A program made the translations under genes and the position numbers. From positions 1,230,501 through 1,294,500 of the forward strand of contig NZ_JNIR01000001.1 of the NCBI RefSeq assembly GCF_000702605.1: a DNA stretch of 64,000 nt, in the 5' to 3' direction. The notes under the pieces are model-generated. The model did no database searches, was not told the DNA's origin, and saw only the letters and a program-made list of their open reading frames with translations. Shown here piece after piece: positions 1 to 64,000 of this stretch; positions within the stretch are counted from its first letter, which is position 1; each line of letters starts with the position of its first letter. This stretch comes from Exiguobacterium acetylicum DSM 20416 (GTDB lineage Bacteria > Bacillota > Bacilli > Exiguobacteriales > Exiguobacteriaceae).

Positions 1-708
1 ATTACAGAACAGATACGGTTCTTTTCAGCTCCTGGTGATCAACAACGAATACAGGCGCATACAATCGAGGAAATCTTTGTTTCTCAAAACGACTCGCTCA
101 CGTATCCCTTTAGTGATCCAGACACTTCGTCCGTTGCCATGAACGAGATCGTGACATGGGACAAACCATCTACGTTCTCCTACACGCGCAAATTGATTAA
201 GCGGAGAGACACCGTCACGGCACGCGATGCCGAAGCTCAAACGCCACACCCGGATTACCGACCGTTGACCGATGGGACATTGATGACTTGTAAGTCGATT
301 GCTGTAGACCTCATCGCTGCGGAGTATCCTGAGGAGTCAGGAGCGTGGACGATTCAGGAAATCTATCGGGATTTTCCATTCATTAACGTGAAAGTACGCC
401 GGACTCGTGACGACCCAAATCTCGCTCATAAACGTCGTTTGACGATTCTCCTGATTGAAGAAACTTATGAAGTCAGCCTAATCGTTGATAACGAGTCGAT
501 TATCGCGCTCTACCATGACTCGTCACAACCGTTGCCTAATAGCGTGCCCAAAGAAGTTATACGTGACGCACTCATGCCTTATCTGACATTAAAGCCATAT
601 TATGTCTTCGACCAGGCGCTCGATCAGTACGTCCTCTGCGGACTACTCGACTCCGTTCATGCTTACTTACCGGCAACGAACGAAGTCGTTTTATTGCGCG
701 ACTTATGA
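1..708 (+). CDS. Hypothetical protein, 5' end outside window
   Basis: The frame that stops with TGA at 706-708 is open right back to base 1, so the gene begins upstream. An internal ATG at 139 has no ribosome site in front of it and is not a convincing start. The visible 235 residues contain no membrane segment or motif I recognise; the middle is a mixed beta-rich stretch with many charged residues. It converges on the nucleotidyltransferase gene with a single base between the two stops. No function is offered. Confidence 0.7.
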   Translation: MTEQIRFFSAPGDQQRIQAHTIEEIFVSQNDSLTYPFSDPDTSSVAMNEIVTWDKPSTFSYTRKLIKRRDTVTARDAEAQTPHPDYRPLTDGTLMTCKSIAVDLIAAEYPEESGAWTIQEIYRDFPFINVKVRRTRDDPNLAHKRRLTILLIEETYEVSLIVDNESIIALYHDSSQPLPNSVPKEVIRDALMPYLTLKPYYVFDQALDQYVLCGLLDSVHAYLPATNEVVLLRDL

Positions 709-709
709 G

Positions 710-1240
710 TTAGTTCAGCCATTGATCTATCCGATTCCTTATTGCTTTTGGAAGAACGAGTCGTCTCAGCTGTTCCAGTCGTTCTCGGTCCGCTTCCTGC
801 TTAGCAAGACATTGCTCAATCATCGCGACCTTTTGTTCCCGTCCTGGAATCAGTTGATAGATGACGTACCAATCAACGAGTGACATGAACGGACGTCCAG
901 TTGAATCAATCGATTGTTCATCAAACGGATAGATGAACACGCCCTCACCATGACGAATCTGCAGTCCGCTCATCAAATCGATATCGATTCCTTCGATGAT
1001 AAATTCCTGGAACACTTCCGTCGCATAAAGTGACGTCTTGTCTTGTTCGACGACAGTCCCCATGTCCGCCAACAGTTGGACTGCTCGTTCGGCGTCCGCT
1101 AACGCGACGACGAGATCGATGTCGCGCGGTACAACTGGTAGTCCATGCTGCGCCAACAATAATGAACCACCGATACCAAAATGAATCCGTTCTTGCTGCA
1201 AACAAACGACGACTTTTTCTAAGACTTGCTCAAGACTCAT
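710..1240 (-). CDS. Nucleotidyltransferase-fold protein
   Basis: A 176-residue protein with the start of a minimal nucleotidyltransferase domain: an IGGSLLLAQHGL segment followed by PRDIDLVV, i.e. the G-S motif and the D-x-D metal pair at about residues 24-43. A further acidic pair, IDIDL, lies near residue 87. The fold transfers nucleotides to a small molecule, protein or RNA; the substrate cannot be read here. Its ATG overlaps the last four bases of the TetR gene upstream, so the two are translationally coupled. No HEPN partner lies next to it. Confidence 0.65.
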   Translation of the reverse strand: MSLEQVLEKVVVCLQQERIHFGIGGSLLLAQHGLPVVPRDIDLVVALADAERAVQLLADMGTVVEQDKTSLYATEVFQEFIIEGIDIDLMSGLQIRHGEGVFIYPFDEQSIDSTGRPFMSLVDWYVIYQLIPGREQKVAMIEQCLAKQEADRERLEQLRRLVLPKAIRNRIDQWLN

Positions 1241-1824
1241 CGCCGGAACCCCGCTGCTCGAAACGGTCCTTCCATCGAAATCGTAAAGACAATTCGAGCA
1301 ATTTCATCCGGTGATGTCTCGTTTGGGTGGCTCAACCAGGATTCGATGACACCGAGATGGGCGGCTGAGAGATAGGCAATGAGATAATTTTCTGGAACAA
1401 GCCGTTCTCCTTGTTCCGGTAGTCCCGAGAACAGAATCTGTTGCATGTAATCACGGACCCGCTTCCGAAACATCCCGTCACTCGATGGACTGAGTAAGAT
1501 CCGCATCAGCGTCCGGTGTTCATAAAGAAACGTTAGAAACGGGATGATTCGTCGGTATGGTGAGTCCTCCGTTTTGTTGATCAGGACGAATGGAATCTCG
1601 CGTTCGAACGTCGCTTCGATCTTTTCAAAAACCTCATTCGTCATCCGCTCGAGCAGTTCGTATTTATCCGCGTAATGATGGTAGAACGTCCCGCGATTGA
1701 CTTCCGCTCGTTCCGTCAACAACTTAATTGTCACGGCGTCAAATCCGACTTCGTCGATCAGCTGAAGGAACGTCTCGCGTATCCTCCGGTCGGTCCGGAT
1801 AACGCGTAAATCCTGTTTTTTCAT
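1237..1824 (-). CDS. TetR/AcrR family repressor
   Basis: The N-terminus carries a TetR DNA-binding domain (RETFLQLIDEVGFDAVTI, then LTERAEVNRGTFYHHYADK, about residues 15-50), followed by a helical ligand/dimer domain resembling TetR_C_8. I place the start at the ATG at 1824, preceded by AAAGAGGCG at good spacing; a TTG 21 bases upstream is also in frame. It is divergent from an ABC exporter, and the perfect palindrome at 1861-1876 lies just upstream. Inference: it represses itself and the exporter, released by a transported compound. Confidence 0.85.
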   Translation of the reverse strand: MKKQDLRVIRTDRRIRETFLQLIDEVGFDAVTIKLLTERAEVNRGTFYHHYADKYELLERMTNEVFEKIEATFEREIPFVLINKTEDSPYRRIIPFLTFLYEHRTLMRILLSPSSDGMFRKRVRDYMQQILFSGLPEQGERLVPENYLIAYLSAAHLGVIESWLSHPNETSPDEIARIVFTISMEGPFRAAGFRR

Positions 1825-1860
1825 CGAAATCGCCTCTTTCTTCAACAGATTGTCGGGATG

Positions 1861-1876
1861 TGTCGCTTAAGCGACA
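1861..1876. promoter_or_regulatory. Perfect 16-bp palindrome, likely TetR operator
   Basis: TGTCGCTTAAGCGACA is its own reverse complement. It lies 37 bases upstream of the tetR start and 20 bases upstream of a candidate -35 element for the divergent ABC operon. Position and symmetry fit a dimeric TetR binding site; binding itself is inferred. Confidence 0.6.
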
Positions 1877-1895
1877 GATGGACGTCAACTGGTCA

Positions 1896-1924
1896 TTGCT
1901 CCCAGTTTCTCTCCCTTTTATAAT
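1896..1924 (+). promoter_or_regulatory. Candidate promoter for ABC operon
   Basis: A perfect -10 hexamer TATAAT (1919-1924) has a weak -35 TTGCTC (1896-1901) at 17 bases. It lies about 55 bases upstream of the exporter ATG and just downstream of the palindrome at 1861-1876. Confidence 0.45.
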
Positions 1925-1978
1925 GAAATTAAGCAACACGTTGTTCAATAATTATTTCATAAAAGGAGGGAGAATACG

Positions 1979-2695
1979 ATGGATTTACGATTACACGGTG
2001 TATCAAAATCATTTCATCAACAGAACGTCCTCCAACAGATTGATCTTTTGATTCCATCCGGTGAAATTTGTGGTTTGCTCGGTCCGTCAGGTTCCGGAAA
2101 GACGACATTGATTCGTTTGATGATTGGTGCAATCCAAGCAGACGCAGGTTCGATTCAGATTGGCGACACTTCGATACCAAACTTCAAGATGTTATCGCAG
2201 ATTGGTTTCATGCCACAAAATGATGCCTTATACGAGGATTTATCTGGTCTTGCGAATCTGCAATTTTTCGGTTCCTTATACAACATGTCCCGTCAGGATT
2301 TAGCAAAACGAATCGACGAGGTCTTGACACTCGTCGATTTAACAAATGATCAAAAAAAGCTCGTTCGCCATTATTCCGGCGGGATGAAGAAACGATTATC
2401 CCTCGCCATCTCGATCCTGCATCGCCCTAGCGTCCTATTTCTGGATGAGCCGACCGTCGGGATCGATCCCGTGTTACGCCGCCAGATTTGGAATCAATTC
2501 CAAACGATCCGTACGCAAGGCACGACGATTGTCGTTTCAACCCACGTCATGGATGAAATCAACGAATGCGACCGTGCCGCACTGATCTATAACGGTCGGA
2601 TCATCGCCTACGATCCGCTCGACCGTTTACTTGCGCAGACTGAAAACGGTCAGGTCGAGGAACTGTTCCTGCTCGCTGGAAAGGACGTGACGTAA
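1979..2695 (+). CDS. ABC transporter ATP-binding protein
   Basis: A 238-residue ATPase of the ABC-2 exporter type. It has Walker A GPSGSGKTT (about residues 35-43), signature YSGGMKKRL, Walker B VLFLDEPTVGIDP and the switch histidine in STHVMDE. AAAGGAGGGAG precedes the ATG. Its stop overlaps the start of the permease gene by one base, so the two form an operon. It powers the membrane partner at 2695, probably for drug or peptide export under control of the divergent TetR protein. The substrate is unknown. Confidence 0.9.
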   Translation: MDLRLHGVSKSFHQQNVLQQIDLLIPSGEICGLLGPSGSGKTTLIRLMIGAIQADAGSIQIGDTSIPNFKMLSQIGFMPQNDALYEDLSGLANLQFFGSLYNMSRQDLAKRIDEVLTLVDLTNDQKKLVRHYSGGMKKRLSLAISILHRPSVLFLDEPTVGIDPVLRRQIWNQFQTIRTQGTTIVVSTHVMDEINECDRAALIYNGRIIAYDPLDRLLAQTENGQVEELFLLAGKDVT

Positions 2696-3723
2696 TGTGG
2701 CAACTCGCACGACGGGTCATCCGTCAAACGTTGAACGATAAACGAAGCGTCGGACTCATTTTGCTTGCTCCATTATTAATCTTCACCTTAATCTATTTCC
2801 TACTTGGAAACGATGATTACACGCCTGTCGTCGCCATCAGTCAAGATGTACCGGCTCCAGTCTCTCAAGCGATCGAAAAACAGGATCTGTCGATTAAAAC
2901 GTATAACGGTAGTGATGCGGACGCCTATCTCAAAGATCACGAAACGGTCGACGTCGTCTTAGAGATGAGCGACAATCAGCTGTCCTTAAGTCTCCGCGAA
3001 CCATCGACGAAAAGTTCGAAAGCACTACGCGAGATTCAAGCTGGACTTGCGTCACTGCAACCGACGATGCAATTCGAGACGAACTATCTGTACGGAGATG
3101 TTGATCAATCGACCTTTGATGCGCTTGGCTTCGTCTTTTTATCGCTGTTCTCATTCTTCTTCGTCTTTATCTTGTCAGCAATGGCACTCGTCAAAGAACG
3201 CAGTGGCGGCACGCTCGAGCGGTTGATGATGACACCGATTCGCCAAACCGACGTCATCTTCGGCTATACGCTCGGTTATAGCGTCTTCGCCTCGATCCAA
3301 GCGATTCTTGTCGTCCTGTACGCGACGACCGTTCTTGACTTACCGTCTGAAGGTTCGATCATCTGGGTCTTCCTGACGATGCTTGGACTTGCCGTCGTCG
3401 CGGTCTTGTTCGGGGCAACGATTTCGATTTTTGCCCAGTCTGAGCTGCAGGTCGTCCAGTTGATTCCCTTTACGATCATTCCACAGATCTTCTTCTCAGG
3501 TTTGATTCCGCTCGATCTAATCCCGTACGGACTCGGTAACATCGGATATATCACCCCGATCTTCTACGGAGCGAGTGCGATCAAAGAGGTGCTCGTCTAC
3601 GGCAACGGGTGGTCAAGCATCTGGCCGTACTGGCTCGGACTATTCCTTTATGGCGCAGCCTTGTTCCTGTTGAACATGCTTGCTCTTAATAAGTATCGTG
3701 GACATCAAAAAAGACACGGCTGA
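2695..3723 (+). CDS. ABC-2 type transporter permease
   Basis: A 342-residue membrane protein: one N-terminal helix (about residues 19-37), a roughly 120-residue extracytoplasmic loop, then five or six helices. The typical ABC-2 motif VKERSGGTLERLMMTP follows the second helix. It is the membrane half of the exporter encoded just upstream (TAATG overlap). The family includes drug exporters of the YhgE/DrrB kind. The gene ends directly against the opposing gene at 3724, with a shared hairpin over both stops. Confidence 0.88.
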   Translation: MWQLARRVIRQTLNDKRSVGLILLAPLLIFTLIYFLLGNDDYTPVVAISQDVPAPVSQAIEKQDLSIKTYNGSDADAYLKDHETVDVVLEMSDNQLSLSLREPSTKSSKALREIQAGLASLQPTMQFETNYLYGDVDQSTFDALGFVFLSLFSFFFVFILSAMALVKERSGGTLERLMMTPIRQTDVIFGYTLGYSVFASIQAILVVLYATTVLDLPSEGSIIWVFLTMLGLAVVAVLFGATISIFAQSELQVVQLIPFTIIPQIFFSGLIPLDLIPYGLGNIGYITPIFYGASAIKEVLVYGNGWSSIWPYWLGLFLYGAALFLLNMLALNKYRGHQKRHG

Positions 3724-3740
3724 TTACACAAGCCGTGTCT
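3707..3740. terminator. Bidirectional terminator across two stop codons
   Basis: AGACACGGCT (3712-3721) pairs perfectly with AGCCGTGTCT (3731-3740) around a 9-base loop. On the minus strand it is followed by six T, on the plus strand by GATTTTGC. Both converging stop codons (TGA 3721-3723, and TAA on the minus strand at 3724-3726) lie in the hairpin. Confidence 0.75.
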
Positions 3741-4425
3741 GATTTTGCTCAAGCTGTTCGAGGAAAGCAGTCCGTCGCGAGGGATCGAGTGTCTGCTCTG
3801 CCACGTCGGCATACCGAACGAGCTGATAGATCTCATGCGGGACCGTGACCTCTAAGCGTGTAAACCACTCCGTCAGCGTCTCATATGTCCGCCGTTGTTG
3901 CACTGGAGCAAGTGATCGATTGAACGCGCGCACCGCTTCACGAATTTTTGAATCAAGAATACTGTCTTTAGATGAGGACTGGACTTCAGGCGTTAGCGGA
4001 AGCGATAGAGCGGTTCGTTTCGGTTGATGACTTGATGGGAATGACCACTGCATACGGTTGAATCGTTGTCGACGATACAGGTAGATGATGACTAGAGCGA
4101 CCATCCAAGGAGTCATACGTGCGATTTGATTGATCGCATCTGTCAAGAAACCTTCCCCAAGCTCAATCGGTTTTTTCTTTTTAGGTTCCTTCCGATATCT
4201 TTCGTGCCCAATTTTTGAAGAATCCGGTTGTTTGATGATTTGTTCTTCTTTCACATAGATGACTTTTTTAGTCGGTAAGATCTTGCTCGGAATATGTACC
4301 CAGTTCCCTGTCGATTGATCAATCGGTGGATCGATCAATGCTTGATACGATAGTTTTACACCCATGATGCCTAAAAATAGGACTAGGTACGTCAAAAAAG
4401 TCATTCCAATGATTCGATGTCTCAT
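3724..4425 (-). CDS. Membrane protein with DUF4129-like tail
   Basis: About 233 residues: an N-terminal helix (FLTYLVLFLGIMGVKLSY), a lysine-rich extracytoplasmic stretch, a second helix (PWMVALVIIYLYRR), and a soluble tail with RRTYETLTEWFTRLEV and IYQLVRYADV. The tail aligns by eye with the protein at 45235-45864, so the window holds two paralogues. The ATG at 4425 has GGAGGTG at correct spacing and is preferred over longer frames. The tail resembles DUF4129, often tied to transglutaminase or MoxR systems, but none is encoded nearby. Confidence 0.7.
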   Translation of the reverse strand: MRHRIIGMTFLTYLVLFLGIMGVKLSYQALIDPPIDQSTGNWVHIPSKILPTKKVIYVKEEQIIKQPDSSKIGHERYRKEPKKKKPIELGEGFLTDAINQIARMTPWMVALVIIYLYRRQRFNRMQWSFPSSHQPKRTALSLPLTPEVQSSSKDSILDSKIREAVRAFNRSLAPVQQRRTYETLTEWFTRLEVTVPHEIYQLVRYADVAEQTLDPSRRTAFLEQLEQNQTRLV

Positions 4426-4507
4426 TTCATCCTGCACCTCCAAACCGAATTGAAATCCGTGACACAAGATCTTTTCCCATATGTTACCATGAAAGGAGGC
4501 GATTCAG

Positions 4508-4852
4508 ATGAGTTACGAAAAAGTATTTCAAATGCCAATGTTGCAGCTGTATAAGGTATACCGTCAAAAAGTCGAGCGTAAGCAACGGACACAAGAGGAA
4601 CTCGATGACGTGCTGTTCTGGTTGACCGGACACACGCAATCAACTCTTGAACAAGCCATACAAACCCAAACTGTCGCAGCCTTTTTCGAGCACGCACCCG
4701 ACCTGAACGAACGCCGATTTTTAGTCACTGGCGTCATCTGCGGGATTCGTGTGGAAAATCTAACGGATCCGCACATTCGTAACATCCGGATTCTCGACAA
4801 ACTCGTCGATGAGTTGGCGAAAGGAAAAGCGTTAGCTAAAATCTTACGATAA
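4508..4852 (+). CDS. DUF2200 family protein
   Basis: This 114-residue protein matches the DUF2200 pattern along its length: YRQKVERKQRTQEELDDVLFW near the N-terminus, LTGVICGIRVE-like VTGVICGIRVENL in the middle, and the conserved ending LDKLVDELAKGKALAKILR. The family is cytosolic and of unknown biochemical function. AAGGAGGCG precedes the ATG. A 56-residue membrane protein follows 12 bases later with its own strong ribosome site, suggesting co-transcription. Confidence 0.88.
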   Translation: MSYEKVFQMPMLQLYKVYRQKVERKQRTQEELDDVLFWLTGHTQSTLEQAIQTQTVAAFFEHAPDLNERRFLVTGVICGIRVENLTDPHIRNIRILDKLVDELAKGKALAKILR

Positions 4853-4864
4853 GGAGGAATGCTG

Positions 4865-5035
4865 ATGTCTACTTTACTCAGTACACTGGCGATCCTCGTC
4901 ATGGTGACCAGTGCGACCTATTTCATCGTCTATCAAGTCAAACGAAATAAAGGAACCCATCGTTCACCCGTCTATCGACTTGCTTTTAGTGGTCTGTTGG
5001 TCGGCTTGATGGTCAGTTATTTTTTGTTGACGTGA
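4865..5035 (+). CDS. Small two-helix membrane protein
   Basis: A 56-residue ORF with an AAGGAGGAA ribosome site seven bases before its ATG. It has two hydrophobic segments, LSTLAILVMVTSATYFIVY and LAFSGLLVGLMVSYFLL, split by a basic loop VKRNKGTHRS. It sits 12 bases after the DUF2200 gene. I do not recognise a family. Confidence 0.7.
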   Translation: MSTLLSTLAILVMVTSATYFIVYQVKRNKGTHRSPVYRLAFSGLLVGLMVSYFLLT

Positions 5036-5110
5036 GTCGTGATTTTTAGTTTTTGATTTAAACAATAAAATCATTAATACAGTATTTGAAATAATGAAGG
5101 AGGTATACGA

Positions 5111-5320
5111 TTGAAGATTCGAAAATGGATCCTTCCGCTTTTGCTACTCATCTGTCTTGCTTCACCGAATGCCGCAACAACATATGTGAAATGGACGGTC
5201 GCTCCGACGGGTCACTATCTCGAACGTCTTCAAGCGGCTGACATTCCTTATAAAGTCCGCCAACACACGCTTTACATTCAAGAAAAGGATCTGCGCCGCG
5301 TCACGTCGTGTTGTACATGA
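5111..5320 (+). CDS. Small secreted protein, TTG start
   Basis: A 69-residue protein starting with TTG, supported by AAGGAGG eight bases upstream. The N-terminus is a classic signal peptide: KIRKW, then ILPLLLLICLASPNA, with likely cleavage near residue 22. The rest is short, with a Cys-Cys pair at the end. A strong terminator follows. Family unknown. Confidence 0.65.
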   Translation: MKIRKWILPLLLLICLASPNAATTYVKWTVAPTGHYLERLQAADIPYKVRQHTLYIQEKDLRRVTSCCT

Positions 5321-5329
5321 CAACGATAG

Positions 5330-5364
5330 AAAACCCCCTCATTTCAGCGAAATGAGGGGGTTTT
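5330..5364. terminator. Strong bidirectional terminator
   Basis: AAAACCCCCTCATTTC (5330-5345) pairs fully with 5349-5364 across a 3-base loop and is flanked by A and T runs. It lies between the secreted-protein gene and the convergent FMN reductase gene and can serve both. Confidence 0.9.
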
Positions 5365-5379
5365 CTGATCAATCACGAA

Positions 5380-5922
5380 TTAGCGAATCGTTTTTAACGC
5401 CGTTGCCCACGGAATGACTTGATCGAGCATTTGGTTGACCGATGTTTCTTGAACGGCTGCCGCTTTTAAGACCGATCCGTTCTCGAAATCAGTGAACAAG
5501 GATAATGCCGGATGCACACGGACATCGGCAATCAATAACTCACCGAGGATGCCGCGCAAGTGTTCTGCTGCCCGCGCTCCACCGACAGAACCGTAAGAGA
5601 CGATCCCTGCCGCTTTATTGTTCCATTCGACTCGTAAATAATCGAGCGCATTCTTGAGTGAGGCTGCGATGGAGTGGTTGTATTCCTGGACGATGAAGAC
5701 GAATCCGTCTTGTGCCGCGACATCCTTCGACCAATCAGCAGCACCTGACGCATCCCCGTCCTTTTCACCTAGGAGCGGTAATTTGTAGTCGGCGATATCA
5801 AGAATCGTATAGTTCGCATCCCCCCGTTGATCCGCGAGTTGTTTGACCCAGTTCCCGACTTGTGGGCTGAGGCGTCCTTCACGTGTGGATCCTAAGACGA
5901 TACCAATGTTTAATTTCTCCAT
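5380..5922 (-). CDS. NAD(P)H-dependent FMN reductase
   Basis: A flavodoxin-fold reductase of about 180 residues. The flavin phosphate loop GSTREGR lies near residue 12, and the family motif EYNHSIAASLKNALDYL near residue 100. Such enzymes reduce flavins or quinones. Two ATGs are in frame; the one at 5922 has GAGGAGG at eight bases, the one at 5928 only two. It follows the ring-cleaving dioxygenase gene by about 50 bases with no terminator between, so it probably belongs to the MhqR-type quinone response. Confidence 0.87.
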   Translation of the reverse strand: MEKLNIGIVLGSTREGRLSPQVGNWVKQLADQRGDANYTILDIADYKLPLLGEKDGDASGAADWSKDVAAQDGFVFIVQEYNHSIAASLKNALDYLRVEWNNKAAGIVSYGSVGGARAAEHLRGILGELLIADVRVHPALSLFTDFENGSVLKAAAVQETSVNQMLDQVIPWATALKTIR

Positions 5923-5976
5923 TTTCATTTCCTCCTCTTGTTTAGATGCGGTTAGTTACATTATCGTAATGTTCTC

Positions 5977-6960
5977 TTAAAGGTATTCTTTTTCGATCTT
6001 GCGCGTACTCCGGACCGTATCGATCGGACGGACCATTTGTTCGATTTGTGCTCGTTGTGGCTCGAGGAATGGTGGTAATGACAATTTCTCCCCGACCGTT
6101 TCGTATGGCTCATCACCCATGAAACCAGGACCATCCGTTGCCCACTCGAACAAGACACCACGCGCGACACGAGCGTAGAGCGATTCGAAGAAGAAGCGAT
6201 CAACGTAACCGGATGTGTTGAAGCGAAGCTGTTGCATCCGCTCGATCCATTCCTGTAAGGCAGCCGTATCTTCAACGCGGAAAGCGACGTGGTGGACCGT
6301 TCCGAATCCTTGACGTCCGCTTGGTAGAACGACGTTGTGCTCAACGATGACTTGGGCACCATTTCCGCCTTCGCCCATCTCGAACAAGTGCAGGGAACCA
6401 GCTTGATCGACTTCGCGCATCAACATCGCTTGTTCAAGTACCGCTTTTAAATTGTCGAATTCCGCGATCCGGATGTGAATTGGACCGAGTCCCGTGATCG
6501 CGAACTCGAGGGGTACCGGACCGTTTTGCCACGGCGTGCCGGAAGCGACACCTTGATTATGCTCGTCAGAGATCAACATGTATTGTTGCTCATCGAAATC
6601 GACGAACGAGAGCGTCTTCTTGCCGAATTGTTCTTTGATACCACGGTGCTTGACGTCGTATTTGTCAAAGCGTTTGATCCAGTATTCGAGTGCCGCATCC
6701 GTTGGAACACGGAACGCCGTCTTGAAGATTTCATTCGTTCCGTGTGATCCTTTTTGAATACCAGGGAAATCAAAGAACGTCATATCCGTGCCGGCAGACC
6801 CTTTATCATCTGCAAAGAATAAGTGATATGTCTGGATGTCATCCTGATTGACGGTCTTCTTGACCAATCGCATTCCTAGGACGTTCGTAAAGAAGTCATA
6901 GTTTTTTTCGGCACTGCTCGTAATCGCCGTCACGTGGTGGATTCCTTTTAGTTCATTCAT
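5977..6960 (-). CDS. Ring-cleaving dioxygenase, VOC family (MhqO/MhqA-like)
   Basis: A 327-residue protein of two vicinal-oxygen-chelate halves. The first starts with IHHVTAITSSAEKNYDFF, the second with TVHHVAFRVEDTAALQEW; these HH pairs and later glutamates are typical metal ligands. The family includes Bacillus MhqA, MhqE and MhqO, induced by hydroquinones and catechols and thought to open the aromatic ring. The start has AAAGGAG upstream. An exact MhqR-type operator lies 25 bases upstream, which supports this reading over a general glyoxalase. Confidence 0.88.
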   Translation of the reverse strand: MNELKGIHHVTAITSSAEKNYDFFTNVLGMRLVKKTVNQDDIQTYHLFFADDKGSAGTDMTFFDFPGIQKGSHGTNEIFKTAFRVPTDAALEYWIKRFDKYDVKHRGIKEQFGKKTLSFVDFDEQQYMLISDEHNQGVASGTPWQNGPVPLEFAITGLGPIHIRIAEFDNLKAVLEQAMLMREVDQAGSLHLFEMGEGGNGAQVIVEHNVVLPSGRQGFGTVHHVAFRVEDTAALQEWIERMQQLRFNTSGYVDRFFFESLYARVARGVLFEWATDGPGFMGDEPYETVGEKLSLPPFLEPQRAQIEQMVRPIDTVRSTRKIEKEYL

Positions 6961-6985
6961 GAAAAATCGCTCCTTTAATGGTTAT

Positions 6986-7003
6986 TATCTCGAATTCGAG
7001 ATA
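6986..7003. promoter_or_regulatory. MhqR-type operator, perfect 18-bp palindrome
   Basis: TATCTCGAATTCGAGATA is a perfect inverted repeat. From memory it equals the core of the 9-9 repeat reported for Bacillus subtilis MhqR targets. It sits between the dioxygenase gene and the MarR-family gene, where repression of the dioxygenase/reductase operon would be expected. Confidence 0.8.
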
Positions 7004-7019
7004 TCAGTCTAAAAAAATT

Positions 7020-7463
7020 TTATTGTTTTTTTGCTTGATAGCCGATCGTTTTGGCTGTCTCGATGAATGCTTCGAGATCTGACGGGGCTATTCCTTGAAA
7101 TACTTGATTGATCGCTTGCTCGTGCTCCGGAAAAATCGTTTCCATCAATTGTTGCCCTTCAGGTGTCAGTTCCGCAAATGTCACACGCCGATCCTCTGGA
7201 CATGCTTTGCGGACAACGTAATTCTTCTTTTCGAGCTTATCGATGACGTATGTGATGCTACTGCTCGTGATCAAGACTTTTTTCCCGATCAATTGAATGG
7301 GTTGCCTGCCCCTGTGAAACAGCAACTCAAGGACTGAAAAATCCGTCGGGTTCAATCCCCATTGCGCAACGTCTTTCTTGATGACTTCATGTAACGCATC
7401 GACTGCGCGCACCATGACCGTCAATGCTTTCAAGTTCGGATTCGGTTGTGTCATTTCGTTCAC
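7020..7463 (-). CDS. mhqR: MarR-family regulator, MhqR-like
   Basis: A 147-residue winged-helix protein. The DNA-binding region runs from LNPTDFSVLELLFHRG through ITSSSITYVIDKLEKKNYVVRKACPEDRRV, with the usual wing residues D-R-R. The MhqR assignment rests on the exact operator downstream of the gene and a second, imperfect copy just before its own start, plus the dioxygenase and FMN-reductase genes next to it. MhqR releases DNA on exposure to quinones. Inference: it represses that operon and itself. Confidence 0.82.
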   Translation of the reverse strand: MNEMTQPNPNLKALTVMVRAVDALHEVIKKDVAQWGLNPTDFSVLELLFHRGRQPIQLIGKKVLITSSSITYVIDKLEKKNYVVRKACPEDRRVTFAELTPEGQQLMETIFPEHEQAINQVFQGIAPSDLEAFIETAKTIGYQAKKQ

Positions 7464-7486
7464 CTCTTTTGTATCTTTAATTCATA

Positions 7487-7504
7487 TATCTTTAATTCGA
7501 GATA
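7487..7504. promoter_or_regulatory. Second, imperfect MhqR-type box
   Basis: TATCTTTAATTCGAGATA keeps both outer ATCT/AGAT ends and the TTCGAGATA half of the box at 6986. It lies 24 bases upstream of the regulator's start, suggesting autoregulation. Confidence 0.6.
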
Positions 7505-7555
7505 AATATACCATCCCGATTTTTGTTCGTCAACTGTTTTGAATTACTTTAAATA

Positions 7556-7591
7556 ATGATGAACACTTTAAATGTTCAAAGCGTTCATCAT
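7556..7591 (-). terminator. Hairpin after peptidase S51 gene
   Basis: ATGATGAAC (7556-7564) pairs with GTTCATCAT (7583-7591), extended by CTTT/AAAG. It touches the peptidase stop codon. The tail is T-rich rather than a clean T run, so it is a moderate terminator call. Confidence 0.5.
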
Positions 7592-8214
7592 CATTTAGAG
7601 CCAAGCACGTATCCTTTTCCTAATAGATAGTGATCTGTATCAGATTGAATATACGCTGTATTGTCAGGTAATCCGATGGCGTGATTCATTTGAGACAGGT
7701 ATTCCTGAAAACGGGCTGCCCGTTTTTCCTGGTTCAAGTGCGGACAGAGACAACCACTCAGCCAGCCTTGCCCTGTATCCAGGCAATAGTCTGTTCCGTT
7801 TTCCATCGTGCGAATGCCGTATTCCATCGCATAGATCGCCCCAGCACTGACACCGACGTACCATGTTCCGCGCTCGACGGCTTGCTTGAGCAATACATCC
7901 ATACCTTTTGCAGCAAGCGTCTGAACGAGTAACGGATAATTGCCACCACCGACATAAAGAATGTCGGCACGTTCTATTAATCGTCGTTGCGTCGTCTTGG
8001 ATTGTTCGTCGTCAAACAGTGTGACGATTGAGACGGTCGCGCCAAGTGCTTCATATGTATCACGAAATTGGTGTTGGTATGGCGATTCATCCCGACTTGC
8101 CGTCGGTAGGAAGACGATGTGTGGCGCGTGTTTCGTCAGTTGAAAAACATGTTGATGAATGAATTGGTGCGACGGTGCAATCAATTGACCGCCTCCGATT
8201 AGCATGAGGTTCAT
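7591..8214 (-). CDS. Peptidase S51 family protein (PepE-like)
   Basis: About 207 residues. The N-terminus MLIGGG, the YVGGGNYPLL segment and the nucleophile elbow YVGVSAGAIYAM are those of the S51 family (dipeptidase E, cyanophycinase), a Ser-based class-I glutaminase-like fold that cleaves N-terminal Asp dipeptides. The ATG at 8214 has AGGAG seven bases upstream and beats a longer frame. A second S51 member lies at 10995-11657. The exact peptide substrate is unknown. Confidence 0.82.
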   Translation of the reverse strand: MNLMLIGGGQLIAPSHQFIHQHVFQLTKHAPHIVFLPTASRDESPYQHQFRDTYEALGATVSIVTLFDDEQSKTTQRRLIERADILYVGGGNYPLLVQTLAAKGMDVLLKQAVERGTWYVGVSAGAIYAMEYGIRTMENGTDYCLDTGQGWLSGCLCPHLNQEKRAARFQEYLSQMNHAIGLPDNTAYIQSDTDHYLLGKGYVLGSK

Positions 8215-8256
8215 CTTTTTTCTCCTATGGAACGACATTTACGAAAACAGGGTTTT

Positions 8257-8682
8257 TCATATTGTATACCCTGCGAACGGCACTGGCGTCGACAGTCGAA
8301 TCCATGTCGACGGTTTGCCGTAAACTGATGCGTCATCAAGAAAACGTTCCAGTGTTGCAACGGACGCGGTTTGCAACTTGACCATGAAGTTATAGCTGCC
8401 GGTCAGGCGGTGACACTCGACGACTTCTGGATGTCCTTTACAAAATTCAATCAAGCCTGCACAGCGTGTCTCTTCGAACATGACGATCGCGAGTAACCCT
8501 TGCGCGAGTGCTTCTGGATTAATGACAGCACGGAACCCTTCGATGATTCCCGTATCCTCCATTTTTCGGACCCGTTCGATGACGGCAGGTGCCGATAATC
8601 CGATCTGACGTCCGAGTTCCGACCATGGAATCCGGGCATCGTCTTGCAGAATCCGGACAATCTGTTGATCAATTTGGTCCAT
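8257..8682 (-). CDS. Lrp/AsnC family transcriptional regulator
   Basis: A 141-residue protein with the N-terminal helix-turn-helix DQIDQQIVRILQDDAR...GLSAPAVIERVRKMEDTGII and a C-terminal RAM (ACT-like) ligand domain with VVECHRLTGSYNFMVKL. Such proteins sense amino acids or similar small molecules. It precedes the S51 peptidase gene on the same strand by about 40 bases, so it may control peptide turnover; that link is only positional. A distant relative lies at 51828. Confidence 0.88.
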   Translation of the reverse strand: MDQIDQQIVRILQDDARIPWSELGRQIGLSAPAVIERVRKMEDTGIIEGFRAVINPEALAQGLLAIVMFEETRCAGLIEFCKGHPEVVECHRLTGSYNFMVKLQTASVATLERFLDDASVYGKPSTWIRLSTPVPFAGYTI

Positions 8683-8818
8683 TTTTCATCTTCCCTTCGA
8701 ATTAAAACCACTTTCTTCAAATTAACATGGAATCAAAGGGAAATATAGCCTTTTTCTATGTTCTCCTACTGTGCTCATCAAAATGCTTTTCTTATACTAG
8801 TAACAGGAGGTGATACTT

Positions 8819-8977
8819 ATGGAACCAACCTGTGTCCGGTGCCAAGAAACGATTGAAACGACGGTCTATCAGTGCTCGCACGCTTGTACATTTTGCGAAC
8901 CGTGTACGAAAACGCTCGATCATATTTGCCAAAACTGCGGGGAGATGCTCGAACCCGTCACACCAGTCGCGACTTAA
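8819..8977 (+). CDS. DUF1272 cysteine-rich zinc protein
   Basis: A 52-residue protein with eight cysteines arranged C-x2-C, C-x3-C-x2-C-x2-C and C-x2-C (residues 5-40), plus HACTFCEPC and HICQNCGEML segments that define DUF1272. Two zinc sites are likely. ACAGGAGGTGATACTT precedes the ATG. It stands alone, divergent from the Lrp gene. Function unknown. Confidence 0.8.
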   Translation: MEPTCVRCQETIETTVYQCSHACTFCEPCTKTLDHICQNCGEMLEPVTPVAT

Positions 8978-9006
8978 AAAGACGGATGCCTCGGCACCCG
9001 TCTTTT
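8977..9006. terminator. Bidirectional terminator
   Basis: AAAAGACGGATGCC pairs with GGCACCCGTCTTTT across a 2-base loop with one mismatch. It separates the DUF1272 gene from the convergent DUF4188 gene. Confidence 0.8.
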
Positions 9007-9012
9007 GTCTAT

Positions 9013-9477
9013 TTAGATCGTCTCTTGTGATTGCCGCTCGGCTAAGCGCCCTTTTGCTTGTTCTTGATGCGGCTTGATCGCCGACTCCCCGAGTGCTTTC
9101 GCTAGACCTCGGGTTGGAAGATTGACATACATCGACTCATAATTGCTGACTTCGAACGTCTCATGGAAGATCCCGACCGCTTCTGATGTCCGTGCCTTCT
9201 GATTGAATCGTTTCCACGCCGTCAAATGACGGGAACCATGGGCATATGCCATCAATTCTTCCGTCGAACGCCAATACTGAATCAACGTCACGGAACGCCA
9301 ACCGACAAGTGACTCATGCGAAATCAGACCGACATCGTTTTCATAACACTCTTGTAGCATCGGTCCCATCGCTTGGACCGTCGGTAACCACTGCCGGACA
9401 GAACGTAAGCGATTGATCCGTAAACCGATGATGAACACGACGACGTCTTTGTTCGGAGTCGCAATGATCCGTTTCAT
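9013..9477 (-). CDS. DUF4188 family protein
   Basis: The ATG at 9477 gives 154 residues; GGAGGAAATTGAC just upstream contains both its ribosome site and the stop of the PadR gene. The sequence VVVFIIGLRINRLRSVRQWLP, then SLVGWRSVTLIQYWRSTEEL and a final FHETFEV, fits DUF4188, a dimeric ferredoxin-like fold related to small monooxygenases. It is the only gene in the operon with the PadR regulator, so it is the probable regulated product. Confidence 0.8.
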   Translation of the reverse strand: MKRIIATPNKDVVVFIIGLRINRLRSVRQWLPTVQAMGPMLQECYENDVGLISHESLVGWRSVTLIQYWRSTEELMAYAHGSRHLTAWKRFNQKARTSEAVGIFHETFEVSNYESMYVNLPTRGLAKALGESAIKPHQEQAKGRLAERQSQETI

Positions 9478-9478
9478 G

Positions 9479-10015
9479 TCAATTTCCTCCTTCAAGGGTC
9501 TCAAGGGAAGCGTCGCACCAGTCGAGTAACGCCCGTGTCTTCCGAATGCCATAATCAAGCGTCAATAACCAATAGACGGCATCATTCGAGTCAGGATAAG
9601 AACGAATCATCGCATCGATCGCTTGATACGTCTCAAGCCGTTCTTCGAGCAATCGAGCGTGCTCCTGAATTTTCTGCAAGGTGACCTCTTTTGAAGCATG
9701 TCGAGCGAAGTACAGCTTCAACAACAGGTCGTTCCGTTGCACGGGCAATTCGACGGACGGTTCAGCGACCCACCGCTCGAGCTCCGCATGCCCGTTTTTC
9801 GTCAGAGCGAATTGTTTCCGTTCCCCATCCGTGACCTCTTCAACGATCAATCCTTCCGCCTCTAACCGTTTCAGCGTCGGATAGACTTGTCCGAAGCTGA
9901 TTTTCCAAAAGTGATTCAAGCTCGTGTCGATCGTATGTTTCATCTCATAACCAGACGTACATCCACTTGCAAGAAGTCCGAGAATCGCATAACGAGTCAT
10001 GTTTTCTTTAGGCAT
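9479..10015 (-). CDS. PadR family transcriptional regulator
   Basis: A 178-residue PadR protein. The winged helix is MTRYAILGLLASGCTSGYEMK...HFWKISFGQVYPTLKRLEAEGLIVEE (residues 6-60), followed by the helical Vir_act_alpha_C dimer domain. PadR proteins sense phenolics or drugs. A 31-bp palindrome lies 10 bases upstream of its start, between ribosome site and promoter region, the classic place for autorepression. Its stop is one base from the DUF4188 start. Confidence 0.9.
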   Translation of the reverse strand: MPKENMTRYAILGLLASGCTSGYEMKHTIDTSLNHFWKISFGQVYPTLKRLEAEGLIVEEVTDGERKQFALTKNGHAELERWVAEPSVELPVQRNDLLLKLYFARHASKEVTLQKIQEHARLLEERLETYQAIDAMIRSYPDSNDAVYWLLTLDYGIRKTRALLDWCDASLETLEGGN

Positions 10016-10025
10016 CGGTCCCTCC

Positions 10026-10056
10026 TATATCTAAAAGATACTATCTTTTAGATATA
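10026..10056. promoter_or_regulatory. 31-bp palindrome, likely PadR operator
   Basis: TATATCTAAAAGATA (10026-10040) and TATCTTTTAGATATA (10042-10056) are perfect reverse complements around one central C. Each arm itself contains an inner ATCT...AGAT symmetry. It lies directly upstream of the padR ribosome site. Confidence 0.75.
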
Positions 10057-10162
10057 GTTCCCGTTCATTCAAATGCCAAACAAGAAATTCACTAAATGAA
10101 GCAGGAATTCTCGTTTTAAATCCGAATTCTTGTTCACATACTTAATTAAAAGGAGTTCTCAT

Positions 10163-10435
10163 ATGACATACGCTAAAGCTTCTATCTTCTTTAGTTTGCT
10201 CGGTCTACTCATCGCCTATATGATTTTCCCGCCGCTCAACTGGTCGTTCGGACCGAACTCGATGCTTACGATTCCGATCGGACTTGCCATTTATCTGTTC
10301 GGAATCGGACTCGGGATCGTCGCCATCAAACGACGCGAACCGGGAATCCTCAAATACGTCAGTCTCGCTTGTGCCGTTCCGCTTGGCGTGTTACTACTGC
10401 TCTTTCTCGGTTTCATCTTCAGCGGGCAGATTTAA
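10163..10435 (+). CDS. Small three-helix membrane protein
   Basis: A 90-residue protein from the ATG at 10163, with AAAAGGAG at proper spacing. Hydrophobic segments are SIFFSLLGLLIAYMIFPP, TIPIGLAIYLFGIGLGIVA and LACAVPLGVLLLLFLGFIF, with KRREPG between the last two. I do not recognise a family. It is transcribed alone, toward the phosphatase gene. Confidence 0.68.
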   Translation: MTYAKASIFFSLLGLLIAYMIFPPLNWSFGPNSMLTIPIGLAIYLFGIGLGIVAIKRREPGILKYVSLACAVPLGVLLLLFLGFIFSGQI

Positions 10436-10440
10436 TCATT

Positions 10441-10998
10441 TTACAATAGTTGTTCATGAGACGTTTTCCCGCTTGCATCGAATGTCAGTTGATGGATTGC
10501 TGGACTCGCCATCGTGTTAAGCCACTCATTGGCTGGTCGTCCAGTGTAGTGTTCGAGCACTAACGCCAACACGAGACCATGCGTCGCGACGACCACTCGG
10601 TGGTGCGGGTGGGTTTTACGTAGATGATCGATGGCTACTAGAACACGATTGCGTGCTATTTGATTCGACTCTCCACCACTTTGCGCGTAATCGTCATTTT
10701 GGAATGATCGCTTCAACAGTTCTTCTAGCCGTTCAGGTGATAAACGTTCGTCTGTTTCCTGAAAACGCCGTTCCTGAAACGCTGCCTCGTAGATTCGCAA
10801 ATCTCGTTGCTCAGCAAGCGGACGGACGGAATCCATCGCCCGTCGCATGGGACTAGAATAAATGATATCAATCGGTATCGCTTGAAAGAACGCTACGAGT
10901 TCCTGCGCTTGTTCTTGACCTGCATCTGTTAATCCCCGCCCTCGATCACTGCCTGTTTTGATCGATTCGCAATGGCGAACGAAATAGATCGTCCTCAT
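10441..10998 (-). CDS. Histidine phosphatase superfamily protein
   Basis: About 185 residues with the catalytic RHCES near the N-terminus, SSPMRRAMDSVRPL in the middle and a second catalytic histidine in VVVATHGLVLAL. The usual third position is G in RHGE; here C replaces it. The enzyme class removes phosphate from small molecules or proteins. Its ATG overlaps the stop of the S51 peptidase gene (ATGA), so the two are coupled. Confidence 0.85.
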   Translation of the reverse strand: MRTIYFVRHCESIKTGSDRGRGLTDAGQEQAQELVAFFQAIPIDIIYSSPMRRAMDSVRPLAEQRDLRIYEAAFQERRFQETDERLSPERLEELLKRSFQNDDYAQSGGESNQIARNRVLVAIDHLRKTHPHHRVVVATHGLVLALVLEHYTGRPANEWLNTMASPAIHQLTFDASGKTSHEQLL

Positions 10999-11657
10999 CG
11001 CAACTGGACCCACGTTCCTTCAGAAATTACATCTACGTTCGAACCGATGACACGGATCGCTGTCGCGTCGTCGATTGCGTAAGCTGGATTCGTTAATATC
11101 TCAGCCCAAGACTTGGCAGCTTGTAAGTGATTGTCTGGTAACTGCGGATGCTCGAGGTGCGGGAAGATTGAAAAATCAACGAGACCTAATGTTGCGTCCG
11201 ATTGCTCCGGCGTCTTTTTCCACCCAACGAAATCCGTTCCGATTCGTGGCGTAAGCACCATGCTACCGGCGCTCATCCCGACATAAACACCGGTCAGTTG
11301 CGGTAATAGTCGATCGAAGCCCGATTCGACGAACCAGTGATGTAGAAAGAGTGGATCACCACCATTAACGAGGATGACATCTGCTTGTTCGACCGCTGGT
11401 TGCCAAATTGCTGGATCAATTACCGAGACCGCTGATAATTCCAACAGACCGACTGACTTCCATCCTAAATCGACCATCGGTACCTCATCTTTTCCTTGAA
11501 TGAAGTTGACGGCGAGGGCCGTTCCTCTGCCTAATGCGTAGGAAGCTGTCGTGATCGCGATGGCATTGCATTCCTCAATCGGTTTTCCGAGCATCTCGCG
11601 TAACGCGTTGTGAATCGATGGATTTTGTATCCCACCAGACGTTAATAAATAGTCCAT
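10995..11657 (-). CDS. Peptidase S51 family protein, second copy
   Basis: About 220 residues. ILVNGGDPLFLHHW and the elbow YVGMSAGSMVL place it in the S51 family, with FPHLEHP supplying a histidine. It is clearly divergent from the S51 protein at 7591-8214. Two ATGs lie side by side (11660, 11657); the second has AGGAGG at seven bases. It is coupled to the histidine phosphatase gene. Inference: a cytosolic dipeptidase or related hydrolase. Confidence 0.8.
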   Translation of the reverse strand: MDYLLTSGGIQNPSIHNALREMLGKPIEECNAIAITTASYALGRGTALAVNFIQGKDEVPMVDLGWKSVGLLELSAVSVIDPAIWQPAVEQADVILVNGGDPLFLHHWFVESGFDRLLPQLTGVYVGMSAGSMVLTPRIGTDFVGWKKTPEQSDATLGLVDFSIFPHLEHPQLPDNHLQAAKSWAEILTNPAYAIDDATAIRVIGSNVDVISEGTWVQLR

Positions 11658-11747
11658 CATGATACCTCCTGTCCTTTGCTTCAGTTTACAATATTTGTTT
11701 CTTTCTGGTATCCTTACTTTTATTCCCACTAGAATAGGAGGGATCAT

Positions 11748-12467
11748 ATGTCTTTCGATTTAATGACGTTACCTGAAACGACGTTACACTATCGTCTGAT
11801 TCTCGGAACTTCCAATCAACCGACGTTTATCTTTGAAAATGGATATGGACAAGATCTTTCAACTTGGCAACCAATCATGGATCAAGTTGAAGGACTAGGA
11901 ACGATCTTGATGTATGACCGTACGAACATCGGTGGCAGTATGCCCTATGATTCCGAGACTAGTCGACAGAGCGTGAATCGCCTTCGCCGTTTGATTCATA
12001 CTTTATCTCTCAAACCACCATTCATTCTTGTTGGTCATTCCTATGGCGGCACGTTAGTTCGACAATTTGCATCGCAATATCCAAGTGAAATAAATGGGCT
12101 ATTGCTCATTGATGCAACACCAGAGTCCTATATTCAACGCTTTTTACCAGTGATGCCAAACACGTTCCAATCCATTTACAAAAAACAATTCACGCTCGAA
12201 TGTACATACGAAGATTTTAAAGAGAGTATTGAAGCGACGAACGTTGATATCCTCTACCCATTTCCAGTCATTGTTCTGTCTGCTGGTAAAAAGGATCATT
12301 ATTCGCGTGAGGCGCAACTATTGTGGCACGAATTGCAACGACAAACTGCTGCACAGTCGATTCAAGGATCATTCATCGAAGTTGTCAACAGCCGGCACTT
12401 CATTCAACAGGATGCTCCCGATATTGTTGTCGATGCGTTACATCGTTTGATTTCAGGTGATTCTTAA
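11748..12467 (+). CDS. Alpha/beta hydrolase
   Basis: A 239-residue alpha/beta hydrolase. It has the oxyanion segment FENGYGQDLSTW, nucleophile elbow LVGHSYGGTLVRQ (Ser near residue 98), the acid region LLLIDATPE and a C-terminal NSRHFIQ histidine. The family covers esterases, haloperoxidases and others, so the substrate is open. AGGAGGGATCAT precedes the ATG. Its promoter region is shared with the divergent S51 gene. Confidence 0.85.
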   Translation: MSFDLMTLPETTLHYRLILGTSNQPTFIFENGYGQDLSTWQPIMDQVEGLGTILMYDRTNIGGSMPYDSETSRQSVNRLRRLIHTLSLKPPFILVGHSYGGTLVRQFASQYPSEINGLLLIDATPESYIQRFLPVMPNTFQSIYKKQFTLECTYEDFKESIEATNVDILYPFPVIVLSAGKKDHYSREAQLLWHELQRQTAAQSIQGSFIEVVNSRHFIQQDAPDIVVDALHRLISGDS

Positions 12468-12548
12468 ACCCTTTTCAAAGGAACTATTTCCCATTTCCAA
12501 ACGTATTCTTAATATAAGCTTGATTCGACACACTGATTGGAGGCACCT

Positions 12549-13256
12549 ATGTATTCGATTCCTAGCTACTTCACACTCTACTTAAAAATCATGCTGACGG
12601 ATAAGATTCCGGTCTTTTGGTCGTTGATTTTCCCGTTGATTCTCGCCTTTGTCTTCGGATCACGCCTCGACTTCACCGAGAACAGTTTCCTCTCGTTCCT
12701 CGCGCTATTTTGGGGCTATATCTTACTTTCGATTTACGTGAATGGCATCGGTCTCCAGCTTGCCCGAATGCGGGAGCATGGTTTGATGAAGACGTATATC
12801 ATGATTTCCGGTAGTAAGATCGGTTGTATTCTCGCACTCGTACTCGTTCAGCTCGTGTTTGCAGCCGTTAGTTTAACGGTCTTTACGACGATCCTGATGC
12901 TCGTATTCGGCTTCTTCTCAGCTTTGACGTTGTTACTCGCTTATCTCGTCTTGTTGCTCAGCATCCCGCTTGCTTTTGCAAGCATCGCCTTGACGATGCT
13001 TCCGGCTAAGATTTCGAGTATGTCGACATTGATCAACATCGTCATGTATCCCCTGTTCTTGTTCGCAAGTAACCAACCGGATCGCTGGTACAGTTACTTG
13101 AATCCTTTTTATGTCATGAAAACACTTGGTCTCGCCGTCTCCGAGCACGTTACGGGAGCATCGTTACTTATCTTGACCGTCGTACTCGTCGTTTATCTGT
13201 TACTTGGTCTATTCTCTGTCAAACGCTTTAATCTCATGTCATTGCTGACCCGATAG
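12549..13256 (+). CDS. ABC-2 type permease
   Basis: A 235-residue, six-helix protein. The N-terminus TLYLKIMLTDKIPVFWSLIFPLILAFVFG and central RMREHGLMKTYIM fit ABC-2 permeases of the small bacitracin/lantibiotic-export kind. The ATG at 12549 has TTGGAGGC nine bases upstream. The ATPase gene follows after 10 bases. It is probably the membrane part of a peptide or drug exporter; substrate unknown. Confidence 0.82.
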   Translation: MYSIPSYFTLYLKIMLTDKIPVFWSLIFPLILAFVFGSRLDFTENSFLSFLALFWGYILLSIYVNGIGLQLARMREHGLMKTYIMISGSKIGCILALVLVQLVFAAVSLTVFTTILMLVFGFFSALTLLLAYLVLLLSIPLAFASIALTMLPAKISSMSTLINIVMYPLFLFASNQPDRWYSYLNPFYVMKTLGLAVSEHVTGASLLILTVVLVVYLLLGLFSVKRFNLMSLLTR

Positions 13257-13266
13257 GAGGATTCAG

Positions 13267-13971
13267 ATGCACGTCCAACACATACGCTTCAACTATCCGA
13301 AATCACCTGACCTGTTACACGATGTCTCCTTTTCGCTCATTCCCGGAAAATTGAACGTCTTGATCGGGATGAACGGTGCCGGTAAAACAACACTGTTTGA
13401 TTGCATGACCGGTGCCTTACCGATCACGTCCGGTGAGCTTGATTTACCCGATATCTCGGACATTCTTTATTTGACGCAATTCATCTATTACTCGGACGAA
13501 CTAAAGGGCAAGGATGTCGCCGTCTTCGTCGGTCGGCTCGCCCGTTTGAAAGCATATCGCAAGCAAGAGACGTATACGCTTCATCTGAAACAGCCACGAG
13601 AGCTCGATCTATTCGCTCACCTGTGGGAGATGAAAATCGGCAAGATGTCCGCTGGCGAAAAGAAATGGTTGTTCGTTACACTGTTGACGACAGTACCACG
13701 TTCGCTCTACATTTTTGACGAGCCGACGAGCGGGGTCGATCCGGCAACACGACTTCATATCATGCGACGCTTCGAGCAGATGACCGCAAACGGTCAAACG
13801 TGTCTTTTCTCGACCCATCAACTACACGATCTATTGCATACGGACGCTCATGTCATATTTCTCCATCAAGGTCGTATTTTGTACGAAGGTGACTTCAAGG
13901 ATTGGTTGAACCGATTCGAGACGACCGATCCAGACGTCGCGTTCGTTCAAATGCTTGAACTGGCAGGATAA
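13267..13971 (+). CDS. ABC transporter ATPase with atypical signature
   Basis: A 234-residue ATPase with Walker A IGMNGAGKTTLF, Walker B SLYIFDEPTSGVDP and switch histidine FSTHQLHD. The usual LSGGQ signature reads MSAGEKKWLF, and the Q-loop region YLTQFIYYSDELKGKDV is also unusual. It is paired with the permease upstream and followed by a strong terminator. Both ATP motifs remain intact, so an active but divergent exporter subunit is likely. Similar weak signatures occur in lantibiotic-immunity ATPases. Confidence 0.87.
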   Translation: MHVQHIRFNYPKSPDLLHDVSFSLIPGKLNVLIGMNGAGKTTLFDCMTGALPITSGELDLPDISDILYLTQFIYYSDELKGKDVAVFVGRLARLKAYRKQETYTLHLKQPRELDLFAHLWEMKIGKMSAGEKKWLFVTLLTTVPRSLYIFDEPTSGVDPATRLHIMRRFEQMTANGQTCLFSTHQLHDLLHTDAHVIFLHQGRILYEGDFKDWLNRFETTDPDVAFVQMLELAG

Positions 13972-13975
13972 CGTT

Positions 13976-14005
13976 AACCACCTCTTTTTTTGAGGTGGTT
14001 TTTTT
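13976..14005 (+). terminator. Rho-independent terminator
   Basis: AACCACCTC (13976-13984) pairs with GAGGTGGTT (13992-14000) around a T7 loop and is followed by six or more T. It closes the permease/ATPase operon. Confidence 0.9.
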
Positions 14006-14076
14006 ATAATATTTGAAATACAGGTTTTTAATAAACATGTACAGGATATACACATTATAAGAAAGGAGGTCGTCCG

Positions 14077-14424
14077 ATGCATTTCATCTCTGGTCAAGTT
14101 TTTATTACGAAGATGGATTCACTTTTCAACGAAGAGGAATGGAATCGACACGTCTTATACATCACTGCGAATTCAGCAGCTATCCACTTACAAAAACGAT
14201 CTACCACCATTCTCTCGCATCCTATGGAATATCAGATTTCGTTTCTCGTGCATTTACCAACTCTAGAAAAACGACTGATCGTCAAAACGAATCAACAGGA
14301 GACGCGTCAATTTTTCTTTGATTCAATGGCTTCCATCGATTGTATGTGCACTAGTTTAATGCCGTGGACGAATCCAGGGCGATTCAATAAGGAGGAAAAC
14401 GTTCATGTCCATCAACACTCTTGA
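14077..14424 (+). CDS. Hypothetical 115-residue protein
   Basis: AAGAAAGGAGG precedes the ATG at good spacing. The protein has no membrane segment; it is rich in beta-forming stretches (FISGQVFIT, YQISFLVHLPT, KRLIVKT) and ends in a His-rich tail VHVHQHS. Its end overlaps the start of the truncated helix-turn-helix gene by 20 bases. No family recognised. Confidence 0.55.
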   Translation: MHFISGQVFITKMDSLFNEEEWNRHVLYITANSAAIHLQKRSTTILSHPMEYQISFLVHLPTLEKRLIVKTNQQETRQFFFDSMASIDCMCTSLMPWTNPGRFNKEENVHVHQHS

Positions 14425-14623
14425 ACAACGCATGAATGCCGTCCTCGATTGTTTGGCGGCCGCAAAGGACTACCAACGCATCGCCGGGCGGCATGATGTG
14501 TCGTATCAACAATTGTATAACTGGGTCCGGCGCTATGAGAGCGGCGGTATTCCTGCCCTGACGGATCGCCGTGGTCGGAAGTTACGAAGCGAACGACTTA
14601 CTTCGACTCAGCATACGCTTTGA
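14405..14623 (+). pseudogene. Truncated helix-turn-helix (transposase-OrfA-like) gene
   Basis: AAGGAGGAAAACGTTC precedes the ATG, so it may be translated. Residues 8-60 form a helix-turn-helix of the IS3-OrfA/HTH_28 kind: YQRIAGRHDVSYQQLYNWVRRYESGG, then LTDRRGRK. Relatives continue into a leucine-zipper-like helix, but here the frame runs into the 3' end of the opposing SRPBCC gene and stops after 72 residues. No second ORF, inverted repeats or transposase core are present. It is best read as a remnant or stand-alone DNA-binding protein. Confidence 0.6.
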
Positions 14624-15008
14624 ACCGATCAAGGATCGCCTGCCAACCCGCTTGTTGCATCTCAGGCGGGTTAATCGTTTCGGCATCAAACGATTCGACG
14701 ACTTCGGTTTGTTCCCCGTTCCGAGAAAAGTCGATCGTCACCTGACGACCATCCTCAAGGACATACGCAATGCGCTCATAAGGAACGATCGCCTCATATG
14801 TACCCGTGAAATCAAAACCCACGCTACCGTCTTTTGCTTCCATTCGATTCGTGAATTGACCACCGACCGTCAAATCATTCGTTGACGCCGTCGTATGCCA
14901 ATCGTCAGACGCTGCGTTCCAGCGTTTGATGTCTTCCGGTGCGTTCCAGATCTCCCACACGGTCTCGACCGGACGATCAATCACGGCTTGAATCGTTAGT
15001 TTCGTCAT
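14598..15008 (-). CDS. SRPBCC / AHSA1 family protein
   Basis: A 136-residue START-like protein. The opening TIQAVIDRPVETVWEIWNAPEDIKRWNAAS and the closing GWQAILDRFKAYAE are typical of the AHSA1 group. The fold binds hydrophobic ligands; the function of this group is mostly unknown. AAGGAGGAAAG precedes the ATG. It overlaps the truncated helix-turn-helix gene tail to tail by 26 bases. Confidence 0.85.
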   Translation of the reverse strand: MTKLTIQAVIDRPVETVWEIWNAPEDIKRWNAASDDWHTTASTNDLTVGGQFTNRMEAKDGSVGFDFTGTYEAIVPYERIAYVLEDGRQVTIDFSRNGEQTEVVESFDAETINPPEMQQAGWQAILDRFKAYAESK

Positions 15009-15083
15009 CTTTCTTCCTCCTTACTAATTTGAAGTTCTCTCCTTTTTTCAAGAATACCTAGACGAATTCCTTGTTTTTATCGA

Positions 15084-15314
15084 TTAATTCAGAGGTGATT
15101 TTGCGCTCTTTGTTTTCCATACCACAAACAATAGAATCGCCGGAACGAGACAGATGATTGCATCGGTAACGGTTGGTAGGCGTAATGCTGAGCTTGTTAA
15201 AAAACGAACGCCTTCCACCGTCCAAATTATTAACATCAAGGCGGTCAATATTCCGAGTCGCCAGCGTCTCGGAATCCGGATCCAGTAAGCGAGTAATCGT
15301 TCCGATCGCTTCAT
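15084..15314 (-). CDS. Small two-helix membrane protein
   Basis: A 76-residue protein with a basic N-terminus and two helices (LGILTALMLIIWTVEGVRFL and DAIICLVPAILLFVVW). ATGs at 15320 and 15314 are in frame; the second has AAGGTGG at seven bases. It overlaps or abuts the end of the beta-helix lipoprotein gene, so the two are co-transcribed. Family unknown. Confidence 0.6.
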   Translation of the reverse strand: MKRSERLLAYWIRIPRRWRLGILTALMLIIWTVEGVRFLTSSALRLPTVTDAIICLVPAILLFVVWKTKSAKSPLN

Positions 15315-15316
15315 TC

Positions 15317-16597
15317 TCATTCCACCTTTCGAACGGCTTTCAAGAAGCTTTGTTCCGTTTTATAGGAGGCCTCGCGCCACATGAAACGTTTTGTATGCTT
15401 GAACGTATTTTTTTCAAACTGGTTCCCCGAACTCGTCTTGAAGTAATGGGCGACACTTAACGAACCATCGAATGTGTTTCTGATGATCGTGTTATCATGG
15501 ACGTCATGCTGGACGAGCAATTGACCACCCTCGAGCCCTTTCGTATCATTCCCGATCAGCTGATTTTGCTCGATCCGGACATGTTTTGTACCGCCCCGCT
15601 TCGTGTCATACCCACCGATCGCAATCCCGGTGTAGACGTTTTTCCGTACATCATTCTGGCGGACGATGACATCTTCTGCGTACCGTCCGGCATGTTCACT
15701 CGTTACCTCAATCCCGATGTCACTCGCTTCGACGAGATTCTTCTCAATTGTTAGGTTTTTCCCACCATCGACATAGATGCCGGCTGCATTGTATTCCTTC
15801 CCGTAAGCAGGATTCCCGTAGCTTGACGTCCGGTAGACACGATTTTCCGACACGACGCCTTCACGGACGTAGTCGTCTTTCTTCGATCGAGCGATTCCCT
15901 CATATCCGATCAAATCAATGCCGATGTTGTCGTTATCCCGTAAGACGTTCTTCGTCACACGGAAATGTTTGACGTTTCCGTTTAAGACGAGAGCTTCACT
16001 AAAACCGAGGCGATTCTGCTCGACTCGGTTGCCGGTGATCGTCAGGTGACGAATCGCTCCCGTTCCGTAGACGGCGATTCCGTGTGCATTCCCATCTTTC
16101 GCGAGCGTTTTGATGTGGCGGACCGTATTGTTCTTCAACGTGATGTGTGATCCTGATCCTGTAATCAAAATACCGATCGGTGTCGCGTCCGTTCGTTTCG
16201 ACTGAACGGCTTCGATCGTCAGACCTTGAATTGTTACGTATTTCCGATCCTTGATCTGGATGATTGGTAAGGTGGCGTCCCGATCTTTGATGTTTTTCCC
16301 GCTTAACGTGACCTGCTCGTCTTGATAGTTTCGGAAGGAGATCGGGCGTTCTCTCGTTCCGCTCTGTCTAACGTTCAGTGCCTCGTGATACGTTCCCTTT
16401 CGCAAGTAGACCGTCGTACCCGCAGTCGCTTTTTGCGTCGCTTGTCGGATCGTTTTAAACGGATGCTTCAACGTGCCGGTATTTTCGTCACTGCCGTTCG
16501 GTGCGACGTATAACGATTTTGCCGTCGATTCGGCCTCTTCACCCGTCGAGGCACAACCGACGAGCAGGACGGTTGCTAATAACCATTTGCCGTTCAT
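15317..16597 (-). CDS. Right-handed beta-helix lipoprotein
   Basis: A 426-residue exported lipoprotein. The signal ends in the lipobox LLVGC near residue 15. LYVAPNGSDENTGT...PFKTIRQATQKATAGTTVYLRKGTYHEAL is the DUF1565 entry to a parallel beta-helix, and repeated N-x-I/V-x-x-N turns (ITGNRVEQN, VTKNVLRDN, IEKNLVEAS) run to the end. Such proteins bind or cleave polysaccharides (pectate-lyase-like, PL9, NosD). I see no definite catalytic set, so lyase activity is only possible. AAAGGAGGAAATC precedes the ATG. Confidence 0.85.
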   Translation of the reverse strand: MNGKWLLATVLLVGCASTGEEAESTAKSLYVAPNGSDENTGTLKHPFKTIRQATQKATAGTTVYLRKGTYHEALNVRQSGTRERPISFRNYQDEQVTLSGKNIKDRDATLPIIQIKDRKYVTIQGLTIEAVQSKRTDATPIGILITGSGSHITLKNNTVRHIKTLAKDGNAHGIAVYGTGAIRHLTITGNRVEQNRLGFSEALVLNGNVKHFRVTKNVLRDNDNIGIDLIGYEGIARSKKDDYVREGVVSENRVYRTSSYGNPAYGKEYNAAGIYVDGGKNLTIEKNLVEASDIGIEVTSEHAGRYAEDVIVRQNDVRKNVYTGIAIGGYDTKRGGTKHVRIEQNQLIGNDTKGLEGGQLLVQHDVHDNTIIRNTFDGSLSVAHYFKTSSGNQFEKNTFKHTKRFMWREASYKTEQSFLKAVRKVE

Positions 16598-16713
16598 GAT
16601 TTCCTCCTTTATTTAGCGAGAACATTGTTGGTATAATCTAGGTATCATTTCTAATTTTTTGAATATTTAATTTTATCCCGATTTACTATGACTATGGAAA
16701 AGAGGAACACTTC

Positions 16714-17292
16714 ATGAAATATGCGCTTTTATTCACCCTTCCCTTGTTGCTTGCTGGTTGCACAACGGAAGCAACTGTCCTTCCAAAAGAAACCGTCAAG
16801 ATTAAGAAGTCTTCCTTTTCGATTACACCCTCTACCGCAAAGGACGAGTCGCAGCAACAGCGGACATTTTTCTTGACTGGTACACTCGATCGCCCACTTC
16901 AGCTCAAAGCGGTCCAATTTGACGATACAAAACCACCAGAGGTGCTGATTGACAAATCGATTCCTGCCGGTACATACGATCGCACGCCGTTCCAGTTGAC
17001 ATATGATTTGAACCTGCTCAATAATTCGCATGCCTTTACGTATTCGCTTGATGCGAAGAATGGTATTCCTGAGACGAAAACGGCGTACACCTTACCTCAA
17101 AACGTCCAGACTGACAGCGGTCAATTCAATGATCAGAAACAGACGAATGTCTCCTTTTATCCCTTACTCCTGAAACGCTATACGACTGGAGAATCGATCA
17201 TCGGTCGTTCGATTGACACAATATCCTCCCCTCATCTAAAGGTCAGAAAACAAGAGGGCGCAATTTTGATCTATTTGACGAAATCACGATAA
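16714..17292 (+). CDS. Hypothetical lipoprotein
   Basis: A 192-residue protein with a short lipoprotein signal, lipobox LLLAGC at about residue 17. The mature part is hydrophilic and beta-rich, with no recognised domain. It is divergent from the beta-helix lipoprotein gene across 116 bases. Its likely place is the outer face of the membrane. Confidence 0.7.
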   Translation: MKYALLFTLPLLLAGCTTEATVLPKETVKIKKSSFSITPSTAKDESQQQRTFFLTGTLDRPLQLKAVQFDDTKPPEVLIDKSIPAGTYDRTPFQLTYDLNLLNNSHAFTYSLDAKNGIPETKTAYTLPQNVQTDSGQFNDQKQTNVSFYPLLLKRYTTGESIIGRSIDTISSPHLKVRKQEGAILIYLTKSR

Positions 17293-17327
17293 GGAGAACA
17301 GCGGACCGAGAAAAAAGTCCACCGTTT

Positions 17328-17942
17328 TTAGTCCGTCAAGACGTGCGACATGTCAGCTTCTAATCGGATTATGGCTTCCCCATCCGTGTATTCGACGATC
17401 GTCAAACTCGTTCCATGAATGAACGGCGGATCCCATAAGGTCGCGAACGGTTTACGTTGAAGATGTGTCAGCAAGATGTTAAGGAAGATGCCATGGGTGA
17501 CGATTAAGATGTTTTCGTCTTCTTTATGGTCTGCCAGTCGTTCCAAAAACGATAGAATGCGCTCCCGGACCGCGTCAAAGGACTCTCCACTCTCCGGTAT
17601 GTACGTATGCGGCGTTTGCCAAAATGCAGCATGAGCAAGTGGATGCGCGACTTCAATTTCCGCTGCTGTCCTCCCTTCCCAGGCTCCCATGTGCATTTCA
17701 CGCAATCGATCGTCGATGGTGACCGGAATCGCTGGATCGAGATCCATCATTCGAACTGTTTCTCGGACGCGACCAATCGGACTGATATAGAGGTGATCCA
17801 GGTGCATTTCACGTAAGCGGTGACCAAGGTCCCGCGCATTTTGCCTGCCCTTTGCTGTCAAGGGAGAGTCTTCCCAGCCTTGCATTCGTTTTTCTAAGTT
17901 CCATTCCGTCTCGCCATGACGCGTCATGTAAAGTGTTGGCAT
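17328..17942 (-). CDS. Histidine phosphatase, phosphoglycerate-mutase-like
   Basis: About 204 residues with the signature TRHGETEWN at the N-terminus, LTAKGRQNARDLG, and the second catalytic histidine in ILIVTHGIFLNILL. The family dephosphorylates small phosphorylated metabolites. I take the ATG at 17942, ten bases after AAAGG; the ATG at 17951 would have no spacing. It stands alone. Confidence 0.88.
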   Translation of the reverse strand: MPTLYMTRHGETEWNLEKRMQGWEDSPLTAKGRQNARDLGHRLREMHLDHLYISPIGRVRETVRMMDLDPAIPVTIDDRLREMHMGAWEGRTAAEIEVAHPLAHAAFWQTPHTYIPESGESFDAVRERILSFLERLADHKEDENILIVTHGIFLNILLTHLQRKPFATLWDPPFIHGTSLTIVEYTDGEAIIRLEADMSHVLTD

Positions 17943-18086
17943 CTGTTCCATCCTTTCGATTTCTAGTTTCTTTCAAAAGTGTATCAAACTCTGGCTGTTT
18001 TTTCCTGCAACTAAAGAAAACGAATCTAGAAGAGAAATTCTCCCATCCGTTCGGTATGATGAAGATAGACCTAAAGGAGGAATTCG

Positions 18087-18962
18087 ATGAATCGCCAAGA
18101 GATGATTGACCTTGCCAAACAAATCCGCTCAGATGAGGAACGTCCTCAAGTCACACCTCCTCATTCACCGCAAGCGACCACGACTACGCTACAAGTGCCG
18201 ACTTCAGTCGGAGACGTTCGAGTGTTGTGCCACTCGCCAATCGATGCAGTAGAACCGTTACCTGGATTCATCAGTTTTCATGGCGGTGGTTTCATCACCG
18301 GAACGCCAGAGATGGATGAACCATGGAATTTGTTTCTCGCTGAGACCGCCAACTGTCATGTTCTCAATATTGAGTATCCGTTAGCGCCGGAGCATCCATT
18401 TCCCACTCCGGTCCACGTCGCCTATGAAGTCGTTCAGTGGATTTTCCAACATGCTGATACGCTACGCCTCGATGCTTCACGTATCGCAATCGGAGGGCAT
18501 AGTGCCGGTGGCAATCTCGCGAATGCCGTATCGTTATGGAACGCTGAGCAGACAGATCCTGTGCCGCTCATCACTCAAATTCTGGACTATCCTCCGCTTG
18601 ATCTCGCGACGGACCCCGCGGACAAACCGTTCTTCGAGGAAGCGATACCGGCTGAGCAAGCACGGCAGTTCAATGCGATGTACATCGCGCGATCGGAAGA
18701 CGCATACCACCACCTCGCTTCGCCACTCTATGCGGCTCAACTCGATGCGTTACCACAGACGCTCGTCCTGACGGCGGAGCACGACTCGCTGGCGCAGGAG
18801 GCGCGGCAGTATGCAAAACGCCTTCAGTCGGCAGGTGTCGCTGTTGAACACCAGGAATTCGCTGGTCAAGCTCATGCCTTTACACACCACGGTGACTTAG
18901 ACGCGGCGCTTCAGGCTTGGCAACGTATCGCGGATTACCTCAAGTCCGTCTATCGTTCGTAA
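18087..18962 (+). CDS. Alpha/beta hydrolase, HSL-type esterase
   Basis: A 291-residue esterase of the hormone-sensitive-lipase family. It has the oxyanion motif SFHGGGFITG, the nucleophile elbow IGGHSAGGNLA (Ser near residue 140), the acid in LVLTAEHDSLA and the histidine in GQAHAFTHH. AAAGGAGGAATTCG precedes the ATG. It hydrolyses short-chain or carboxyl esters in the cytosol. It is followed by the multi-hairpin repeat. Confidence 0.88.
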   Translation: MNRQEMIDLAKQIRSDEERPQVTPPHSPQATTTTLQVPTSVGDVRVLCHSPIDAVEPLPGFISFHGGGFITGTPEMDEPWNLFLAETANCHVLNIEYPLAPEHPFPTPVHVAYEVVQWIFQHADTLRLDASRIAIGGHSAGGNLANAVSLWNAEQTDPVPLITQILDYPPLDLATDPADKPFFEEAIPAEQARQFNAMYIARSEDAYHHLASPLYAAQLDALPQTLVLTAEHDSLAQEARQYAKRLQSAGVAVEHQEFAGQAHAFTHHGDLDAALQAWQRIADYLKSVYRS

Positions 18963-18973
18963 GTATAAGGGGG

Positions 18974-19196
18974 CTGACTCAAAAGTCAGTCTCTACAAAG
19001 ATAAGGGTGGCAGAACAATCATCTGCTACCCTTATCGCGTAAATAAAGAATGACGCGTTTCACGCCACTCCTACAGGAAAAAGCGCATTTTTGCGCTGTC
19101 AGAGACAAACAAGACCCGCTTACCTGCTTGAATAAAGCAGGTAAGCGGGTCTTGTGTCTCGCCTGAGGAAAGGGCGTGAAAAGACGCGTCATTCTT
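18974..19196. repeat. Multi-hairpin intergenic repeat element
   Basis: Four hairpins are packed together. CTGACT/AGTCAG lies at 18974-18989. A 14-base stem (one G-T pair) pairs 19001-19014 with 19022-19035. An outer pair AAAGAATGACGCGT (from 19045) matches the reverse complement at 19183-19196 and encloses AGCGCA/TGCGCT and a perfect 20-bp stem starting CAAGACCCGC near 19109. CACGCC/GGCGTG and CAGG/CCTG continue the outer pairing, so 19045-19196 is one long imperfect palindrome. It may be a MITE-like or REP-like unit; no coding capacity. Confidence 0.7.
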
Positions 19197-19201
19197 TTTT
19201 T

Positions 19202-19888
19202 CTACTCGGTGAGAAGCGAGTCAATCGGACTATCTGGTGATTTCTGAATCAATCGCATGGTTGTCTCTTCCGGTCGATCACTGACGATCCACATTACGTC
19301 TTTTCCGTTTTGGTAGGCAAGATTGAGCTGTTTCCCTTGCTTTTGAACGTGTACCTTCAATCCGTTGATGGTACGTACCCGTTTTCCAAATCGTGCCGGA
19401 ATCTGCTCACTTTTCAGTCGTGTCTCAATTACCGTATAATGACGATTCGTAACAAGTTTCGTCGTCATTTTTTTCTTGTTTCCTTCCCACGCTAGACTCC
19501 CTTCGATCGACTCGCCTTTCGTGGATTGATCCCGAATGAGATCCATAGAACTGCTTAACATCCAGTTCGACTTCTTTTCATAAATCATCAGCGAATCGAA
19601 TCGTCCATCGATGACGCTTGCTAGCAGTAAATTATAGTCACCGAACCGAGCGTCCACTCGGAAATCGTCTTGCTTTAACGTATAGGTGGACTTGTCACTC
19701 AAGTCATATTTAAACTGATGTTCGGCCGTCTCTACAGCAGTCGGATAGGAGCCACTGTCGAACAAACTCGTACCATCAACGTGAATCTTTTCTTTCACCT
19801 CGACATTCTTTTCCGGTGCGCACCCGCTGATACAGAGGAGTCCTACTAGTATAAGCGGTATCGTTTTTTTATAACTGATTCGTTTCAT
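19202..19888 (-). CDS. Hypothetical lipoprotein
   Basis: About 228 residues from the ATG at 19888 (AAGGAG eight bases upstream). The signal KKTIPLILVGLLCISGC ends in a lipobox; the mature part is beta-rich and has no recognised domain. It follows the nucleotidyltransferase gene by 20 bases and may be co-transcribed. It is exported and membrane-anchored by inference. Confidence 0.72.
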   Translation of the reverse strand: MKRISYKKTIPLILVGLLCISGCAPEKNVEVKEKIHVDGTSLFDSGSYPTAVETAEHQFKYDLSDKSTYTLKQDDFRVDARFGDYNLLLASVIDGRFDSLMIYEKKSNWMLSSSMDLIRDQSTKGESIEGSLAWEGNKKKMTTKLVTNRHYTVIETRLKSEQIPARFGKRVRTINGLKVHVQKQGKQLNLAYQNGKDVMWIVSDRPEETTMRLIQKSPDSPIDSLLTE

Positions 19889-19908
19889 CACATAAGCTCC
19901 TTCTTGTT

Positions 19909-20439
19909 TCATTTACATATTTGTAGACCTGGGTCGTCTTGCCATCCTTTTTCGATCACTCGTCGCTGAAAAATCGAATGACGCGCGGTACCGATTTGAA
20001 AAGGTGGCGTCGGTCGAATGATCCGATGAGTAAAGTCACTTGCACCGTATGGAAGATAGAGTTCAAAATCGGGTCGTCTCGTTACGCCGATTGCCGTGAC
20101 GGTCTCAGGGAACCGCGAAATCGCATCCGTTACGGACTGATAAGGTGGTAATCCATTGACGAGATGCATTCGCGTTTGATTCTTAACAGACCACGGCAAA
20201 TTCAATAATTTTCGTAACTGTTCTTCATGACGTTTTTCCGTGGCTTCCGAAAGATCAGTAGGATCAAAATAGACGATATCGATGTCCGATGTCGCCTGTC
20301 GTTCGATGTTCCAAATCTTCGAACGTAAGACACCGGCACAGATCCACCAATCCGGTAGATCTAGTCGTTCTACGATATCTAGCATTTGTTGTAATTCCAA
20401 ATCTTCCCGTAATCGTCGTTCGATATCAGATTGATCCAT
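19909..20439 (-). CDS. Nucleotidyltransferase family protein (NTP_transf_6-like)
   Basis: A 176-residue protein. LPDWWICAGVLRSKIWN followed by TSDIDIVYFDPTDL gives the two metal-binding aspartates of the PF06042-type family, formerly DUF925. Members are about this length and of unknown substrate. It differs from the nucleotidyltransferases at 710 and 40651. AGGGGAAACGA precedes the ATG. Confidence 0.82.
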   Translation of the reverse strand: MDQSDIERRLREDLELQQMLDIVERLDLPDWWICAGVLRSKIWNIERQATSDIDIVYFDPTDLSEATEKRHEEQLRKLLNLPWSVKNQTRMHLVNGLPPYQSVTDAISRFPETVTAIGVTRRPDFELYLPYGASDFTHRIIRPTPPFQIGTARHSIFQRRVIEKGWQDDPGLQICK

Positions 20440-20541
20440 TCGTTTCCCCTCGCATCTACTTTCTATTTGATGATTCTTGCTTCAGTTTACCTCAATTCCT
20501 CTATCAGGAAATCATTTCCTGTGTTTTTTAAGAAATGATTG

Positions 20542-20593
20542 AAAACAGCTCGTTCTCAACGTATGCAACCTTACGTTCGAACGAGCTGTTTTT
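20542..20593 (-). terminator. Terminator after DMT transporter gene
   Basis: AACAGCTCGTT at 20544 onward pairs with AACGAGCTGTT ending near 20591, with an inner ACGT/ACGT pair. On the minus strand it is followed by a short T run. Confidence 0.7.
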
Positions 20594-21515
20594 AAATGCG
20601 GATCAACACGATACCAGCTAGCATGACAAGTAGACTGACGATTTGCACACCGGTGACCGGTTGTTTTTTTGCACCGAACCAACCGAAACGATCAATCAAT
20701 AGGCTGCCGGTCAGTAAACCAATCGTAACGATGACGACGGCGAGCCCTGTACCAACGAGTGGAACGATGAAAGCATTACCGGCAACGAACAGTGCACCGA
20801 TCAATCCCCCGATCCAGATCCAAGCAGGTAAGGATTGCGAACGATCGATGTGCCACTTCGTTCGGAGGATCAGATTCAGCAATAATAAGGTGATCATACC
20901 GATGACGAACGAGATCAAGGCGCCTTTGACGGCTGACCCGAGAACACTTCCGAGATGACCATTGATCGCCGTCTGGGCAGCACTCATTATACCGGTTAGA
21001 ATTCCGAGCAGACGCCAGACAAGCAACGAGTTTTCTGATGATGTCACCTGTTGCTTCCGCCGTCGTGCGAAATAGTCACCTAGCGCGACCGTCCCGACGA
21101 CACCGAGTAACACAAGCACTGCGCCGATGACTCGTGTCAGTGAGAGTGAGGTGACCGTTGACTCAAACAATCCGAAATGATCGATCAACAGTCCCATGAT
21201 GACCTGACCGAAAATCGGCATGATGACCGTTTGGACGCCTCCGAGTCGCGGAAAAAGCAGGATGTTCCCCGTCAAATAGATGACGCCAAGCAGTCCCCCA
21301 CCCCAAATCCAGAACGGTTCATCGGCAGTAGCCGTAAGACCTGTGAGATTCCCATCGACGAGCAACACGAGAATCAGTAAGAAGAGTGAGCCGATCGAAA
21401 AGGAAATCAGTGAAGCGAGGAACGGCGATCCCACGACGCTCCGTAGTCGTGTATTGACACTCGTTTGAACCGGTACGAGTAGACCGATAATAAATCCAAT
21501 GATGATTGCAAGCAT
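20592..21515 (-). CDS. DMT-family transporter (DUF606/YdcZ type)
   Basis: A 307-residue, ten-helix protein made of two similar halves. Each half starts with a short helix and SVNTRL or AINGHLG, continues with a GS-rich segment (SFSIGSLFLLILVL and SFVIGMITLLLLNL), and contains WIWIGGLIGALFVAGNAF or the equivalent. This is the fused DUF606 form of drug/metabolite transporters. The substrate is unknown. AAGGAGGTCCTCGA precedes the ATG. Confidence 0.85.
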   Translation of the reverse strand: MLAIIIGFIIGLLVPVQTSVNTRLRSVVGSPFLASLISFSIGSLFLLILVLLVDGNLTGLTATADEPFWIWGGGLLGVIYLTGNILLFPRLGGVQTVIMPIFGQVIMGLLIDHFGLFESTVTSLSLTRVIGAVLVLLGVVGTVALGDYFARRRKQQVTSSENSLLVWRLLGILTGIMSAAQTAINGHLGSVLGSAVKGALISFVIGMITLLLLNLILRTKWHIDRSQSLPAWIWIGGLIGALFVAGNAFIVPLVGTGLAVVIVTIGLLTGSLLIDRFGWFGAKKQPVTGVQIVSLLVMLAGIVLIRI

Positions 21516-21585
21516 TCGAGGACCTCCTTCTTCATGTGCCCCTTCATCATACGGCAGTCGAACAAGCTGAGGCGACCGGAATGCT

Positions 21586-21615
21586 CAAAAAGGAGCCGGT
21601 TCATCGACCGGCTCC
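21586..21615 (-). terminator. Terminator of the ABC operon
   Basis: GGAGCCGGT (21592-21600) pairs with ACCGGCTCC (21607-21615); on the minus strand five T follow. It ends the operon starting at 25654. Confidence 0.88.
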
Positions 21616-21620
21616 ACGGA

Positions 21621-22091
21621 TTAGATCTTTTTCCACGATTTCGGATACGTCCGCAGTTCCTTCTTCGTCGGATGCTCAGCATCGAGACGTTTTCCGTTTC
21701 GTTCAAGCAACATATCGGATACGAGCAAAACAATCGCAAGGACGACATAGACGGCAAAACTGAGGAAGAATGGCAAGTCGAATACGATGATCAGCGGGAA
21801 GAATAATCCCATTAAGATCACGAACAGAAAATCGGTCACATACTGCCATTGAATGATTTTCTTCATCTGTGGTTCTACCGTTAATGCCATATCACGTTCG
21901 ACTTCTTGTGAGTGAATCCGCGCAATCCAGACCAATGCCACAAGTAAAAAGAACAATGGCCAGTATACGTCACGATTGGCGACGACTAATAAGATACTGA
22001 CGCCGTACAGCAACGAGCTGTACAAACGTGGTTTTGCGAGTTGACGCTTTTCTTCTTGAATGAACGCGATGCGTTCGGTTTTCGTTTTCAT
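21621..22091 (-). CDS. Hypothetical four-helix membrane protein
   Basis: A 156-residue protein with two hydrophobic pairs: LYSSLLYGVSILLVVANR and WPLFFLLVALVWIARI, then VTDFLFVILMGLFFPLIIVF and FFLSFAVYVVLAIVLLVSDM. Both ends are charged. It is the last gene of the MacB-like ABC operon, so an accessory role in that transporter is possible. Family not recognised. Confidence 0.65.
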   Translation of the reverse strand: MKTKTERIAFIQEEKRQLAKPRLYSSLLYGVSILLVVANRDVYWPLFFLLVALVWIARIHSQEVERDMALTVEPQMKKIIQWQYVTDFLFVILMGLFFPLIIVFDLPFFLSFAVYVVLAIVLLVSDMLLERNGKRLDAEHPTKKELRTYPKSWKKI

Positions 22092-22122
22092 CTAAATCCC
22101 CCAACTGATGTGACGTATCTTT

Positions 22123-22440
22123 TTAATCTGATCGAACCGTCCTTGATCGACCGATGTACTCGACTTTATTCCGAAGTACACGATACATACGGTATTCTCC
22201 CGTCGGTGCCGACTTCAGCTGAACGGCAATCTGATGACGTCGTGATTTCGATGATTCCGACGCTACGAAGTACGGTTTGACCGATGCGATATCATCGCGT
22301 CCGAACTGCTTCGTCACGTGTCGAACGACTTGTACTTCAACAATCTGTTCATAGGTCGCATCCCGTTCATCTGCGATCATCCACCAGCCGACACCGCTAA
22401 TTATTACGAGTAATAGAATCGCCCCGATCGTTTTTCGCAT
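22123..22440 (-). CDS. Hypothetical protein with N-terminal anchor
   Basis: A 105-residue protein with one N-terminal helix, AILLLVIISGVGWWMI, and a basic soluble part outside the membrane. It lies between the FtsX-like permease gene and the 156-residue gene, 30 bases from each, in the same operon. No domain recognised. Confidence 0.62.
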   Translation of the reverse strand: MRKTIGAILLLVIISGVGWWMIADERDATYEQIVEVQVVRHVTKQFGRDDIASVKPYFVASESSKSRRHQIAVQLKSAPTGEYRMYRVLRNKVEYIGRSRTVRSD

Positions 22441-22469
22441 TTCGATCCCCCCGGTTCACGTGCCCTTAT

Positions 22470-24914
22470 TTACTGTTTCAATTCGTGAACGAGGTTTTCC
22501 TGCTTTCGTCGGGTGACGAACCAAGCGATGCTTATGACAAGCACTATTAAACCGACAATGGTTCCGGCAATCGTCGGTACGTTGAAGTAAAATGATCCCG
22601 CATCATCAATCCGTGTCACGAAGAAGGTCGCACCAAGTCCACTGATCAGTCCAAAGGTGATGCCGCTCCCAATGAATAAGAGCATTTGAAGGAGTGTCAG
22701 CTGACGGAGCTTGTTCCGTGTCAACGCAATCGTTCGTAGCAATGCGTATTCACCTCGTTTTCCACTCACGAAACTGAGTAAGGCGTTTGCAAGTCCGAAC
22801 CAGACGGATCCACTCATGACGACAAGCGCAATCAAGAAGACGAACCAGCGTTCCGTCGTTTGTTGCTCCGCATCGCGAAGTGCGTCAGATAGTCGATTCA
22901 CTTGCAATGTCGGATAACTTTCTGTGATCTCTAATAATGTTGTGGTCACTTGCGCCTTCGTTAACTCGGACGGAACGTCGATAAAGACATTCAAGATGTG
23001 ATCGTTTGGTTGCCGCAGTTGCTCGTTCCGCCAATCCACGAGGACGTCTGGTGCTATCTTCTTTTCAATTCCAACGATTCGGAATTGACCGACCGAAACG
23101 TTTCGTTCTTGTTCCCCGTCCCATCGCCCGATTGGCAACATATCGCCTTTTTGAAGACTGTGTGTTTTAGCAAAGGCGCGTGAGACGATGATTCCTTCTG
23201 TGTCACTCGTCTGCTCTCCCGCTAAGACATCAAGACGACGATAATCCGTCACTTCGTATTCGATCGAGACATCTTCTTGAGGCGACTGGTATTCGAAGGA
23301 ATTGCGAGACGACAGGAAGGTCGCTCTTGCGCCAGGTAGGTCGGTTTCAATTTGTCGAATCAATTGCAACGGGTTTCCTTGCGATCCTTCATCCAAACGA
23401 CTCTTTAGGACGACTTCTGTCGGATATTGGCTGATGATGTACTTCCGCTCGTTTTGTTGCACCGTCTCAAGGAACGTCGAGCCGATGACGACGATGATCA
23501 TCAATACTTGAACGATCAGCATCAACCAAGCATTTTTCCGTAGTTGCGGTAACACGCCCCGGAAGGCAACGAAACTCGTCGGTCCCGCTAACCGACGAAC
23601 AATCGGTTCCGCTCGCTGGAGCACTCCCTTCAAGAGGAGTGGCGTCGCAAGGTGCATCGTCAGTAAAAAGGCGACGGTTGCACCGAGCCAGGCGATTGCC
23701 CGTGACCCATCCGTACTGGCAATCACTTCAGCGAACAACACCAAACTGACAGTCAATCCACTACTGAACAGGACGAGACGTTTTCGTCGAGTCGGTCGTG
23801 ACGCCGTTTTCATATTTTCTCGCAAGACTTGGAGTGGTAACACATCCCGTTTTCGGTAAGCCGTACTCGCGAGCAACAGCAGAATCAACAAAGCACTACC
23901 GAACGTTACGAGCATCAAGAACGCTCCCTGATCAATCATGAGGGAGACGATCATTTTACCCTCTGTCGGCCATACGAGTTGACCGAGTAATGGTAAGCAA
24001 ATACTACTAAGAATCGTAAGCATCGTGCCCGCTAAGACAATCAATCCAGATTGAACGAAGAACAGTTGAAACAGTTGCCGTGTCGTCGCCCCAAGCGTCC
24101 GCATGATCGCAAATTGAACAGCATGTTTACGTAAATATAAGTCGAAGTTCGCCATCAAGATGAAGCCGGAGACGACAAGGATCAGTACGGATAAGATTGC
24201 GATGTAGCCGTTCAGCGCTGGTGAGAGCGCCTGTCCTTCCGCAAGTTCAACACGGAGCTTCGGATTCGCTTTGACGAGTCTATCGGCATAGTGAACGGCA
24301 TCTGTCTTTTCTTTCAGATCAACCAAGACGGCTTTCGTTTCGATCGGATGATACTTCTTCAGATCAGCATACGAAAGCAAAAGTTGATCGTGCGAAGCTT
24401 CAGGTGTTTTCGCACTAGGTAAAATCTCACGGATTCGATACGTCTTTTCTCCGACGCGAAGCGATTGCCCGACACTACGGTTAAGCGCCGTCGCGAGTCG
24501 AGCTGACATGATCGCTTCTCCCTGTTTCAAATCATTCGTGAAATGATACCGACTTTTCGTCAGGGCGTCCGAATGAACTCCCATCGTTTCCACGTCGGCC
24601 ATCGTTTGACCAGCGACGCGCGCTGTCGTCTGTAGGATCGACTCTGCGCGCGAGACACCTTGATTCTTTTCAAGTTGCTCAAACACGGACTGATCCGTCC
24701 GCTCGTCTTCTGGTGTATATTTGACTGTCAGATCGACTTGACCATATTTTTGTACACGATCTGTCTCGATTGCGGCTTGATTATGTAGTAAAAAAATGAC
24801 CATCGTTAAGACGAGACCAATCGAAATCATGACACTTCCGATTGAGGTCACTAGAATCATCGAACTTTTACGGTACAGTCGGTGGGAAAGACGGAAGAGA
24901 TGTTGTCGTTTCAT
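22470..24914 (-). CDS. FtsX-domain ABC permease, duplicated form
   Basis: An 814-residue permease. The N-terminal helix (SIGSVMISIGLVLTMVIFLL) is followed by a MacB-like extracytoplasmic domain, a first FtsX block near residues 235-370, a second helix and periplasmic-type domain, and a last FtsX block from about residue 690. Its start overlaps the ATPase stop by four bases. The fold suits export or mechanotransmission of peptides and lipoproteins rather than import. The substrate is unknown. Confidence 0.87.
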   Translation of the reverse strand: MKRQHLFRLSHRLYRKSSMILVTSIGSVMISIGLVLTMVIFLLHNQAAIETDRVQKYGQVDLTVKYTPEDERTDQSVFEQLEKNQGVSRAESILQTTARVAGQTMADVETMGVHSDALTKSRYHFTNDLKQGEAIMSARLATALNRSVGQSLRVGEKTYRIREILPSAKTPEASHDQLLLSYADLKKYHPIETKAVLVDLKEKTDAVHYADRLVKANPKLRVELAEGQALSPALNGYIAILSVLILVVSGFILMANFDLYLRKHAVQFAIMRTLGATTRQLFQLFFVQSGLIVLAGTMLTILSSICLPLLGQLVWPTEGKMIVSLMIDQGAFLMLVTFGSALLILLLLASTAYRKRDVLPLQVLRENMKTASRPTRRKRLVLFSSGLTVSLVLFAEVIASTDGSRAIAWLGATVAFLLTMHLATPLLLKGVLQRAEPIVRRLAGPTSFVAFRGVLPQLRKNAWLMLIVQVLMIIVVIGSTFLETVQQNERKYIISQYPTEVVLKSRLDEGSQGNPLQLIRQIETDLPGARATFLSSRNSFEYQSPQEDVSIEYEVTDYRRLDVLAGEQTSDTEGIIVSRAFAKTHSLQKGDMLPIGRWDGEQERNVSVGQFRIVGIEKKIAPDVLVDWRNEQLRQPNDHILNVFIDVPSELTKAQVTTTLLEITESYPTLQVNRLSDALRDAEQQTTERWFVFLIALVVMSGSVWFGLANALLSFVSGKRGEYALLRTIALTRNKLRQLTLLQMLLFIGSGITFGLISGLGATFFVTRIDDAGSFYFNVPTIAGTIVGLIVLVISIAWFVTRRKQENLVHELKQ

Positions 24915-25654
24915 ATAGCCCCCACGAACTTCTCGTAGGTCTCTAAGATCGGCGCCACGTCACCGGTCGACGGCTGATCGGCGACGATCTGTCCGTCATG
25001 GAAATACAGTACCCGCTTCGCATGAGCGGCTACGGTAGCATCATGGGTCACGAGCAGGATGCTCGTCTGTTGTTCGCGATTAAGTTCATGTAGCAACTGC
25101 ATGATTTCGGCAGATGTCTTGAAATCGAGGTTCCCCGTCGGCTCATCCGCTAAGATGATCGGTGGTCGACTAATCAAGGCACGTGCGATCGCAACACGTT
25201 GTTGTTGTCCACCCGACAGCTCTTTCGGTCGATGATTGTTCCACTTCGTCAGTCCGACTCGTTTGAGCCAAGTCTCTACCTCTTGATTGATCGTTTTATC
25301 ATCCATCCCCTTCAACATCAAAGGTAAGGCGATGTTCTCCTGGACCGTCAAGTCATCGAGTAAATGAAACGATTGAAAGATGAAGCCGATATGTTGTTGT
25401 CGGTATAACGTCGCAGCAGGTTCAGTGAAGATGTCGCGTTGCCGTTTTTCCTTTAAGGTCAACGTTCCGCCGGTTGGCGCGTCAAGCGCTCCCAGGATAT
25501 TCAACAGTGTACTTTTCCCGGAGCCACTCGTGCCCATGATGGCGATGAATCCTCCTTCCTCTAACGTAAAGCTGACTTGCTTCAACGCATGGATCGTCTC
25601 CGTTCCACGTATGTAGGTTTTTGATAACCGTTCGACTTCTAATAAAGCTGACAC
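24911..25654 (-). CDS. ABC ATPase, MacB/LolD type
   Basis: A 247-residue ATPase with Walker A IMGTSGSGKSTLLN, the family insert FQSFHLLDDLTVQENI, signature LSGGQQQRVAIARAL, Walker B PIILADEPTGNLD and LLVTHDATVAAHAKR. It starts with GTG after AAGGAGGGATTTGC. The first gene of a four-gene operon, it powers the FtsX permease. Such pairs often defend against antimicrobial peptides in Firmicutes, but no sensor kinase is nearby. Confidence 0.92.
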   Translation of the reverse strand: MSALLEVERLSKTYIRGTETIHALKQVSFTLEEGGFIAIMGTSGSGKSTLLNILGALDAPTGGTLTLKEKRQRDIFTEPAATLYRQQHIGFIFQSFHLLDDLTVQENIALPLMLKGMDDKTINQEVETWLKRVGLTKWNNHRPKELSGGQQQRVAIARALISRPPIILADEPTGNLDFKTSAEIMQLLHELNREQQTSILLVTHDATVAAHAKRVLYFHDGQIVADQPSTGDVAPILETYEKFVGAI

Positions 25655-25720
25655 GCAAATCCCTCCTTAATTATTCAGTCTTTATCATAACCATAATAAG
25701 GATTTTTTAGAAGTAAATGC

Positions 25721-25751
25721 AAAAAACCCCTCATCCAAACGACGAGGAGTT
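25721..25751 (-). terminator. Terminator after cytidine deaminase gene
   Basis: On the minus strand AACTCCTCGTC (25751-25741) pairs with GATGAGGGGTT (25735-25725) using two G-U pairs, then a run of T follows. It separates the fetAB-deaminase operon from the ABC operon. Confidence 0.75.
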
Positions 25752-25756
25752 ACTGG

Positions 25757-26179
25757 TTATTGTAGGACATATTTCAATGGAATCAAATCCGCGATCCGGA
25801 CTTTCGTCAACTGATCGTCGATCGTCAAGAGGACAAACGCGTCCGGTGCATAATCGGAAATCAATTCGCGACACATGCCGCACGGACTGACGACACGAAT
25901 CGTTCGGTCCGTCTCATCCGAATAAGAATGTCGGACAGCGACGATCGTCTCAAAATCCGTCAATCCATCCGTGATGGCGGAACCGATCGTGATGGCTTCC
26001 GCGCACACCGTCACCCGTCCGATATAGGCTTCGACATGAACACCCGTTTTCGTCGCGCCATCTTTTGTCCGCAACGCAGCTGCGACGTGATGTTTATCGT
26101 CAGCGTAACGGCTTTGAATCGTTTCGGTTGCTAGTTCGACCAGTTGTAGGTCGGCTTCTGTAATCGGATAAGTCTGCAT
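25757..26179 (-). CDS. Cytidine deaminase family protein
   Basis: A 140-residue zinc deaminase. The metal and catalytic motif VCAEAITIGSA (Cys-Ala-Glu) and the second zinc pair SPCGMCRELISDY are clear. Standard enzymes convert cytidine to uridine; the segment GVHVEAYIGRVTV differs from the usual NVENAS, so a blasticidin-S-deaminase-like member is also possible. It starts 10 bases after fetB, hence probably one transcript. Confidence 0.85.
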   Translation of the reverse strand: MQTYPITEADLQLVELATETIQSRYADDKHHVAAALRTKDGATKTGVHVEAYIGRVTVCAEAITIGSAITDGLTDFETIVAVRHSYSDETDRTIRVVSPCGMCRELISDYAPDAFVLLTIDDQLTKVRIADLIPLKYVLQ

Positions 26180-26189
26180 AACGTGCTCC

Positions 26190-26960
26190 TTACGTGTCTT
26201 TTTTCTTATAGGTCAAACCGATGAATTGTGCTTTTTCATTGAACAGTCGACGGTAGGATAGAAAACCAACGAGGACCGATGCCATCGCCGCCGTCGTCAA
26301 GATCAGGAATAGAATCAATAGTTGATAAAGGACTGCTTCCATCGGATCCGCGCCACCGATGATCAACCCACTCATCATCCCTGGCAGTTGGACGAGGCCC
26401 ATCGTTTTTTGCGCTTCAATCGTTGGAATCATACTTGTCCGAATCGCGCCTTTTAAGCTCGTATCAATCGCTGTCTTCGCATCTCCACCAAGCGAAAGAA
26501 TCAGTTCAATGACCTCGTCGCTTCGTTCGACCTCGTCCTTGAACTTATTAAGAAACAATAAGGACAAAATCATACAGTTCCCAATGACCATCCCGCTGAT
26601 CGGAATGACTTGCTGGGCTTCAAACGGAATGATTTGTAATCCAAGCAAAATGCCCATCGTCAATGCTTCGACCGCAATCAGTGTCAACAAGATGATCCAC
26701 TGGATCCCAGGAATCCCGTCCCCTTTACGGATGACGTTCAGTGTCGCTGCACCGATCATCAACAGAATCATGAGTAACATGAAAATTGGACTGCCGCTCT
26801 CAAAGACGAACGTCAGAATGTAACCGATGATCAAGAGTTGGACGATTGATCGAACGGTTGCGATGATGATGTCCTTCTCTAAACCAAGCTGTAACGTCCG
26901 TGCTAAGACGAGGGGGATCAGAATGAAGATTAGCGAAGTTGCCAGTTGGAGGTAACTCAT
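26190..26960 (-). CDS. fetB: FetB-like iron export permease (UPF0014)
   Basis: A 256-residue, seven-helix protein matching the FetB/YbbM family: VRSIVQLLIIGYILTFVFE, ISGMVIGNCMILSLL, GAIRTSMIPTIEAQKTMGLVQLPGMMSG and IIGGADPMEAVLYQL. In E. coli FetAB exports excess iron. Its ATG overlaps the fetA stop by four bases. The metal specificity here is inferred from the family. Confidence 0.9.
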   Translation of the reverse strand: MSYLQLATSLIFILIPLVLARTLQLGLEKDIIIATVRSIVQLLIIGYILTFVFESGSPIFMLLMILLMIGAATLNVIRKGDGIPGIQWIILLTLIAVEALTMGILLGLQIIPFEAQQVIPISGMVIGNCMILSLLFLNKFKDEVERSDEVIELILSLGGDAKTAIDTSLKGAIRTSMIPTIEAQKTMGLVQLPGMMSGLIIGGADPMEAVLYQLLILFLILTTAAMASVLVGFLSYRRLFNEKAQFIGLTYKKKDT

Positions 26961-27658
26961 ACCGATTCCCCCTTCAAGAATGCTTGCGTCTCGGCTTGAC
27001 CACTTGAAGCGAGTTCTTTAAAATCACCAGACTCGATCAATCGTCCATCCTTTAAAAACCAGACGTCGTCGCTGACCCGCTTTGCTTGCTCTAAGTCATG
27101 CGTAATCCAAATGATTGTCGTCTGTAACTCCTGCTGTAGATCAAGGATTAGCTTCTCAATCTCTTGTACCATTCGGTAATCGAGACTTGCCGTGATTTCA
27201 TCGAGCAACAGGACGTCTGGACGATTGACGAGTGTCCGTGCGATTCCAAGTCGGCTTCGTTCGCCACCGGACAAATCTTTGACCGGTCGCTCAAGTTCGA
27301 CGGATAGTTCGACTTGTTGTAGCAAGCGTTCCGCCTCCTCGCGTGGCAACGATTCCCCGAAGATCGATTTCGGTAAATTGATATTATCGTAGACGGTACC
27401 TGGAATCATCGGCGCGCTTTGGAACGCCATTCCGATCCGTTTGCGGACGTCGAGCAGATTCATCTGCTCGAGTGGTTCGCCTCGAAAACAAATTTCGCCG
27501 CGATCGGGAGAAATAAGTCCGTTGATGTGTTTCAATGTCGTGGATTTTCCGGCACCACTCGGTCCGACGAGCGTCGTAATGACACCTTCTCGGAACTCAC
27601 CCGTTATTTCGTGTAAGATGTGTTGATAGCTGACTTCGTGAAACGTAAGAATCGACAT
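26957..27658 (-). CDS. fetA: FetA-like ABC ATPase
   Basis: A 233-residue ATPase with Walker A LVGPSGAGKSTTLKH, signature LSGGERSRLGIARTL, Walker B VLLLDEITASLD (I for P after the glutamate, common in FetA) and WITHDLEQAKR. AGGTGA precedes the ATG. It forms the exporter with FetB, for iron stress by family. Confidence 0.9.
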   Translation of the reverse strand: MSILTFHEVSYQHILHEITGEFREGVITTLVGPSGAGKSTTLKHINGLISPDRGEICFRGEPLEQMNLLDVRKRIGMAFQSAPMIPGTVYDNINLPKSIFGESLPREEAERLLQQVELSVELERPVKDLSGGERSRLGIARTLVNRPDVLLLDEITASLDYRMVQEIEKLILDLQQELQTTIIWITHDLEQAKRVSDDVWFLKDGRLIESGDFKELASSGQAETQAFLKGESV

Positions 27659-27686
27659 ACTGTGTGTTCACCTGACTTTCTACAAA

Positions 27687-27721
27687 TTTCGGGTAATGCT
27701 CCTGTAATGTTGTACCCGAAA
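27687..27721 (-). terminator. Hairpin after NUDIX gene
   Basis: TTTCGGGTA (27687-27695) pairs with TACCCGAAA (27713-27721). It lies between the NUDIX gene and fetA, both on the minus strand. The tail on the minus strand is TTTGTAG, so it is a weak terminator. Confidence 0.5.
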
Positions 27722-27754
27722 ATCCGTCACCTTAGTACGTCAAGCAACACTTCC

Positions 27755-28195
27755 TTACGCGTGAATGATCTCTCCGGCAAAATCATATGGTACCGTTCGA
27801 CCAGCAAAGAGCGATTCTTTTGACGCTTCCGGTAAATTGAGGTGTTTGAACGCTTCTTCACGGTCCATCCAGACGAGTCCGGAAATTTCTTCTGGGACAT
27901 TCGTCTGCAATTGACCGGAAGTGATTTCTCCCGCGAAGAAGAAAAAGAGACAATGTTCCCCCGCTTGCGGAAAGAATGCTTCTGCCACATGGACGATGTC
28001 ACCTGGGATGATGGTAAATCCTGTCTCTTCTAATACTTCACGCGCGATTGCCATATGTAACGTTTCGTCACGTTCGACCGTCCCACCGGGCAATGTATAG
28101 TAGTCACCGTGATCGTCACGATTTTCAACCATCAATAACTGACTGCCTGTGGCATTGAATAAGGTCGCATAAACAATGTTTTTTCGTGTGTTCAT
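27755..28195 (-). CDS. NUDIX hydrolase
   Basis: About 146 residues with the Nudix box GGTVERDETLHMAIAREVLEETGF (first G near residue 38). It hydrolyses a nucleoside diphosphate linked to another group; the substrate cannot be told. Of two in-frame ATGs the one at 28195 has AGGAGG six bases upstream. A second NUDIX gene at 50682 is unrelated in detail. Confidence 0.88.
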   Translation of the reverse strand: MNTRKNIVYATLFNATGSQLLMVENRDDHGDYYTLPGGTVERDETLHMAIAREVLEETGFTIIPGDIVHVAEAFFPQAGEHCLFFFFAGEITSGQLQTNVPEEISGLVWMDREEAFKHLNLPEASKESLFAGRTVPYDFAGEIIHA

Positions 28196-28250
28196 GTTCA
28201 TCCTCCTATCGTTTTGTACATCTGCTATTTCTGATCAAAGCGTGTTGTTT

Positions 28251-29849
28251 TTAATATGTCTTTTCTAACTCATTTGTCCAAATTTCAATTTGACCTTCTA
28301 GGAACGCCATCAACTCTTTCATTTCCGCATCACTTGGTAAGAAGGATACTCCCGCTCTCGCATAGACGTCTTGAATCGAATGGGTGTGACTAAGCGCTAA
28401 AGCTGCAAGGAAGTCCTTCATCGTTTGGTCAGGATCTTTCGTAAAACAGTGATACAACTGAAGAGCAGCAATTTGGGCTATCGCATATTCAATGTAATAA
28501 AATGGCGTCTCAAAGAGATGAATGACACTCATCCATTCGAGGCCTTTCCAATCGAGCGTTTCCGACCAATCGATGACGTCCGTATCATACGTCTCCCGGA
28601 GACGAGCAAAAGAAACTTGGCGCTCTTCCGGCAGATGGTCCGGGTGAGCATAGAGCCACGACTGGAAACGATCAACGATAATCGTTTGTGGCAAAAACTC
28701 CACTATGGAACGAATCTGTTCGAGTTTCGCTCGGGCAACGTCTTTTCGACCTGGAATCACTTGGTGCCACTCGTTCATCGACAACAACTCAAGTGACATA
28801 GCAGCGAATTCCCCTACTTCAAGCGGAATCGGTTGTAGTCCATCATACGTCTCTTTCATCGCATCATGATGGACGGCATGCCCGATCTCATGCATAAAGA
28901 TGACGAGATCATCAAACGTATGGATGCGATTCATGAATAGGAACGATTGTTGTTCGACCGGTAAATACTCACAAAACCCTCCGCCCGCTTTATTCGACCG
29001 GGCACCGATATCGAGATGATTCGTATGTCGCATTTCTCTTAATACGTCAGCAAAATATAAATGCACGCTCTCGAGGATTGCTTGTGCCTTGTCTAAGAAT
29101 GAAGTATCAGACCCGGTTACATGATGATCAATCTGCGTATAGGCCGATTGCCGAACGTCCCACGGATGGAGCGCCTGTTTGCCGAGAAACGTTTGTTGCT
29201 CGAGCTGAAATCGCTGTTTAACCGGCAGAAAATAAGTTTGAATGATGCTGGCGTAATGATCGACATCCTTGCTTGTATAATCGATACGTCCGAGCTCCGC
29301 AAAAGCTAATTCTTCGTATCCCGACTGACGCCTTGCAGAAGCACGCGCTTGTCGCAAGTCGACGAGTTGCGAAAATAATCGTTGAATGACAGATTCATTC
29401 GTCCGGAACGCTTCCTCAATCGATAAGAATGCTTGTTTCCGTGTCGGCTCATCTGCATCAAATAAGGCGGCATAGAGATCAGAAACCACTTCTCCCGCTT
29501 CTGTCAGCATCGTTGCCTCATTCTGGAGATACTCTTGAATGAGACGTGCTTCCTCTTCCGTCACAGACGTCGCTCTTAGTGACTGTTTCCAGAGTGCTCG
29601 CGTTCGAATCGGAACGTCGTCGCGCGAGATAAAATTCATTTTTACCGAATGTCTTAACGTATCGAGTTTGTCTGATAGCTGCTGACGTCCTTGTTCGTAT
29701 GTATTAGTTGCGTCCGAGTCTGTCACGTCCTGGAGATACGTGATTTTTTGTTTGAGCAATGTCTCTTCCATTTGGAGAATCGAAGCAATCTGGTGCGTAA
29801 CATTCTCATCATTATTAATAACATTGTTTATACATGACTGAGATTTCAT
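28251..29849 (-). CDS. M3 family oligoendopeptidase
   Basis: A 532-residue zinc metallopeptidase. The active site FMHEIGHAVHHDAM (His-Glu-x-x-His) is near residue 320, with the third ligand region EVGEFAAMSLELLSMNEW about 28 residues later. This is the PepF-like M3 family, which cuts medium-length peptides in the cytosol. The length is slightly below the roughly 600 typical for PepF. The ATG is 15 bases from AAAGGAG, so translation may be weak. Confidence 0.88.
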   Translation of the reverse strand: MKSQSCINNVINNDENVTHQIASILQMEETLLKQKITYLQDVTDSDATNTYEQGRQQLSDKLDTLRHSVKMNFISRDDVPIRTRALWKQSLRATSVTEEEARLIQEYLQNEATMLTEAGEVVSDLYAALFDADEPTRKQAFLSIEEAFRTNESVIQRLFSQLVDLRQARASARRQSGYEELAFAELGRIDYTSKDVDHYASIIQTYFLPVKQRFQLEQQTFLGKQALHPWDVRQSAYTQIDHHVTGSDTSFLDKAQAILESVHLYFADVLREMRHTNHLDIGARSNKAGGGFCEYLPVEQQSFLFMNRIHTFDDLVIFMHEIGHAVHHDAMKETYDGLQPIPLEVGEFAAMSLELLSMNEWHQVIPGRKDVARAKLEQIRSIVEFLPQTIIVDRFQSWLYAHPDHLPEERQVSFARLRETYDTDVIDWSETLDWKGLEWMSVIHLFETPFYYIEYAIAQIAALQLYHCFTKDPDQTMKDFLAALALSHTHSIQDVYARAGVSFLPSDAEMKELMAFLEGQIEIWTNELEKTY

Positions 29850-29938
29850 CGACGGATTTCACATCTCCTTTCAACTTATTCCAGTATACAGTTTATGCCA
29901 ACGATATGATCATTTTACGAACAAATGACTATCATGTT

Positions 29939-29971
29939 GTCTTTTTTGACTATTATCGTTGTCAAAAAGAC
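29939..29971. promoter_or_regulatory. Inverted repeat, probable XRE operator
   Basis: GTCTTTTTTGAC (29939-29950) and GTCAAAAAGAC (29961-29971) are near-perfect reverse complements (one T fewer), 10 bases apart. The right arm covers the -35 element at 29959. An XRE regulator binding here would block its own promoter. Confidence 0.55.
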
Positions 29972-29987
29972 TATGATAAGTTACATT
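29959..29987 (+). promoter_or_regulatory. Promoter of XRE/DUF3169 operon
   Basis: TTGTCA (29959-29964) and TACATT (29982-29987) are 17 bases apart, about 20 bases upstream of the XRE ATG. Confidence 0.5.
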
Positions 29988-30008
29988 ATATAGGAGGTGA
30001 ATCCCTAT

Positions 30009-30215
30009 ATGAAATCCCGTTTAAAAGAATTACGTGCTCGCCACGGATGGAATCAGTCTGAACTGGCACGGCGCGCGAACATTTCTCGCCAGACGATCAG
30101 CTTAATCGAACGCGAAGAATTTATGCCGTCGCTACTGATCGCCGTCAAAATTTCTCGTGTGTTTGACACACCGCTAGAAGACATCTTTTATTTCGATGAG
30201 GAGGAATTAACATGA
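30009..30215 (+). CDS. XRE-family regulator (YozG/YvaO-like)
   Basis: A 68-residue helix-turn-helix protein from the ATG at 30009: RLKELRARHGWNQSELARRANISRQTISLIERE, then PSLLIAVKISRVFDTPLEDIFYF. A GTG at 29997 overlaps the AGGAGG and is unlikely as a start. It is coupled by overlap to the membrane protein gene; a similar pair, inverted, lies at 38382-38947. Such pairs act as a regulator with a membrane partner, possibly a sensor. Confidence 0.9.
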   Translation: MKSRLKELRARHGWNQSELARRANISRQTISLIEREEFMPSLLIAVKISRVFDTPLEDIFYFDEEELT

Positions 30216-30910
30216 ACAAGGAAGCAGTCAAGGTCATCATCGCAGGATTACTCGGTTTCATTAGTAGTTATATCGTTATGTTTGTCCTCAAAAATACGCA
30301 TTTGTCACAGTTTGAACGATCGCTCTATCTTGATTACATATTCACTGGTCTTTTCGTTATCTTGACGATCTTGACTCTCAGTTACATCGTACGCTATTTG
30401 CAAATTCGTCAATTGACTCGACGCTCCGTTTCTTCCAACGAAGAGGACGCGATTGACGATCAAGTGAATCGCTACTATGCGGACGGCATGATGATCGTGC
30501 AGTTCTCCAATCTTCTCAGCATCGGACTTGCATCATTTAGCATCATTGAAAACCAGTTCGGACTTCATTTGATACTGAGCGGACTCTTTTTTATCATCAG
30601 TAGTCTTGTCTCTGTTTTTTATCTTAATCTCATGCATCATATATATCCGGACCGTCAGTTCCCGAAGTACTCGGAAACAAACTATATCAAAAAGCTGTTC
30701 GCTGCTTCAGATGACGGCGAGCGACACGTCATGTTAGAAGGACTCATCCGTTCACAATCTTCTTTGCAACTCCTATTAATGGGTATTATCGTCGTATTGG
30801 TCGTGTATTCATATGAGACCGGTCAATCTCAGATCTTCGCGATCAGCTTATTGATTTTCGCCTTGATCTGGAGCAACGCAAAATATTTTCTCCATGTACG
30901 CAATCGCTAA
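30212..30910 (+). CDS. DUF3169 family membrane protein
   Basis: A 232-residue protein with six helices, including VIIAGLLGFISSYIVMFVL, YIFTGLFVILTILTLSYIV and LLLMGIIVVLVVYSYET, and a charged loop NEEDAIDDQVNRYYADGMM between helix pairs. DUF3169 proteins usually follow small XRE regulators, as here, with ATGA overlap. Function unknown. Confidence 0.82.
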   Translation: MNKEAVKVIIAGLLGFISSYIVMFVLKNTHLSQFERSLYLDYIFTGLFVILTILTLSYIVRYLQIRQLTRRSVSSNEEDAIDDQVNRYYADGMMIVQFSNLLSIGLASFSIIENQFGLHLILSGLFFIISSLVSVFYLNLMHHIYPDRQFPKYSETNYIKKLFAASDDGERHVMLEGLIRSQSSLQLLLMGIIVVLVVYSYETGQSQIFAISLLIFALIWSNAKYFLHVRNR

Positions 30911-30947
30911 AAAGGAGCATTCAGTCAATCGACTGGATGCTCCTTTA
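30911..30947 (+). terminator. Terminator of XRE/DUF3169 operon
   Basis: AAAGGAGCATTCAGTC (30911-30926) pairs with 30931-30946, one T-G pair, 4-base loop. It follows the stop directly. Confidence 0.8.
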
Positions 30948-30954
30948 CATGCCT

Positions 30955-31104
30955 TCAAAAATCACGATGATTTTTTTGTTGATGGACATCATGTTGATTC
31001 AGTGTATATTCCTGATCGTCGAGCGAGCGATGTTTCGATTGACTCCGCGCTGAAATGAACCAGACGACTCCACCAACGGCGAGAAAAATAGCAATGAAGA
31101 TCAT
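30955..31104 (-). CDS. Small single-helix membrane protein
   Basis: A 49-residue ORF with AAAGGAGGGTGTCT just before its ATG. The N-terminus IFIAIFLAVGGVVWFISA is one membrane helix; the rest is polar (SQSKHRSLDDQEYTLNQHD). It faces the XRE operon, with the terminator between. Not a known family. Confidence 0.62.
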   Translation of the reverse strand: MIFIAIFLAVGGVVWFISARSQSKHRSLDDQEYTLNQHDVHQQKNHRDF

Positions 31105-31204
31105 AGACACCCTCCTTTAGATTCCTTTTTTACTTTATTCTTCCAACACCTTTATTTTTCCTTTACGATAAGGTAGAAGATAAAAATAATCAGGGGGAGT
31201 TAGG

Positions 31205-31387
31205 ATGTTCGGCAAAGAACCGACATGTATTCATTGCGGCAAAACGATTGAAGGAAACGAAAAAGTCTACATCCAGATGCGCTATCCGAAACATCGCGGG
31301 ATGACGGAAGTCAAAGCATACCTAAAAAGCGAAGGACGTTTCATTTGTGAGCAATGTTTCGCTGAAAAGACAGAGTCAAAGGGGTAA
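31205..31387 (+). CDS. Zinc-ribbon-like small protein
   Basis: A 60-residue protein with two CxxC pairs (CIHCGKTI near residue 8 and CEQCFAE near residue 49) that likely bind one zinc. The middle is basic and beta-rich (VYIQMRYPKHRG). GGGGGAGTTAGG precedes the ATG. It is followed after six bases by the epimerase gene, so probably one transcript. Function unknown. Confidence 0.75.
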   Translation: MFGKEPTCIHCGKTIEGNEKVYIQMRYPKHRGMTEVKAYLKSEGRFICEQCFAEKTESKG

Positions 31388-31393
31388 GCATCC

Positions 31394-32257
31394 ATGAATC
31401 TGAAAGAGAGTACGATTTTAATTACAGGAATGACCGGGACGCTTGGCTCTCGTGTTGCGCGACGTTTTCTAAAAGAAGCGCGTGAAGTGCGCGGTTTGTA
31501 TCGCTCTAAGGAACAAGCGGATCAATACGCTTTCAAAGGTGTCCACGCAGTCATCGGTGAGCTCGGTGATCCGGATTCGCTTCTTACAGCACTTCAAGGT
31601 GTCGATCTGTTGATTCACTGTGCTGCCTATCTCGGAGATGATCCCGATTTAGCACAGGAAGCAAATGTCACTGGTGTACAACATCTCGCGGATGCTGCGA
31701 CAAAAGCTCGTGTCAAGCGCATCGTTCACATCTCGACGACTTCCGTGTACGGCGAAGTCGTGAGTGGACATTTTACGGAAACGTCACCGCTCCTACCGTC
31801 CGAGCACGTCTACATCCATACAAAGCAGGAATCCGAACGCCTGTTACAGGAAAACACACCCGATTCCGATTTAATCATCTTACGCCCAGGATCAATTTGT
31901 GCCGAGGAGCAGTCCTATTGGGGGGATCGTCAAGTCGAGCGGATGAAGGAGGCGGATGTGATTACCTGGGTGCATCCGTATGATGTCGTCCCGTGGGTCC
32001 ATACGGATAATCTAGTCGAAATGATCGTCCTTGCCGCAACAAATGCGCATAATGGGGATATCTTCAATGCAATCGATTCGAATCTACCTGAGACGGATTT
32101 CCGGATGAAGTTGATCACAGCAAGTGACAAGCCGTACCAAATACCGAAGCGTGCAGCGGAACACGCGACATTTGCGAATGACCGAATCAAGCAACTTGGT
32201 TATATTCCGATTCGCACTCCTGAATCAACTATTGAACAGTTGGTCAAATCGTTTTAA
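31394..32257 (+). CDS. NAD-dependent epimerase/dehydratase
   Basis: A 287-residue extended short-chain dehydrogenase. It has the nucleotide loop ITGMTGTLGSRVA, DLLIHCAAYLGD, and catalytic STTSVYG with YIHTK (Tyr and Lys four apart). Sugar-nucleotide epimerases and 3-beta-HSD-like reductases share this pattern; the substrate is unknown. GGGG before the ATG is its ribosome site. Confidence 0.87.
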   Translation: MNLKESTILITGMTGTLGSRVARRFLKEAREVRGLYRSKEQADQYAFKGVHAVIGELGDPDSLLTALQGVDLLIHCAAYLGDDPDLAQEANVTGVQHLADAATKARVKRIVHISTTSVYGEVVSGHFTETSPLLPSEHVYIHTKQESERLLQENTPDSDLIILRPGSICAEEQSYWGDRQVERMKEADVITWVHPYDVVPWVHTDNLVEMIVLAATNAHNGDIFNAIDSNLPETDFRMKLITASDKPYQIPKRAAEHATFANDRIKQLGYIPIRTPESTIEQLVKSF

Positions 32258-32264
32258 TAACGAA

Positions 32265-32294
32265 GAGGCATCGAATCGAGTGATTCGGTGCCTC
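32265..32294. terminator. Bidirectional terminator
   Basis: GAGGCATCGAATC (32265-32277) pairs with GATTCGGTGCCTC (32282-32294) with one mismatch. It lies between two converging genes. Confidence 0.75.
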
Positions 32295-32302
32295 ATTTAC
32301 GC

Positions 32303-33289
32303 TTATCTTACCGACATCCACTTGATCCAGAGATTCCGGTCGTGCGCTCGTAATTCTTTTATTGTTAAAACGACTTGTTCTGTTCCAAGGACTCGTTCCG
32401 CTTCAGGGATCCCACTTTTCCCGAGTGAGCGCTCCAGATTAAAATTCAGCCAGTCCAGCTTTCCTTGAACACTGCTATCGATGACGTGCGTCCAGTCGAC
32501 ATCAGGCAAAACTTGATTTGTTGCGTAACCGTCAAGAAATGCGTTAAATCGAACGCTGTCGAACGTATCGTTTTCCTGCTTCGACCAATAACAGGCTGTC
32601 TCGAACACGTCGACGGCTCGATGAATCAGACCCGCAGACTCCCAGTCAATCAGGACTGGACCCGTTGGTGTCCAGAGGACGTTCTTTGGATCGAGATCAC
32701 GATGACTGACGATCCAGTCTACTGGCAGTTGTTTCTGTGCTTTCTGTGCTAATCTTTCAATTCGTTGCAAATGTTCCTGCTCTTCCATGAATAGCTGCAG
32801 CCACTTTCCTTGCTGCCGTTTTCCTTCTTCTAAATGACCGTTCCAATCGATTGAAATAATTGAGGTATCCGGCTTTATAAAGCCAGTCGTAGCTATGGAA
32901 AGACCGTGCAATAGTCCTAATTGAACTCCGATTTGTCGTGCATGTGCCGATCGAAGCTGGTCGGTTGATAACGTCTTGCCATCGATCCAGTCAAACAAAA
33001 GGTAATCCGATCCGTCAATCGTCTGTACCGCTTGATCGTTGATGCAACGTGCCGGTAATGCTGCTAAGTGAAATGACGCTTGCATGGCGACCGCTTCTGA
33101 CATCTTAAAATTATTTCGTGCTTCAGGGCGTCGCATGATGTCCGGATTCAATCGCTTTAAGACGTAAGATCCAGTCGTCGTCTGTAGTCGCCATGTCTCA
33201 TGCAAGAGTCCGCCTGTCAATCGTACAGGTTCGCTAATCATTTGCCCTAATAAAAATCGTTCACAAATCAAATTCATCGTTTGTTGCAT
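32303..33289 (-). CDS. APH-family phosphotransferase
   Basis: About 328 residues of the aminoglycoside-phosphotransferase/choline-kinase fold. GLLHETWRLQTTTGSYVLKRLN is the N-lobe, IVSHRDLDPKNVLW the catalytic loop (HxDxxxxN) and PVLIDWESAGL the metal-binding DxD-like site. The likely start is the ATG at 33289 (GGAG six bases upstream); the ATG at 33301 is possible. Members phosphorylate antibiotics, homoserine or sugars; the substrate here is unknown. Confidence 0.82.
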   Translation of the reverse strand: MQQTMNLICERFLLGQMISEPVRLTGGLLHETWRLQTTTGSYVLKRLNPDIMRRPEARNNFKMSEAVAMQASFHLAALPARCINDQAVQTIDGSDYLLFDWIDGKTLSTDQLRSAHARQIGVQLGLLHGLSIATTGFIKPDTSIISIDWNGHLEEGKRQQGKWLQLFMEEQEHLQRIERLAQKAQKQLPVDWIVSHRDLDPKNVLWTPTGPVLIDWESAGLIHRAVDVFETACYWSKQENDTFDSVRFNAFLDGYATNQVLPDVDWTHVIDSSVQGKLDWLNFNLERSLGKSGIPEAERVLGTEQVVLTIKELRAHDRNLWIKWMSVR

Positions 33290-33379
33290 CATATTCTCCA
33301 TTTCGTTCGTTCCAACCGATCCGTGAAATGCTACACTAGTTCTGCATGATTTCATTGAACACGAAGGAAGGTTTTTAGT

Positions 33380-33781
33380 ATGAAACAAATTCATCACATC
33401 TGTATTCAGACAACGGATTATGCTGCGTCTAAACAATTTTATGAACAGCTTGGGTTCTCACTCGTTCAAGAGTCGCCTGGTTTTCACGACCGCGCCTTTA
33501 ACAGCTGGTTACGTCTCGGTGACTTCTATATCGAATTGCAAACACCCAAATCGGGTCAGCCGTTCACCGATTATACGAAGCAAGCAGCGGGTCCCGTCCA
33601 TTTCGCACTTTACGTTGACGACTTGCAAGAAGAAGTAGCACGCCTCGAACGACTCGGGATGCCTTTCCTACCGAAACACGGCGGAAACATCTACTTCGTC
33701 GTCGATGGTCATCTCAGCAAATTAAAAGCACCCGAAGGAACAATCATCGAGTTACGGGATACGTTTGCGATTCATGGTTGA
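33380..33781 (+). CDS. VOC family protein (glyoxalase-like)
   Basis: A 133-residue single-domain vicinal-oxygen-chelate protein. The N-terminus IHHICIQTTDYAASKQFYEQLGF and the second strand set VHFALYVDDLQEEVARLERLG are typical; FYIELQTP and IELRDTF offer glutamates. It could be a glyoxalase or a dioxygenase-related member. AAGGAAGG precedes the ATG. Confidence 0.85.
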   Translation: MKQIHHICIQTTDYAASKQFYEQLGFSLVQESPGFHDRAFNSWLRLGDFYIELQTPKSGQPFTDYTKQAAGPVHFALYVDDLQEEVARLERLGMPFLPKHGGNIYFVVDGHLSKLKAPEGTIIELRDTFAIHG

Positions 33782-33836
33782 ATCTTGAAAATATCTTTAT
33801 TAATGATTTTTTTATGAAAGAATCCCAATCATAAGT

Positions 33837-33887
33837 AAAAAGCTAACGATTTGTAATCTAAGCATTTCTAGATCCACGTCGTTAGCT
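33837..33887 (-). terminator. Terminator after first GH1 gene
   Basis: AGCTAACGA (33841-33849) pairs with TCGTTAGCT (33879-33887), with an inner ATCTAG-type stem. On the minus strand a run of five T follows. Confidence 0.8.
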
Positions 33888-33893
33888 ATACTT

Positions 33894-37285
<3,392 letters not shown>

Positions 37286-37290
<5 letters not shown>

Positions 37291-37314
37291 CGCCTGCTTG
37301 ACCAGTAACAATCC
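37286..37314 (-). promoter_or_regulatory. RAT antiterminator site before bglP
   Basis: The minus strand reads GGATTGTTACTGG, then TCAAGCAGGCGAAACC, the ribonucleic antiterminator of the LicT/SacT family. Its 29 bases are identical to the RAT before licT. LicT binding would keep the transcript open into bglP. Confidence 0.88.
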
Positions 37315-37362
37315 CTTTAAATATATTTATTAAACATATAATAACAATTATACATTTATATG

Positions 37363-38205
37363 TCAATCCTTCTTTTTTTCTTTGATTAACCTTGTGATAT
37401 GAACCGTTAGGTACAGTTTCTCTTCATCCGTCAACCGATAATCATATTTTGTCTGAATAAAGGTAGCGATTTTTTCAGTGCAGACATAGGACTTTGGATA
37501 TTGCATTTTCACTAGATCGAAAAGCGCACTCTCATCTCCTTCGTATTCGGTTCGTGACACGAGTCGTTGTGCAAAAAATTTAAGGTGAGTAACAAAACGA
37601 TGATAGGCGAGAGCATTCTCATCCCATTCTAATGCAAAGTGGTATTTTACGAGATTTAATACTTCTTGAATGACTTTTGTCATTGAGACGATGTTCGGCA
37701 TCTCTTCGTTTAATTCAGCATTCACGATGTGAAGTGCAATATAGGCTGCTTCGTCTTCAGGTAATATGATATTGAATTTTTCTTCAACTAGTTCAAGTGC
37801 TTGCAGACCAACACTAAACTCATCTTGATATAAACGTTTAATCTCCCAAAGCAATACATTTTTGATCTCTAAACCTTTTTCATGACGTTCTAATGCAAAA
37901 TGTAAATGATCGGCAAGAGCGATATAGACAAGTTCATTGAGTTTTTTTCCAAGCGTCAATTTAGCAATCGTTACGATATCATCAGTCAAGACGATGATTT
38001 CTTCAGGAATTTCTTGAAGTAGTAATTTAAATCGTTCATGATTGCCAGCATCATCGAGATAAAAGACTTTTTCAACATCGGAGGCTAATATCGCCTGCCC
38101 TGAATTCCGTTTAAATCCGATCCCCTTCCCCATGACGACTCGCTCACGCCCTGCTTCGTCAAATACACTGATGACATTGTTGTTGAAAATTTGATGAATG
38201 ATCAT
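37363..38205 (-). CDS. licT: LicT-type transcriptional antiterminator
   Basis: About 280 residues from the ATG at 38205 (AAGGAGG upstream). The N-terminal RNA-binding domain (IIHQIFNNNVISVFDEAGRE...GKGIGFKRNSG) is followed by two PRD domains with histidines in ADHLHFALERH, ALHIVNAE, THLKFFAQR and LTVHITRL, the usual phosphorylation sites. Without substrate BglP inactivates it; with beta-glucosides it binds RAT RNA. Two RATs flank the gene: one before itself, one before bglP. Confidence 0.92.
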   Translation of the reverse strand: MIIHQIFNNNVISVFDEAGRERVVMGKGIGFKRNSGQAILASDVEKVFYLDDAGNHERFKLLLQEIPEEIIVLTDDIVTIAKLTLGKKLNELVYIALADHLHFALERHEKGLEIKNVLLWEIKRLYQDEFSVGLQALELVEEKFNIILPEDEAAYIALHIVNAELNEEMPNIVSMTKVIQEVLNLVKYHFALEWDENALAYHRFVTHLKFFAQRLVSRTEYEGDESALFDLVKMQYPKSYVCTEKIATFIQTKYDYRLTDEEKLYLTVHITRLIKEKKKD

Positions 38206-38235
38206 CGGTGACCTCCTTCCAAATCGAAAAAATAG

Positions 38236-38288
38236 AAAAACCCAAATCAAACGTCACTCACGGTTCCAGTGATCGCTGATTTGGGTTT
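38236..38288 (-). terminator. Regulated terminator before licT
   Basis: AAACCCAAATCA (38238-38249) pairs with TGATTTGGGTTT (38277-38288), with an inner TCACT/AGTGA stem; on the minus strand T-rich sequence follows. It shares bases with the RAT. Confidence 0.85.
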
Positions 38289-38312
38289 CGCCTGCTTGAC
38301 CAGTAACAATCC
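38284..38312 (-). promoter_or_regulatory. RAT antiterminator site before licT
   Basis: Same 29 bases as at 37286-37314. It allows LicT to promote its own readthrough, a positive loop. Confidence 0.88.
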
Positions 38313-38381
38313 CTATTCCATTACATTCTATACCATTTTTGATAACGGTTACAAGCATCATTTTTATAAACATTTAATTCT

Positions 38382-38735
38382 TCACATCTTTCGATTCACG
38401 TACAGCAATACAAGCGGAAAGAATAAAAGTTGTCCTCCTAATGCTAGTAACAGAGCAAATTGAATGTCTTGAATGATCGACAGATTAACGAGTACCAAGA
38501 TTAAAAAAAGATATCCGATACTTACGAGATAAGCGATATGTCCACTACGGATTTTAACCGCTCCTTGGCGCTCATCATACGGTTCCGTTGGCGAGAATAC
38601 CGTTCCTGTGATACGTGACGTGACACCTGCTAAAACAAGGATGATTCCGAGTGTTTTAGCCGCTGGATCCGTCATTGTTAAGTAAAGACCCGCTCCAATT
38701 AAAATGATGTCTAAGAACACATTGACTCGCTTCAT
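38382..38735 (-). CDS. Four-helix membrane protein next to XRE gene
   Basis: A 117-residue protein with helices at VFLDIILIGAGLYLTM, LGIILVLAGVTSRITG, IAYLVSIGYLFLILVLVNL and FALLLALGGQLLFFPLVLLYV. It contains YDERQG, the central motif of the DUF2178 kind. Its ATG overlaps the stop of the XRE gene. This mirrors the XRE/DUF3169 pair. Confidence 0.72.
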   Translation of the reverse strand: MKRVNVFLDIILIGAGLYLTMTDPAAKTLGIILVLAGVTSRITGTVFSPTEPYDERQGAVKIRSGHIAYLVSIGYLFLILVLVNLSIIQDIQFALLLALGGQLLFFPLVLLYVNRKM

Positions 38736-38947
38736 GCTGTTCCCTCCTCGCTCGTTCGATTCGGTGTAAAAATTTCTTCGATTCGCCGCTCAAATAGATC
38801 AGCTAGTGTAAACGCGAGGTCGAGTGACGGATTATACCGCTCTTTTTCAATGGAAATGACCGTCTGACGCGACACATTCAATCGTTTTGCCAGTTCGCCT
38901 TGCGACCAGCCACGTTCTTCGCGCATCTCTCTGACCTTATTTTTCAT
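38732..38947 (-). CDS. XRE-family regulator
   Basis: A 71-residue helix-turn-helix protein: VREMREERGWSQGELAKRLNVSRQTVISIEKERYNPSLDLAF. It is coupled to the membrane protein gene by a four-base overlap and preceded by a good promoter at 38967-38996. Role: local repressor of the pair, by analogy. Confidence 0.9.
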   Translation of the reverse strand: MKNKVREMREERGWSQGELAKRLNVSRQTVISIEKERYNPSLDLAFTLADLFERRIEEIFTPNRTSEEGTA

Positions 38948-38966
38948 GATCCCACCTCACTCTTCC

Positions 38967-38996
38967 ACTATATGTAAATAACACACTACCTGTCAA
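38967..38996 (-). promoter_or_regulatory. Promoter of XRE/membrane operon
   Basis: On the minus strand TTGACA (38996-38991) and TATAGT (38972-38967) are 18 bases apart. The spacer contains GTGTTATTTACATA. Confidence 0.65.
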
Positions 38997-39009
38997 GTTT
39001 CCTTTACAT

Positions 39010-39459
39010 TCATTTTATACGTTCCCACATGATATATCGCTCATCGCTCCCGACCTGCATCAATCCCACTTTTTCGAGTACTCGGATCGATGCTTGATTC
39101 GTCGACTCCGTCTTCGCAAGTACTCCTGTCACTTCCGTTTGTTCGAACGCCCATTCGATCAATGCTTGAACTGCTTCCGTCGCAAACCCTTGATTGAGAT
39201 ACGCTGGTAACAGACCATAACCGATTTCGACCGCTTGTCGTATGTCCGGCTTCCCCTTGAATCCGATATCCCCGATTACTTGACTATCCTTTGTCATGAC
39301 GAGCCAGCTGCCCCAGTATAGTAGCGAGGGATCTGACGCTATTGACATCAAATGATGCTGAACTTCCGGTCCGTTATCGTAGTGCTGTTGTTGTAAACGT
39401 GTCACGTCATTCGCTGTACATGGATGAATCGTCAATCGCTTTGTTTGAAGGGTTATCAT
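39010..39459 (-). CDS. GNAT N-acetyltransferase (RimJ/RimL-like)
   Basis: 149 residues from the ATG at 39459 (AAGGAGA upstream). It has LQTKRLTIHPCTANDVTRL, EIGYGLLPAYLNQGFATEAVQALIEWAF (the acetyl-CoA loop region) and TESTNQASIRVLEKVGL. It transfers acetyl from acetyl-CoA to an amine; the target is unknown. Confidence 0.87.
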   Translation of the reverse strand: MITLQTKRLTIHPCTANDVTRLQQQHYDNGPEVQHHLMSIASDPSLLYWGSWLVMTKDSQVIGDIGFKGKPDIRQAVEIGYGLLPAYLNQGFATEAVQALIEWAFEQTEVTGVLAKTESTNQASIRVLEKVGLMQVGSDERYIMWERIK

Positions 39460-39475
39460 TACTTTGTCTCCTTTT

Positions 39476-39820
39476 TTATGTTTGCCACCACTGTTGTAGG
39501 TAACGTTGGATATACCAACAAACGATAAAAAGACTTGTTGCACCGAGTATACTGTAAAAAATAGGAATCCCTAAGCGGATCAATCCATATAAGACGGCAA
39601 GCAATAAGAACGTCGCTGGTAATCCGAGTAACACACTCTTTAAGAATGTACTCAGTTCTGCCCGTTCACTTCCCTGTTTAACGAGCCAGGCAAAGCTAAT
39701 CAGACTGACGACGGGCAATGCAGACAACACACCACCCAGTGACGGTGAACGCCGGGCGACTTCGGTAACAAGACCAATGACTAGTGCGCTCGAAAACACC
39801 TTAACGAGAAAAGCAGTCAT
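39476..39820 (-). CDS. DUF3147 family membrane protein
   Basis: 114 residues with four helices. SALVIGLVTEVARRSPSLGGVLSALPVVSLISFAWL is the typical DUF3147 opening. The ATG at 39820 lies inside the end of the MarR gene (20-base overlap), with GGGAGG upstream. Function unknown; likely regulated with the MarR gene. Confidence 0.8.
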   Translation of the reverse strand: MTAFLVKVFSSALVIGLVTEVARRSPSLGGVLSALPVVSLISFAWLVKQGSERAELSTFLKSVLLGLPATFLLLAVLYGLIRLGIPIFYSILGATSLFIVCWYIQRYLQQWWQT

Positions 39821-40205
39821 CTGCCGCCTCCCGCAACAATCGAAACGCCTGTTCAATCGCCTGTTGGTCTGTTTTTGACATCGTAGCAAGGACTTGATTT
39901 AACCGTTCAGGATCAAGTTCCGTATGACGACGAACAATTATATCCCCCATGTCTGTCAAACCAATCGTCACTTGGCGTTGGTCTTCTGGATTCCGTTTTT
40001 TTTCGATATAGCCTAATCTGTCCAACTTTTTGACGTGCTCGGACGTCGTATTATGTGAGAGGCGAAATGCCTCGGCAATCTGCTTGATCGTCGGATTCAC
40101 CGCAAATTGAATGTATTGCAAAATACGCACACTTTGGTGAGACAGGTTTTCTTCGAACCGTGGATGTAATTGATAATAAATTTTTGCAAAATCAGCTGAA
40201 ATCAT
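39801..40205 (-). CDS. MarR family regulator
   Basis: 134 residues. Winged helix PTIKQIAEAFRLSHNTTSEHVKKLDRLGYIEKKRNPEDQRQVTIGLTDMG, with flanking dimer helices. A palindrome at 40235-40259 lies upstream, shared with the divergent lipoprotein gene. GGGGGGAGCATC precedes the ATG. Confidence 0.88.
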   Translation of the reverse strand: MISADFAKIYYQLHPRFEENLSHQSVRILQYIQFAVNPTIKQIAEAFRLSHNTTSEHVKKLDRLGYIEKKRNPEDQRQVTIGLTDMGDIIVRRHTELDPERLNQVLATMSKTDQQAIEQAFRLLREAADDCFSR

Positions 40206-40220
40206 GATGCTCCCCCCTTA

Positions 40221-40259
40221 TATCGTATAATTCGAATATATCGTAAAACACGATATATT
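40221..40259. promoter_or_regulatory. TATCGT repeats, likely MarR operator
   Basis: AATATATCGT (40235-40244) and ACGATATATT (40250-40259) form a perfect 10-5-10 inverted repeat. A third TATCGT lies at 40221-40226. It lies in the MarR/lipoprotein intergenic space. Confidence 0.65.
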
Positions 40260-40281
40260 AACAGAGAAAGAGATGTGTTTC

Positions 40282-40638
40282 ATGAAAAAAACGTTAGCTA
40301 CTATCGTATTGGTCATTCTTTTTCTCAGTGGATGCTTAGCGGAGACGACGATGACAACGACGGACCTCATCGCGGCGGATGCCATTAAACAAGATCAAGA
40401 CGTCATCCGCTTGAACGATCGCGTGTATCGACTAGATCAGGTCGTAACCGTCTCGATTCTTTCTTTGACTCCTGGTCCACATGTTCAAAAAATAGCATCC
40501 GAAAAGACGCTCAAGGACGGCATGGCAACTCGTCTTAATAGCGATACGGTCATCTATCAAGAAAAAGATGATACGATGTTTTTATATGTGCAGCGAAACA
40601 AGAAGTGGTATCGCTATCAATCCATTCCTGAAGGATGA
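40282..40638 (+). CDS. Hypothetical lipoprotein
   Basis: 118 residues from the ATG at 40282. The signal KKTLATIVLVILFLSGC ends in a lipobox; the rest is polar and has no known domain. It is followed after 12 bases by the nucleotidyltransferase gene. Possibly under MarR control. Confidence 0.7.
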   Translation: MKKTLATIVLVILFLSGCLAETTMTTTDLIAADAIKQDQDVIRLNDRVYRLDQVVTVSILSLTPGPHVQKIASEKTLKDGMATRLNSDTVIYQEKDDTMFLYVQRNKKWYRYQSIPEG

Positions 40639-40650
40639 GGAGGAAGACAG

Positions 40651-41418
40651 ATGCAGTATCCAACGACATTGGGCACGAAAAATGGCTACATCCACAATCC
40701 GACTTCCGCTGAAGCGATTCCTGTCCGTTATCGTGCCGTGATTCGAGACGTCGTCGCCTATGTACAAACCTTATCCGTGTTTCATGGCGTGTACTTGTAT
40801 GGAAGCGTCGCAAAAGGAACGGCGCGTCCCTTTGAATCCGACCTCGATTTTACACTGATTTTGACAGAGCCGTTGACGGAAGAAGAACACATGCAGTTAG
40901 ATAAACGGACGGAACACTGGTTGACGGACTATCCATTCGTCACCAAAATCGATTATGACATCGGTCTGCTTGACAACGTCATACGGGACGACGAAGTTCT
41001 TCGCTGGGGCGTCTGGTTGAAATCCGTCAACTTGTTTTTGGCAGGCGAAAATCTCCAAAGTCGATTTCCATCCCTTCGTCCGACACGCGCTCTTGGCTTC
41101 GCGTTAAACAGTGGAGTATGTGAGCAGTTGAAAACGGATTTATTTCTCTTAGAAACCGGTCAGGTCGCTCTGCTTCATTCCAAATCGATCGTGAAACGGA
41201 TTATTCGGAGCACCTATCACCTTATTCTAGAAGACGATCAAAGCTTCGTGCATGACCTAGAGACACTCCGCCCGATCCTGCTTCATTATTTCCCTGACGA
41301 ACCGCGCTTTTTGTCACTGTTCACCACATACGATACACACCAAATCATTTCGATAGAGGATGTCCACTACTTTGTAGATTGGTTCATGTCTCGAATGCCG
41401 GACGAATCAATCCTTTAA
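40651..41418 (+). CDS. Nucleotidyltransferase domain protein
   Basis: 255 residues. LYGSVAKGTARPFESDLDFTLIL (about residues 49-72) is the classic nucleotidyltransferase motif; a third aspartate is in KIDYDIGLL. The helical C-terminal region (residues 150-255) resembles aminoglycoside adenylyltransferase-type proteins. The substrate is unknown, so no resistance claim is made. GAGGAGGAAGACAG precedes the ATG. Confidence 0.82.
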   Translation: MQYPTTLGTKNGYIHNPTSAEAIPVRYRAVIRDVVAYVQTLSVFHGVYLYGSVAKGTARPFESDLDFTLILTEPLTEEEHMQLDKRTEHWLTDYPFVTKIDYDIGLLDNVIRDDEVLRWGVWLKSVNLFLAGENLQSRFPSLRPTRALGFALNSGVCEQLKTDLFLLETGQVALLHSKSIVKRIIRSTYHLILEDDQSFVHDLETLRPILLHYFPDEPRFLSLFTTYDTHQIISIEDVHYFVDWFMSRMPDESIL

Positions 41419-42117
41419 TCGAAACAGACCAGTCCACAGTCCAGCATGACCAAATAATGCCTCTGGATTGTCGACGGGTTTCATTTCCGTTAGTTCGATG
41501 ACGTCGAATGCATCGAATATGGCGAGTAACCACTCTTTCGTATAGCCGAGTCCGCCTTGGAGACTGTTTTCTTGATAGACCTCCCAGTCCGTCAACGTCG
41601 CCCCGCCAAGCGGACCGCCCGCAACAAAACACGTCAATCCGAAATATCCTCCTGGCCGCAACATCTCTTTTATTCGCGTCACGTAGGTCAAACGTCGATG
41701 TGGCGCCATATGATGAAAACAGCCGGAATCGTAAATGAAATCATATGTATTCTGTTCGGTCGTCTCTAGAAAATCTTGTTTTCGAAACGCAACATGCGCT
41801 CCAGCCTGTTGTGCTTGTTCTGTTGACCAGTCTAACGCGGTTGCTGAAAGATCGAGTCCCGTCACCGAAAAACCGTGTGTTGCGAGGTAGATCGCGTTAC
41901 GTCCCGGTCCTGTCCCGAGATCTAACGCGTCACCCGGTGAGAGCCATCCCTGTTCGATATAGCGAACTAAGTTCTCGTCAGGGATGTTCTTAAAAAACGG
42001 AACCGGTTTCGTACGATCTTCATAAAATTTGTCCCAAAATGGTTCCGGTTCACGCAATCGCGCGTCGAGCATCTTTAAAATATCCTCCATCGTATCAATC
42101 GTCTGTGGTTCTGTCAT
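41407..42117 (-). CDS. Class I SAM-dependent methyltransferase
   Basis: 236 residues. The SAM-binding motif ALDLGTGPGRNAIYLATHGFSVTGLDLS and the acidic DFIYDSGCFHHM are clear. The opening WDKFYEDRTKPVPFFKN resembles small-molecule methyltransferases of the TehB/UbiE kind. The target is unknown. It overlaps the nucleotidyltransferase gene tail to tail by 12 bases. Confidence 0.86.
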   Translation of the reverse strand: MTEPQTIDTMEDILKMLDARLREPEPFWDKFYEDRTKPVPFFKNIPDENLVRYIEQGWLSPGDALDLGTGPGRNAIYLATHGFSVTGLDLSATALDWSTEQAQQAGAHVAFRKQDFLETTEQNTYDFIYDSGCFHHMAPHRRLTYVTRIKEMLRPGGYFGLTCFVAGGPLGGATLTDWEVYQENSLQGGLGYTKEWLLAIFDAFDVIELTEMKPVDNPEALFGHAGLWTGLFRLKD

Positions 42118-42300
42118 TGATCAGTTCTCCCTCTTTTCTTCTATAATAATGTATTCGTGTTTCCCTACTGATTTCCCTGTATTTCTCGGATAGAAATGCG
42201 CTATTTTTCTTACCTTACGATATTGTTAGTATGTTCTTGAAATCTCTCATGCTACACTAGCCTGTAATTGAAACAACCATTCAAAAGGGAGATATCTTGC

Positions 42301-42936
42301 ATGCGTCAACATCCGACTTCCACTTCCACCTTAGCAACGGATGAGAAGATCATCCGCTTGATTCAAGGTCTTCATCAAATGCACCATTCACCTATGAAAG
42401 CTACCCATTATCAAAAGTTAGCAGCTCAACTTCCTTATCCTTCGCTTGAAGAGATCAATGCCCGATTCGGTTCGTGGGCACACCTGTTAGAACGAGCGGG
42501 AATCGTCAAGACTTCCCATTTATCGACGAAAGAACGCATGACGTTGAACCGTCCCGCTGCGGTCAAGCGAACGAAACGGTGGTCGATCGAAGAAAGCGTC
42601 GCTTTTTATGTCGCACAGAAAGGAACGAACATGACGATTCGCTCCTACACGGAATTGCGGGATCTACATCCGGAGATGTTAAGTGCCAATACGATCATTC
42701 GTCGGTTCGGTACATGGAAAAATGCCTTAACACACTTCGACCTCACCTCGAACGGCTTCTTCACAGATCAAGACTGCTTAGACGCTCTTGAACAAGCTGC
42801 AGCCACGCATGGACCACTTCTGACGAGTCAACAATATGCCAAGTGGGCGCGTGCGCACCAAGCACCTTCACTGACGTTGTTGATTGAACGTTTCTCCAGT
42901 TGGCGCGAAGCCTTGCGTCGTCTCGAGATCGAATAA
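42301..42936 (+). CDS. Three homing-endonuclease-associated repeats, no nuclease
   Basis: 211 residues made of three repeats of about 55 residues (14-68, 94-148, 155-209). Each ends in a shared core: RFGSWAHLLERAGI, RFGTWKNALTHFDL and RFSSWREALRRLEI. Before it comes a Y-x-x-L or Y-x-x-W helix and P-S/S-A. This matches the homing-endonuclease-associated repeat (HNH_repeat), a DNA-binding module. No HNH or other nuclease motif is present. It stands alone with its own terminator; a DNA-binding role is inferred. Confidence 0.72.
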   Translation: MRQHPTSTSTLATDEKIIRLIQGLHQMHHSPMKATHYQKLAAQLPYPSLEEINARFGSWAHLLERAGIVKTSHLSTKERMTLNRPAAVKRTKRWSIEESVAFYVAQKGTNMTIRSYTELRDLHPEMLSANTIIRRFGTWKNALTHFDLTSNGFFTDQDCLDALEQAAATHGPLLTSQQYAKWARAHQAPSLTLLIERFSSWREALRRLEIE

Positions 42937-42982
42937 AAAGGATCGTGCCCGCTGATTGATTCGACGGGACACGATCCTTTTT
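42935..42982. terminator. Strong bidirectional terminator
   Basis: AAAAAGGATCGTG near 42936 pairs with CACGATCCTTTTT ending at 42982, extended by CCCG/CGGG. It separates converging genes. Confidence 0.88.
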
Positions 42983-42984
42983 GA

Positions 42985-43395
42985 TTATTGTTTTGGCAAT
43001 CGCAGGAGCTCATGTTCCGCTTCTTCAGCGCATTTACGTAACGTATAGATCGACTGCTTCTTATCGCTTGTCTTGTTGAGTTGCTGACAGATTTCGTTTT
43101 TACGATCATCGTCTGTCGTACCGAACTGATCACGCGATGAATCGGACGTGTATTGATACGACTTACCATCATACTTGACATCATACAAAATCGGGTCTCC
43201 TTCAGTCGTAAACGCCGTGATGCGAATCTGATCCGATTTGCCTTGCGTTGACTTTTTCAAAAAGGACTCGAATCGGTCTCTGTTCGTAACATCCTTCTGG
43301 ACAATGATGTCGCCATTCTTCTTCTCCTCTTCCATCGTATATTTTCCGAAACCAGCTAAACAAAGCAGACATACCACAAGACAGAGCTTTCGCAT
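42985..43395 (-). CDS. DUF4362 secreted protein
   Basis: 136 residues. A signal segment LCLVVCLLCLAGFG is followed by NGDIIVQKDVTNRDRFESFL and SDQIRITAFTTEGDPILYDVKYDGKSYQYTSDSSRDQFG, the pattern of DUF4362. The start ATG at 43395 follows AAGGAG. It is an exported protein of unknown function. Confidence 0.82.
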   Translation of the reverse strand: MRKLCLVVCLLCLAGFGKYTMEEEKKNGDIIVQKDVTNRDRFESFLKKSTQGKSDQIRITAFTTEGDPILYDVKYDGKSYQYTSDSSRDQFGTTDDDRKNEICQQLNKTSDKKQSIYTLRKCAEEAEHELLRLPKQ

Positions 43396-43415
43396 CACTC
43401 ACCGACTCCTTCTCA

Positions 43416-43919
43416 CTATTTCGCTAATAGACGATCGAGGCGATACAGTTGCGACGTAAAGCCCTCCTTCATCCCCATACCGAGCACTTCTTGCACAGCT
43501 TCTTCTGTCTCATAGGTCGACTCGAAGACGATCAACGTCGTCTCCCCATGATCAATGAATGTCGTGACATTCTCGCTTCCTGGTAAATGTTCAGAGATCA
43601 CCCCTGACGCGTCTGAGAAGTAATCGGCATGACTATACGTGTTCGGAGCATCGATGTTTCTGAAAATCGCTTTCCCCCACGACTCCATGCCGTAAAAGTC
43701 ACCTTGCGCCGGATCAACACAGCGCATGCAATAATGCCACATACCACCCGGTTGAAATTCGAACGTCTTGATCGCTGTCTCCCAGCCTTCCGGTCCCCAC
43801 CACGCTTCAAGCTGTTCTTTTTCCGTAAATGCGGCAAAGACGCTATCTCGCGGCGCTTCACACGTCCATTCCATTCGTAGCGTCTTCCCCTCAATCGAAG
43901 TCTTCAATTCCTTTTTCAT
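43416..43919 (-). CDS. SRPBCC / AHSA1 protein with ArsR partner
   Basis: 167 residues. The opening RMEWTCEAPRDSVFAAFTEKEQLEAWWGPEGW and closing GMGMKEGFTSQLYRLDRLL are typical of AHSA1 proteins. It overlaps the ArsR gene by 29 bases; ArsR-SRPBCC pairs are frequent in bacteria. A ligand-binding role is likely, but the ligand is unknown. Confidence 0.87.
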   Translation of the reverse strand: MKKELKTSIEGKTLRMEWTCEAPRDSVFAAFTEKEQLEAWWGPEGWETAIKTFEFQPGGMWHYCMRCVDPAQGDFYGMESWGKAIFRNIDAPNTYSHADYFSDASGVISEHLPGSENVTTFIDHGETTLIVFESTYETEEAVQEVLGMGMKEGFTSQLYRLDRLLAK

Positions 43920-44256
43920 TCGTCCCGTCTCCCTTCACGTTCGACTGAATCTGCTTCAAATGTGCGTCTAAACGATGCATGCGGGCCTCCATTTGCGCTA
44001 GCGAGTTGCTCCATATGACGAGTTCTCGAAACGCTTCTGGACGAAGACTGTACAAGCGACGATTCGCCTGTCGTTCGACAGTGATCAGTTCCGCGTCAAG
44101 CAACAGCTTCAAATGCTTCGAGGTTTGCGGTTGGCGTAACTGTAATTGTTCAGCTAACTCATTGACGGAGCGAGGACCGTTTCGTAACGCTTCGATCAGT
44201 TGGAGCCGTGTCGCGTCTCCGAGTGCTGAGAATCGTATTGGTATCCGATCGTTCAT
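43891..44256 (-). CDS. ArsR-family regulator
   Basis: 121 residues. Winged helix FSALGDATRLQLIEALRNGPRSVNELAEQLQLRQPQTSKHLKLLLDAELITVERQANRRLYSL. It has no cysteine metal site, so it is not a metal sensor. A candidate operator lies at 44280-44299. It pairs with the SRPBCC gene. Confidence 0.9.
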   Translation of the reverse strand: MNDRIPIRFSALGDATRLQLIEALRNGPRSVNELAEQLQLRQPQTSKHLKLLLDAELITVERQANRRLYSLRPEAFRELVIWSNSLAQMEARMHRLDAHLKQIQSNVKGDGTNEKGIEDFD

Positions 44257-44279
44257 ATCCGTTCACCTCTTTATTTTAT

Positions 44280-44299
44280 ATATTCCCAATTTGGAATAT
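44280..44299. promoter_or_regulatory. ATATTCC/GGAATAT inverted repeat
   Basis: ATATTCC (44280-44286) and GGAATAT (44293-44299) are inverted, 6 bases apart; a further AGAATAT follows about 10 bases on. It is 24 bases upstream of the arsR start. Confidence 0.5.
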
Positions 44300-44392
44300 T
44301 CTAAACTAAGAATATAAAAAATGCAAAATGATTGTCAGATGCGTTCAAATGACGTACGTTCTAAACAACCTGTATGAAAAGAGCGTGAACCA

Positions 44393-45247
44393 ATGAAGAC
44401 CGAATGGATGGAGGCATTCCTCGTCACCGCGGAGACCGGCAGCCTGACGAAAGCAAGCGAAGTATTGCATATGACGCAACCGGCGTTAAGTAAACAAATC
44501 AAAAGTCTTGAGAGTGCGCTTGATGTCTCTTTGTTACACCGATCGGCACATGGTGTCACGTTGACGCCAGCAGGCGAAATCGTCTTTGAAGAGAGTCGTG
44601 AACTGATTGATCGGATCGATCAGATGAAACGACGGATCGGTACGATCGACGAACGGACGACCTTAACGCTCGGATCATGGCCAAGCGTCGCGATGACGTA
44701 TCTCCCGCGTCACGTCTCGCGTCAAGCAACAGCACCAGATCTCAAGTTGAAGACGGCGCATACGACGATCGATTTGATGCAAGGTCTTGAAGAACGCCGA
44801 TACGATGCTGTCTTACTCGACGATCGTCACCATGTCCATCCGTATCATACGACCCATTTGTATACGGAGAACTTTTTACTTTATGTCCATCAAGACGATG
44901 AACGATTCACAGGCTGTACGTCTGTGGCGTTTGAGCAAATTCGTGACGCCTCTTTCTTGTCGCTTCCGATCGATTGCGATTCGACGAACATCCTAAAGGA
45001 CGCGTTCATCGAGCGAGGTGCTGTCTATCAATCAGAAAACGAGATGGAATTCGGATCAAGCGTCCTCGGTTTCATCCGTGCAGGACTTGGTATCGCTCTA
45101 TTGCCGGAGATTTTCCAAGATGGACTGTCCCCTGAAATCAAGACGTTACCGGTCGACGGGTTTGATGTCGTCCGCGAATTGTCACTCGTCTCACGAGACG
45201 CCTCCCATCATGCGATCCTGCTTGATTTACTCGGTCAGTCGCGCTGA
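44393..45247 (+). CDS. LysR-family regulator
   Basis: 284 residues. N-terminal helix-turn-helix MEAFLVTAETGSLTKASEVLHMTQPALSKQIKSLESALDVSLLHR, then a substrate-binding-type effector domain from about residue 90. The gene is divergent from ArsR and converges on the membrane protein gene. The target is unknown. Confidence 0.9.
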   Translation: MKTEWMEAFLVTAETGSLTKASEVLHMTQPALSKQIKSLESALDVSLLHRSAHGVTLTPAGEIVFEESRELIDRIDQMKRRIGTIDERTTLTLGSWPSVAMTYLPRHVSRQATAPDLKLKTAHTTIDLMQGLEERRYDAVLLDDRHHVHPYHTTHLYTENFLLYVHQDDERFTGCTSVAFEQIRDASFLSLPIDCDSTNILKDAFIERGAVYQSENEMEFGSSVLGFIRAGLGIALLPEIFQDGLSPEIKTLPVDGFDVVRELSLVSRDASHHAILLDLLGQSR

Positions 45248-45864
45248 AGGTGCACTTGTAGTTCATGTCTCAAATCATCGACCTGATCTTGTGAAATCGC
45301 CGAGTCCGGTGTCTCACCGTACCGGACAAGATGATAGATCGATGGATCGAGCGTGACATCAATCCGCTGTAACCATTCGCCGACCGTCTCTTCGGAGCGG
45401 CGGCGTTTTTGTCGTGTCAGTTGCCGATCGAACGTTTGTAACAGACGGCGAATCTCTGACTCTGATTCTTCACCAACAAGTGTTTGTCGTGTGGAACGAT
45501 TTGGGGAAAAGACCGGCGGCGGCTCCATTAAATCGTCGATTACATTCTCTCGTCTGCGTCGTATTCGCAAACGCTTCAAGAAGTAACGCACACTGAAGAG
45601 GACGATTAGTAGTATGGCAAGACCGACGACACTGTAAAAGGTAACAACTCCTAATGCATCCTTATCCGCAAATTCCCCGCTTTGGGTGTCGATTTTTTGT
45701 TTGGTCGGTTTCCTTTCTTCCTTTCCGCCTCCATCAACCATAAATCGGGCTTGATAGGTTGCCGGATCATAAAAGAAATAACGATAGACTTCCGTACCGA
45801 CCAGTTGAATAGCAGCAAGGCTTACGATTGCTATACATAATGTCACAACTAACCCACGCTTCAT
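45235..45864 (-). CDS. Membrane protein with DUF4129-like tail, paralogue
   Basis: About 209 residues. A signal-like helix (GLVVTLCIAIVSLAAIQLVG), a lysine-rich outer region, a second helix (VVGLAILLIVLFSVRYFL) and a soluble tail with ETVGEWLQRIDVTLDPSIYHLVRYGE. The tail matches the protein at 3724-4425. The ATG at 45864 has AAAGGAGGG upstream. Its function is unknown; it overlaps the LysR gene tail to tail by 13 bases. Confidence 0.7.
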   Translation of the reverse strand: MKRGLVVTLCIAIVSLAAIQLVGTEVYRYFFYDPATYQARFMVDGGGKEERKPTKQKIDTQSGEFADKDALGVVTFYSVVGLAILLIVLFSVRYFLKRLRIRRRRENVIDDLMEPPPVFSPNRSTRQTLVGEESESEIRRLLQTFDRQLTRQKRRRSEETVGEWLQRIDVTLDPSIYHLVRYGETPDSAISQDQVDDLRHELQVHLQRD

Positions 45865-45982
45865 CCCATCCCTCCTTTTCAATATTTTACCATCCCTATT
45901 CTGCCACGGAGTGATTTTTCTTTCTTTTCAGTCAATTTTTCATTAGAGTAAGTGGTGACTCTCATTAAAAGGACGTGACATC

Positions 45983-46750
45983 ATGTATCTTCCAAGTTTT
46001 TCGTTAACTGATCAGACGTTTCTCATCACAGGAGCTGGGCGAGGCATCGGACGCGCGCTCGCCATCGGGATGGCAGAAGCCGGTGCGAACATCATTCTCG
46101 TCGCGCGGACGGAACGGGATTTGAAGGAGACGGCACAAGAAATCGAACGACTCGGTCGAACGGCTTACATATTCCCGTGCGACATCACTGACCGGAAACA
46201 AGTCGTCGAGACGGTGACTCGGGCTTATGAACAAGTGCCGCAGATCGACGGGCTCGTCAACAATGCTGGGATGAACATTCGTTCGAAGGCACTCGATGTA
46301 ACAGAAGACGAGTGGGAAACGATCCAACAGACTAATCTGAAATCCGCTTTCTTTTTCGCTCAAGAAGTCGGTAAACGGATGCAGGAGACAGGTGGAAGCA
46401 TTCTGAATATCGCCTCGGTTGCTGGTCACGTCGCCTTACGGACCGGCGTCGTATATGCGACGACGAAAGCAGCGATGATTCAGATGACGAAAGTACTGGC
46501 GCTTGAATGGGGACCACGAAACATTCGCGTCAATGCGATCGGACCGTGGTATTTTAAGACACCATTAACGGAACCATTGCTGAAAGATTCTACATACCTG
46601 CAAGAGATCGTTGACGTGACACCACTCGGGCGGGTCGGTGAATTAGAAGAACTGGTTGGACCAGCCGTCTTCTTATCGTCTGCCGCTGCCCGTTACGTGA
46701 CCGGGCAAACGCTTTATGTCGATGGTGGGATGACGATTAAAGGTTTTTAA
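45983..46750 (+). CDS. SDR oxidoreductase
   Basis: 255 residues, classical short-chain dehydrogenase: TGAGRGIGRAL, LVNNAGMN, SVAG with catalytic YATTK, and a C-terminal GQTLYVDGGMTIKGF. It resembles gluconate-5-dehydrogenase-like members, using NAD(P)H; the substrate is unknown. AAAGGACGTGACATC precedes the ATG. Confidence 0.88.
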   Translation: MYLPSFSLTDQTFLITGAGRGIGRALAIGMAEAGANIILVARTERDLKETAQEIERLGRTAYIFPCDITDRKQVVETVTRAYEQVPQIDGLVNNAGMNIRSKALDVTEDEWETIQQTNLKSAFFFAQEVGKRMQETGGSILNIASVAGHVALRTGVVYATTKAAMIQMTKVLALEWGPRNIRVNAIGPWYFKTPLTEPLLKDSTYLQEIVDVTPLGRVGELEELVGPAVFLSSAAARYVTGQTLYVDGGMTIKGF

Positions 46751-46756
46751 GACAGA

Positions 46757-46790
46757 AGAAGACGGATGCGCATCTGCCCATCCGTCTTCT
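46757..46790 (+). terminator. Hairpin between SDR genes
   Basis: AGAAGACGGATG (46757-46768) pairs with CATCCGTCTTCT (46779-46790). The tail is poor in T, so readthrough into the next gene is possible. Confidence 0.6.
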
Positions 46791-46812
46791 CGTATCTGAA
46801 AGGAGCTTCATC

Positions 46813-47610
46813 ATGTCAAAACGTATTGCACTCGTCACTGGTGGCTCCCGTGGCGCCGGACGTGGCATCGCCTATGCCTTAGGTGACGCCGGAATGATCG
46901 TTTACGTCACGGGACGAAGTACGAATGAACAGACGACGGATCATCGAAGCGAAACGATCGAAGAGACGGCTGCTGGTGTCACGGTACGCGGCGGACTTGG
47001 CATCCCCATCGTTTGTGACCATACGAGTCTTGACGATATCGATCGTCTCATTCAGCAGATCCAGCACCGACATGGTCGAATCGATCTCCTCGTCAATTGT
47101 GTGTTCGATGGTTCGGAAAGCCATTTACCGTCTGGAACCGGACGACGGTTTTGGGAGCGACCACCGGAGCATTGGGACGCGATGATGTCTGCCGGACCAA
47201 AAGCGTATTTGTGGACGATTCGGGCCGCGATGCCATTACTGCAACAAAGTCCAGCCGCACTCGTCATCAATTTGACGTCATTCGCTCCAGATCAGGTTGC
47301 AGGAAACCTCTACTATGATTTGGCAATGCAAACAATTAATCGGATGACGTACGTCATGGCGCAAGAGCTGACTCAAACGAATATCTCTGTCATCGCGCTC
47401 TGCCCCGGTTTCATGCGAACGGAACGGGTTGTCGATGCCGGTTTCGCGAGTGCCACGACTGAATCGACGACCTATATCGGACGAGCCGTTACAGCGCTGA
47501 TGGCGGATGAAGATGTTAGACGTTATTCTGGACAAGCCGTCTTCGTTGCCGATCTCGCGAAGACCTATCAATTTACGGATCAGGACGGAACGCAGCCACT
47601 ACCGTTTTAA
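46813..47610 (+). CDS. SDR-fold protein with altered active site
   Basis: 265 residues. TGGSRGAGRGIAYAL is a normal nucleotide loop, but the usual NNAG reads NCVF and YxxxK reads YYDLAMQ, lacking lysine. The C-terminal PGFMRTE is preserved. By family layout (DHRS1-like) it binds NADP, but catalysis may be lost or changed. It follows the SDR gene by 62 bases. Confidence 0.85.
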   Translation: MSKRIALVTGGSRGAGRGIAYALGDAGMIVYVTGRSTNEQTTDHRSETIEETAAGVTVRGGLGIPIVCDHTSLDDIDRLIQQIQHRHGRIDLLVNCVFDGSESHLPSGTGRRFWERPPEHWDAMMSAGPKAYLWTIRAAMPLLQQSPAALVINLTSFAPDQVAGNLYYDLAMQTINRMTYVMAQELTQTNISVIALCPGFMRTERVVDAGFASATTESTTYIGRAVTALMADEDVRRYSGQAVFVADLAKTYQFTDQDGTQPLPF

Positions 47611-47647
47611 TTTCTTTAATCGATGATTTCAAATAGTTTTCGATCAC

Positions 47648-48895
47648 TCACTTCCGTTCCGGTCGTACTGAATCAAAGACCTCTTTCGCATCAAAGAATG
47701 GATCGAGTACGCTCGTCTTTCCAGCAACGGCTTGGCGTAAACGAATCCCATCAACGTTGATCCGGGCTTGGCGGAAGTAGTCGGGACCAATTTGCTTCCA
47801 CGCATGTTGACTCGCATCGACATTGAAGAAATACCGGAACCCGCTATCGATGAGCAAACGATATTTCTCACCCGAATAATCGTGCCAATCCCCGACATCA
47901 CTGCCGTAAGGATAAATCAGTTGCGGCGTTTTTCCAATCAGCGGGGCAACGTCCTGTTTGTAGCGTTTAAGATCCGCGCGGATCGTCGCGACTGATTCTT
48001 TTCCGACCCAAATATGTCCGTACGTATGACTCGCGAACTGCCAGCCGTCCTTGTTTAATGCGACGGCGGTCTGCTTCGCTTGTTTTCGTGCCGTTTCGAC
48101 CTTTTCATTGTGCCCATATTGATTGTAAGAAGAACGATACCCGAGCACTCCGTTATAGCCTGTGATGCCGAGCAACCCTTTCGCGCCTTTATACGAAAAG
48201 TCAGGATGAGACTGGACGAACGCATCGACGATTGGTACGAGATCATAGGCGCCGTCGGGCTTTCCGACCATCGTGTTGACGATTTTGCCATCCTTCACTT
48301 TTAAATTCTTCGCAAATCCATCCCCTTCCATGTATTCGTAATAATTGACGTCATCCTGCGAGAGCACGAGCGGATGTTTTCCTTTTGGTAAACGAACCGG
48401 TGTCTCGACAATCTTTCCGTTCGCTTCTTTTGCTAAATCCGTCGGTCGGACGAGTACGTAATCGTTTTTATACAATGCATCCAAAATTCGTTCGAACTCC
48501 TGTTGCGTCACCATATAATCGTCGTATCCCGCCTCCTTGCGGTCGCCGTCAAACGCTTGTTTTGGATCAGCAATCAGTGAATGGAAAAAGAGATGTGGCA
48601 CAGGTTTCGTCACAGGCAGGAGCGCCTGCTTTTTCTGTTCGTATTCTTCCGTTTTCAGATTCGTCTCTTTTGCGCGGACGGGTTTCAACACTTTGATCGC
48701 CCGGTCATAATCGTACTGGGCAGCGTAACGATCAGCACGCTGTATCGTCTTTTCTATGTATGCCTGTTGCGAAGCTTGTCTTTTTTGCTGTGACTCTCGT
48801 GTTTTTTCCGACTTTTTCTCGCTGACTTCGCTTTCCCCACATCCACTTAGTAGCAGACTCAGCGCCACACCGCCAATGATCCAGTTCCGTCTCAT
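47648..48895 (-). CDS. Polysaccharide deacetylase-like lipoprotein
   Basis: About 415 residues from the ATG at 48895. Lipobox LLLSGC; a coiled, charged linker; then a NodB-like domain with VLSQDDVNYY, FASHTYGHIWVG (zinc histidines) and QLIYPYGSDVGDW. It likely removes acetyl groups from cell-wall or surface polysaccharide. A DDG motif is replaced by DDVN. GAAGGAG precedes the ATG. Confidence 0.85.
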   Translation of the reverse strand: MRRNWIIGGVALSLLLSGCGESEVSEKKSEKTRESQQKRQASQQAYIEKTIQRADRYAAQYDYDRAIKVLKPVRAKETNLKTEEYEQKKQALLPVTKPVPHLFFHSLIADPKQAFDGDRKEAGYDDYMVTQQEFERILDALYKNDYVLVRPTDLAKEANGKIVETPVRLPKGKHPLVLSQDDVNYYEYMEGDGFAKNLKVKDGKIVNTMVGKPDGAYDLVPIVDAFVQSHPDFSYKGAKGLLGITGYNGVLGYRSSYNQYGHNEKVETARKQAKQTAVALNKDGWQFASHTYGHIWVGKESVATIRADLKRYKQDVAPLIGKTPQLIYPYGSDVGDWHDYSGEKYRLLIDSGFRYFFNVDASQHAWKQIGPDYFRQARINVDGIRLRQAVAGKTSVLDPFFDAKEVFDSVRPERK

Positions 48896-49088
48896 GTTTT
48901 TCGACTCCTTCATCAATTTTGACGTTTTCATCCCCCTCTATTCTAACTGTTCCCGATTGTTCAGTCGATTAACTACTTTTTTGAGTCATTCCGTTTCGTT
49001 ATGACTGTCCATCCAAAGCGGAACTTCCGCTCACTCGTCTTGAGGTGTTTAATAAAGGACGTAATGAAATTCACGGAGGTGCAACAAG

Positions 49089-50504
49089 ATGATTGAAAAG
49101 AACTTAATTAATGGTGAATGGTACGATACGACAGAAACGATTCCGGTCTACGACCCAGCAACGAAAGAACTGCTCGGACATGTTCCTGCAAGTTCAGCGG
49201 AAGACGCACAACGTTCCGTTGACGCAGCGAGCGAAGCATTCGTCAAGTGGTCAAATGAAACAGCAGACACACGCGCGAATTTAGTCGATGCCTGGTATCG
49301 CTTGATCAACGAACACCGTGAGGAACTCGCTCGGATCATGACGACAGAACAAGGAAAGCCGTACGTCGAAGCACTCGGTGAAGTCGATTACGGAAATCAA
49401 TACGTCCGTTGGTACGCTGAAGAAGCACGCCGGATTTACGGTGAAACGATTCCGGCTTCTGTTCCAGGAAAACGACTCTTCGTCGAAAAAGAACCAGTCG
49501 GTGTCGTCGCAGCGATCACACCATGGAACTTCCCGGCAGCGATGATCACACGTAAACTTGCACCGGCTCTTGCAGCGGGTTGTACAATTGTCCTTAAACC
49601 ATCGGAAGAAACACCGTTTACGGCACTTCGCCTCGTTGAATTAGCAGAGGAAGCAGGTATCCCTAAAGGTGTCATCAACGTCCTAACAGGTGACGCGGCA
49701 ACGATCAGTGGTGTCTGGCAAGCCGATTCTCGCGTCCGGAAGATCACGTTCACAGGTTCAACAGCCGTCGGGAAATTGATCATGCGTCAAGCAGCCGATA
49801 CGATGAAAAAACTATCACTTGAACTCGGTGGTCACGCACCCTTCATCGTCACGGAAAATGCGGATCTCGATAAAGCCGTTGAAGGGGCAATGCGCTCAAA
49901 ATTCCGGAACGGTGGACAAGCGTGTGTCGCGACGAACCGCTTCTACGTGCAAGCGTCTGTTCTTGACGCATTCACGGAAAAATTCACAGCAGCCGTCAAA
50001 CAACTGCAAGTCGGTAACGGGATGGACGCTGACTCGACAGTTGGTCCATTGATTAATGCGAAAGCCGTCGCAAAAGTCAAAGCACACATCGATGACGCTG
50101 TCGCAAAAGGGGCAACGATCCTGACTGGTGGTACGATTGACGAATCGGTCGGCTACTTCGTCACTCCAACCGTGCTTGCGAATGTCACAGAAGACATGCT
50201 TTGCATGCAGGAAGAGACGTTTGGTCCGCTCGCACCGATCTCTGTCTTTGAGACACTTGATGAAGTCATCGAACGGGCGAACAACACGCCATACGGACTA
50301 GCGGCTTACGCGTTCTCTGAACGCATCGATGAAGCATTGATGCTCGGAAAACGACTCGAATACGGGATCGTCGGTCTGAACGATGGTGCGCCATCTGCAG
50401 CACAAGCCCCATTTGGTGGCTACAAAGAGAGTGGTCTTGGACGTGAAGGTGGCGTCTACGGCATCGAAGATTATCTCGAAGTCAAATACTTGTCGCTCGG
50501 TTAA
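49089..50504 (+). CDS. gabD: NAD(P)-dependent succinate-semialdehyde dehydrogenase
   Basis: 471 residues of the aldehyde dehydrogenase superfamily: ITPWNFPAAMITRKLAPALAAGC, FTGSTAVGKLI, the general base in LELGGHAPFIV and the catalytic cysteine in NGGQACVATNRFY (near residue 278). Overall pattern and length fit GabD, oxidising succinate semialdehyde to succinate. No gabT is nearby, so the substrate is from family only. Confidence 0.9.
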   Translation: MIEKNLINGEWYDTTETIPVYDPATKELLGHVPASSAEDAQRSVDAASEAFVKWSNETADTRANLVDAWYRLINEHREELARIMTTEQGKPYVEALGEVDYGNQYVRWYAEEARRIYGETIPASVPGKRLFVEKEPVGVVAAITPWNFPAAMITRKLAPALAAGCTIVLKPSEETPFTALRLVELAEEAGIPKGVINVLTGDAATISGVWQADSRVRKITFTGSTAVGKLIMRQAADTMKKLSLELGGHAPFIVTENADLDKAVEGAMRSKFRNGGQACVATNRFYVQASVLDAFTEKFTAAVKQLQVGNGMDADSTVGPLINAKAVAKVKAHIDDAVAKGATILTGGTIDESVGYFVTPTVLANVTEDMLCMQEETFGPLAPISVFETLDEVIERANNTPYGLAAYAFSERIDEALMLGKRLEYGIVGLNDGAPSAAQAPFGGYKESGLGREGGVYGIEDYLEVKYLSLG

Positions 50505-50549
50505 TCCATCAGACATTTCGTTTGAAACGAACCATCTTTATTCATAGGT

Positions 50550-50585
50550 AACCCCTCATTTCTAAATCGAAATGAGGGGTTTTTG
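50550..50585 (+). terminator. Terminator after gabD
   Basis: AACCCCTCATTTC (50550-50562) pairs with 50569-50581 and is followed by T5. The core stem CCCCTCATTTC is also used at 5330-5364. Confidence 0.88.
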
Positions 50586-50681
50586 TATCGGTGATGCCCA
50601 TGAATGAGTAGCTCCTCCGTGTAAGTTACTTTTTAAGGTATAATTCAAAATGAAAGATCATATGAAAGGACGGATGTAGGA

Positions 50682-51128
50682 ATGGATGTCATCTCCTTTG
50701 GTCAGAAAGAAAATAATCAACGCTACATAACAAGACCGGCTATCTATGCTGTAATGTTCAATCGTCAGTTAGACAAAATAGCTATCATTCAAAAAAATGA
50801 CGGTAAATATTTTCTTCCAGGTGGCGGAATCGATGCACACGAAACGCACGAGGACTGTATTAAAAGAGAAGTTTTAGAAGAAACCGGACTGGATATCGAA
50901 ATCGGTGCTTTTATCGGACGCGCAAATCGATATTTCTACTCTCACAATGAATGTACTTACTATTTGGGTGAAGGTTATTTTTATATCTGTCATGCGGATA
51001 AAAAAATAAAAGATTCCATTGAAGAAAACCACTTTTTAAGGTGGATTAATCCTTCTAAAGCAACAGAAGATTTATTCCACGAACATCAACGTTGGGCTGT
51101 TCGGAAAGTACTAGAGGAAAACCTCTGA
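50682..51128 (+). CDS. NUDIX hydrolase, AT-rich gene
   Basis: 148 residues with the Nudix box GGGIDAHETHEDCIKREVLEETGLDIEI. The gene and its neighbours to 52260 use many A/T-ending codons, unlike the flanks. Substrate unknown. GGATGTAGGA lies before the ATG. Confidence 0.87.
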   Translation: MDVISFGQKENNQRYITRPAIYAVMFNRQLDKIAIIQKNDGKYFLPGGGIDAHETHEDCIKREVLEETGLDIEIGAFIGRANRYFYSHNECTYYLGEGYFYICHADKKIKDSIEENHFLRWINPSKATEDLFHEHQRWAVRKVLEENL

Positions 51129-51272
51129 TGTAAAGAAAATGATTAAGACCAACAAAAAATTCAATTTTTATCACTTTATTAAAGAGTTACATTTTTATCT
51201 TCAGACTAACAATAACGAATCAAATATGTCCTAGTATTTCTTTATATTTACGTTGAACTAATGAGCATTCAA

Positions 51273-51707
51273 TTAAGTATAAGTCGAATCAGGGATATCT
51301 GTTGGCTGTAAATTCATGATTGCTCCAAAATATTGAGATGCTGTACAAAACGTAATGAACGCACATAACTCGCTGATTTCTTGAGCAGTAAATGTTTCTT
51401 TCATCAATGAAAATATGGAATCAGGAATATTCCCCTTTACCGTTAAAAAGAGATCTGCAAATCCAATAGCTAAAATCATTTTTTCATCCATGATGTTCTT
51501 CTTCGGCTTTCCTTTAGCCTTACAATAGGCACATCCATTTGATTGTGCCAATGTTCTTCGAACTTGTTCTTTCAAATCTGAACTTAGGATTCCTTCTTCA
51601 ACCAAGTCTCTTTCAAGCATCGTCCAACTATTTAAGATTTTGGCGTTGTGACCTAATAATTTCTGAAACGGTGTTTCTCCTATTTGGGATAAAGGTATTT
51701 TTGTCAT
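51273..51707 (-). CDS. Carboxymuconolactone decarboxylase-like (AhpD) protein
   Basis: 144 residues from the ATG at 51707 (AAGGAG upstream). The motif LAQSNGCAYCKAKG is the redox CxxC of AhpD-like proteins, but the usual HxxxA after the second Cys reads KAKG. It faces an Lrp-type regulator, so control by it is likely. AT-rich. Confidence 0.8.
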   Translation of the reverse strand: MTKIPLSQIGETPFQKLLGHNAKILNSWTMLERDLVEEGILSSDLKEQVRRTLAQSNGCAYCKAKGKPKKNIMDEKMILAIGFADLFLTVKGNIPDSIFSLMKETFTAQEISELCAFITFCTASQYFGAIMNLQPTDIPDSTYT

Positions 51708-51827
51708 TCTCGTCACTCCTTCTACAAAATATTTTATATAATAATCAAGCATCCTTGCATTTCATTTGATACATTTGACGATAAAATACTTACTGTTCAA
51801 CATTTTATTTCGGAGGAGGATTTACAA

Positions 51828-52259
51828 TTGAAAATTGACATAATTGATCGACAAATTTTAAATGAATTAGCTCAAGATAGTCGATTATCGATGCGTTCAT
51901 TAGCAAAACGAGTTAATTTATCCGCTCCCTCCGTAACAGAGCGTGTCCGACAAATGGAATCTTTTGGACTCATTCAAAAATACAGTTTAAAAATCGATTA
52001 CGAAAAGTTAGGGTCTCCTATTGAATGCTTAGTAGAAGCAACCATTAAAGAAGGACGCTACGATACATTTAAAAATCACATACAGCAACTTACTAACGTT
52101 GACTTTTGTTATCGAATATCAGGTGATTCTTGCTTCATGCTAAAATTACATTTCCAAACGTTTCAAGAGGCAGAATTTTTTATAGAACAAATCCATCCAT
52201 ATGCCCATACAGTTACTCGCTTTATTTTTTCGGAAGTTGGCACTCAAGTCATGATATAA
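51828..52259 (+). CDS. Lrp/AsnC family regulator, TTG start
   Basis: 143 residues from TTG at 51828, with GGAGGAGG at correct spacing. IDRQILNELAQDSRLSMRSLAKRVNLSAPSVTERVRQME is the helix-turn-helix; the rest is the RAM domain (DFCYRISGDSCFMLKLHF). It is divergent from the AhpD-like gene. AT-rich. Confidence 0.88.
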   Translation: MKIDIIDRQILNELAQDSRLSMRSLAKRVNLSAPSVTERVRQMESFGLIQKYSLKIDYEKLGSPIECLVEATIKEGRYDTFKNHIQQLTNVDFCYRISGDSCFMLKLHFQTFQEAEFFIEQIHPYAHTVTRFIFSEVGTQVMI

Positions 52260-52260
52260 A

Positions 52261-52303
52261 AAAAGACAAGAAGAGCATTTGAAGTTTGCTCTTCTTGTCT
52301 TTT
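52261..52303. terminator. Strong bidirectional terminator
   Basis: AAAAGACAAGAAGAGCA (52261-52277) pairs with the 17 bases at 52287-52303. It ends both the lrp gene and the antiporter gene. Confidence 0.9.
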
Positions 52304-52311
52304 GATAAATA

Positions 52312-54327
52312 TTATTCAACGTATTCGTACAAAACGACGCTCTCGATGTAGTGAATGAAGCGGCGTAATTCCTTCTCCTCTTCGTTCGAGAGATCCCCTT
52401 CTTTCGACATATTCGCGATTTCAAGACGCTGAACTTCGATAGCTTTCAAGCAAAGTTCTTCTTTTTGCTGATCGACGTCCTTGCCACCGATTGGTGACGA
52501 CCAGCGCGTATGTTTGAAGCGAAGTCGTTTATAGAACTCCAGCACGCTTTGAACGACGTCTGGCGGATACGATGAACGGCAATTCTCGAGACGTTCAATC
52601 ACTGTGCCCATTACCTTTTCATACAGTTCATGCTCGACTTGTGTCATTTGAATCAACGCATCAGACGACATGTTCGATCGTTTCCGCTTCCACCACAATT
52701 TACGAATCGGTTGGACGATTTGGAAACGCGAATCCTTGCCGATCGCCTTACGACGGTTTTCGATCGAGCGGAAGACATCCTTCTTCAACAGATCCGGCAC
52801 CTTGTGCTCAGCGACGAAACGTTTTGATTCTTCCTTTTCCCACTGGACGGCTTCCAGTCGCAGTGCTTTCAATTGATCATTGAATTGATCGAGCTCTTCC
52901 TGACTTTTTTCCTGTGCCCGAAGTAACCGAAGCATGACATGATACTCATTAAGGAGATCAAACGCAACGACTGCATTGTCTTCGTCCGTCACTTGTTTAA
53001 TTTCTGAGATTGCACGGCGAATCATCCGTTGTTTTTGGGCATTCAGGTCGAGTGCGATTGGTGTAGCCGCCTCACCACGGTTCAAGACCGGTAAGAGAAT
53101 CGTTGCGAGAACGAGTGTATAGATAATGACACCCGCTGCAAGGAAGATAATCAATGAGCGTTCTGGGAAGGCTTCGCCGGACTCCGTCAAGAACGGTAAT
53201 GACAAGACCCCGACCATCGTGATCGTTCCGCGAACCCCGACCAGTGTCGTGATTAAATCTTGTTTGAAGGACGGTCGACGATGATCGCGGTCCTCTTTTT
53301 TAAAGAACCGATGATCGAACCAATTGAAGAACATCGTCCAGACGAGACGGATCGCGAGAATGAATGAACCGATTTCGATGACATATAGCATGAGACGCCA
53401 GTTGTTGATCGCGTCATCCGCAAAAATCTCGCGTGTCGCTTCTGGTAACGTCAAACCGAGCAATAAGAAGATGATCCCGTTTAACGTATACGCGATCATC
53501 GTCCAGATGTTATCCGTCAACGTCTGCTCTTGTGCAAAGAACGTTTCCGTCCGTTCTTTGATCAAGGCATGCAAGATACCACCTGTCACGACGGCGATGA
53601 CGCCTGACGCGTGAAACCCTTCTTCGGCGATGAAGAAGATGATGAATGGCGTTAAAATTTGCAATAAGGCATAAAAGACGACATCTTCAATGCCGGCGCG
53701 ACGCAAGCGAACCTTGAGAAAGTTCATCGCGAGTGAGATCGTCAATCCGATCAATGCTCCGACGATGAACATGTAGAAGAACTCAGTCGTCGCACTTTGA
53801 AGCGAGAAATATCCTGTGACGACAGCAGCGACCGCATAACTGAACGCAACTAATCCTGAAGCATCATTGATCAGCGACTCTCCACGGACGAGTGTCAGAA
53901 TCTGTTCTGGAATCTGGACACGTTTCGCGATCCCGTTGACGGCAATCGGATCCGTTGGCGATAAAATCGCAGCCAAAGCAAAGGCAGCAGCGACTGGAAT
54001 AACTGGAATCAACCAGTTGATGAAGTACCCTCCGACGATCGTCGTCAACAAGACGAGAATGATCGCGTTCCCGAAGATCGCTGTCCGCATCCGCCATAAA
54101 TCTTCTCGTGGGAAGTGAGAACTATCGTTGTAAAGTAACGGTGCGATGAATAAGAGGAGGAACCACTCGGATTCGACCTCGATCGTCAAACCACTCATCA
54201 GGAGAGCGGCGACGGTTCCGGCAATGATTTGAATCAAAGCCGTTGGGATGAAACGGATGTAATGTCCGATGACTTGCGTCAATAAAATAAGCGCAAGCAT
54301 CAATAAAATCAATGATAGTGTTTCCAT
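52312..54327 (-). CDS. CPA1-family Na+/H+ antiporter
   Basis: 671 residues. Twelve or so helices in the first 420 residues carry the CPA1 motifs ILSPTDPIAVNGI and VRGESLINDASGLVAF (ion-binding aspartates), then a charged soluble tail of 250 residues. It exchanges Na+ (or K+) for H+ at the membrane, NhaP/NhaK-like by layout. AAGGGGTCTTCC precedes the ATG. Confidence 0.9.
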   Translation of the reverse strand: METLSLILLMLALILLTQVIGHYIRFIPTALIQIIAGTVAALLMSGLTIEVESEWFLLLFIAPLLYNDSSHFPREDLWRMRTAIFGNAIILVLLTTIVGGYFINWLIPVIPVAAAFALAAILSPTDPIAVNGIAKRVQIPEQILTLVRGESLINDASGLVAFSYAVAAVVTGYFSLQSATTEFFYMFIVGALIGLTISLAMNFLKVRLRRAGIEDVVFYALLQILTPFIIFFIAEEGFHASGVIAVVTGGILHALIKERTETFFAQEQTLTDNIWTMIAYTLNGIIFLLLGLTLPEATREIFADDAINNWRLMLYVIEIGSFILAIRLVWTMFFNWFDHRFFKKEDRDHRRPSFKQDLITTLVGVRGTITMVGVLSLPFLTESGEAFPERSLIIFLAAGVIIYTLVLATILLPVLNRGEAATPIALDLNAQKQRMIRRAISEIKQVTDEDNAVVAFDLLNEYHVMLRLLRAQEKSQEELDQFNDQLKALRLEAVQWEKEESKRFVAEHKVPDLLKKDVFRSIENRRKAIGKDSRFQIVQPIRKLWWKRKRSNMSSDALIQMTQVEHELYEKVMGTVIERLENCRSSYPPDVVQSVLEFYKRLRFKHTRWSSPIGGKDVDQQKEELCLKAIEVQRLEIANMSKEGDLSNEEEKELRRFIHYIESVVLYEYVE

Positions 54328-54383
54328 GGAAGACCCCTTCCTCTATTGTTTCTTTCTACCTATATCCTAACATAGTTTTTTAA

Positions 54384-55292
54384 TCAATCCTGTCCGAGCG
54401 CCTTATCGGACCGTTGCACAGCAATCATTTCTTCTGCTTGACGAATCAACTGCTCCCGGAGTTCGAGTGGTTCAAGGACTCGCACTTCCGGACCGAGCCG
54501 CATCAATTGGCGTCCGAGATACGGCAGTTCAGTTTCCGGAACCAACCATGTTCGTTCCGACTGAATCGGTAAAATCCCCTCTAGCAACCGTTCGCCTAAT
54601 GGTGATACTTCCAGTTTCACCGTCGTCATCGGTACGTGTGCCGTACCCTGCTCCAAATCTGAAAAGGTTAACTCGGTTGCCGGCAACTCATGGAGCGTCA
54701 CGTCTTTAATCCGATCGACACGGAACTGGCGATACCCTCGATTCGTCTGTCCATAGAAGTACCAGCGATTCTGTTCGAACGATATACCGATCGGATCCAC
54801 GACGATCACGTGTCGTCCTTTTGTCGTCTCATAAAGAATATTCCCCATCCGTCCGCTCTCTAACAAGTCGAGTAACGCAGGATTTTGCGGCGACGGTGGT
54901 GTATCGACCGCTTGAAAGCGAAAGCTGTCTTTCCATTTTACAATCTGTTGCTCCGTCATTTTCGGTAACTCGTTCGCATAGCGTTCAGCGACTTCCTGTC
55001 GAATCGTACCGAATGGAAAATCGGGAATCTGTCCGACCCATTCCAGAAGGATGAATAAGACAATCGTCTCTTCATCCGTCAAGACGAGTGGCGGCATGTT
55101 CCGGTGCGGCAGCATCCGGTAACCCCCCGCTACGCCTGGTTCGCTGTAGATCGGATAACCATTTGCTTCAAGTACCGTCATGTCCCGTTGAATCGTCCGG
55201 ATCGACACCTGACATTCTTCCGCAAGCATCCGTGCAGAGAAGTGTTCCCCCCGGTTTAACAAGCGGACTAAACGCCATTGTCTCGTATTCAT
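54384..55292 (-). CDS. WYL-domain transcriptional regulator (YafY-like)
   Basis: 302 residues from the ATG at 55292 (AGGAGG seven bases upstream). N-terminal HTH_11 (RLVRLLNRGEHFSARMLAEECQVSIRTIQRDM), a WYL domain with NRWYFYGQTNRGYRQFRVDRIKDV, and a WCX-like end. It is divergent from the RibD-like reductase gene, a likely target. Confidence 0.9.
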   Translation of the reverse strand: MNTRQWRLVRLLNRGEHFSARMLAEECQVSIRTIQRDMTVLEANGYPIYSEPGVAGGYRMLPHRNMPPLVLTDEETIVLFILLEWVGQIPDFPFGTIRQEVAERYANELPKMTEQQIVKWKDSFRFQAVDTPPSPQNPALLDLLESGRMGNILYETTKGRHVIVVDPIGISFEQNRWYFYGQTNRGYRQFRVDRIKDVTLHELPATELTFSDLEQGTAHVPMTTVKLEVSPLGERLLEGILPIQSERTWLVPETELPYLGRQLMRLGPEVRVLEPLELREQLIRQAEEMIAVQRSDKALGQD

Positions 55293-55375
55293 ACATTTCC
55301 TCCTCAAATAACGACATCTTTTGTCGTCATTATACGCTAAGATGAAGTCACACGATGCAAAAGGAGGAATTATGG

Positions 55376-55900
55376 ATGTCACAACCTACGACCGTTCTTT
55401 ATATCGCTTGTAGTCTTGACGGGAAAATTGCTAGACTCGACGGTTCACTTGATTGGTTATTTGCCGTTGCCGGAGACGGGGATAATGGTTATCAAGCGTT
55501 CTATGATCAAGTCGGTGCCGTCATCATGGGACGAAAAACATATGATGAGGTCCTGCAACTCAGCGAGACATACCCTTACGCAGATATTCCGAGTTATATC
55601 TATAGTTGGACGCAACGAACGTCTGAGACGGTCACCTATACGGATGAACCGCTCGATCAACTGCTTGACCGGATCACGCCAACGATCGAAGGTAACGTCT
55701 GGCTTGTCGGTGGTGGCGAATTGATTCAAGAAGCGTTGCGTTTAAAACGCATCCGCTCGATTGAACTGGCGATCGCACCCGTCATCCTCGGAACAGGCAT
55801 CCCGCTGTTTCCGGAAGGGACGAATGAAACGAATCTTCGTTTGACAGCAAGTCGCCATTCGGGACAATTCCTGATGGCGACGTATGAAGTCTTGACTTAA
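55376..55900 (+). CDS. Dihydrofolate-reductase-like protein (RibD_C)
   Basis: 174 residues. LYIACSLDGKIARLDGSLDWLF, VIMGRKTYDEVLQL and NVWLVGGGELIQEALR are the marks of the RibD C-terminal / YyaP-type reductases, which use NADPH. The ATG at 55376 has AAAGGAGGAA nine bases upstream. Its 3' end is overlapped by the readthrough frame of khtU. Confidence 0.87.
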   Translation: MSQPTTVLYIACSLDGKIARLDGSLDWLFAVAGDGDNGYQAFYDQVGAVIMGRKTYDEVLQLSETYPYADIPSYIYSWTQRTSETVTYTDEPLDQLLDRITPTIEGNVWLVGGGELIQEALRLKRIRSIELAIAPVILGTGIPLFPEGTNETNLRLTASRHSGQFLMATYEVLT

Positions 55901-57172
55901 AACAACAACAACCGGTTCGGGAAAGCGAACCGGTTGTTCGTTTATATCAGTCAGGCATTTTTCTTCGTTTTTTTTCTCTTTTGGTTCCGTCCACTTGAAG
56001 ATTTTATTCATGACGTTGTAAATCCGTTTTGATTCCTTCGTCATCAACGGTCCGAGGATGGCGAGAATCAAGACGTACAAGGCTGAGAATGGTGACAAGA
56101 TGTCCATCAACCCACCAGCGATTCCGAGATTCGCGACGATGATCGAGAATTCCCCACGCGAGACGATTGTCAAGCCGATGTTCGAGGATGCTTTGTGTGA
56201 CAAACCTGCTTTACGTCCCGCGATCATACCAGCCACATAGTTTCCGATGATCGTGATGACGACGGCACCGAGTGCGAGCCAAACGGCGTCAAGTAACATC
56301 GTCGGATCGATACTCAACCCGAAACTGAAGAAGAAGATCGCACCGAAGAAATCACGGAATGGGACGACGAGATGTTCGATCCGTTCGCCTTGATCAGTTT
56401 CCGAGAAGACGAGACCGAGTAACAACGCCCCGATTGCTTCTGCAACATGAATCGTTTCCGAGAATCCGGCGATGAAGAACAAGGCAGCAAAGACGACGAT
56501 GATGAAGACTTCGTCCGAGGCGATCTTCAGCATCTTATTCAAAAGCGGTGTTGCCTTCCGAGCGACGATGAAGAACAGCAACATATAGCCGAGGGCGATC
56601 AAGATTGAGGTAAGGGACGCGAGTAACGTCGTCCCACCGCCGAGAAGCAGTCCCGATAAAACCGACAAATAAACGGCGAGGAAGATGTCCTCGAACATGA
56701 TGATTCCAAGAATCAACTCCGTCTCCGTATTACCGGTCCGGCGAAGATCAACGAGGACTTTTGCCACGATCGCACTCGAGGAGATCGTAATGATCCCGGC
56801 GATGACGAGTACTTCATAGAGTGGGAATCCAGCGATGAACCCGTATAAGAGACCACCGGTAAAGTTAATCGATAAATAGATCGTTCCGCTCGTGACAATC
56901 GATTTTCCAGACCGGATCAACTTACCGATCGAGAACTCGAGTCCGAGATAGAATAAAAGGAACAGGACGCCGATTCGTCCGAGGAAGCTGATGAACTCAG
57001 CACTTTCAATGAACTTGAAGTCTAGTATCCCGATTGTCGGAGCGTGCGGTCCAACAATCATCCCGAGAATTATTAGAAACGGGATGATTGAGAAATTGAG
57101 TCTGTTCGCGAGCACTGCCGCGATTGCCACTAAGATAAGCGCGGTACCGACTTCAAATATGAGATGATCCAT
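55742..57172 (-). CDS. khtU: KhtU-like K+/H+ antiporter, possible 3' frameshift
   Basis: The frame gives 476 residues: about 12 helices of the CPA2 family (SSSAIVAKVL, HVAEAIGALLLGLVFSE, SRGEFSIIVANLGIAGG). After about residue 401 it runs through the terminator at 55907-55938 and 159 bases into the antisense of the RibD-like gene. Removing one A from the A8 tract (T8 at 55968-55975) would give a TGA at 55951-55953 and a protein of about 406 residues, near family length. So a frameshift or a sequence error is likely. It forms the antiporter with KhtT. Confidence 0.85.
   Translation of the reverse strand: MDHLIFEVGTALILVAIAAVLANRLNFSIIPFLIILGMIVGPHAPTIGILDFKFIESAEFISFLGRIGVLFLLFYLGLEFSIGKLIRSGKSIVTSGTIYLSINFTGGLLYGFIAGFPLYEVLVIAGIITISSSAIVAKVLVDLRRTGNTETELILGIIMFEDIFLAVYLSVLSGLLLGGGTTLLASLTSILIALGYMLLFFIVARKATPLLNKMLKIASDEVFIIVVFAALFFIAGFSETIHVAEAIGALLLGLVFSETDQGERIEHLVVPFRDFFGAIFFFSFGLSIDPTMLLDAVWLALGAVVITIIGNYVAGMIAGRKAGLSHKASSNIGLTIVSRGEFSIIVANLGIAGGLMDILSPFSALYVLILAILGPLMTKESKRIYNVMNKIFKWTEPKEKKNEEKCLTDINEQPVRFPEPVVVVLSQDFIRRHQELSRMATCCQTKIRFIRPFRKQRDACSEDDGCDRQFNRADAF
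55907..55938. terminator. Terminator inside extended khtU frame
   Basis: AACAACCGGTTCG (55907-55919) pairs with CGAACCGGTTGTT (55926-55938). It should close both the RibD-like and khtU genes. Confidence 0.85.
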
Positions 57173-57175
57173 ATA

Positions 57176-57676
57176 TTATCCGCCTCCTTCGATTGAGAAT
57201 AATGCTTTCGTGATGTGACGGATGTTTTGACGCTCTCCAGATAAGACGATCGTATCACCGGCTTCAAGGCGTGTATCCGGTCCTGGATTGAGCGATTTTG
57301 AACGGTCATGCTTGAGCACCGCAATGATTGAAATATCGTAATGGTTACGGACATCGAGTTCACCGATCGTTCGATTGTTGACCTTTGAATCCTGACCGAC
57401 TTTGAACCATTCAATGACGAGATCATCAAACGCGAGTTCAATTTTTTCGAGATCCTTCGGCTTATAGGATAATCCTCCGAGAATTCCTGCCATCTGACGG
57501 GCTTCTGCGTCATTGAACGTCACGCTCGAGATGCTCTCATCAAAATCATCGTCATCGTAGTGATGCATCTCGCGTCGTCCATCATCATGGACGATGACGA
57601 CCACCTTATCTCCTCGTGTCGTGATGCCTTCGAACTTCCGTCCGATTCCTGGTAAATCTACTTCTCGCATATCCAT
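57176..57676 (-). CDS. khtT: KhtT-like antiporter regulatory subunit
   Basis: 166 residues. N-terminal KhtT domain (VDLPGIGRKFEGITTRGDKVVVIVHDDGRREMHHY) and a C-terminal TrkA-C (RCK_C) domain with NHYDISIIAVLK and GDTIVLSG. It gates KhtU in response to a nucleotide. AAAGGAGGAAATAACAG precedes the ATG. The khtU start follows within three bases. Confidence 0.9.
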   Translation of the reverse strand: MDMREVDLPGIGRKFEGITTRGDKVVVIVHDDGRREMHHYDDDDFDESISSVTFNDAEARQMAGILGGLSYKPKDLEKIELAFDDLVIEWFKVGQDSKVNNRTIGELDVRNHYDISIIAVLKHDRSKSLNPGPDTRLEAGDTIVLSGERQNIRHITKALFSIEGGG

Positions 57677-57700
57677 CTGTTATTTCCTCCTTTTTTTGGT

Positions 57701-57919
57701 TTACAAATGATGATTTGCTTTGTGGATGAGTGTCTTGAACGTCTCATCGCTCAATATATCTTGAAGGTCATGCAGCTGTTTCAAATCCGCTTTCGCCATG
57801 ATGACAAACCCGTCCTCCTCAATGAATGCCACGCGATCTCCTTCCTCCACTTGCAAGGCTTGCCGAATTTTTTTGGGGATGGTGATCTGTCCTTTTGACG
57901 TTAACTTTGATAGCTCCAT
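57701..57919 (-). CDS. AbrB/SpoVT-type DNA-binding protein
   Basis: 72 residues from the ATG at 57919 (GAAGGAAG upstream). LSKLTSKGQITIPKKIRQALQVEEGDRVAFIEEDG is the swapped-hairpin AbrB domain. It lies 24 bases upstream of khtT on the same strand, where Bacillus subtilis has khtS. No toxin is adjacent, so a transcription factor for the operon is more likely than an antitoxin. Confidence 0.85.
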   Translation of the reverse strand: MELSKLTSKGQITIPKKIRQALQVEEGDRVAFIEEDGFVIMAKADLKQLHDLQDILSDETFKTLIHKANHHL

Positions 57920-58107
57920 CACGAACTTCCTTCTTTCTGTGTTTTTCTTGTATTCCTTACTTCCTTACTTTTCTTATTTCCAGTGTAACACAGTTCTAAA
58001 CTTATTCCGAGTGTTTTGCTTTGAATTAAAATTTAAAAATCGATTTTCTTTTTGTTCAACCGTATTCATACGATTATTTTCAAGACATCTTACAATAAAC
58101 ATAGAAA

Positions 58108-58135
58108 AACGCATCCTAATCTAAATGGATGCGTT
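58108..58135. terminator. Hairpin upstream of small membrane ORF
   Basis: AACGCATCC (58108-58116) pairs with GGATGCGTT (58127-58135), followed by CTTCGTCTTATT on the plus strand. There is no gene end on the plus strand here, so it may be an attenuator or a terminator for antisense transcripts. Confidence 0.5.
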
Positions 58136-58166
58136 CTTCGTCTTATTGTTATTCGGAGGTGATTTT

Positions 58167-58307
58167 ATGTCGCAATTATTTTCAATTGCGTTTGTAATCT
58201 ATATTTTATCGTTGAACATGGCAGCGATCTATCTTGTCCATAAACGAATCGTACCAGCTATAGTCGCTGGCTTAACAATTCTCTTCCTGATTCCAACCGT
58301 CAGTTGA
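58167..58307 (+). CDS. Small two-helix membrane protein
   Basis: 46 residues from the ATG at 58167, preceded by GGAGGTGATTTT. Helices FSIAFVIYILSLNMAAIYLV and IVPAIVAGLTILFLIP are separated by HKR. It is followed within seven bases by another small ORF. No family recognised. Confidence 0.55.
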   Translation: MSQLFSIAFVIYILSLNMAAIYLVHKRIVPAIVAGLTILFLIPTVS

Positions 58308-58313
58308 ACCGTC

Positions 58314-58472
58314 ATGGTACTTTTTGTTTTCGCTTTATTCGTCACACCAGTCATGGATTGGTTTGAAGGTTTAGAAAGTCTGATTAACCTGATGTGGATT
58401 GGTCTGCTGAACGGATGCTGCTACATATTATTCGGTACCGTTAGATGGATCATTTCAATGATTCGGAGATGA
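58314..58472 (+). CDS. Possible small membrane protein
   Basis: A 52-residue ORF with VLFVFALFVTPVMDWF and CCYILFGTVRWIISM hydrophobic stretches. It has no ribosome site of its own; translation could be coupled to the ORF that stops seven bases before. It overlaps the end of the interrupted phospholipase-like gene. Confidence 0.35.
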   Translation: MVLFVFALFVTPVMDWFEGLESLINLMWIGLLNGCCYILFGTVRWIISMIRR

Positions 58473-59078
58473 TTCTTTCGCTGGATCGATCTTTAGCCCT
58501 TTTTCACCTAAGTGATGGAAGGAACGTTCAATCGCCGTTTCGATATATCCATCCAATTGACACGGCAACAAGATATCATATTCTTGTGGCAGAACGGTTC
58601 GTCGATCCTCCTCTACCTCTCTAATGAAATGCGGAAATGCTTTCTATCTCGACTGCACACTCACTTCATGAAGCGCCCAATTTATCGCTTGTTCATTCCA
58701 GTTCACGAACGGAGCAATGCGTGTATTGTACCGCCTGAAGTCATCATGATACCTTGAACCAATCGAGGCGTCAGCTATGATCGCTTGCCGTAACCACCCC
58801 ATATAAAAACCGCGTAACCAAATATCGTCCGCTATCAGATGGACGTAATAGCCACTTCGAAAAGATGGATCCCAAGACGCCGAGTCTCTCCAAAACGCTT
58901 CGCAGTCAATCGCTCGTGTCCCGCTCGCTAATTCACCCGTATAATGGTGGGCTTGCTCCTTCTCGTCATAGCGCGCATCAGGAGCGATCGTACCGAGAAG
59001 AAATCGAGCGGGGTCTAGTTCCGGAAGTAACGTAATCAATCGTTGTCCGATGTAGGCATGCATCAGTCGTGAACCCAT
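58455..59078 (-). pseudogene. Zinc-dependent phospholipase C-like gene with in-frame TAG
   Basis: The frame starts MGSRLMHAYIGQRLITLLPELD and continues with LLGTIAPDARYD, GYYVHLIADDIWLRGFYMGWL and a stop TAG at 58644-58646 after 144 residues. The same frame then runs 62 more codons to TGA at 58455-58457. This downstream part, with HFIREVEEDRR and QLDGYIETAIERSF, fits the C-terminal end of this Bacillales family. So one nonsense codon splits an otherwise intact gene. It may be dead, or the N-terminal product may still be made. Confidence 0.75.
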
Positions 59079-59081
59079 CGC

Positions 59082-59651
59082 TTACTTCCCTTCGTAATCG
59101 TTACGCGTGATCGCATAAATTTTTAAATCCCAGAAACGCTCTTTAACGAATAAAGCACTCCGCGAGATCCCTTCAAACGTCATACCGATCTTTTCCATGA
59201 CTCGAGCTGATCCATCATTCGCAACAAAACAACGGGCTTGAATGCGCTCGAGTCCGAGTGTCTCAAAACCGTACTGTACGAGACGCGCTGCTGCTTCCGG
59301 CATCAAACCCTTCCCCCAGTAATCGCGCGACAGCGCATAACCGAGTTCTGCTTGCTGTTGCTCAAACGAGACTTTGATGAAATCAATCGTCCCGATGACT
59401 CGTCCGCTCGTTTTTTCTTCGATTGCCCAAGGTGCCGGATTTCCTTGTTCGTATTGGCGAAGGATATGTTCGACGAATTGCTCAGAGTCCGTGAGGCTTT
59501 TATGCGCATGCCAGCTGACATATCGCGCCGTCTCTTCATCTTTCGTATAGGCATAGATATCTGCTGCATCTTCTATGCGAACCGGTCGCAAACGGAGTCG
59601 CTCCGTTTCAAGTACAGGCAAAGCTTGATATAAATCGATGGTCGTTAACAT
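59082..59651 (-). CDS. GNAT N-acetyltransferase (RimJ-like)
   Basis: 189 residues from the ATG at 59651 (GAAGGG upstream). LPVLETERLRLRPVRIEDAADIYAYTKDEETARYVSW and ELGYALSRDYWGKGLMPEAAARLVQYGFETLGLERIQARCF match RimJ/RimL-like acetyltransferases. It could modify a ribosomal protein or an amino acid. It stops three bases before the interrupted phospholipase-like gene. Confidence 0.88.
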   Translation of the reverse strand: MLTTIDLYQALPVLETERLRLRPVRIEDAADIYAYTKDEETARYVSWHAHKSLTDSEQFVEHILRQYEQGNPAPWAIEEKTSGRVIGTIDFIKVSFEQQQAELGYALSRDYWGKGLMPEAAARLVQYGFETLGLERIQARCFVANDGSARVMEKIGMTFEGISRSALFVKERFWDLKIYAITRNDYEGK

Positions 59652-59741
59652 GATCGAACCCTTCTTCCTTTGATTTTTTCCAAGTATACCCACTCTTCCA
59701 TAAAAAGTATAGAGATATACGAAAACGGTATCAGAATTTTC

Positions 59742-59750
59742 TGTTATAAT
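59742..59750 (+). promoter_or_regulatory. Extended -10 promoter of MFS gene
   Basis: TGTTATAAT contains TATAAT (59745-59750) and an upstream TG. It lies 31 bases before the MFS start. Confidence 0.55.
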
Positions 59751-59781
59751 ATTGGAAAATGATGTAAGAAAGGATGCTGTC

Positions 59782-60993
59782 ATGTCTTCTCGGGAACGAA
59801 CCCTCTTAAGTGCGCTCGGTATTTCACAGTTTGGTGACTTCATTTATCTCGTTGCGATCAACGTATACATCTATCGCTTGACCGGCTCTGCGTCAGCCGT
59901 TGCTGCGCTTTGGATCATCAGTCCGGTCATCGCTCTCGTCATCAAGTCGTTCGCAGGAAGTTGGGTCGACCGATCCGACTTACGTCGACTGTTGATTCAA
60001 ACTGATTTGTTGCGTGCTTTCTTAATCGGTATCATGCCATTTCTACCATTATCGTTGCTTTACATCGACTTGATCGCCTTAGCTATCATCAAAGCGGTCG
60101 TCGAACCGGCAACGTTGACCTACATCACGACGCTTGTTCCACAAAACGATCGGACGTCATTTAATGCCTATCGTAGTCTGATCACGTCTGGTGCCTTTTT
60201 GATCGGTCCGGCTCTCGCTGGAGGACTGCTCTATGTTGCTTCTGCCGACGTTGCCATTTGGCTCAACGCTGTCTCGTTCCTCGGATCAGCTGTCCTGCTG
60301 ATGCGCTTGCCGCGTTTTACTGCTTCGGTCGAACAAGGGATGCGGCTGCAAGACATTATATCCGATTGGCGGCTTGTCTATCAGTTCAGCAAAAGTGCAC
60401 GCTACGTGACGGGATTGTATATCCTCGCGATGCTGATGATGATCGCGACACTTGCACTTGATACGCAAGAAGTCGTCTTTTTACAACGAAGCATCGGGTT
60501 ATCGGAAACCGACTATGGTTTACTGATGAGCCTGACTGGGATTGGTTCCGTCGCCGGCAGCTGGGTCGTCGCCCGCTACGCTAAAACGCTCTCGATTAGG
60601 ACGATGCTGACGATCGGCTATGTATTTGTCGCTGTCGGTTACATGCTGTATGCGAATGCGAATTCGTTTTCGATCGTCTGTACTGGTTTCTTGTTGCTCG
60701 GTAGTTTTCACGCATTTGCGGGAACCGGTTTCTTGACGTTCCAACAGACGAATATTCCACTCCACTTAATGGGACGCTTTACGAGTCTATACGGTGTCGG
60801 CGTCAGTCTGCTACAGATTCTAGCGATCGTCGCGATCGGTCTGCTCGGTGACATCTGGTCGATTCGTTTCAGTACGATTCTATTTGCCGGTCTCCTCGTG
60901 ATCGTGACGATCTGTTTCCTTGGATTGGTTCTCCTCCCGCGCAAGCAACAGTATTTCGCAACGAACGAGATCAACGAAGAACGACATGCCTAA
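59782..60993 (+). CDS. MFS transporter
   Basis: 403 residues, twelve helices. ISQFGDFIYLVAINVYIYRLTGSASAVAAL opens it; WVDRSDLRRLLIQTDL is the loop 2-3 motif and the second half begins near residue 210 (YVTGLYILAMLMMIATLALD). Layout fits macrolide-efflux-like (MefA/NarK-like) carriers. The substrate is unknown. AAAGGATGCTGTC precedes the ATG. Confidence 0.85.
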   Translation: MSSRERTLLSALGISQFGDFIYLVAINVYIYRLTGSASAVAALWIISPVIALVIKSFAGSWVDRSDLRRLLIQTDLLRAFLIGIMPFLPLSLLYIDLIALAIIKAVVEPATLTYITTLVPQNDRTSFNAYRSLITSGAFLIGPALAGGLLYVASADVAIWLNAVSFLGSAVLLMRLPRFTASVEQGMRLQDIISDWRLVYQFSKSARYVTGLYILAMLMMIATLALDTQEVVFLQRSIGLSETDYGLLMSLTGIGSVAGSWVVARYAKTLSIRTMLTIGYVFVAVGYMLYANANSFSIVCTGFLLLGSFHAFAGTGFLTFQQTNIPLHLMGRFTSLYGVGVSLLQILAIVAIGLLGDIWSIRFSTILFAGLLVIVTICFLGLVLLPRKQQYFATNEINEERHA

Positions 60994-60995
60994 AA

Positions 60996-61031
60996 AAACA
61001 GGGAACCCCGTCAACGCGGTGTTCCCTGTTT
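60996..61031. terminator. Bidirectional terminator
   Basis: AAACAGGGAAC (60996-61006) pairs with GTTCCCTGTTT (61021-61031), with an inner CCG/CGG. It ends the MFS gene and lies inside the last codons of the DUF402 gene. Confidence 0.75.
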
Positions 61032-61568
61032 GAGTTGCAATTCTAACCGTTCTTTCATTACTTCAACGTGTGCGACGAGCGGAAAAGTTCCGTCTTGTAG
61101 TTGTTTTTGCAGTTGTTTTGCTTCCGCTAAAGCGAGCGCGTATTCCGCTTCTGAGACGTCCCCTTGCTCCCGTGCTGCTTCCAGTTCGTCCACATCGACT
61201 AACAAGACTTCTCCCGATGGCAAAACGATCAGATCGAGAAACAGATCCTCCCAGTAAATACGTCCGTCTTCCACTCCAGTACGAAGACAGATATCGATAT
61301 AGTTTTGTACCAACTGACCTGTGGCGTCAAACATCGAGGTCACGGCATGATGGGCATCGCTTGGGAATTGTTGTACCCAGACGTAACCAGCGTCAGCGAT
61401 TCGAATCGTTTCGTCACCATAACGGACGTCTAACGGTGAAGTGACTTCAATGAGTTGAAGGAGTGTCACATGTCCTTTGAACACTTCGTTTTCTACTTGT
61501 TCATGACCATAGTGTCGTTGTGTGATGCGACGCCAGTCACGTCGATCGGCATAGCGTTTTTTGATCAT
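61011..61568 (-). CDS. DUF402 family protein
   Basis: 185 residues. YGDETIRIADAGYVWVQQFP, then QNYIDICLRTGVEDGRIYWEDLFLDLIVLPSGEVLLVDVDELEAA match DUF402 (related to FomD nucleotide hydrolases). Family members are nucleoside phosphatases or of unknown role. GGAGGACCGGTAA precedes the ATG. Confidence 0.83.
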   Translation of the reverse strand: MIKKRYADRRDWRRITQRHYGHEQVENEVFKGHVTLLQLIEVTSPLDVRYGDETIRIADAGYVWVQQFPSDAHHAVTSMFDATGQLVQNYIDICLRTGVEDGRIYWEDLFLDLIVLPSGEVLLVDVDELEAAREQGDVSEAEYALALAEAKQLQKQLQDGTFPLVAHVEVMKERLELQLKQGTPR

Positions 61569-61631
61569 TTACCGGTCCTCCGTTTTTTCCTTAGTGTGCC
61601 ATACCCCACTTCTTTTTCATTCTAATTCTTT

Positions 61632-61663
61632 AAAAAAAGAGGCAACGGATTTTTTCCGTTGCC
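61632..61663 (-). terminator. Terminator after second GH1 gene
   Basis: GGCAACGGA (61641-61649) pairs with TCCGTTGCC (61655-61663); on the minus strand T7 follows. Confidence 0.88.
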
Positions 61664-61673
61664 CCTTACTTCA

Positions 61674-64000
<2,327 letters not shown>

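Follow-up and report, generated by a model that had tools for sequence, protein, structure and literature searches.

A nuclease-free triple HNH_repeat protein of Exiguobacterium, a candidate DNA-binding regulator preceded by a conserved 18-bp box

The HNH_repeat (PF18780, 'Homing endonuclease associated repeat') has so far been recorded only as an add-on to homing endonucleases. In the stretch of Exiguobacterium DNA analysed here (64,000 nucleotides, the window), gene A encodes a protein built of three such repeats, which raises the question of what the repeat does when it stands alone. A first-pass annotation had left the choice between a DNA-binding regulator and a fixed relic of a homing endonuclease. 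On balance we lean towards the former, in which A would be a stand-alone, sequence-specific DNA-binding regulator that reads a box upstream of its own gene, controls itself, and belongs to a nuclease-free family linked to lifestyle. The features of the locus are collected in Table 1.

Table 1. Features at and around gene A, in window coordinates
Feature	Position	Strand	Basis or remark
Conserved 18-bp box CCTTACGATATTGTTAGT, candidate operator of gene A	42213..42230	+	18/18 orthologs
Putative -10 hexamer TACACT, preceded by TGC (extended -10)	42253..42258	+	Fixed spacing in 18/18
Gene A, 211 aa, three HNH_repeat units (ATG at 42301, TAA stop at 42936)	42301..42936	+	Translation; PF18780 E 2.3e-18; model
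Bidirectional intrinsic terminator stem, gene A and convergent DUF4362 gene	42936..42992	.	Fold -27.0 kcal/mol
Small convergent DUF4362 protein	42985..43398	-	Pfam; in most, not all, orthologous A loci
LysR-type regulator	44393..45247	+	Pfam; beside A in 17/17 neighbourhoods compared

The assignment of the repeats, made at first without a profile, was borne out by a Pfam scan, in which the A protein matched PF18780 in three stretches with a total of 66.7 bits, above the curated cut-off of 26 bits. The repeats lie at residues ~13–67, 93–147 and 154–208 and thus make up nearly the whole protein, the exception being a basic linker of 25 residues (68–92, net charge +6) between repeats 1 and 2; the repeats themselves carry a net charge close to zero. 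The similarities of repeats 1 and 3 and of repeats 2 and 3 were each equalled in 0 of 2000 shuffles, and that of repeats 1 and 2 in 15 of 2000. The likeness among the three repeats therefore exceeds an effect of composition.

No nuclease family was detected in the A protein in scans of Pfam, NCBIfam and PHROGs at E values up to 10, nor was a nuclease found among the twelve neighbouring proteins scanned, so the earlier statement that no nuclease is attached stands. Residence in an intron or intein was likewise not found: A is an ordinary intergenic gene with its own ATG, an RBS-like AAGGGAG a short way before it, and its own terminator. The terminator noted in the first-pass annotation is real, and is common to A and the convergent DUF4362 gene; a strict consensus scan missed it, probably because its loop is larger than the scan permits. 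NCBIfam returned no family for the A protein, and a PDB sequence search nothing significant; PHROGs returned phrog_22655 (function unknown; E 6.9e-08) and one weak family. A phage origin was considered and rejected, as no phage record matched at E 0.01 and the matches obtained at E 10 were weak (E 0.9–7). No Rfam match was present in positions 41000–44500.

The structure of the repeats was approached by modelling. AlphaFold models of A (from 32 sequences) and of a second repeat protein of the same genome, type D, had mean pLDDT values of 84.7 and 84.8 and pTM values of 0.40 and 0.35, respectively; high pLDDT together with low pTM indicates that single repeats are well predicted and that their mutual arrangement is not. 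Each modelled repeat consists of four helices, with a long helix, a two-helix HTH-like core and a fourth helix. In the VIA comparison of A, 39 of 306 chains scored Z at least 5, and the matches listed were nearly all TetR-family HTH domains lying on repeat 3, the best with Z 7.1 (rmsd 2.0 across 54 residues). The D model gave Z at least 5 with 18 of 990 chains; among the matches listed, TetR HTH domains on repeats 1, 3 and 4 were mixed with ribosomal proteins on residues 61–183. In helical units, Z scores near 7 may stem from a common helix arrangement. Foldseek gave no match below E 1, the TetR_N profile was not among the Pfam matches to A at E values up to 10, and sequence-level kinship to the TetR, MarR, LysR and Xre HTH families was rejected, because hhalign scores did not exceed those of column-shuffled controls. 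Since profile comparison gives no support for homology with these four families, we describe the modelled repeat as having a likeness to the TetR HTH, and do not claim membership of the family.

These results bear on the best surviving alternative, that the repeats bind RNA or a protein partner (a chemoreceptor, a GGDEF protein or an exopolysaccharide enzyme) and resemble an HTH only through a common helical arrangement. The weak fold scores of A, the missing sequence link to known HTH families, the near-neutral net charge of the A repeats and the match of one D repeat region to ribosomal protein chains would all fit such a role. However, repeat 3 of A and several D repeats match chiefly TetR HTH domains, repeats homologous to those of A accompany DNA-cutting enzymes, and conserved positions in A cluster in the putative recognition helices. 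Among 18 orthologs, 95 of the 211 positions of A are invariant, and in the third helices of the repeats, which would be the recognition helices, this applies to 22 of 30 positions (Fisher p 0.0012; p 0.0003 after removal of family-wide structural positions). We consider binding of RNA or protein unlikely, and infer that A probably binds DNA.

A candidate site for such binding was found upstream of A itself. In an alignment of the upstream regions of the 18 orthologs, the box CCTTACGATWTTGTTAGT is a near-invariant block, with one mismatch in one genome, and forms an imperfect inverted repeat, CTTAC-N6-GTTAG. Between clades the box region matches at 18–20 of 20 positions, whereas 60 shuffles of each pair never gave more than 16. 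The end of the box lies 66–70 nt from the ATG, while its distance to a -10-like hexamer (TACACT or TAAACT, with TGN directly before it) is a constant 22 nt in all 18 orthologs. No -35 consensus was found before A, and a scan for consensus sigma-70 promoters was also empty. At up to one mismatch, every one of the 18 genomes with A has the box exactly once, and the 20 family genomes lacking A do not have it. The box, unique per genome in this way, is a new finding. Being partly palindromic, it could be read by a dimer just as well as by a monomer with tandem repeats.

A wider regulon defined by the same box was considered and rejected. The genome of the window has a single site at up to two mismatches, and the two further sites at three mismatches are at the level of the control. 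Among 38 genomes there are five extra sites at two mismatches (G002, G007, G009, G018 and G037), and the box pattern in reverse, used as a control, gave 0–2 sites per genome. Where one of these five sites shares its contig with an A-type gene, the two are more than 25 kb apart. Upstream of A-type paralogs on small contigs (six genes, L047 being left out) the best matches were 11–13 of 19, which is the level of shuffles. The box is a candidate operator and the most likely site of A.

A second alternative is that the box is read by the LysR-type regulator encoded nearby, and that A is an ordinary LysR target with another biochemical role. The LysR gene lies beside A in every neighbourhood compared, and is found in 19/19 genomes of the genus and 0/19 of the sister genus (E 1e-60). 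The box moreover contains a T-N11-A dyad, the kind of site that LysR proteins bind. Against this, the promoter region of the LysR gene itself contains no box-like sequence (best 12/18), and in G005 the LysR gene is kept intact, its TGA being its ordinary end and not an interruption, although both A and the box are absent. Retention of LysR in a genome without the box weakens its case as the reader, and we regard it as distinctly improbable in that role. The joint loss of A and the box in G005 says little by itself, because the box is part of the A promoter.

A is well conserved and under selection. Orthologs are present in 18 of the 19 genomes of the genus, that of the window included and G005 alone lacking one, with 62–98% identity across the genus; the E. 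indicum gene is 98% identical, and a search with the single A protein returned only three loci, all close ones from Exiguobacterium. In the 19 genomes of the sister genus the best match to A is 29% identical, and the two loci read there proved to be of type B. Seven ortholog pairs were compared by the NG86 method, two of them giving no usable dS; four within-clade pairs had dN/dS values of 0.034, 0.060, 0.125 and 0.104 and one between-clade pair a value of 0.225. A is thus under strong purifying selection. That A is a fixed homing endonuclease relic, a DNA-binding leftover without a function in the cell, would agree with the origin of the Pfam name in homing endonucleases and with the fusion of the repeat to an HNH nuclease-like protein elsewhere in Bacilli (L064, judged from sequence), but is very improbable and was rejected in view of the within-clade dN/dS values, the near-complete retention, the promoter box at fixed spacing and the presence of the repeat family-wide. 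Of the two possibilities first raised, the relic has therefore fallen; the regulator gains support indirectly, through the HTH-like model, the conserved putative recognition helices, the box and the genes beside which the family is placed.

The first-pass annotation had treated a free repeat protein as an oddity, and within the Exiguobacteriaceae this is not so. PF18780 matches were found in 38/38 genomes of the family, and the genome of the window encodes four stand-alone HNH_repeat proteins, here called types A–D. Within this family, multi-repeat proteins normally come without a nuclease. A control set of 14 well-known genomes gave a match in one, below the cut-off. Across the wider class, matches were obtained in 76 of 299 genomes, of which 27 belong to the Exiguobacteriaceae; matches outside the family were mostly single repeats, many in ORFs of ~800 aa (in other Bacilli, L071, L075, L077, L083, L086 and L089). 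The strongest match of the class scan (L062, genome G188) is in a 102-aa frame with a second match in an adjoining 60-aa frame, possibly a broken gene.

The placement of types B, C and D is conserved in both genera. Types C and D flank an exopolysaccharide cluster (Wzz, Polysacc_synt_2, glycosyltransferase, Bac_transf and DegT by Pfam) on both sides in 8/8 genomes listed, four of this genus (G000, G005, G007 and G018) and four of the sister genus (G023, G024, G029 and G032). The cluster genes were identified by Pfam in G000 and G023 and by matching start sequences and lengths in the others, the G005 cluster being read as two overlapping stretches. The genes beyond C and D are not the same in the two genera, so that C and D follow the cluster itself rather than its genomic location. 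Type B lies tail-to-tail with a membrane GGDEF gene in 5/5 listed loci of both genera (L039, L053, L057, L058 and L060), and in L039 and L057 a Pfam match establishes the GGDEF domain.

Upstream alignments of B, C and D gave conserved blocks, none of which resolved into a common operator. Type B genes (L039, L053, L060 and others) share a CCGATA-containing upstream block in both genera, and those of this genus have a short GAGG...CCTC inverted repeat ahead of the start codon. In the sister genus, conserved blocks (for example ~CGGGTA...TAGCATC) lie between the divergent D gene and exopolysaccharide operon in L054, L055, L056 and L059. A highly conserved non-coding block was also seen ~150 nt 5′ of the Wzz gene in L041 (5785–6429, minus strand) and at the same place in L048, L049, L050 and L052, the five loci representing five genomes of this genus. 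No Rfam match was found for this block in L041, L049 and L052, and no Rfam leader RNA at the exopolysaccharide loci scanned; a leader element or an operator is possible.

In the window, the immediate neighbours of A include no exopolysaccharide, GGDEF or chemotaxis genes, and none of the neighbours in its clade is conspicuous. In a far clade, the gene for a Protoglobin-MCP (HemAT-like) receptor is oriented divergently to A in L096 (Pfam) and, judged by position and length, in L101; in L095 a protein of Protoglobin-MCP-like sequence is encoded close to A on the opposite side, and ORFs of similar size occupy the receptor place in L061, L097–L100 and L102. A-type paralogs also occur on small contigs, among them a named plasmid. 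One paralog is flanked by two HAMP-MCP receptors (L043) and another adjoins a glycosyltransferase and an N6-methylase (L042; both by Pfam). The HAMP-MCP matches in L043 overturned a reading of the genes next to the L043/L044 paralog as GGDEF-like. On the E. acetylicum plasmid NZ_CP081879.1 (L091, 1–24573), an A-type paralog annotated as hypothetical lies near genes for a UvrD-like helicase, a PD-(D/E)XK nuclease, Vsr and Dcm, a group that looks like a defence or DNA-modification island.

In the regulator reading that we prefer, each of the three repeats of A would fold as a four-helix, TetR-HTH-like unit, and the repeats would jointly read one long DNA site, the 18-bp box just 5′ of A's own extended -10 promoter. 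As the most likely site of A is its own upstream box, A is probably autoregulatory, acting as either activator or repressor, and may control further genes as well. It would be one member of a nuclease-free HNH_repeat family, types A–D, that is core in both genera of the Exiguobacteriaceae. The exopolysaccharide, diguanylate cyclase and chemoreceptor genes that adjoin members of this family point to regulation of a surface or motile lifestyle. A broader proposal, which we put forward only tentatively and regard as less likely than not, is that the DNA-reading part of a homing endonuclease was freed and expanded in the Exiguobacteriaceae into a class of regulators with tandem TetR-like HTH units and one long, near-unique site each, with C and D dedicated to the exopolysaccharide cluster, B to the diguanylate cyclase gene, and A and its small-contig paralogs to chemoreceptor-linked loci, together forming a lineage-specific switch between motile and surface-attached states. 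With a nuclease-free lineage-wide set and, for A, strong selection and a conserved candidate operator, the function of the repeat becomes directly testable. If the reading is correct, HTH units arranged in tandem, each protein having a long unique site, would also be of value to builders of DNA-binding tools.

Among the titles listed that join Exiguobacterium with exopolysaccharide or c-di-GMP there were no such regulators, and in the portions of the literature available to a search by the names of the repeat, PF18780 was found only in a modelling table of one paper. In the family described here the repeats constitute the whole protein, three or four in each, in a lineage-wide set; unlike an HNH homing endonuclease, A has no nuclease domain, no intron or intein residence and no adjoining nuclease gene. 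The TetR-family N-terminal HTH provides most of the best solved-structure matches to predicted repeat 3 of A and to predicted D repeats. In contrast to TetR proteins, A lacks a C-terminal ligand-binding and dimerisation domain, its 211 residues being taken up by three repeats and the linker, and its several predicted HTH-like units stand in tandem and show no profile-level similarity to TetR. A further comparison is with WhiA, whose fold family is unrelated to HNH_repeat. The available parts of PMC3781837 and PMC11701221 describe WhiA as a bacterial transcription regulator related to LAGLIDADG homing endonucleases, a precedent for a regulator with this kind of kinship; the available main text of a paper on domesticated mobile elements (PMC8987985) names neither WhiA nor AP2. 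Whereas WhiA keeps the homing-endonuclease domain together with an HTH, A keeps the accessory repeat only, in tandem copies. If A-type proteins are indeed regulators, they would add to WhiA a second way in which homing endonucleases have led to regulators of bacterial genes.
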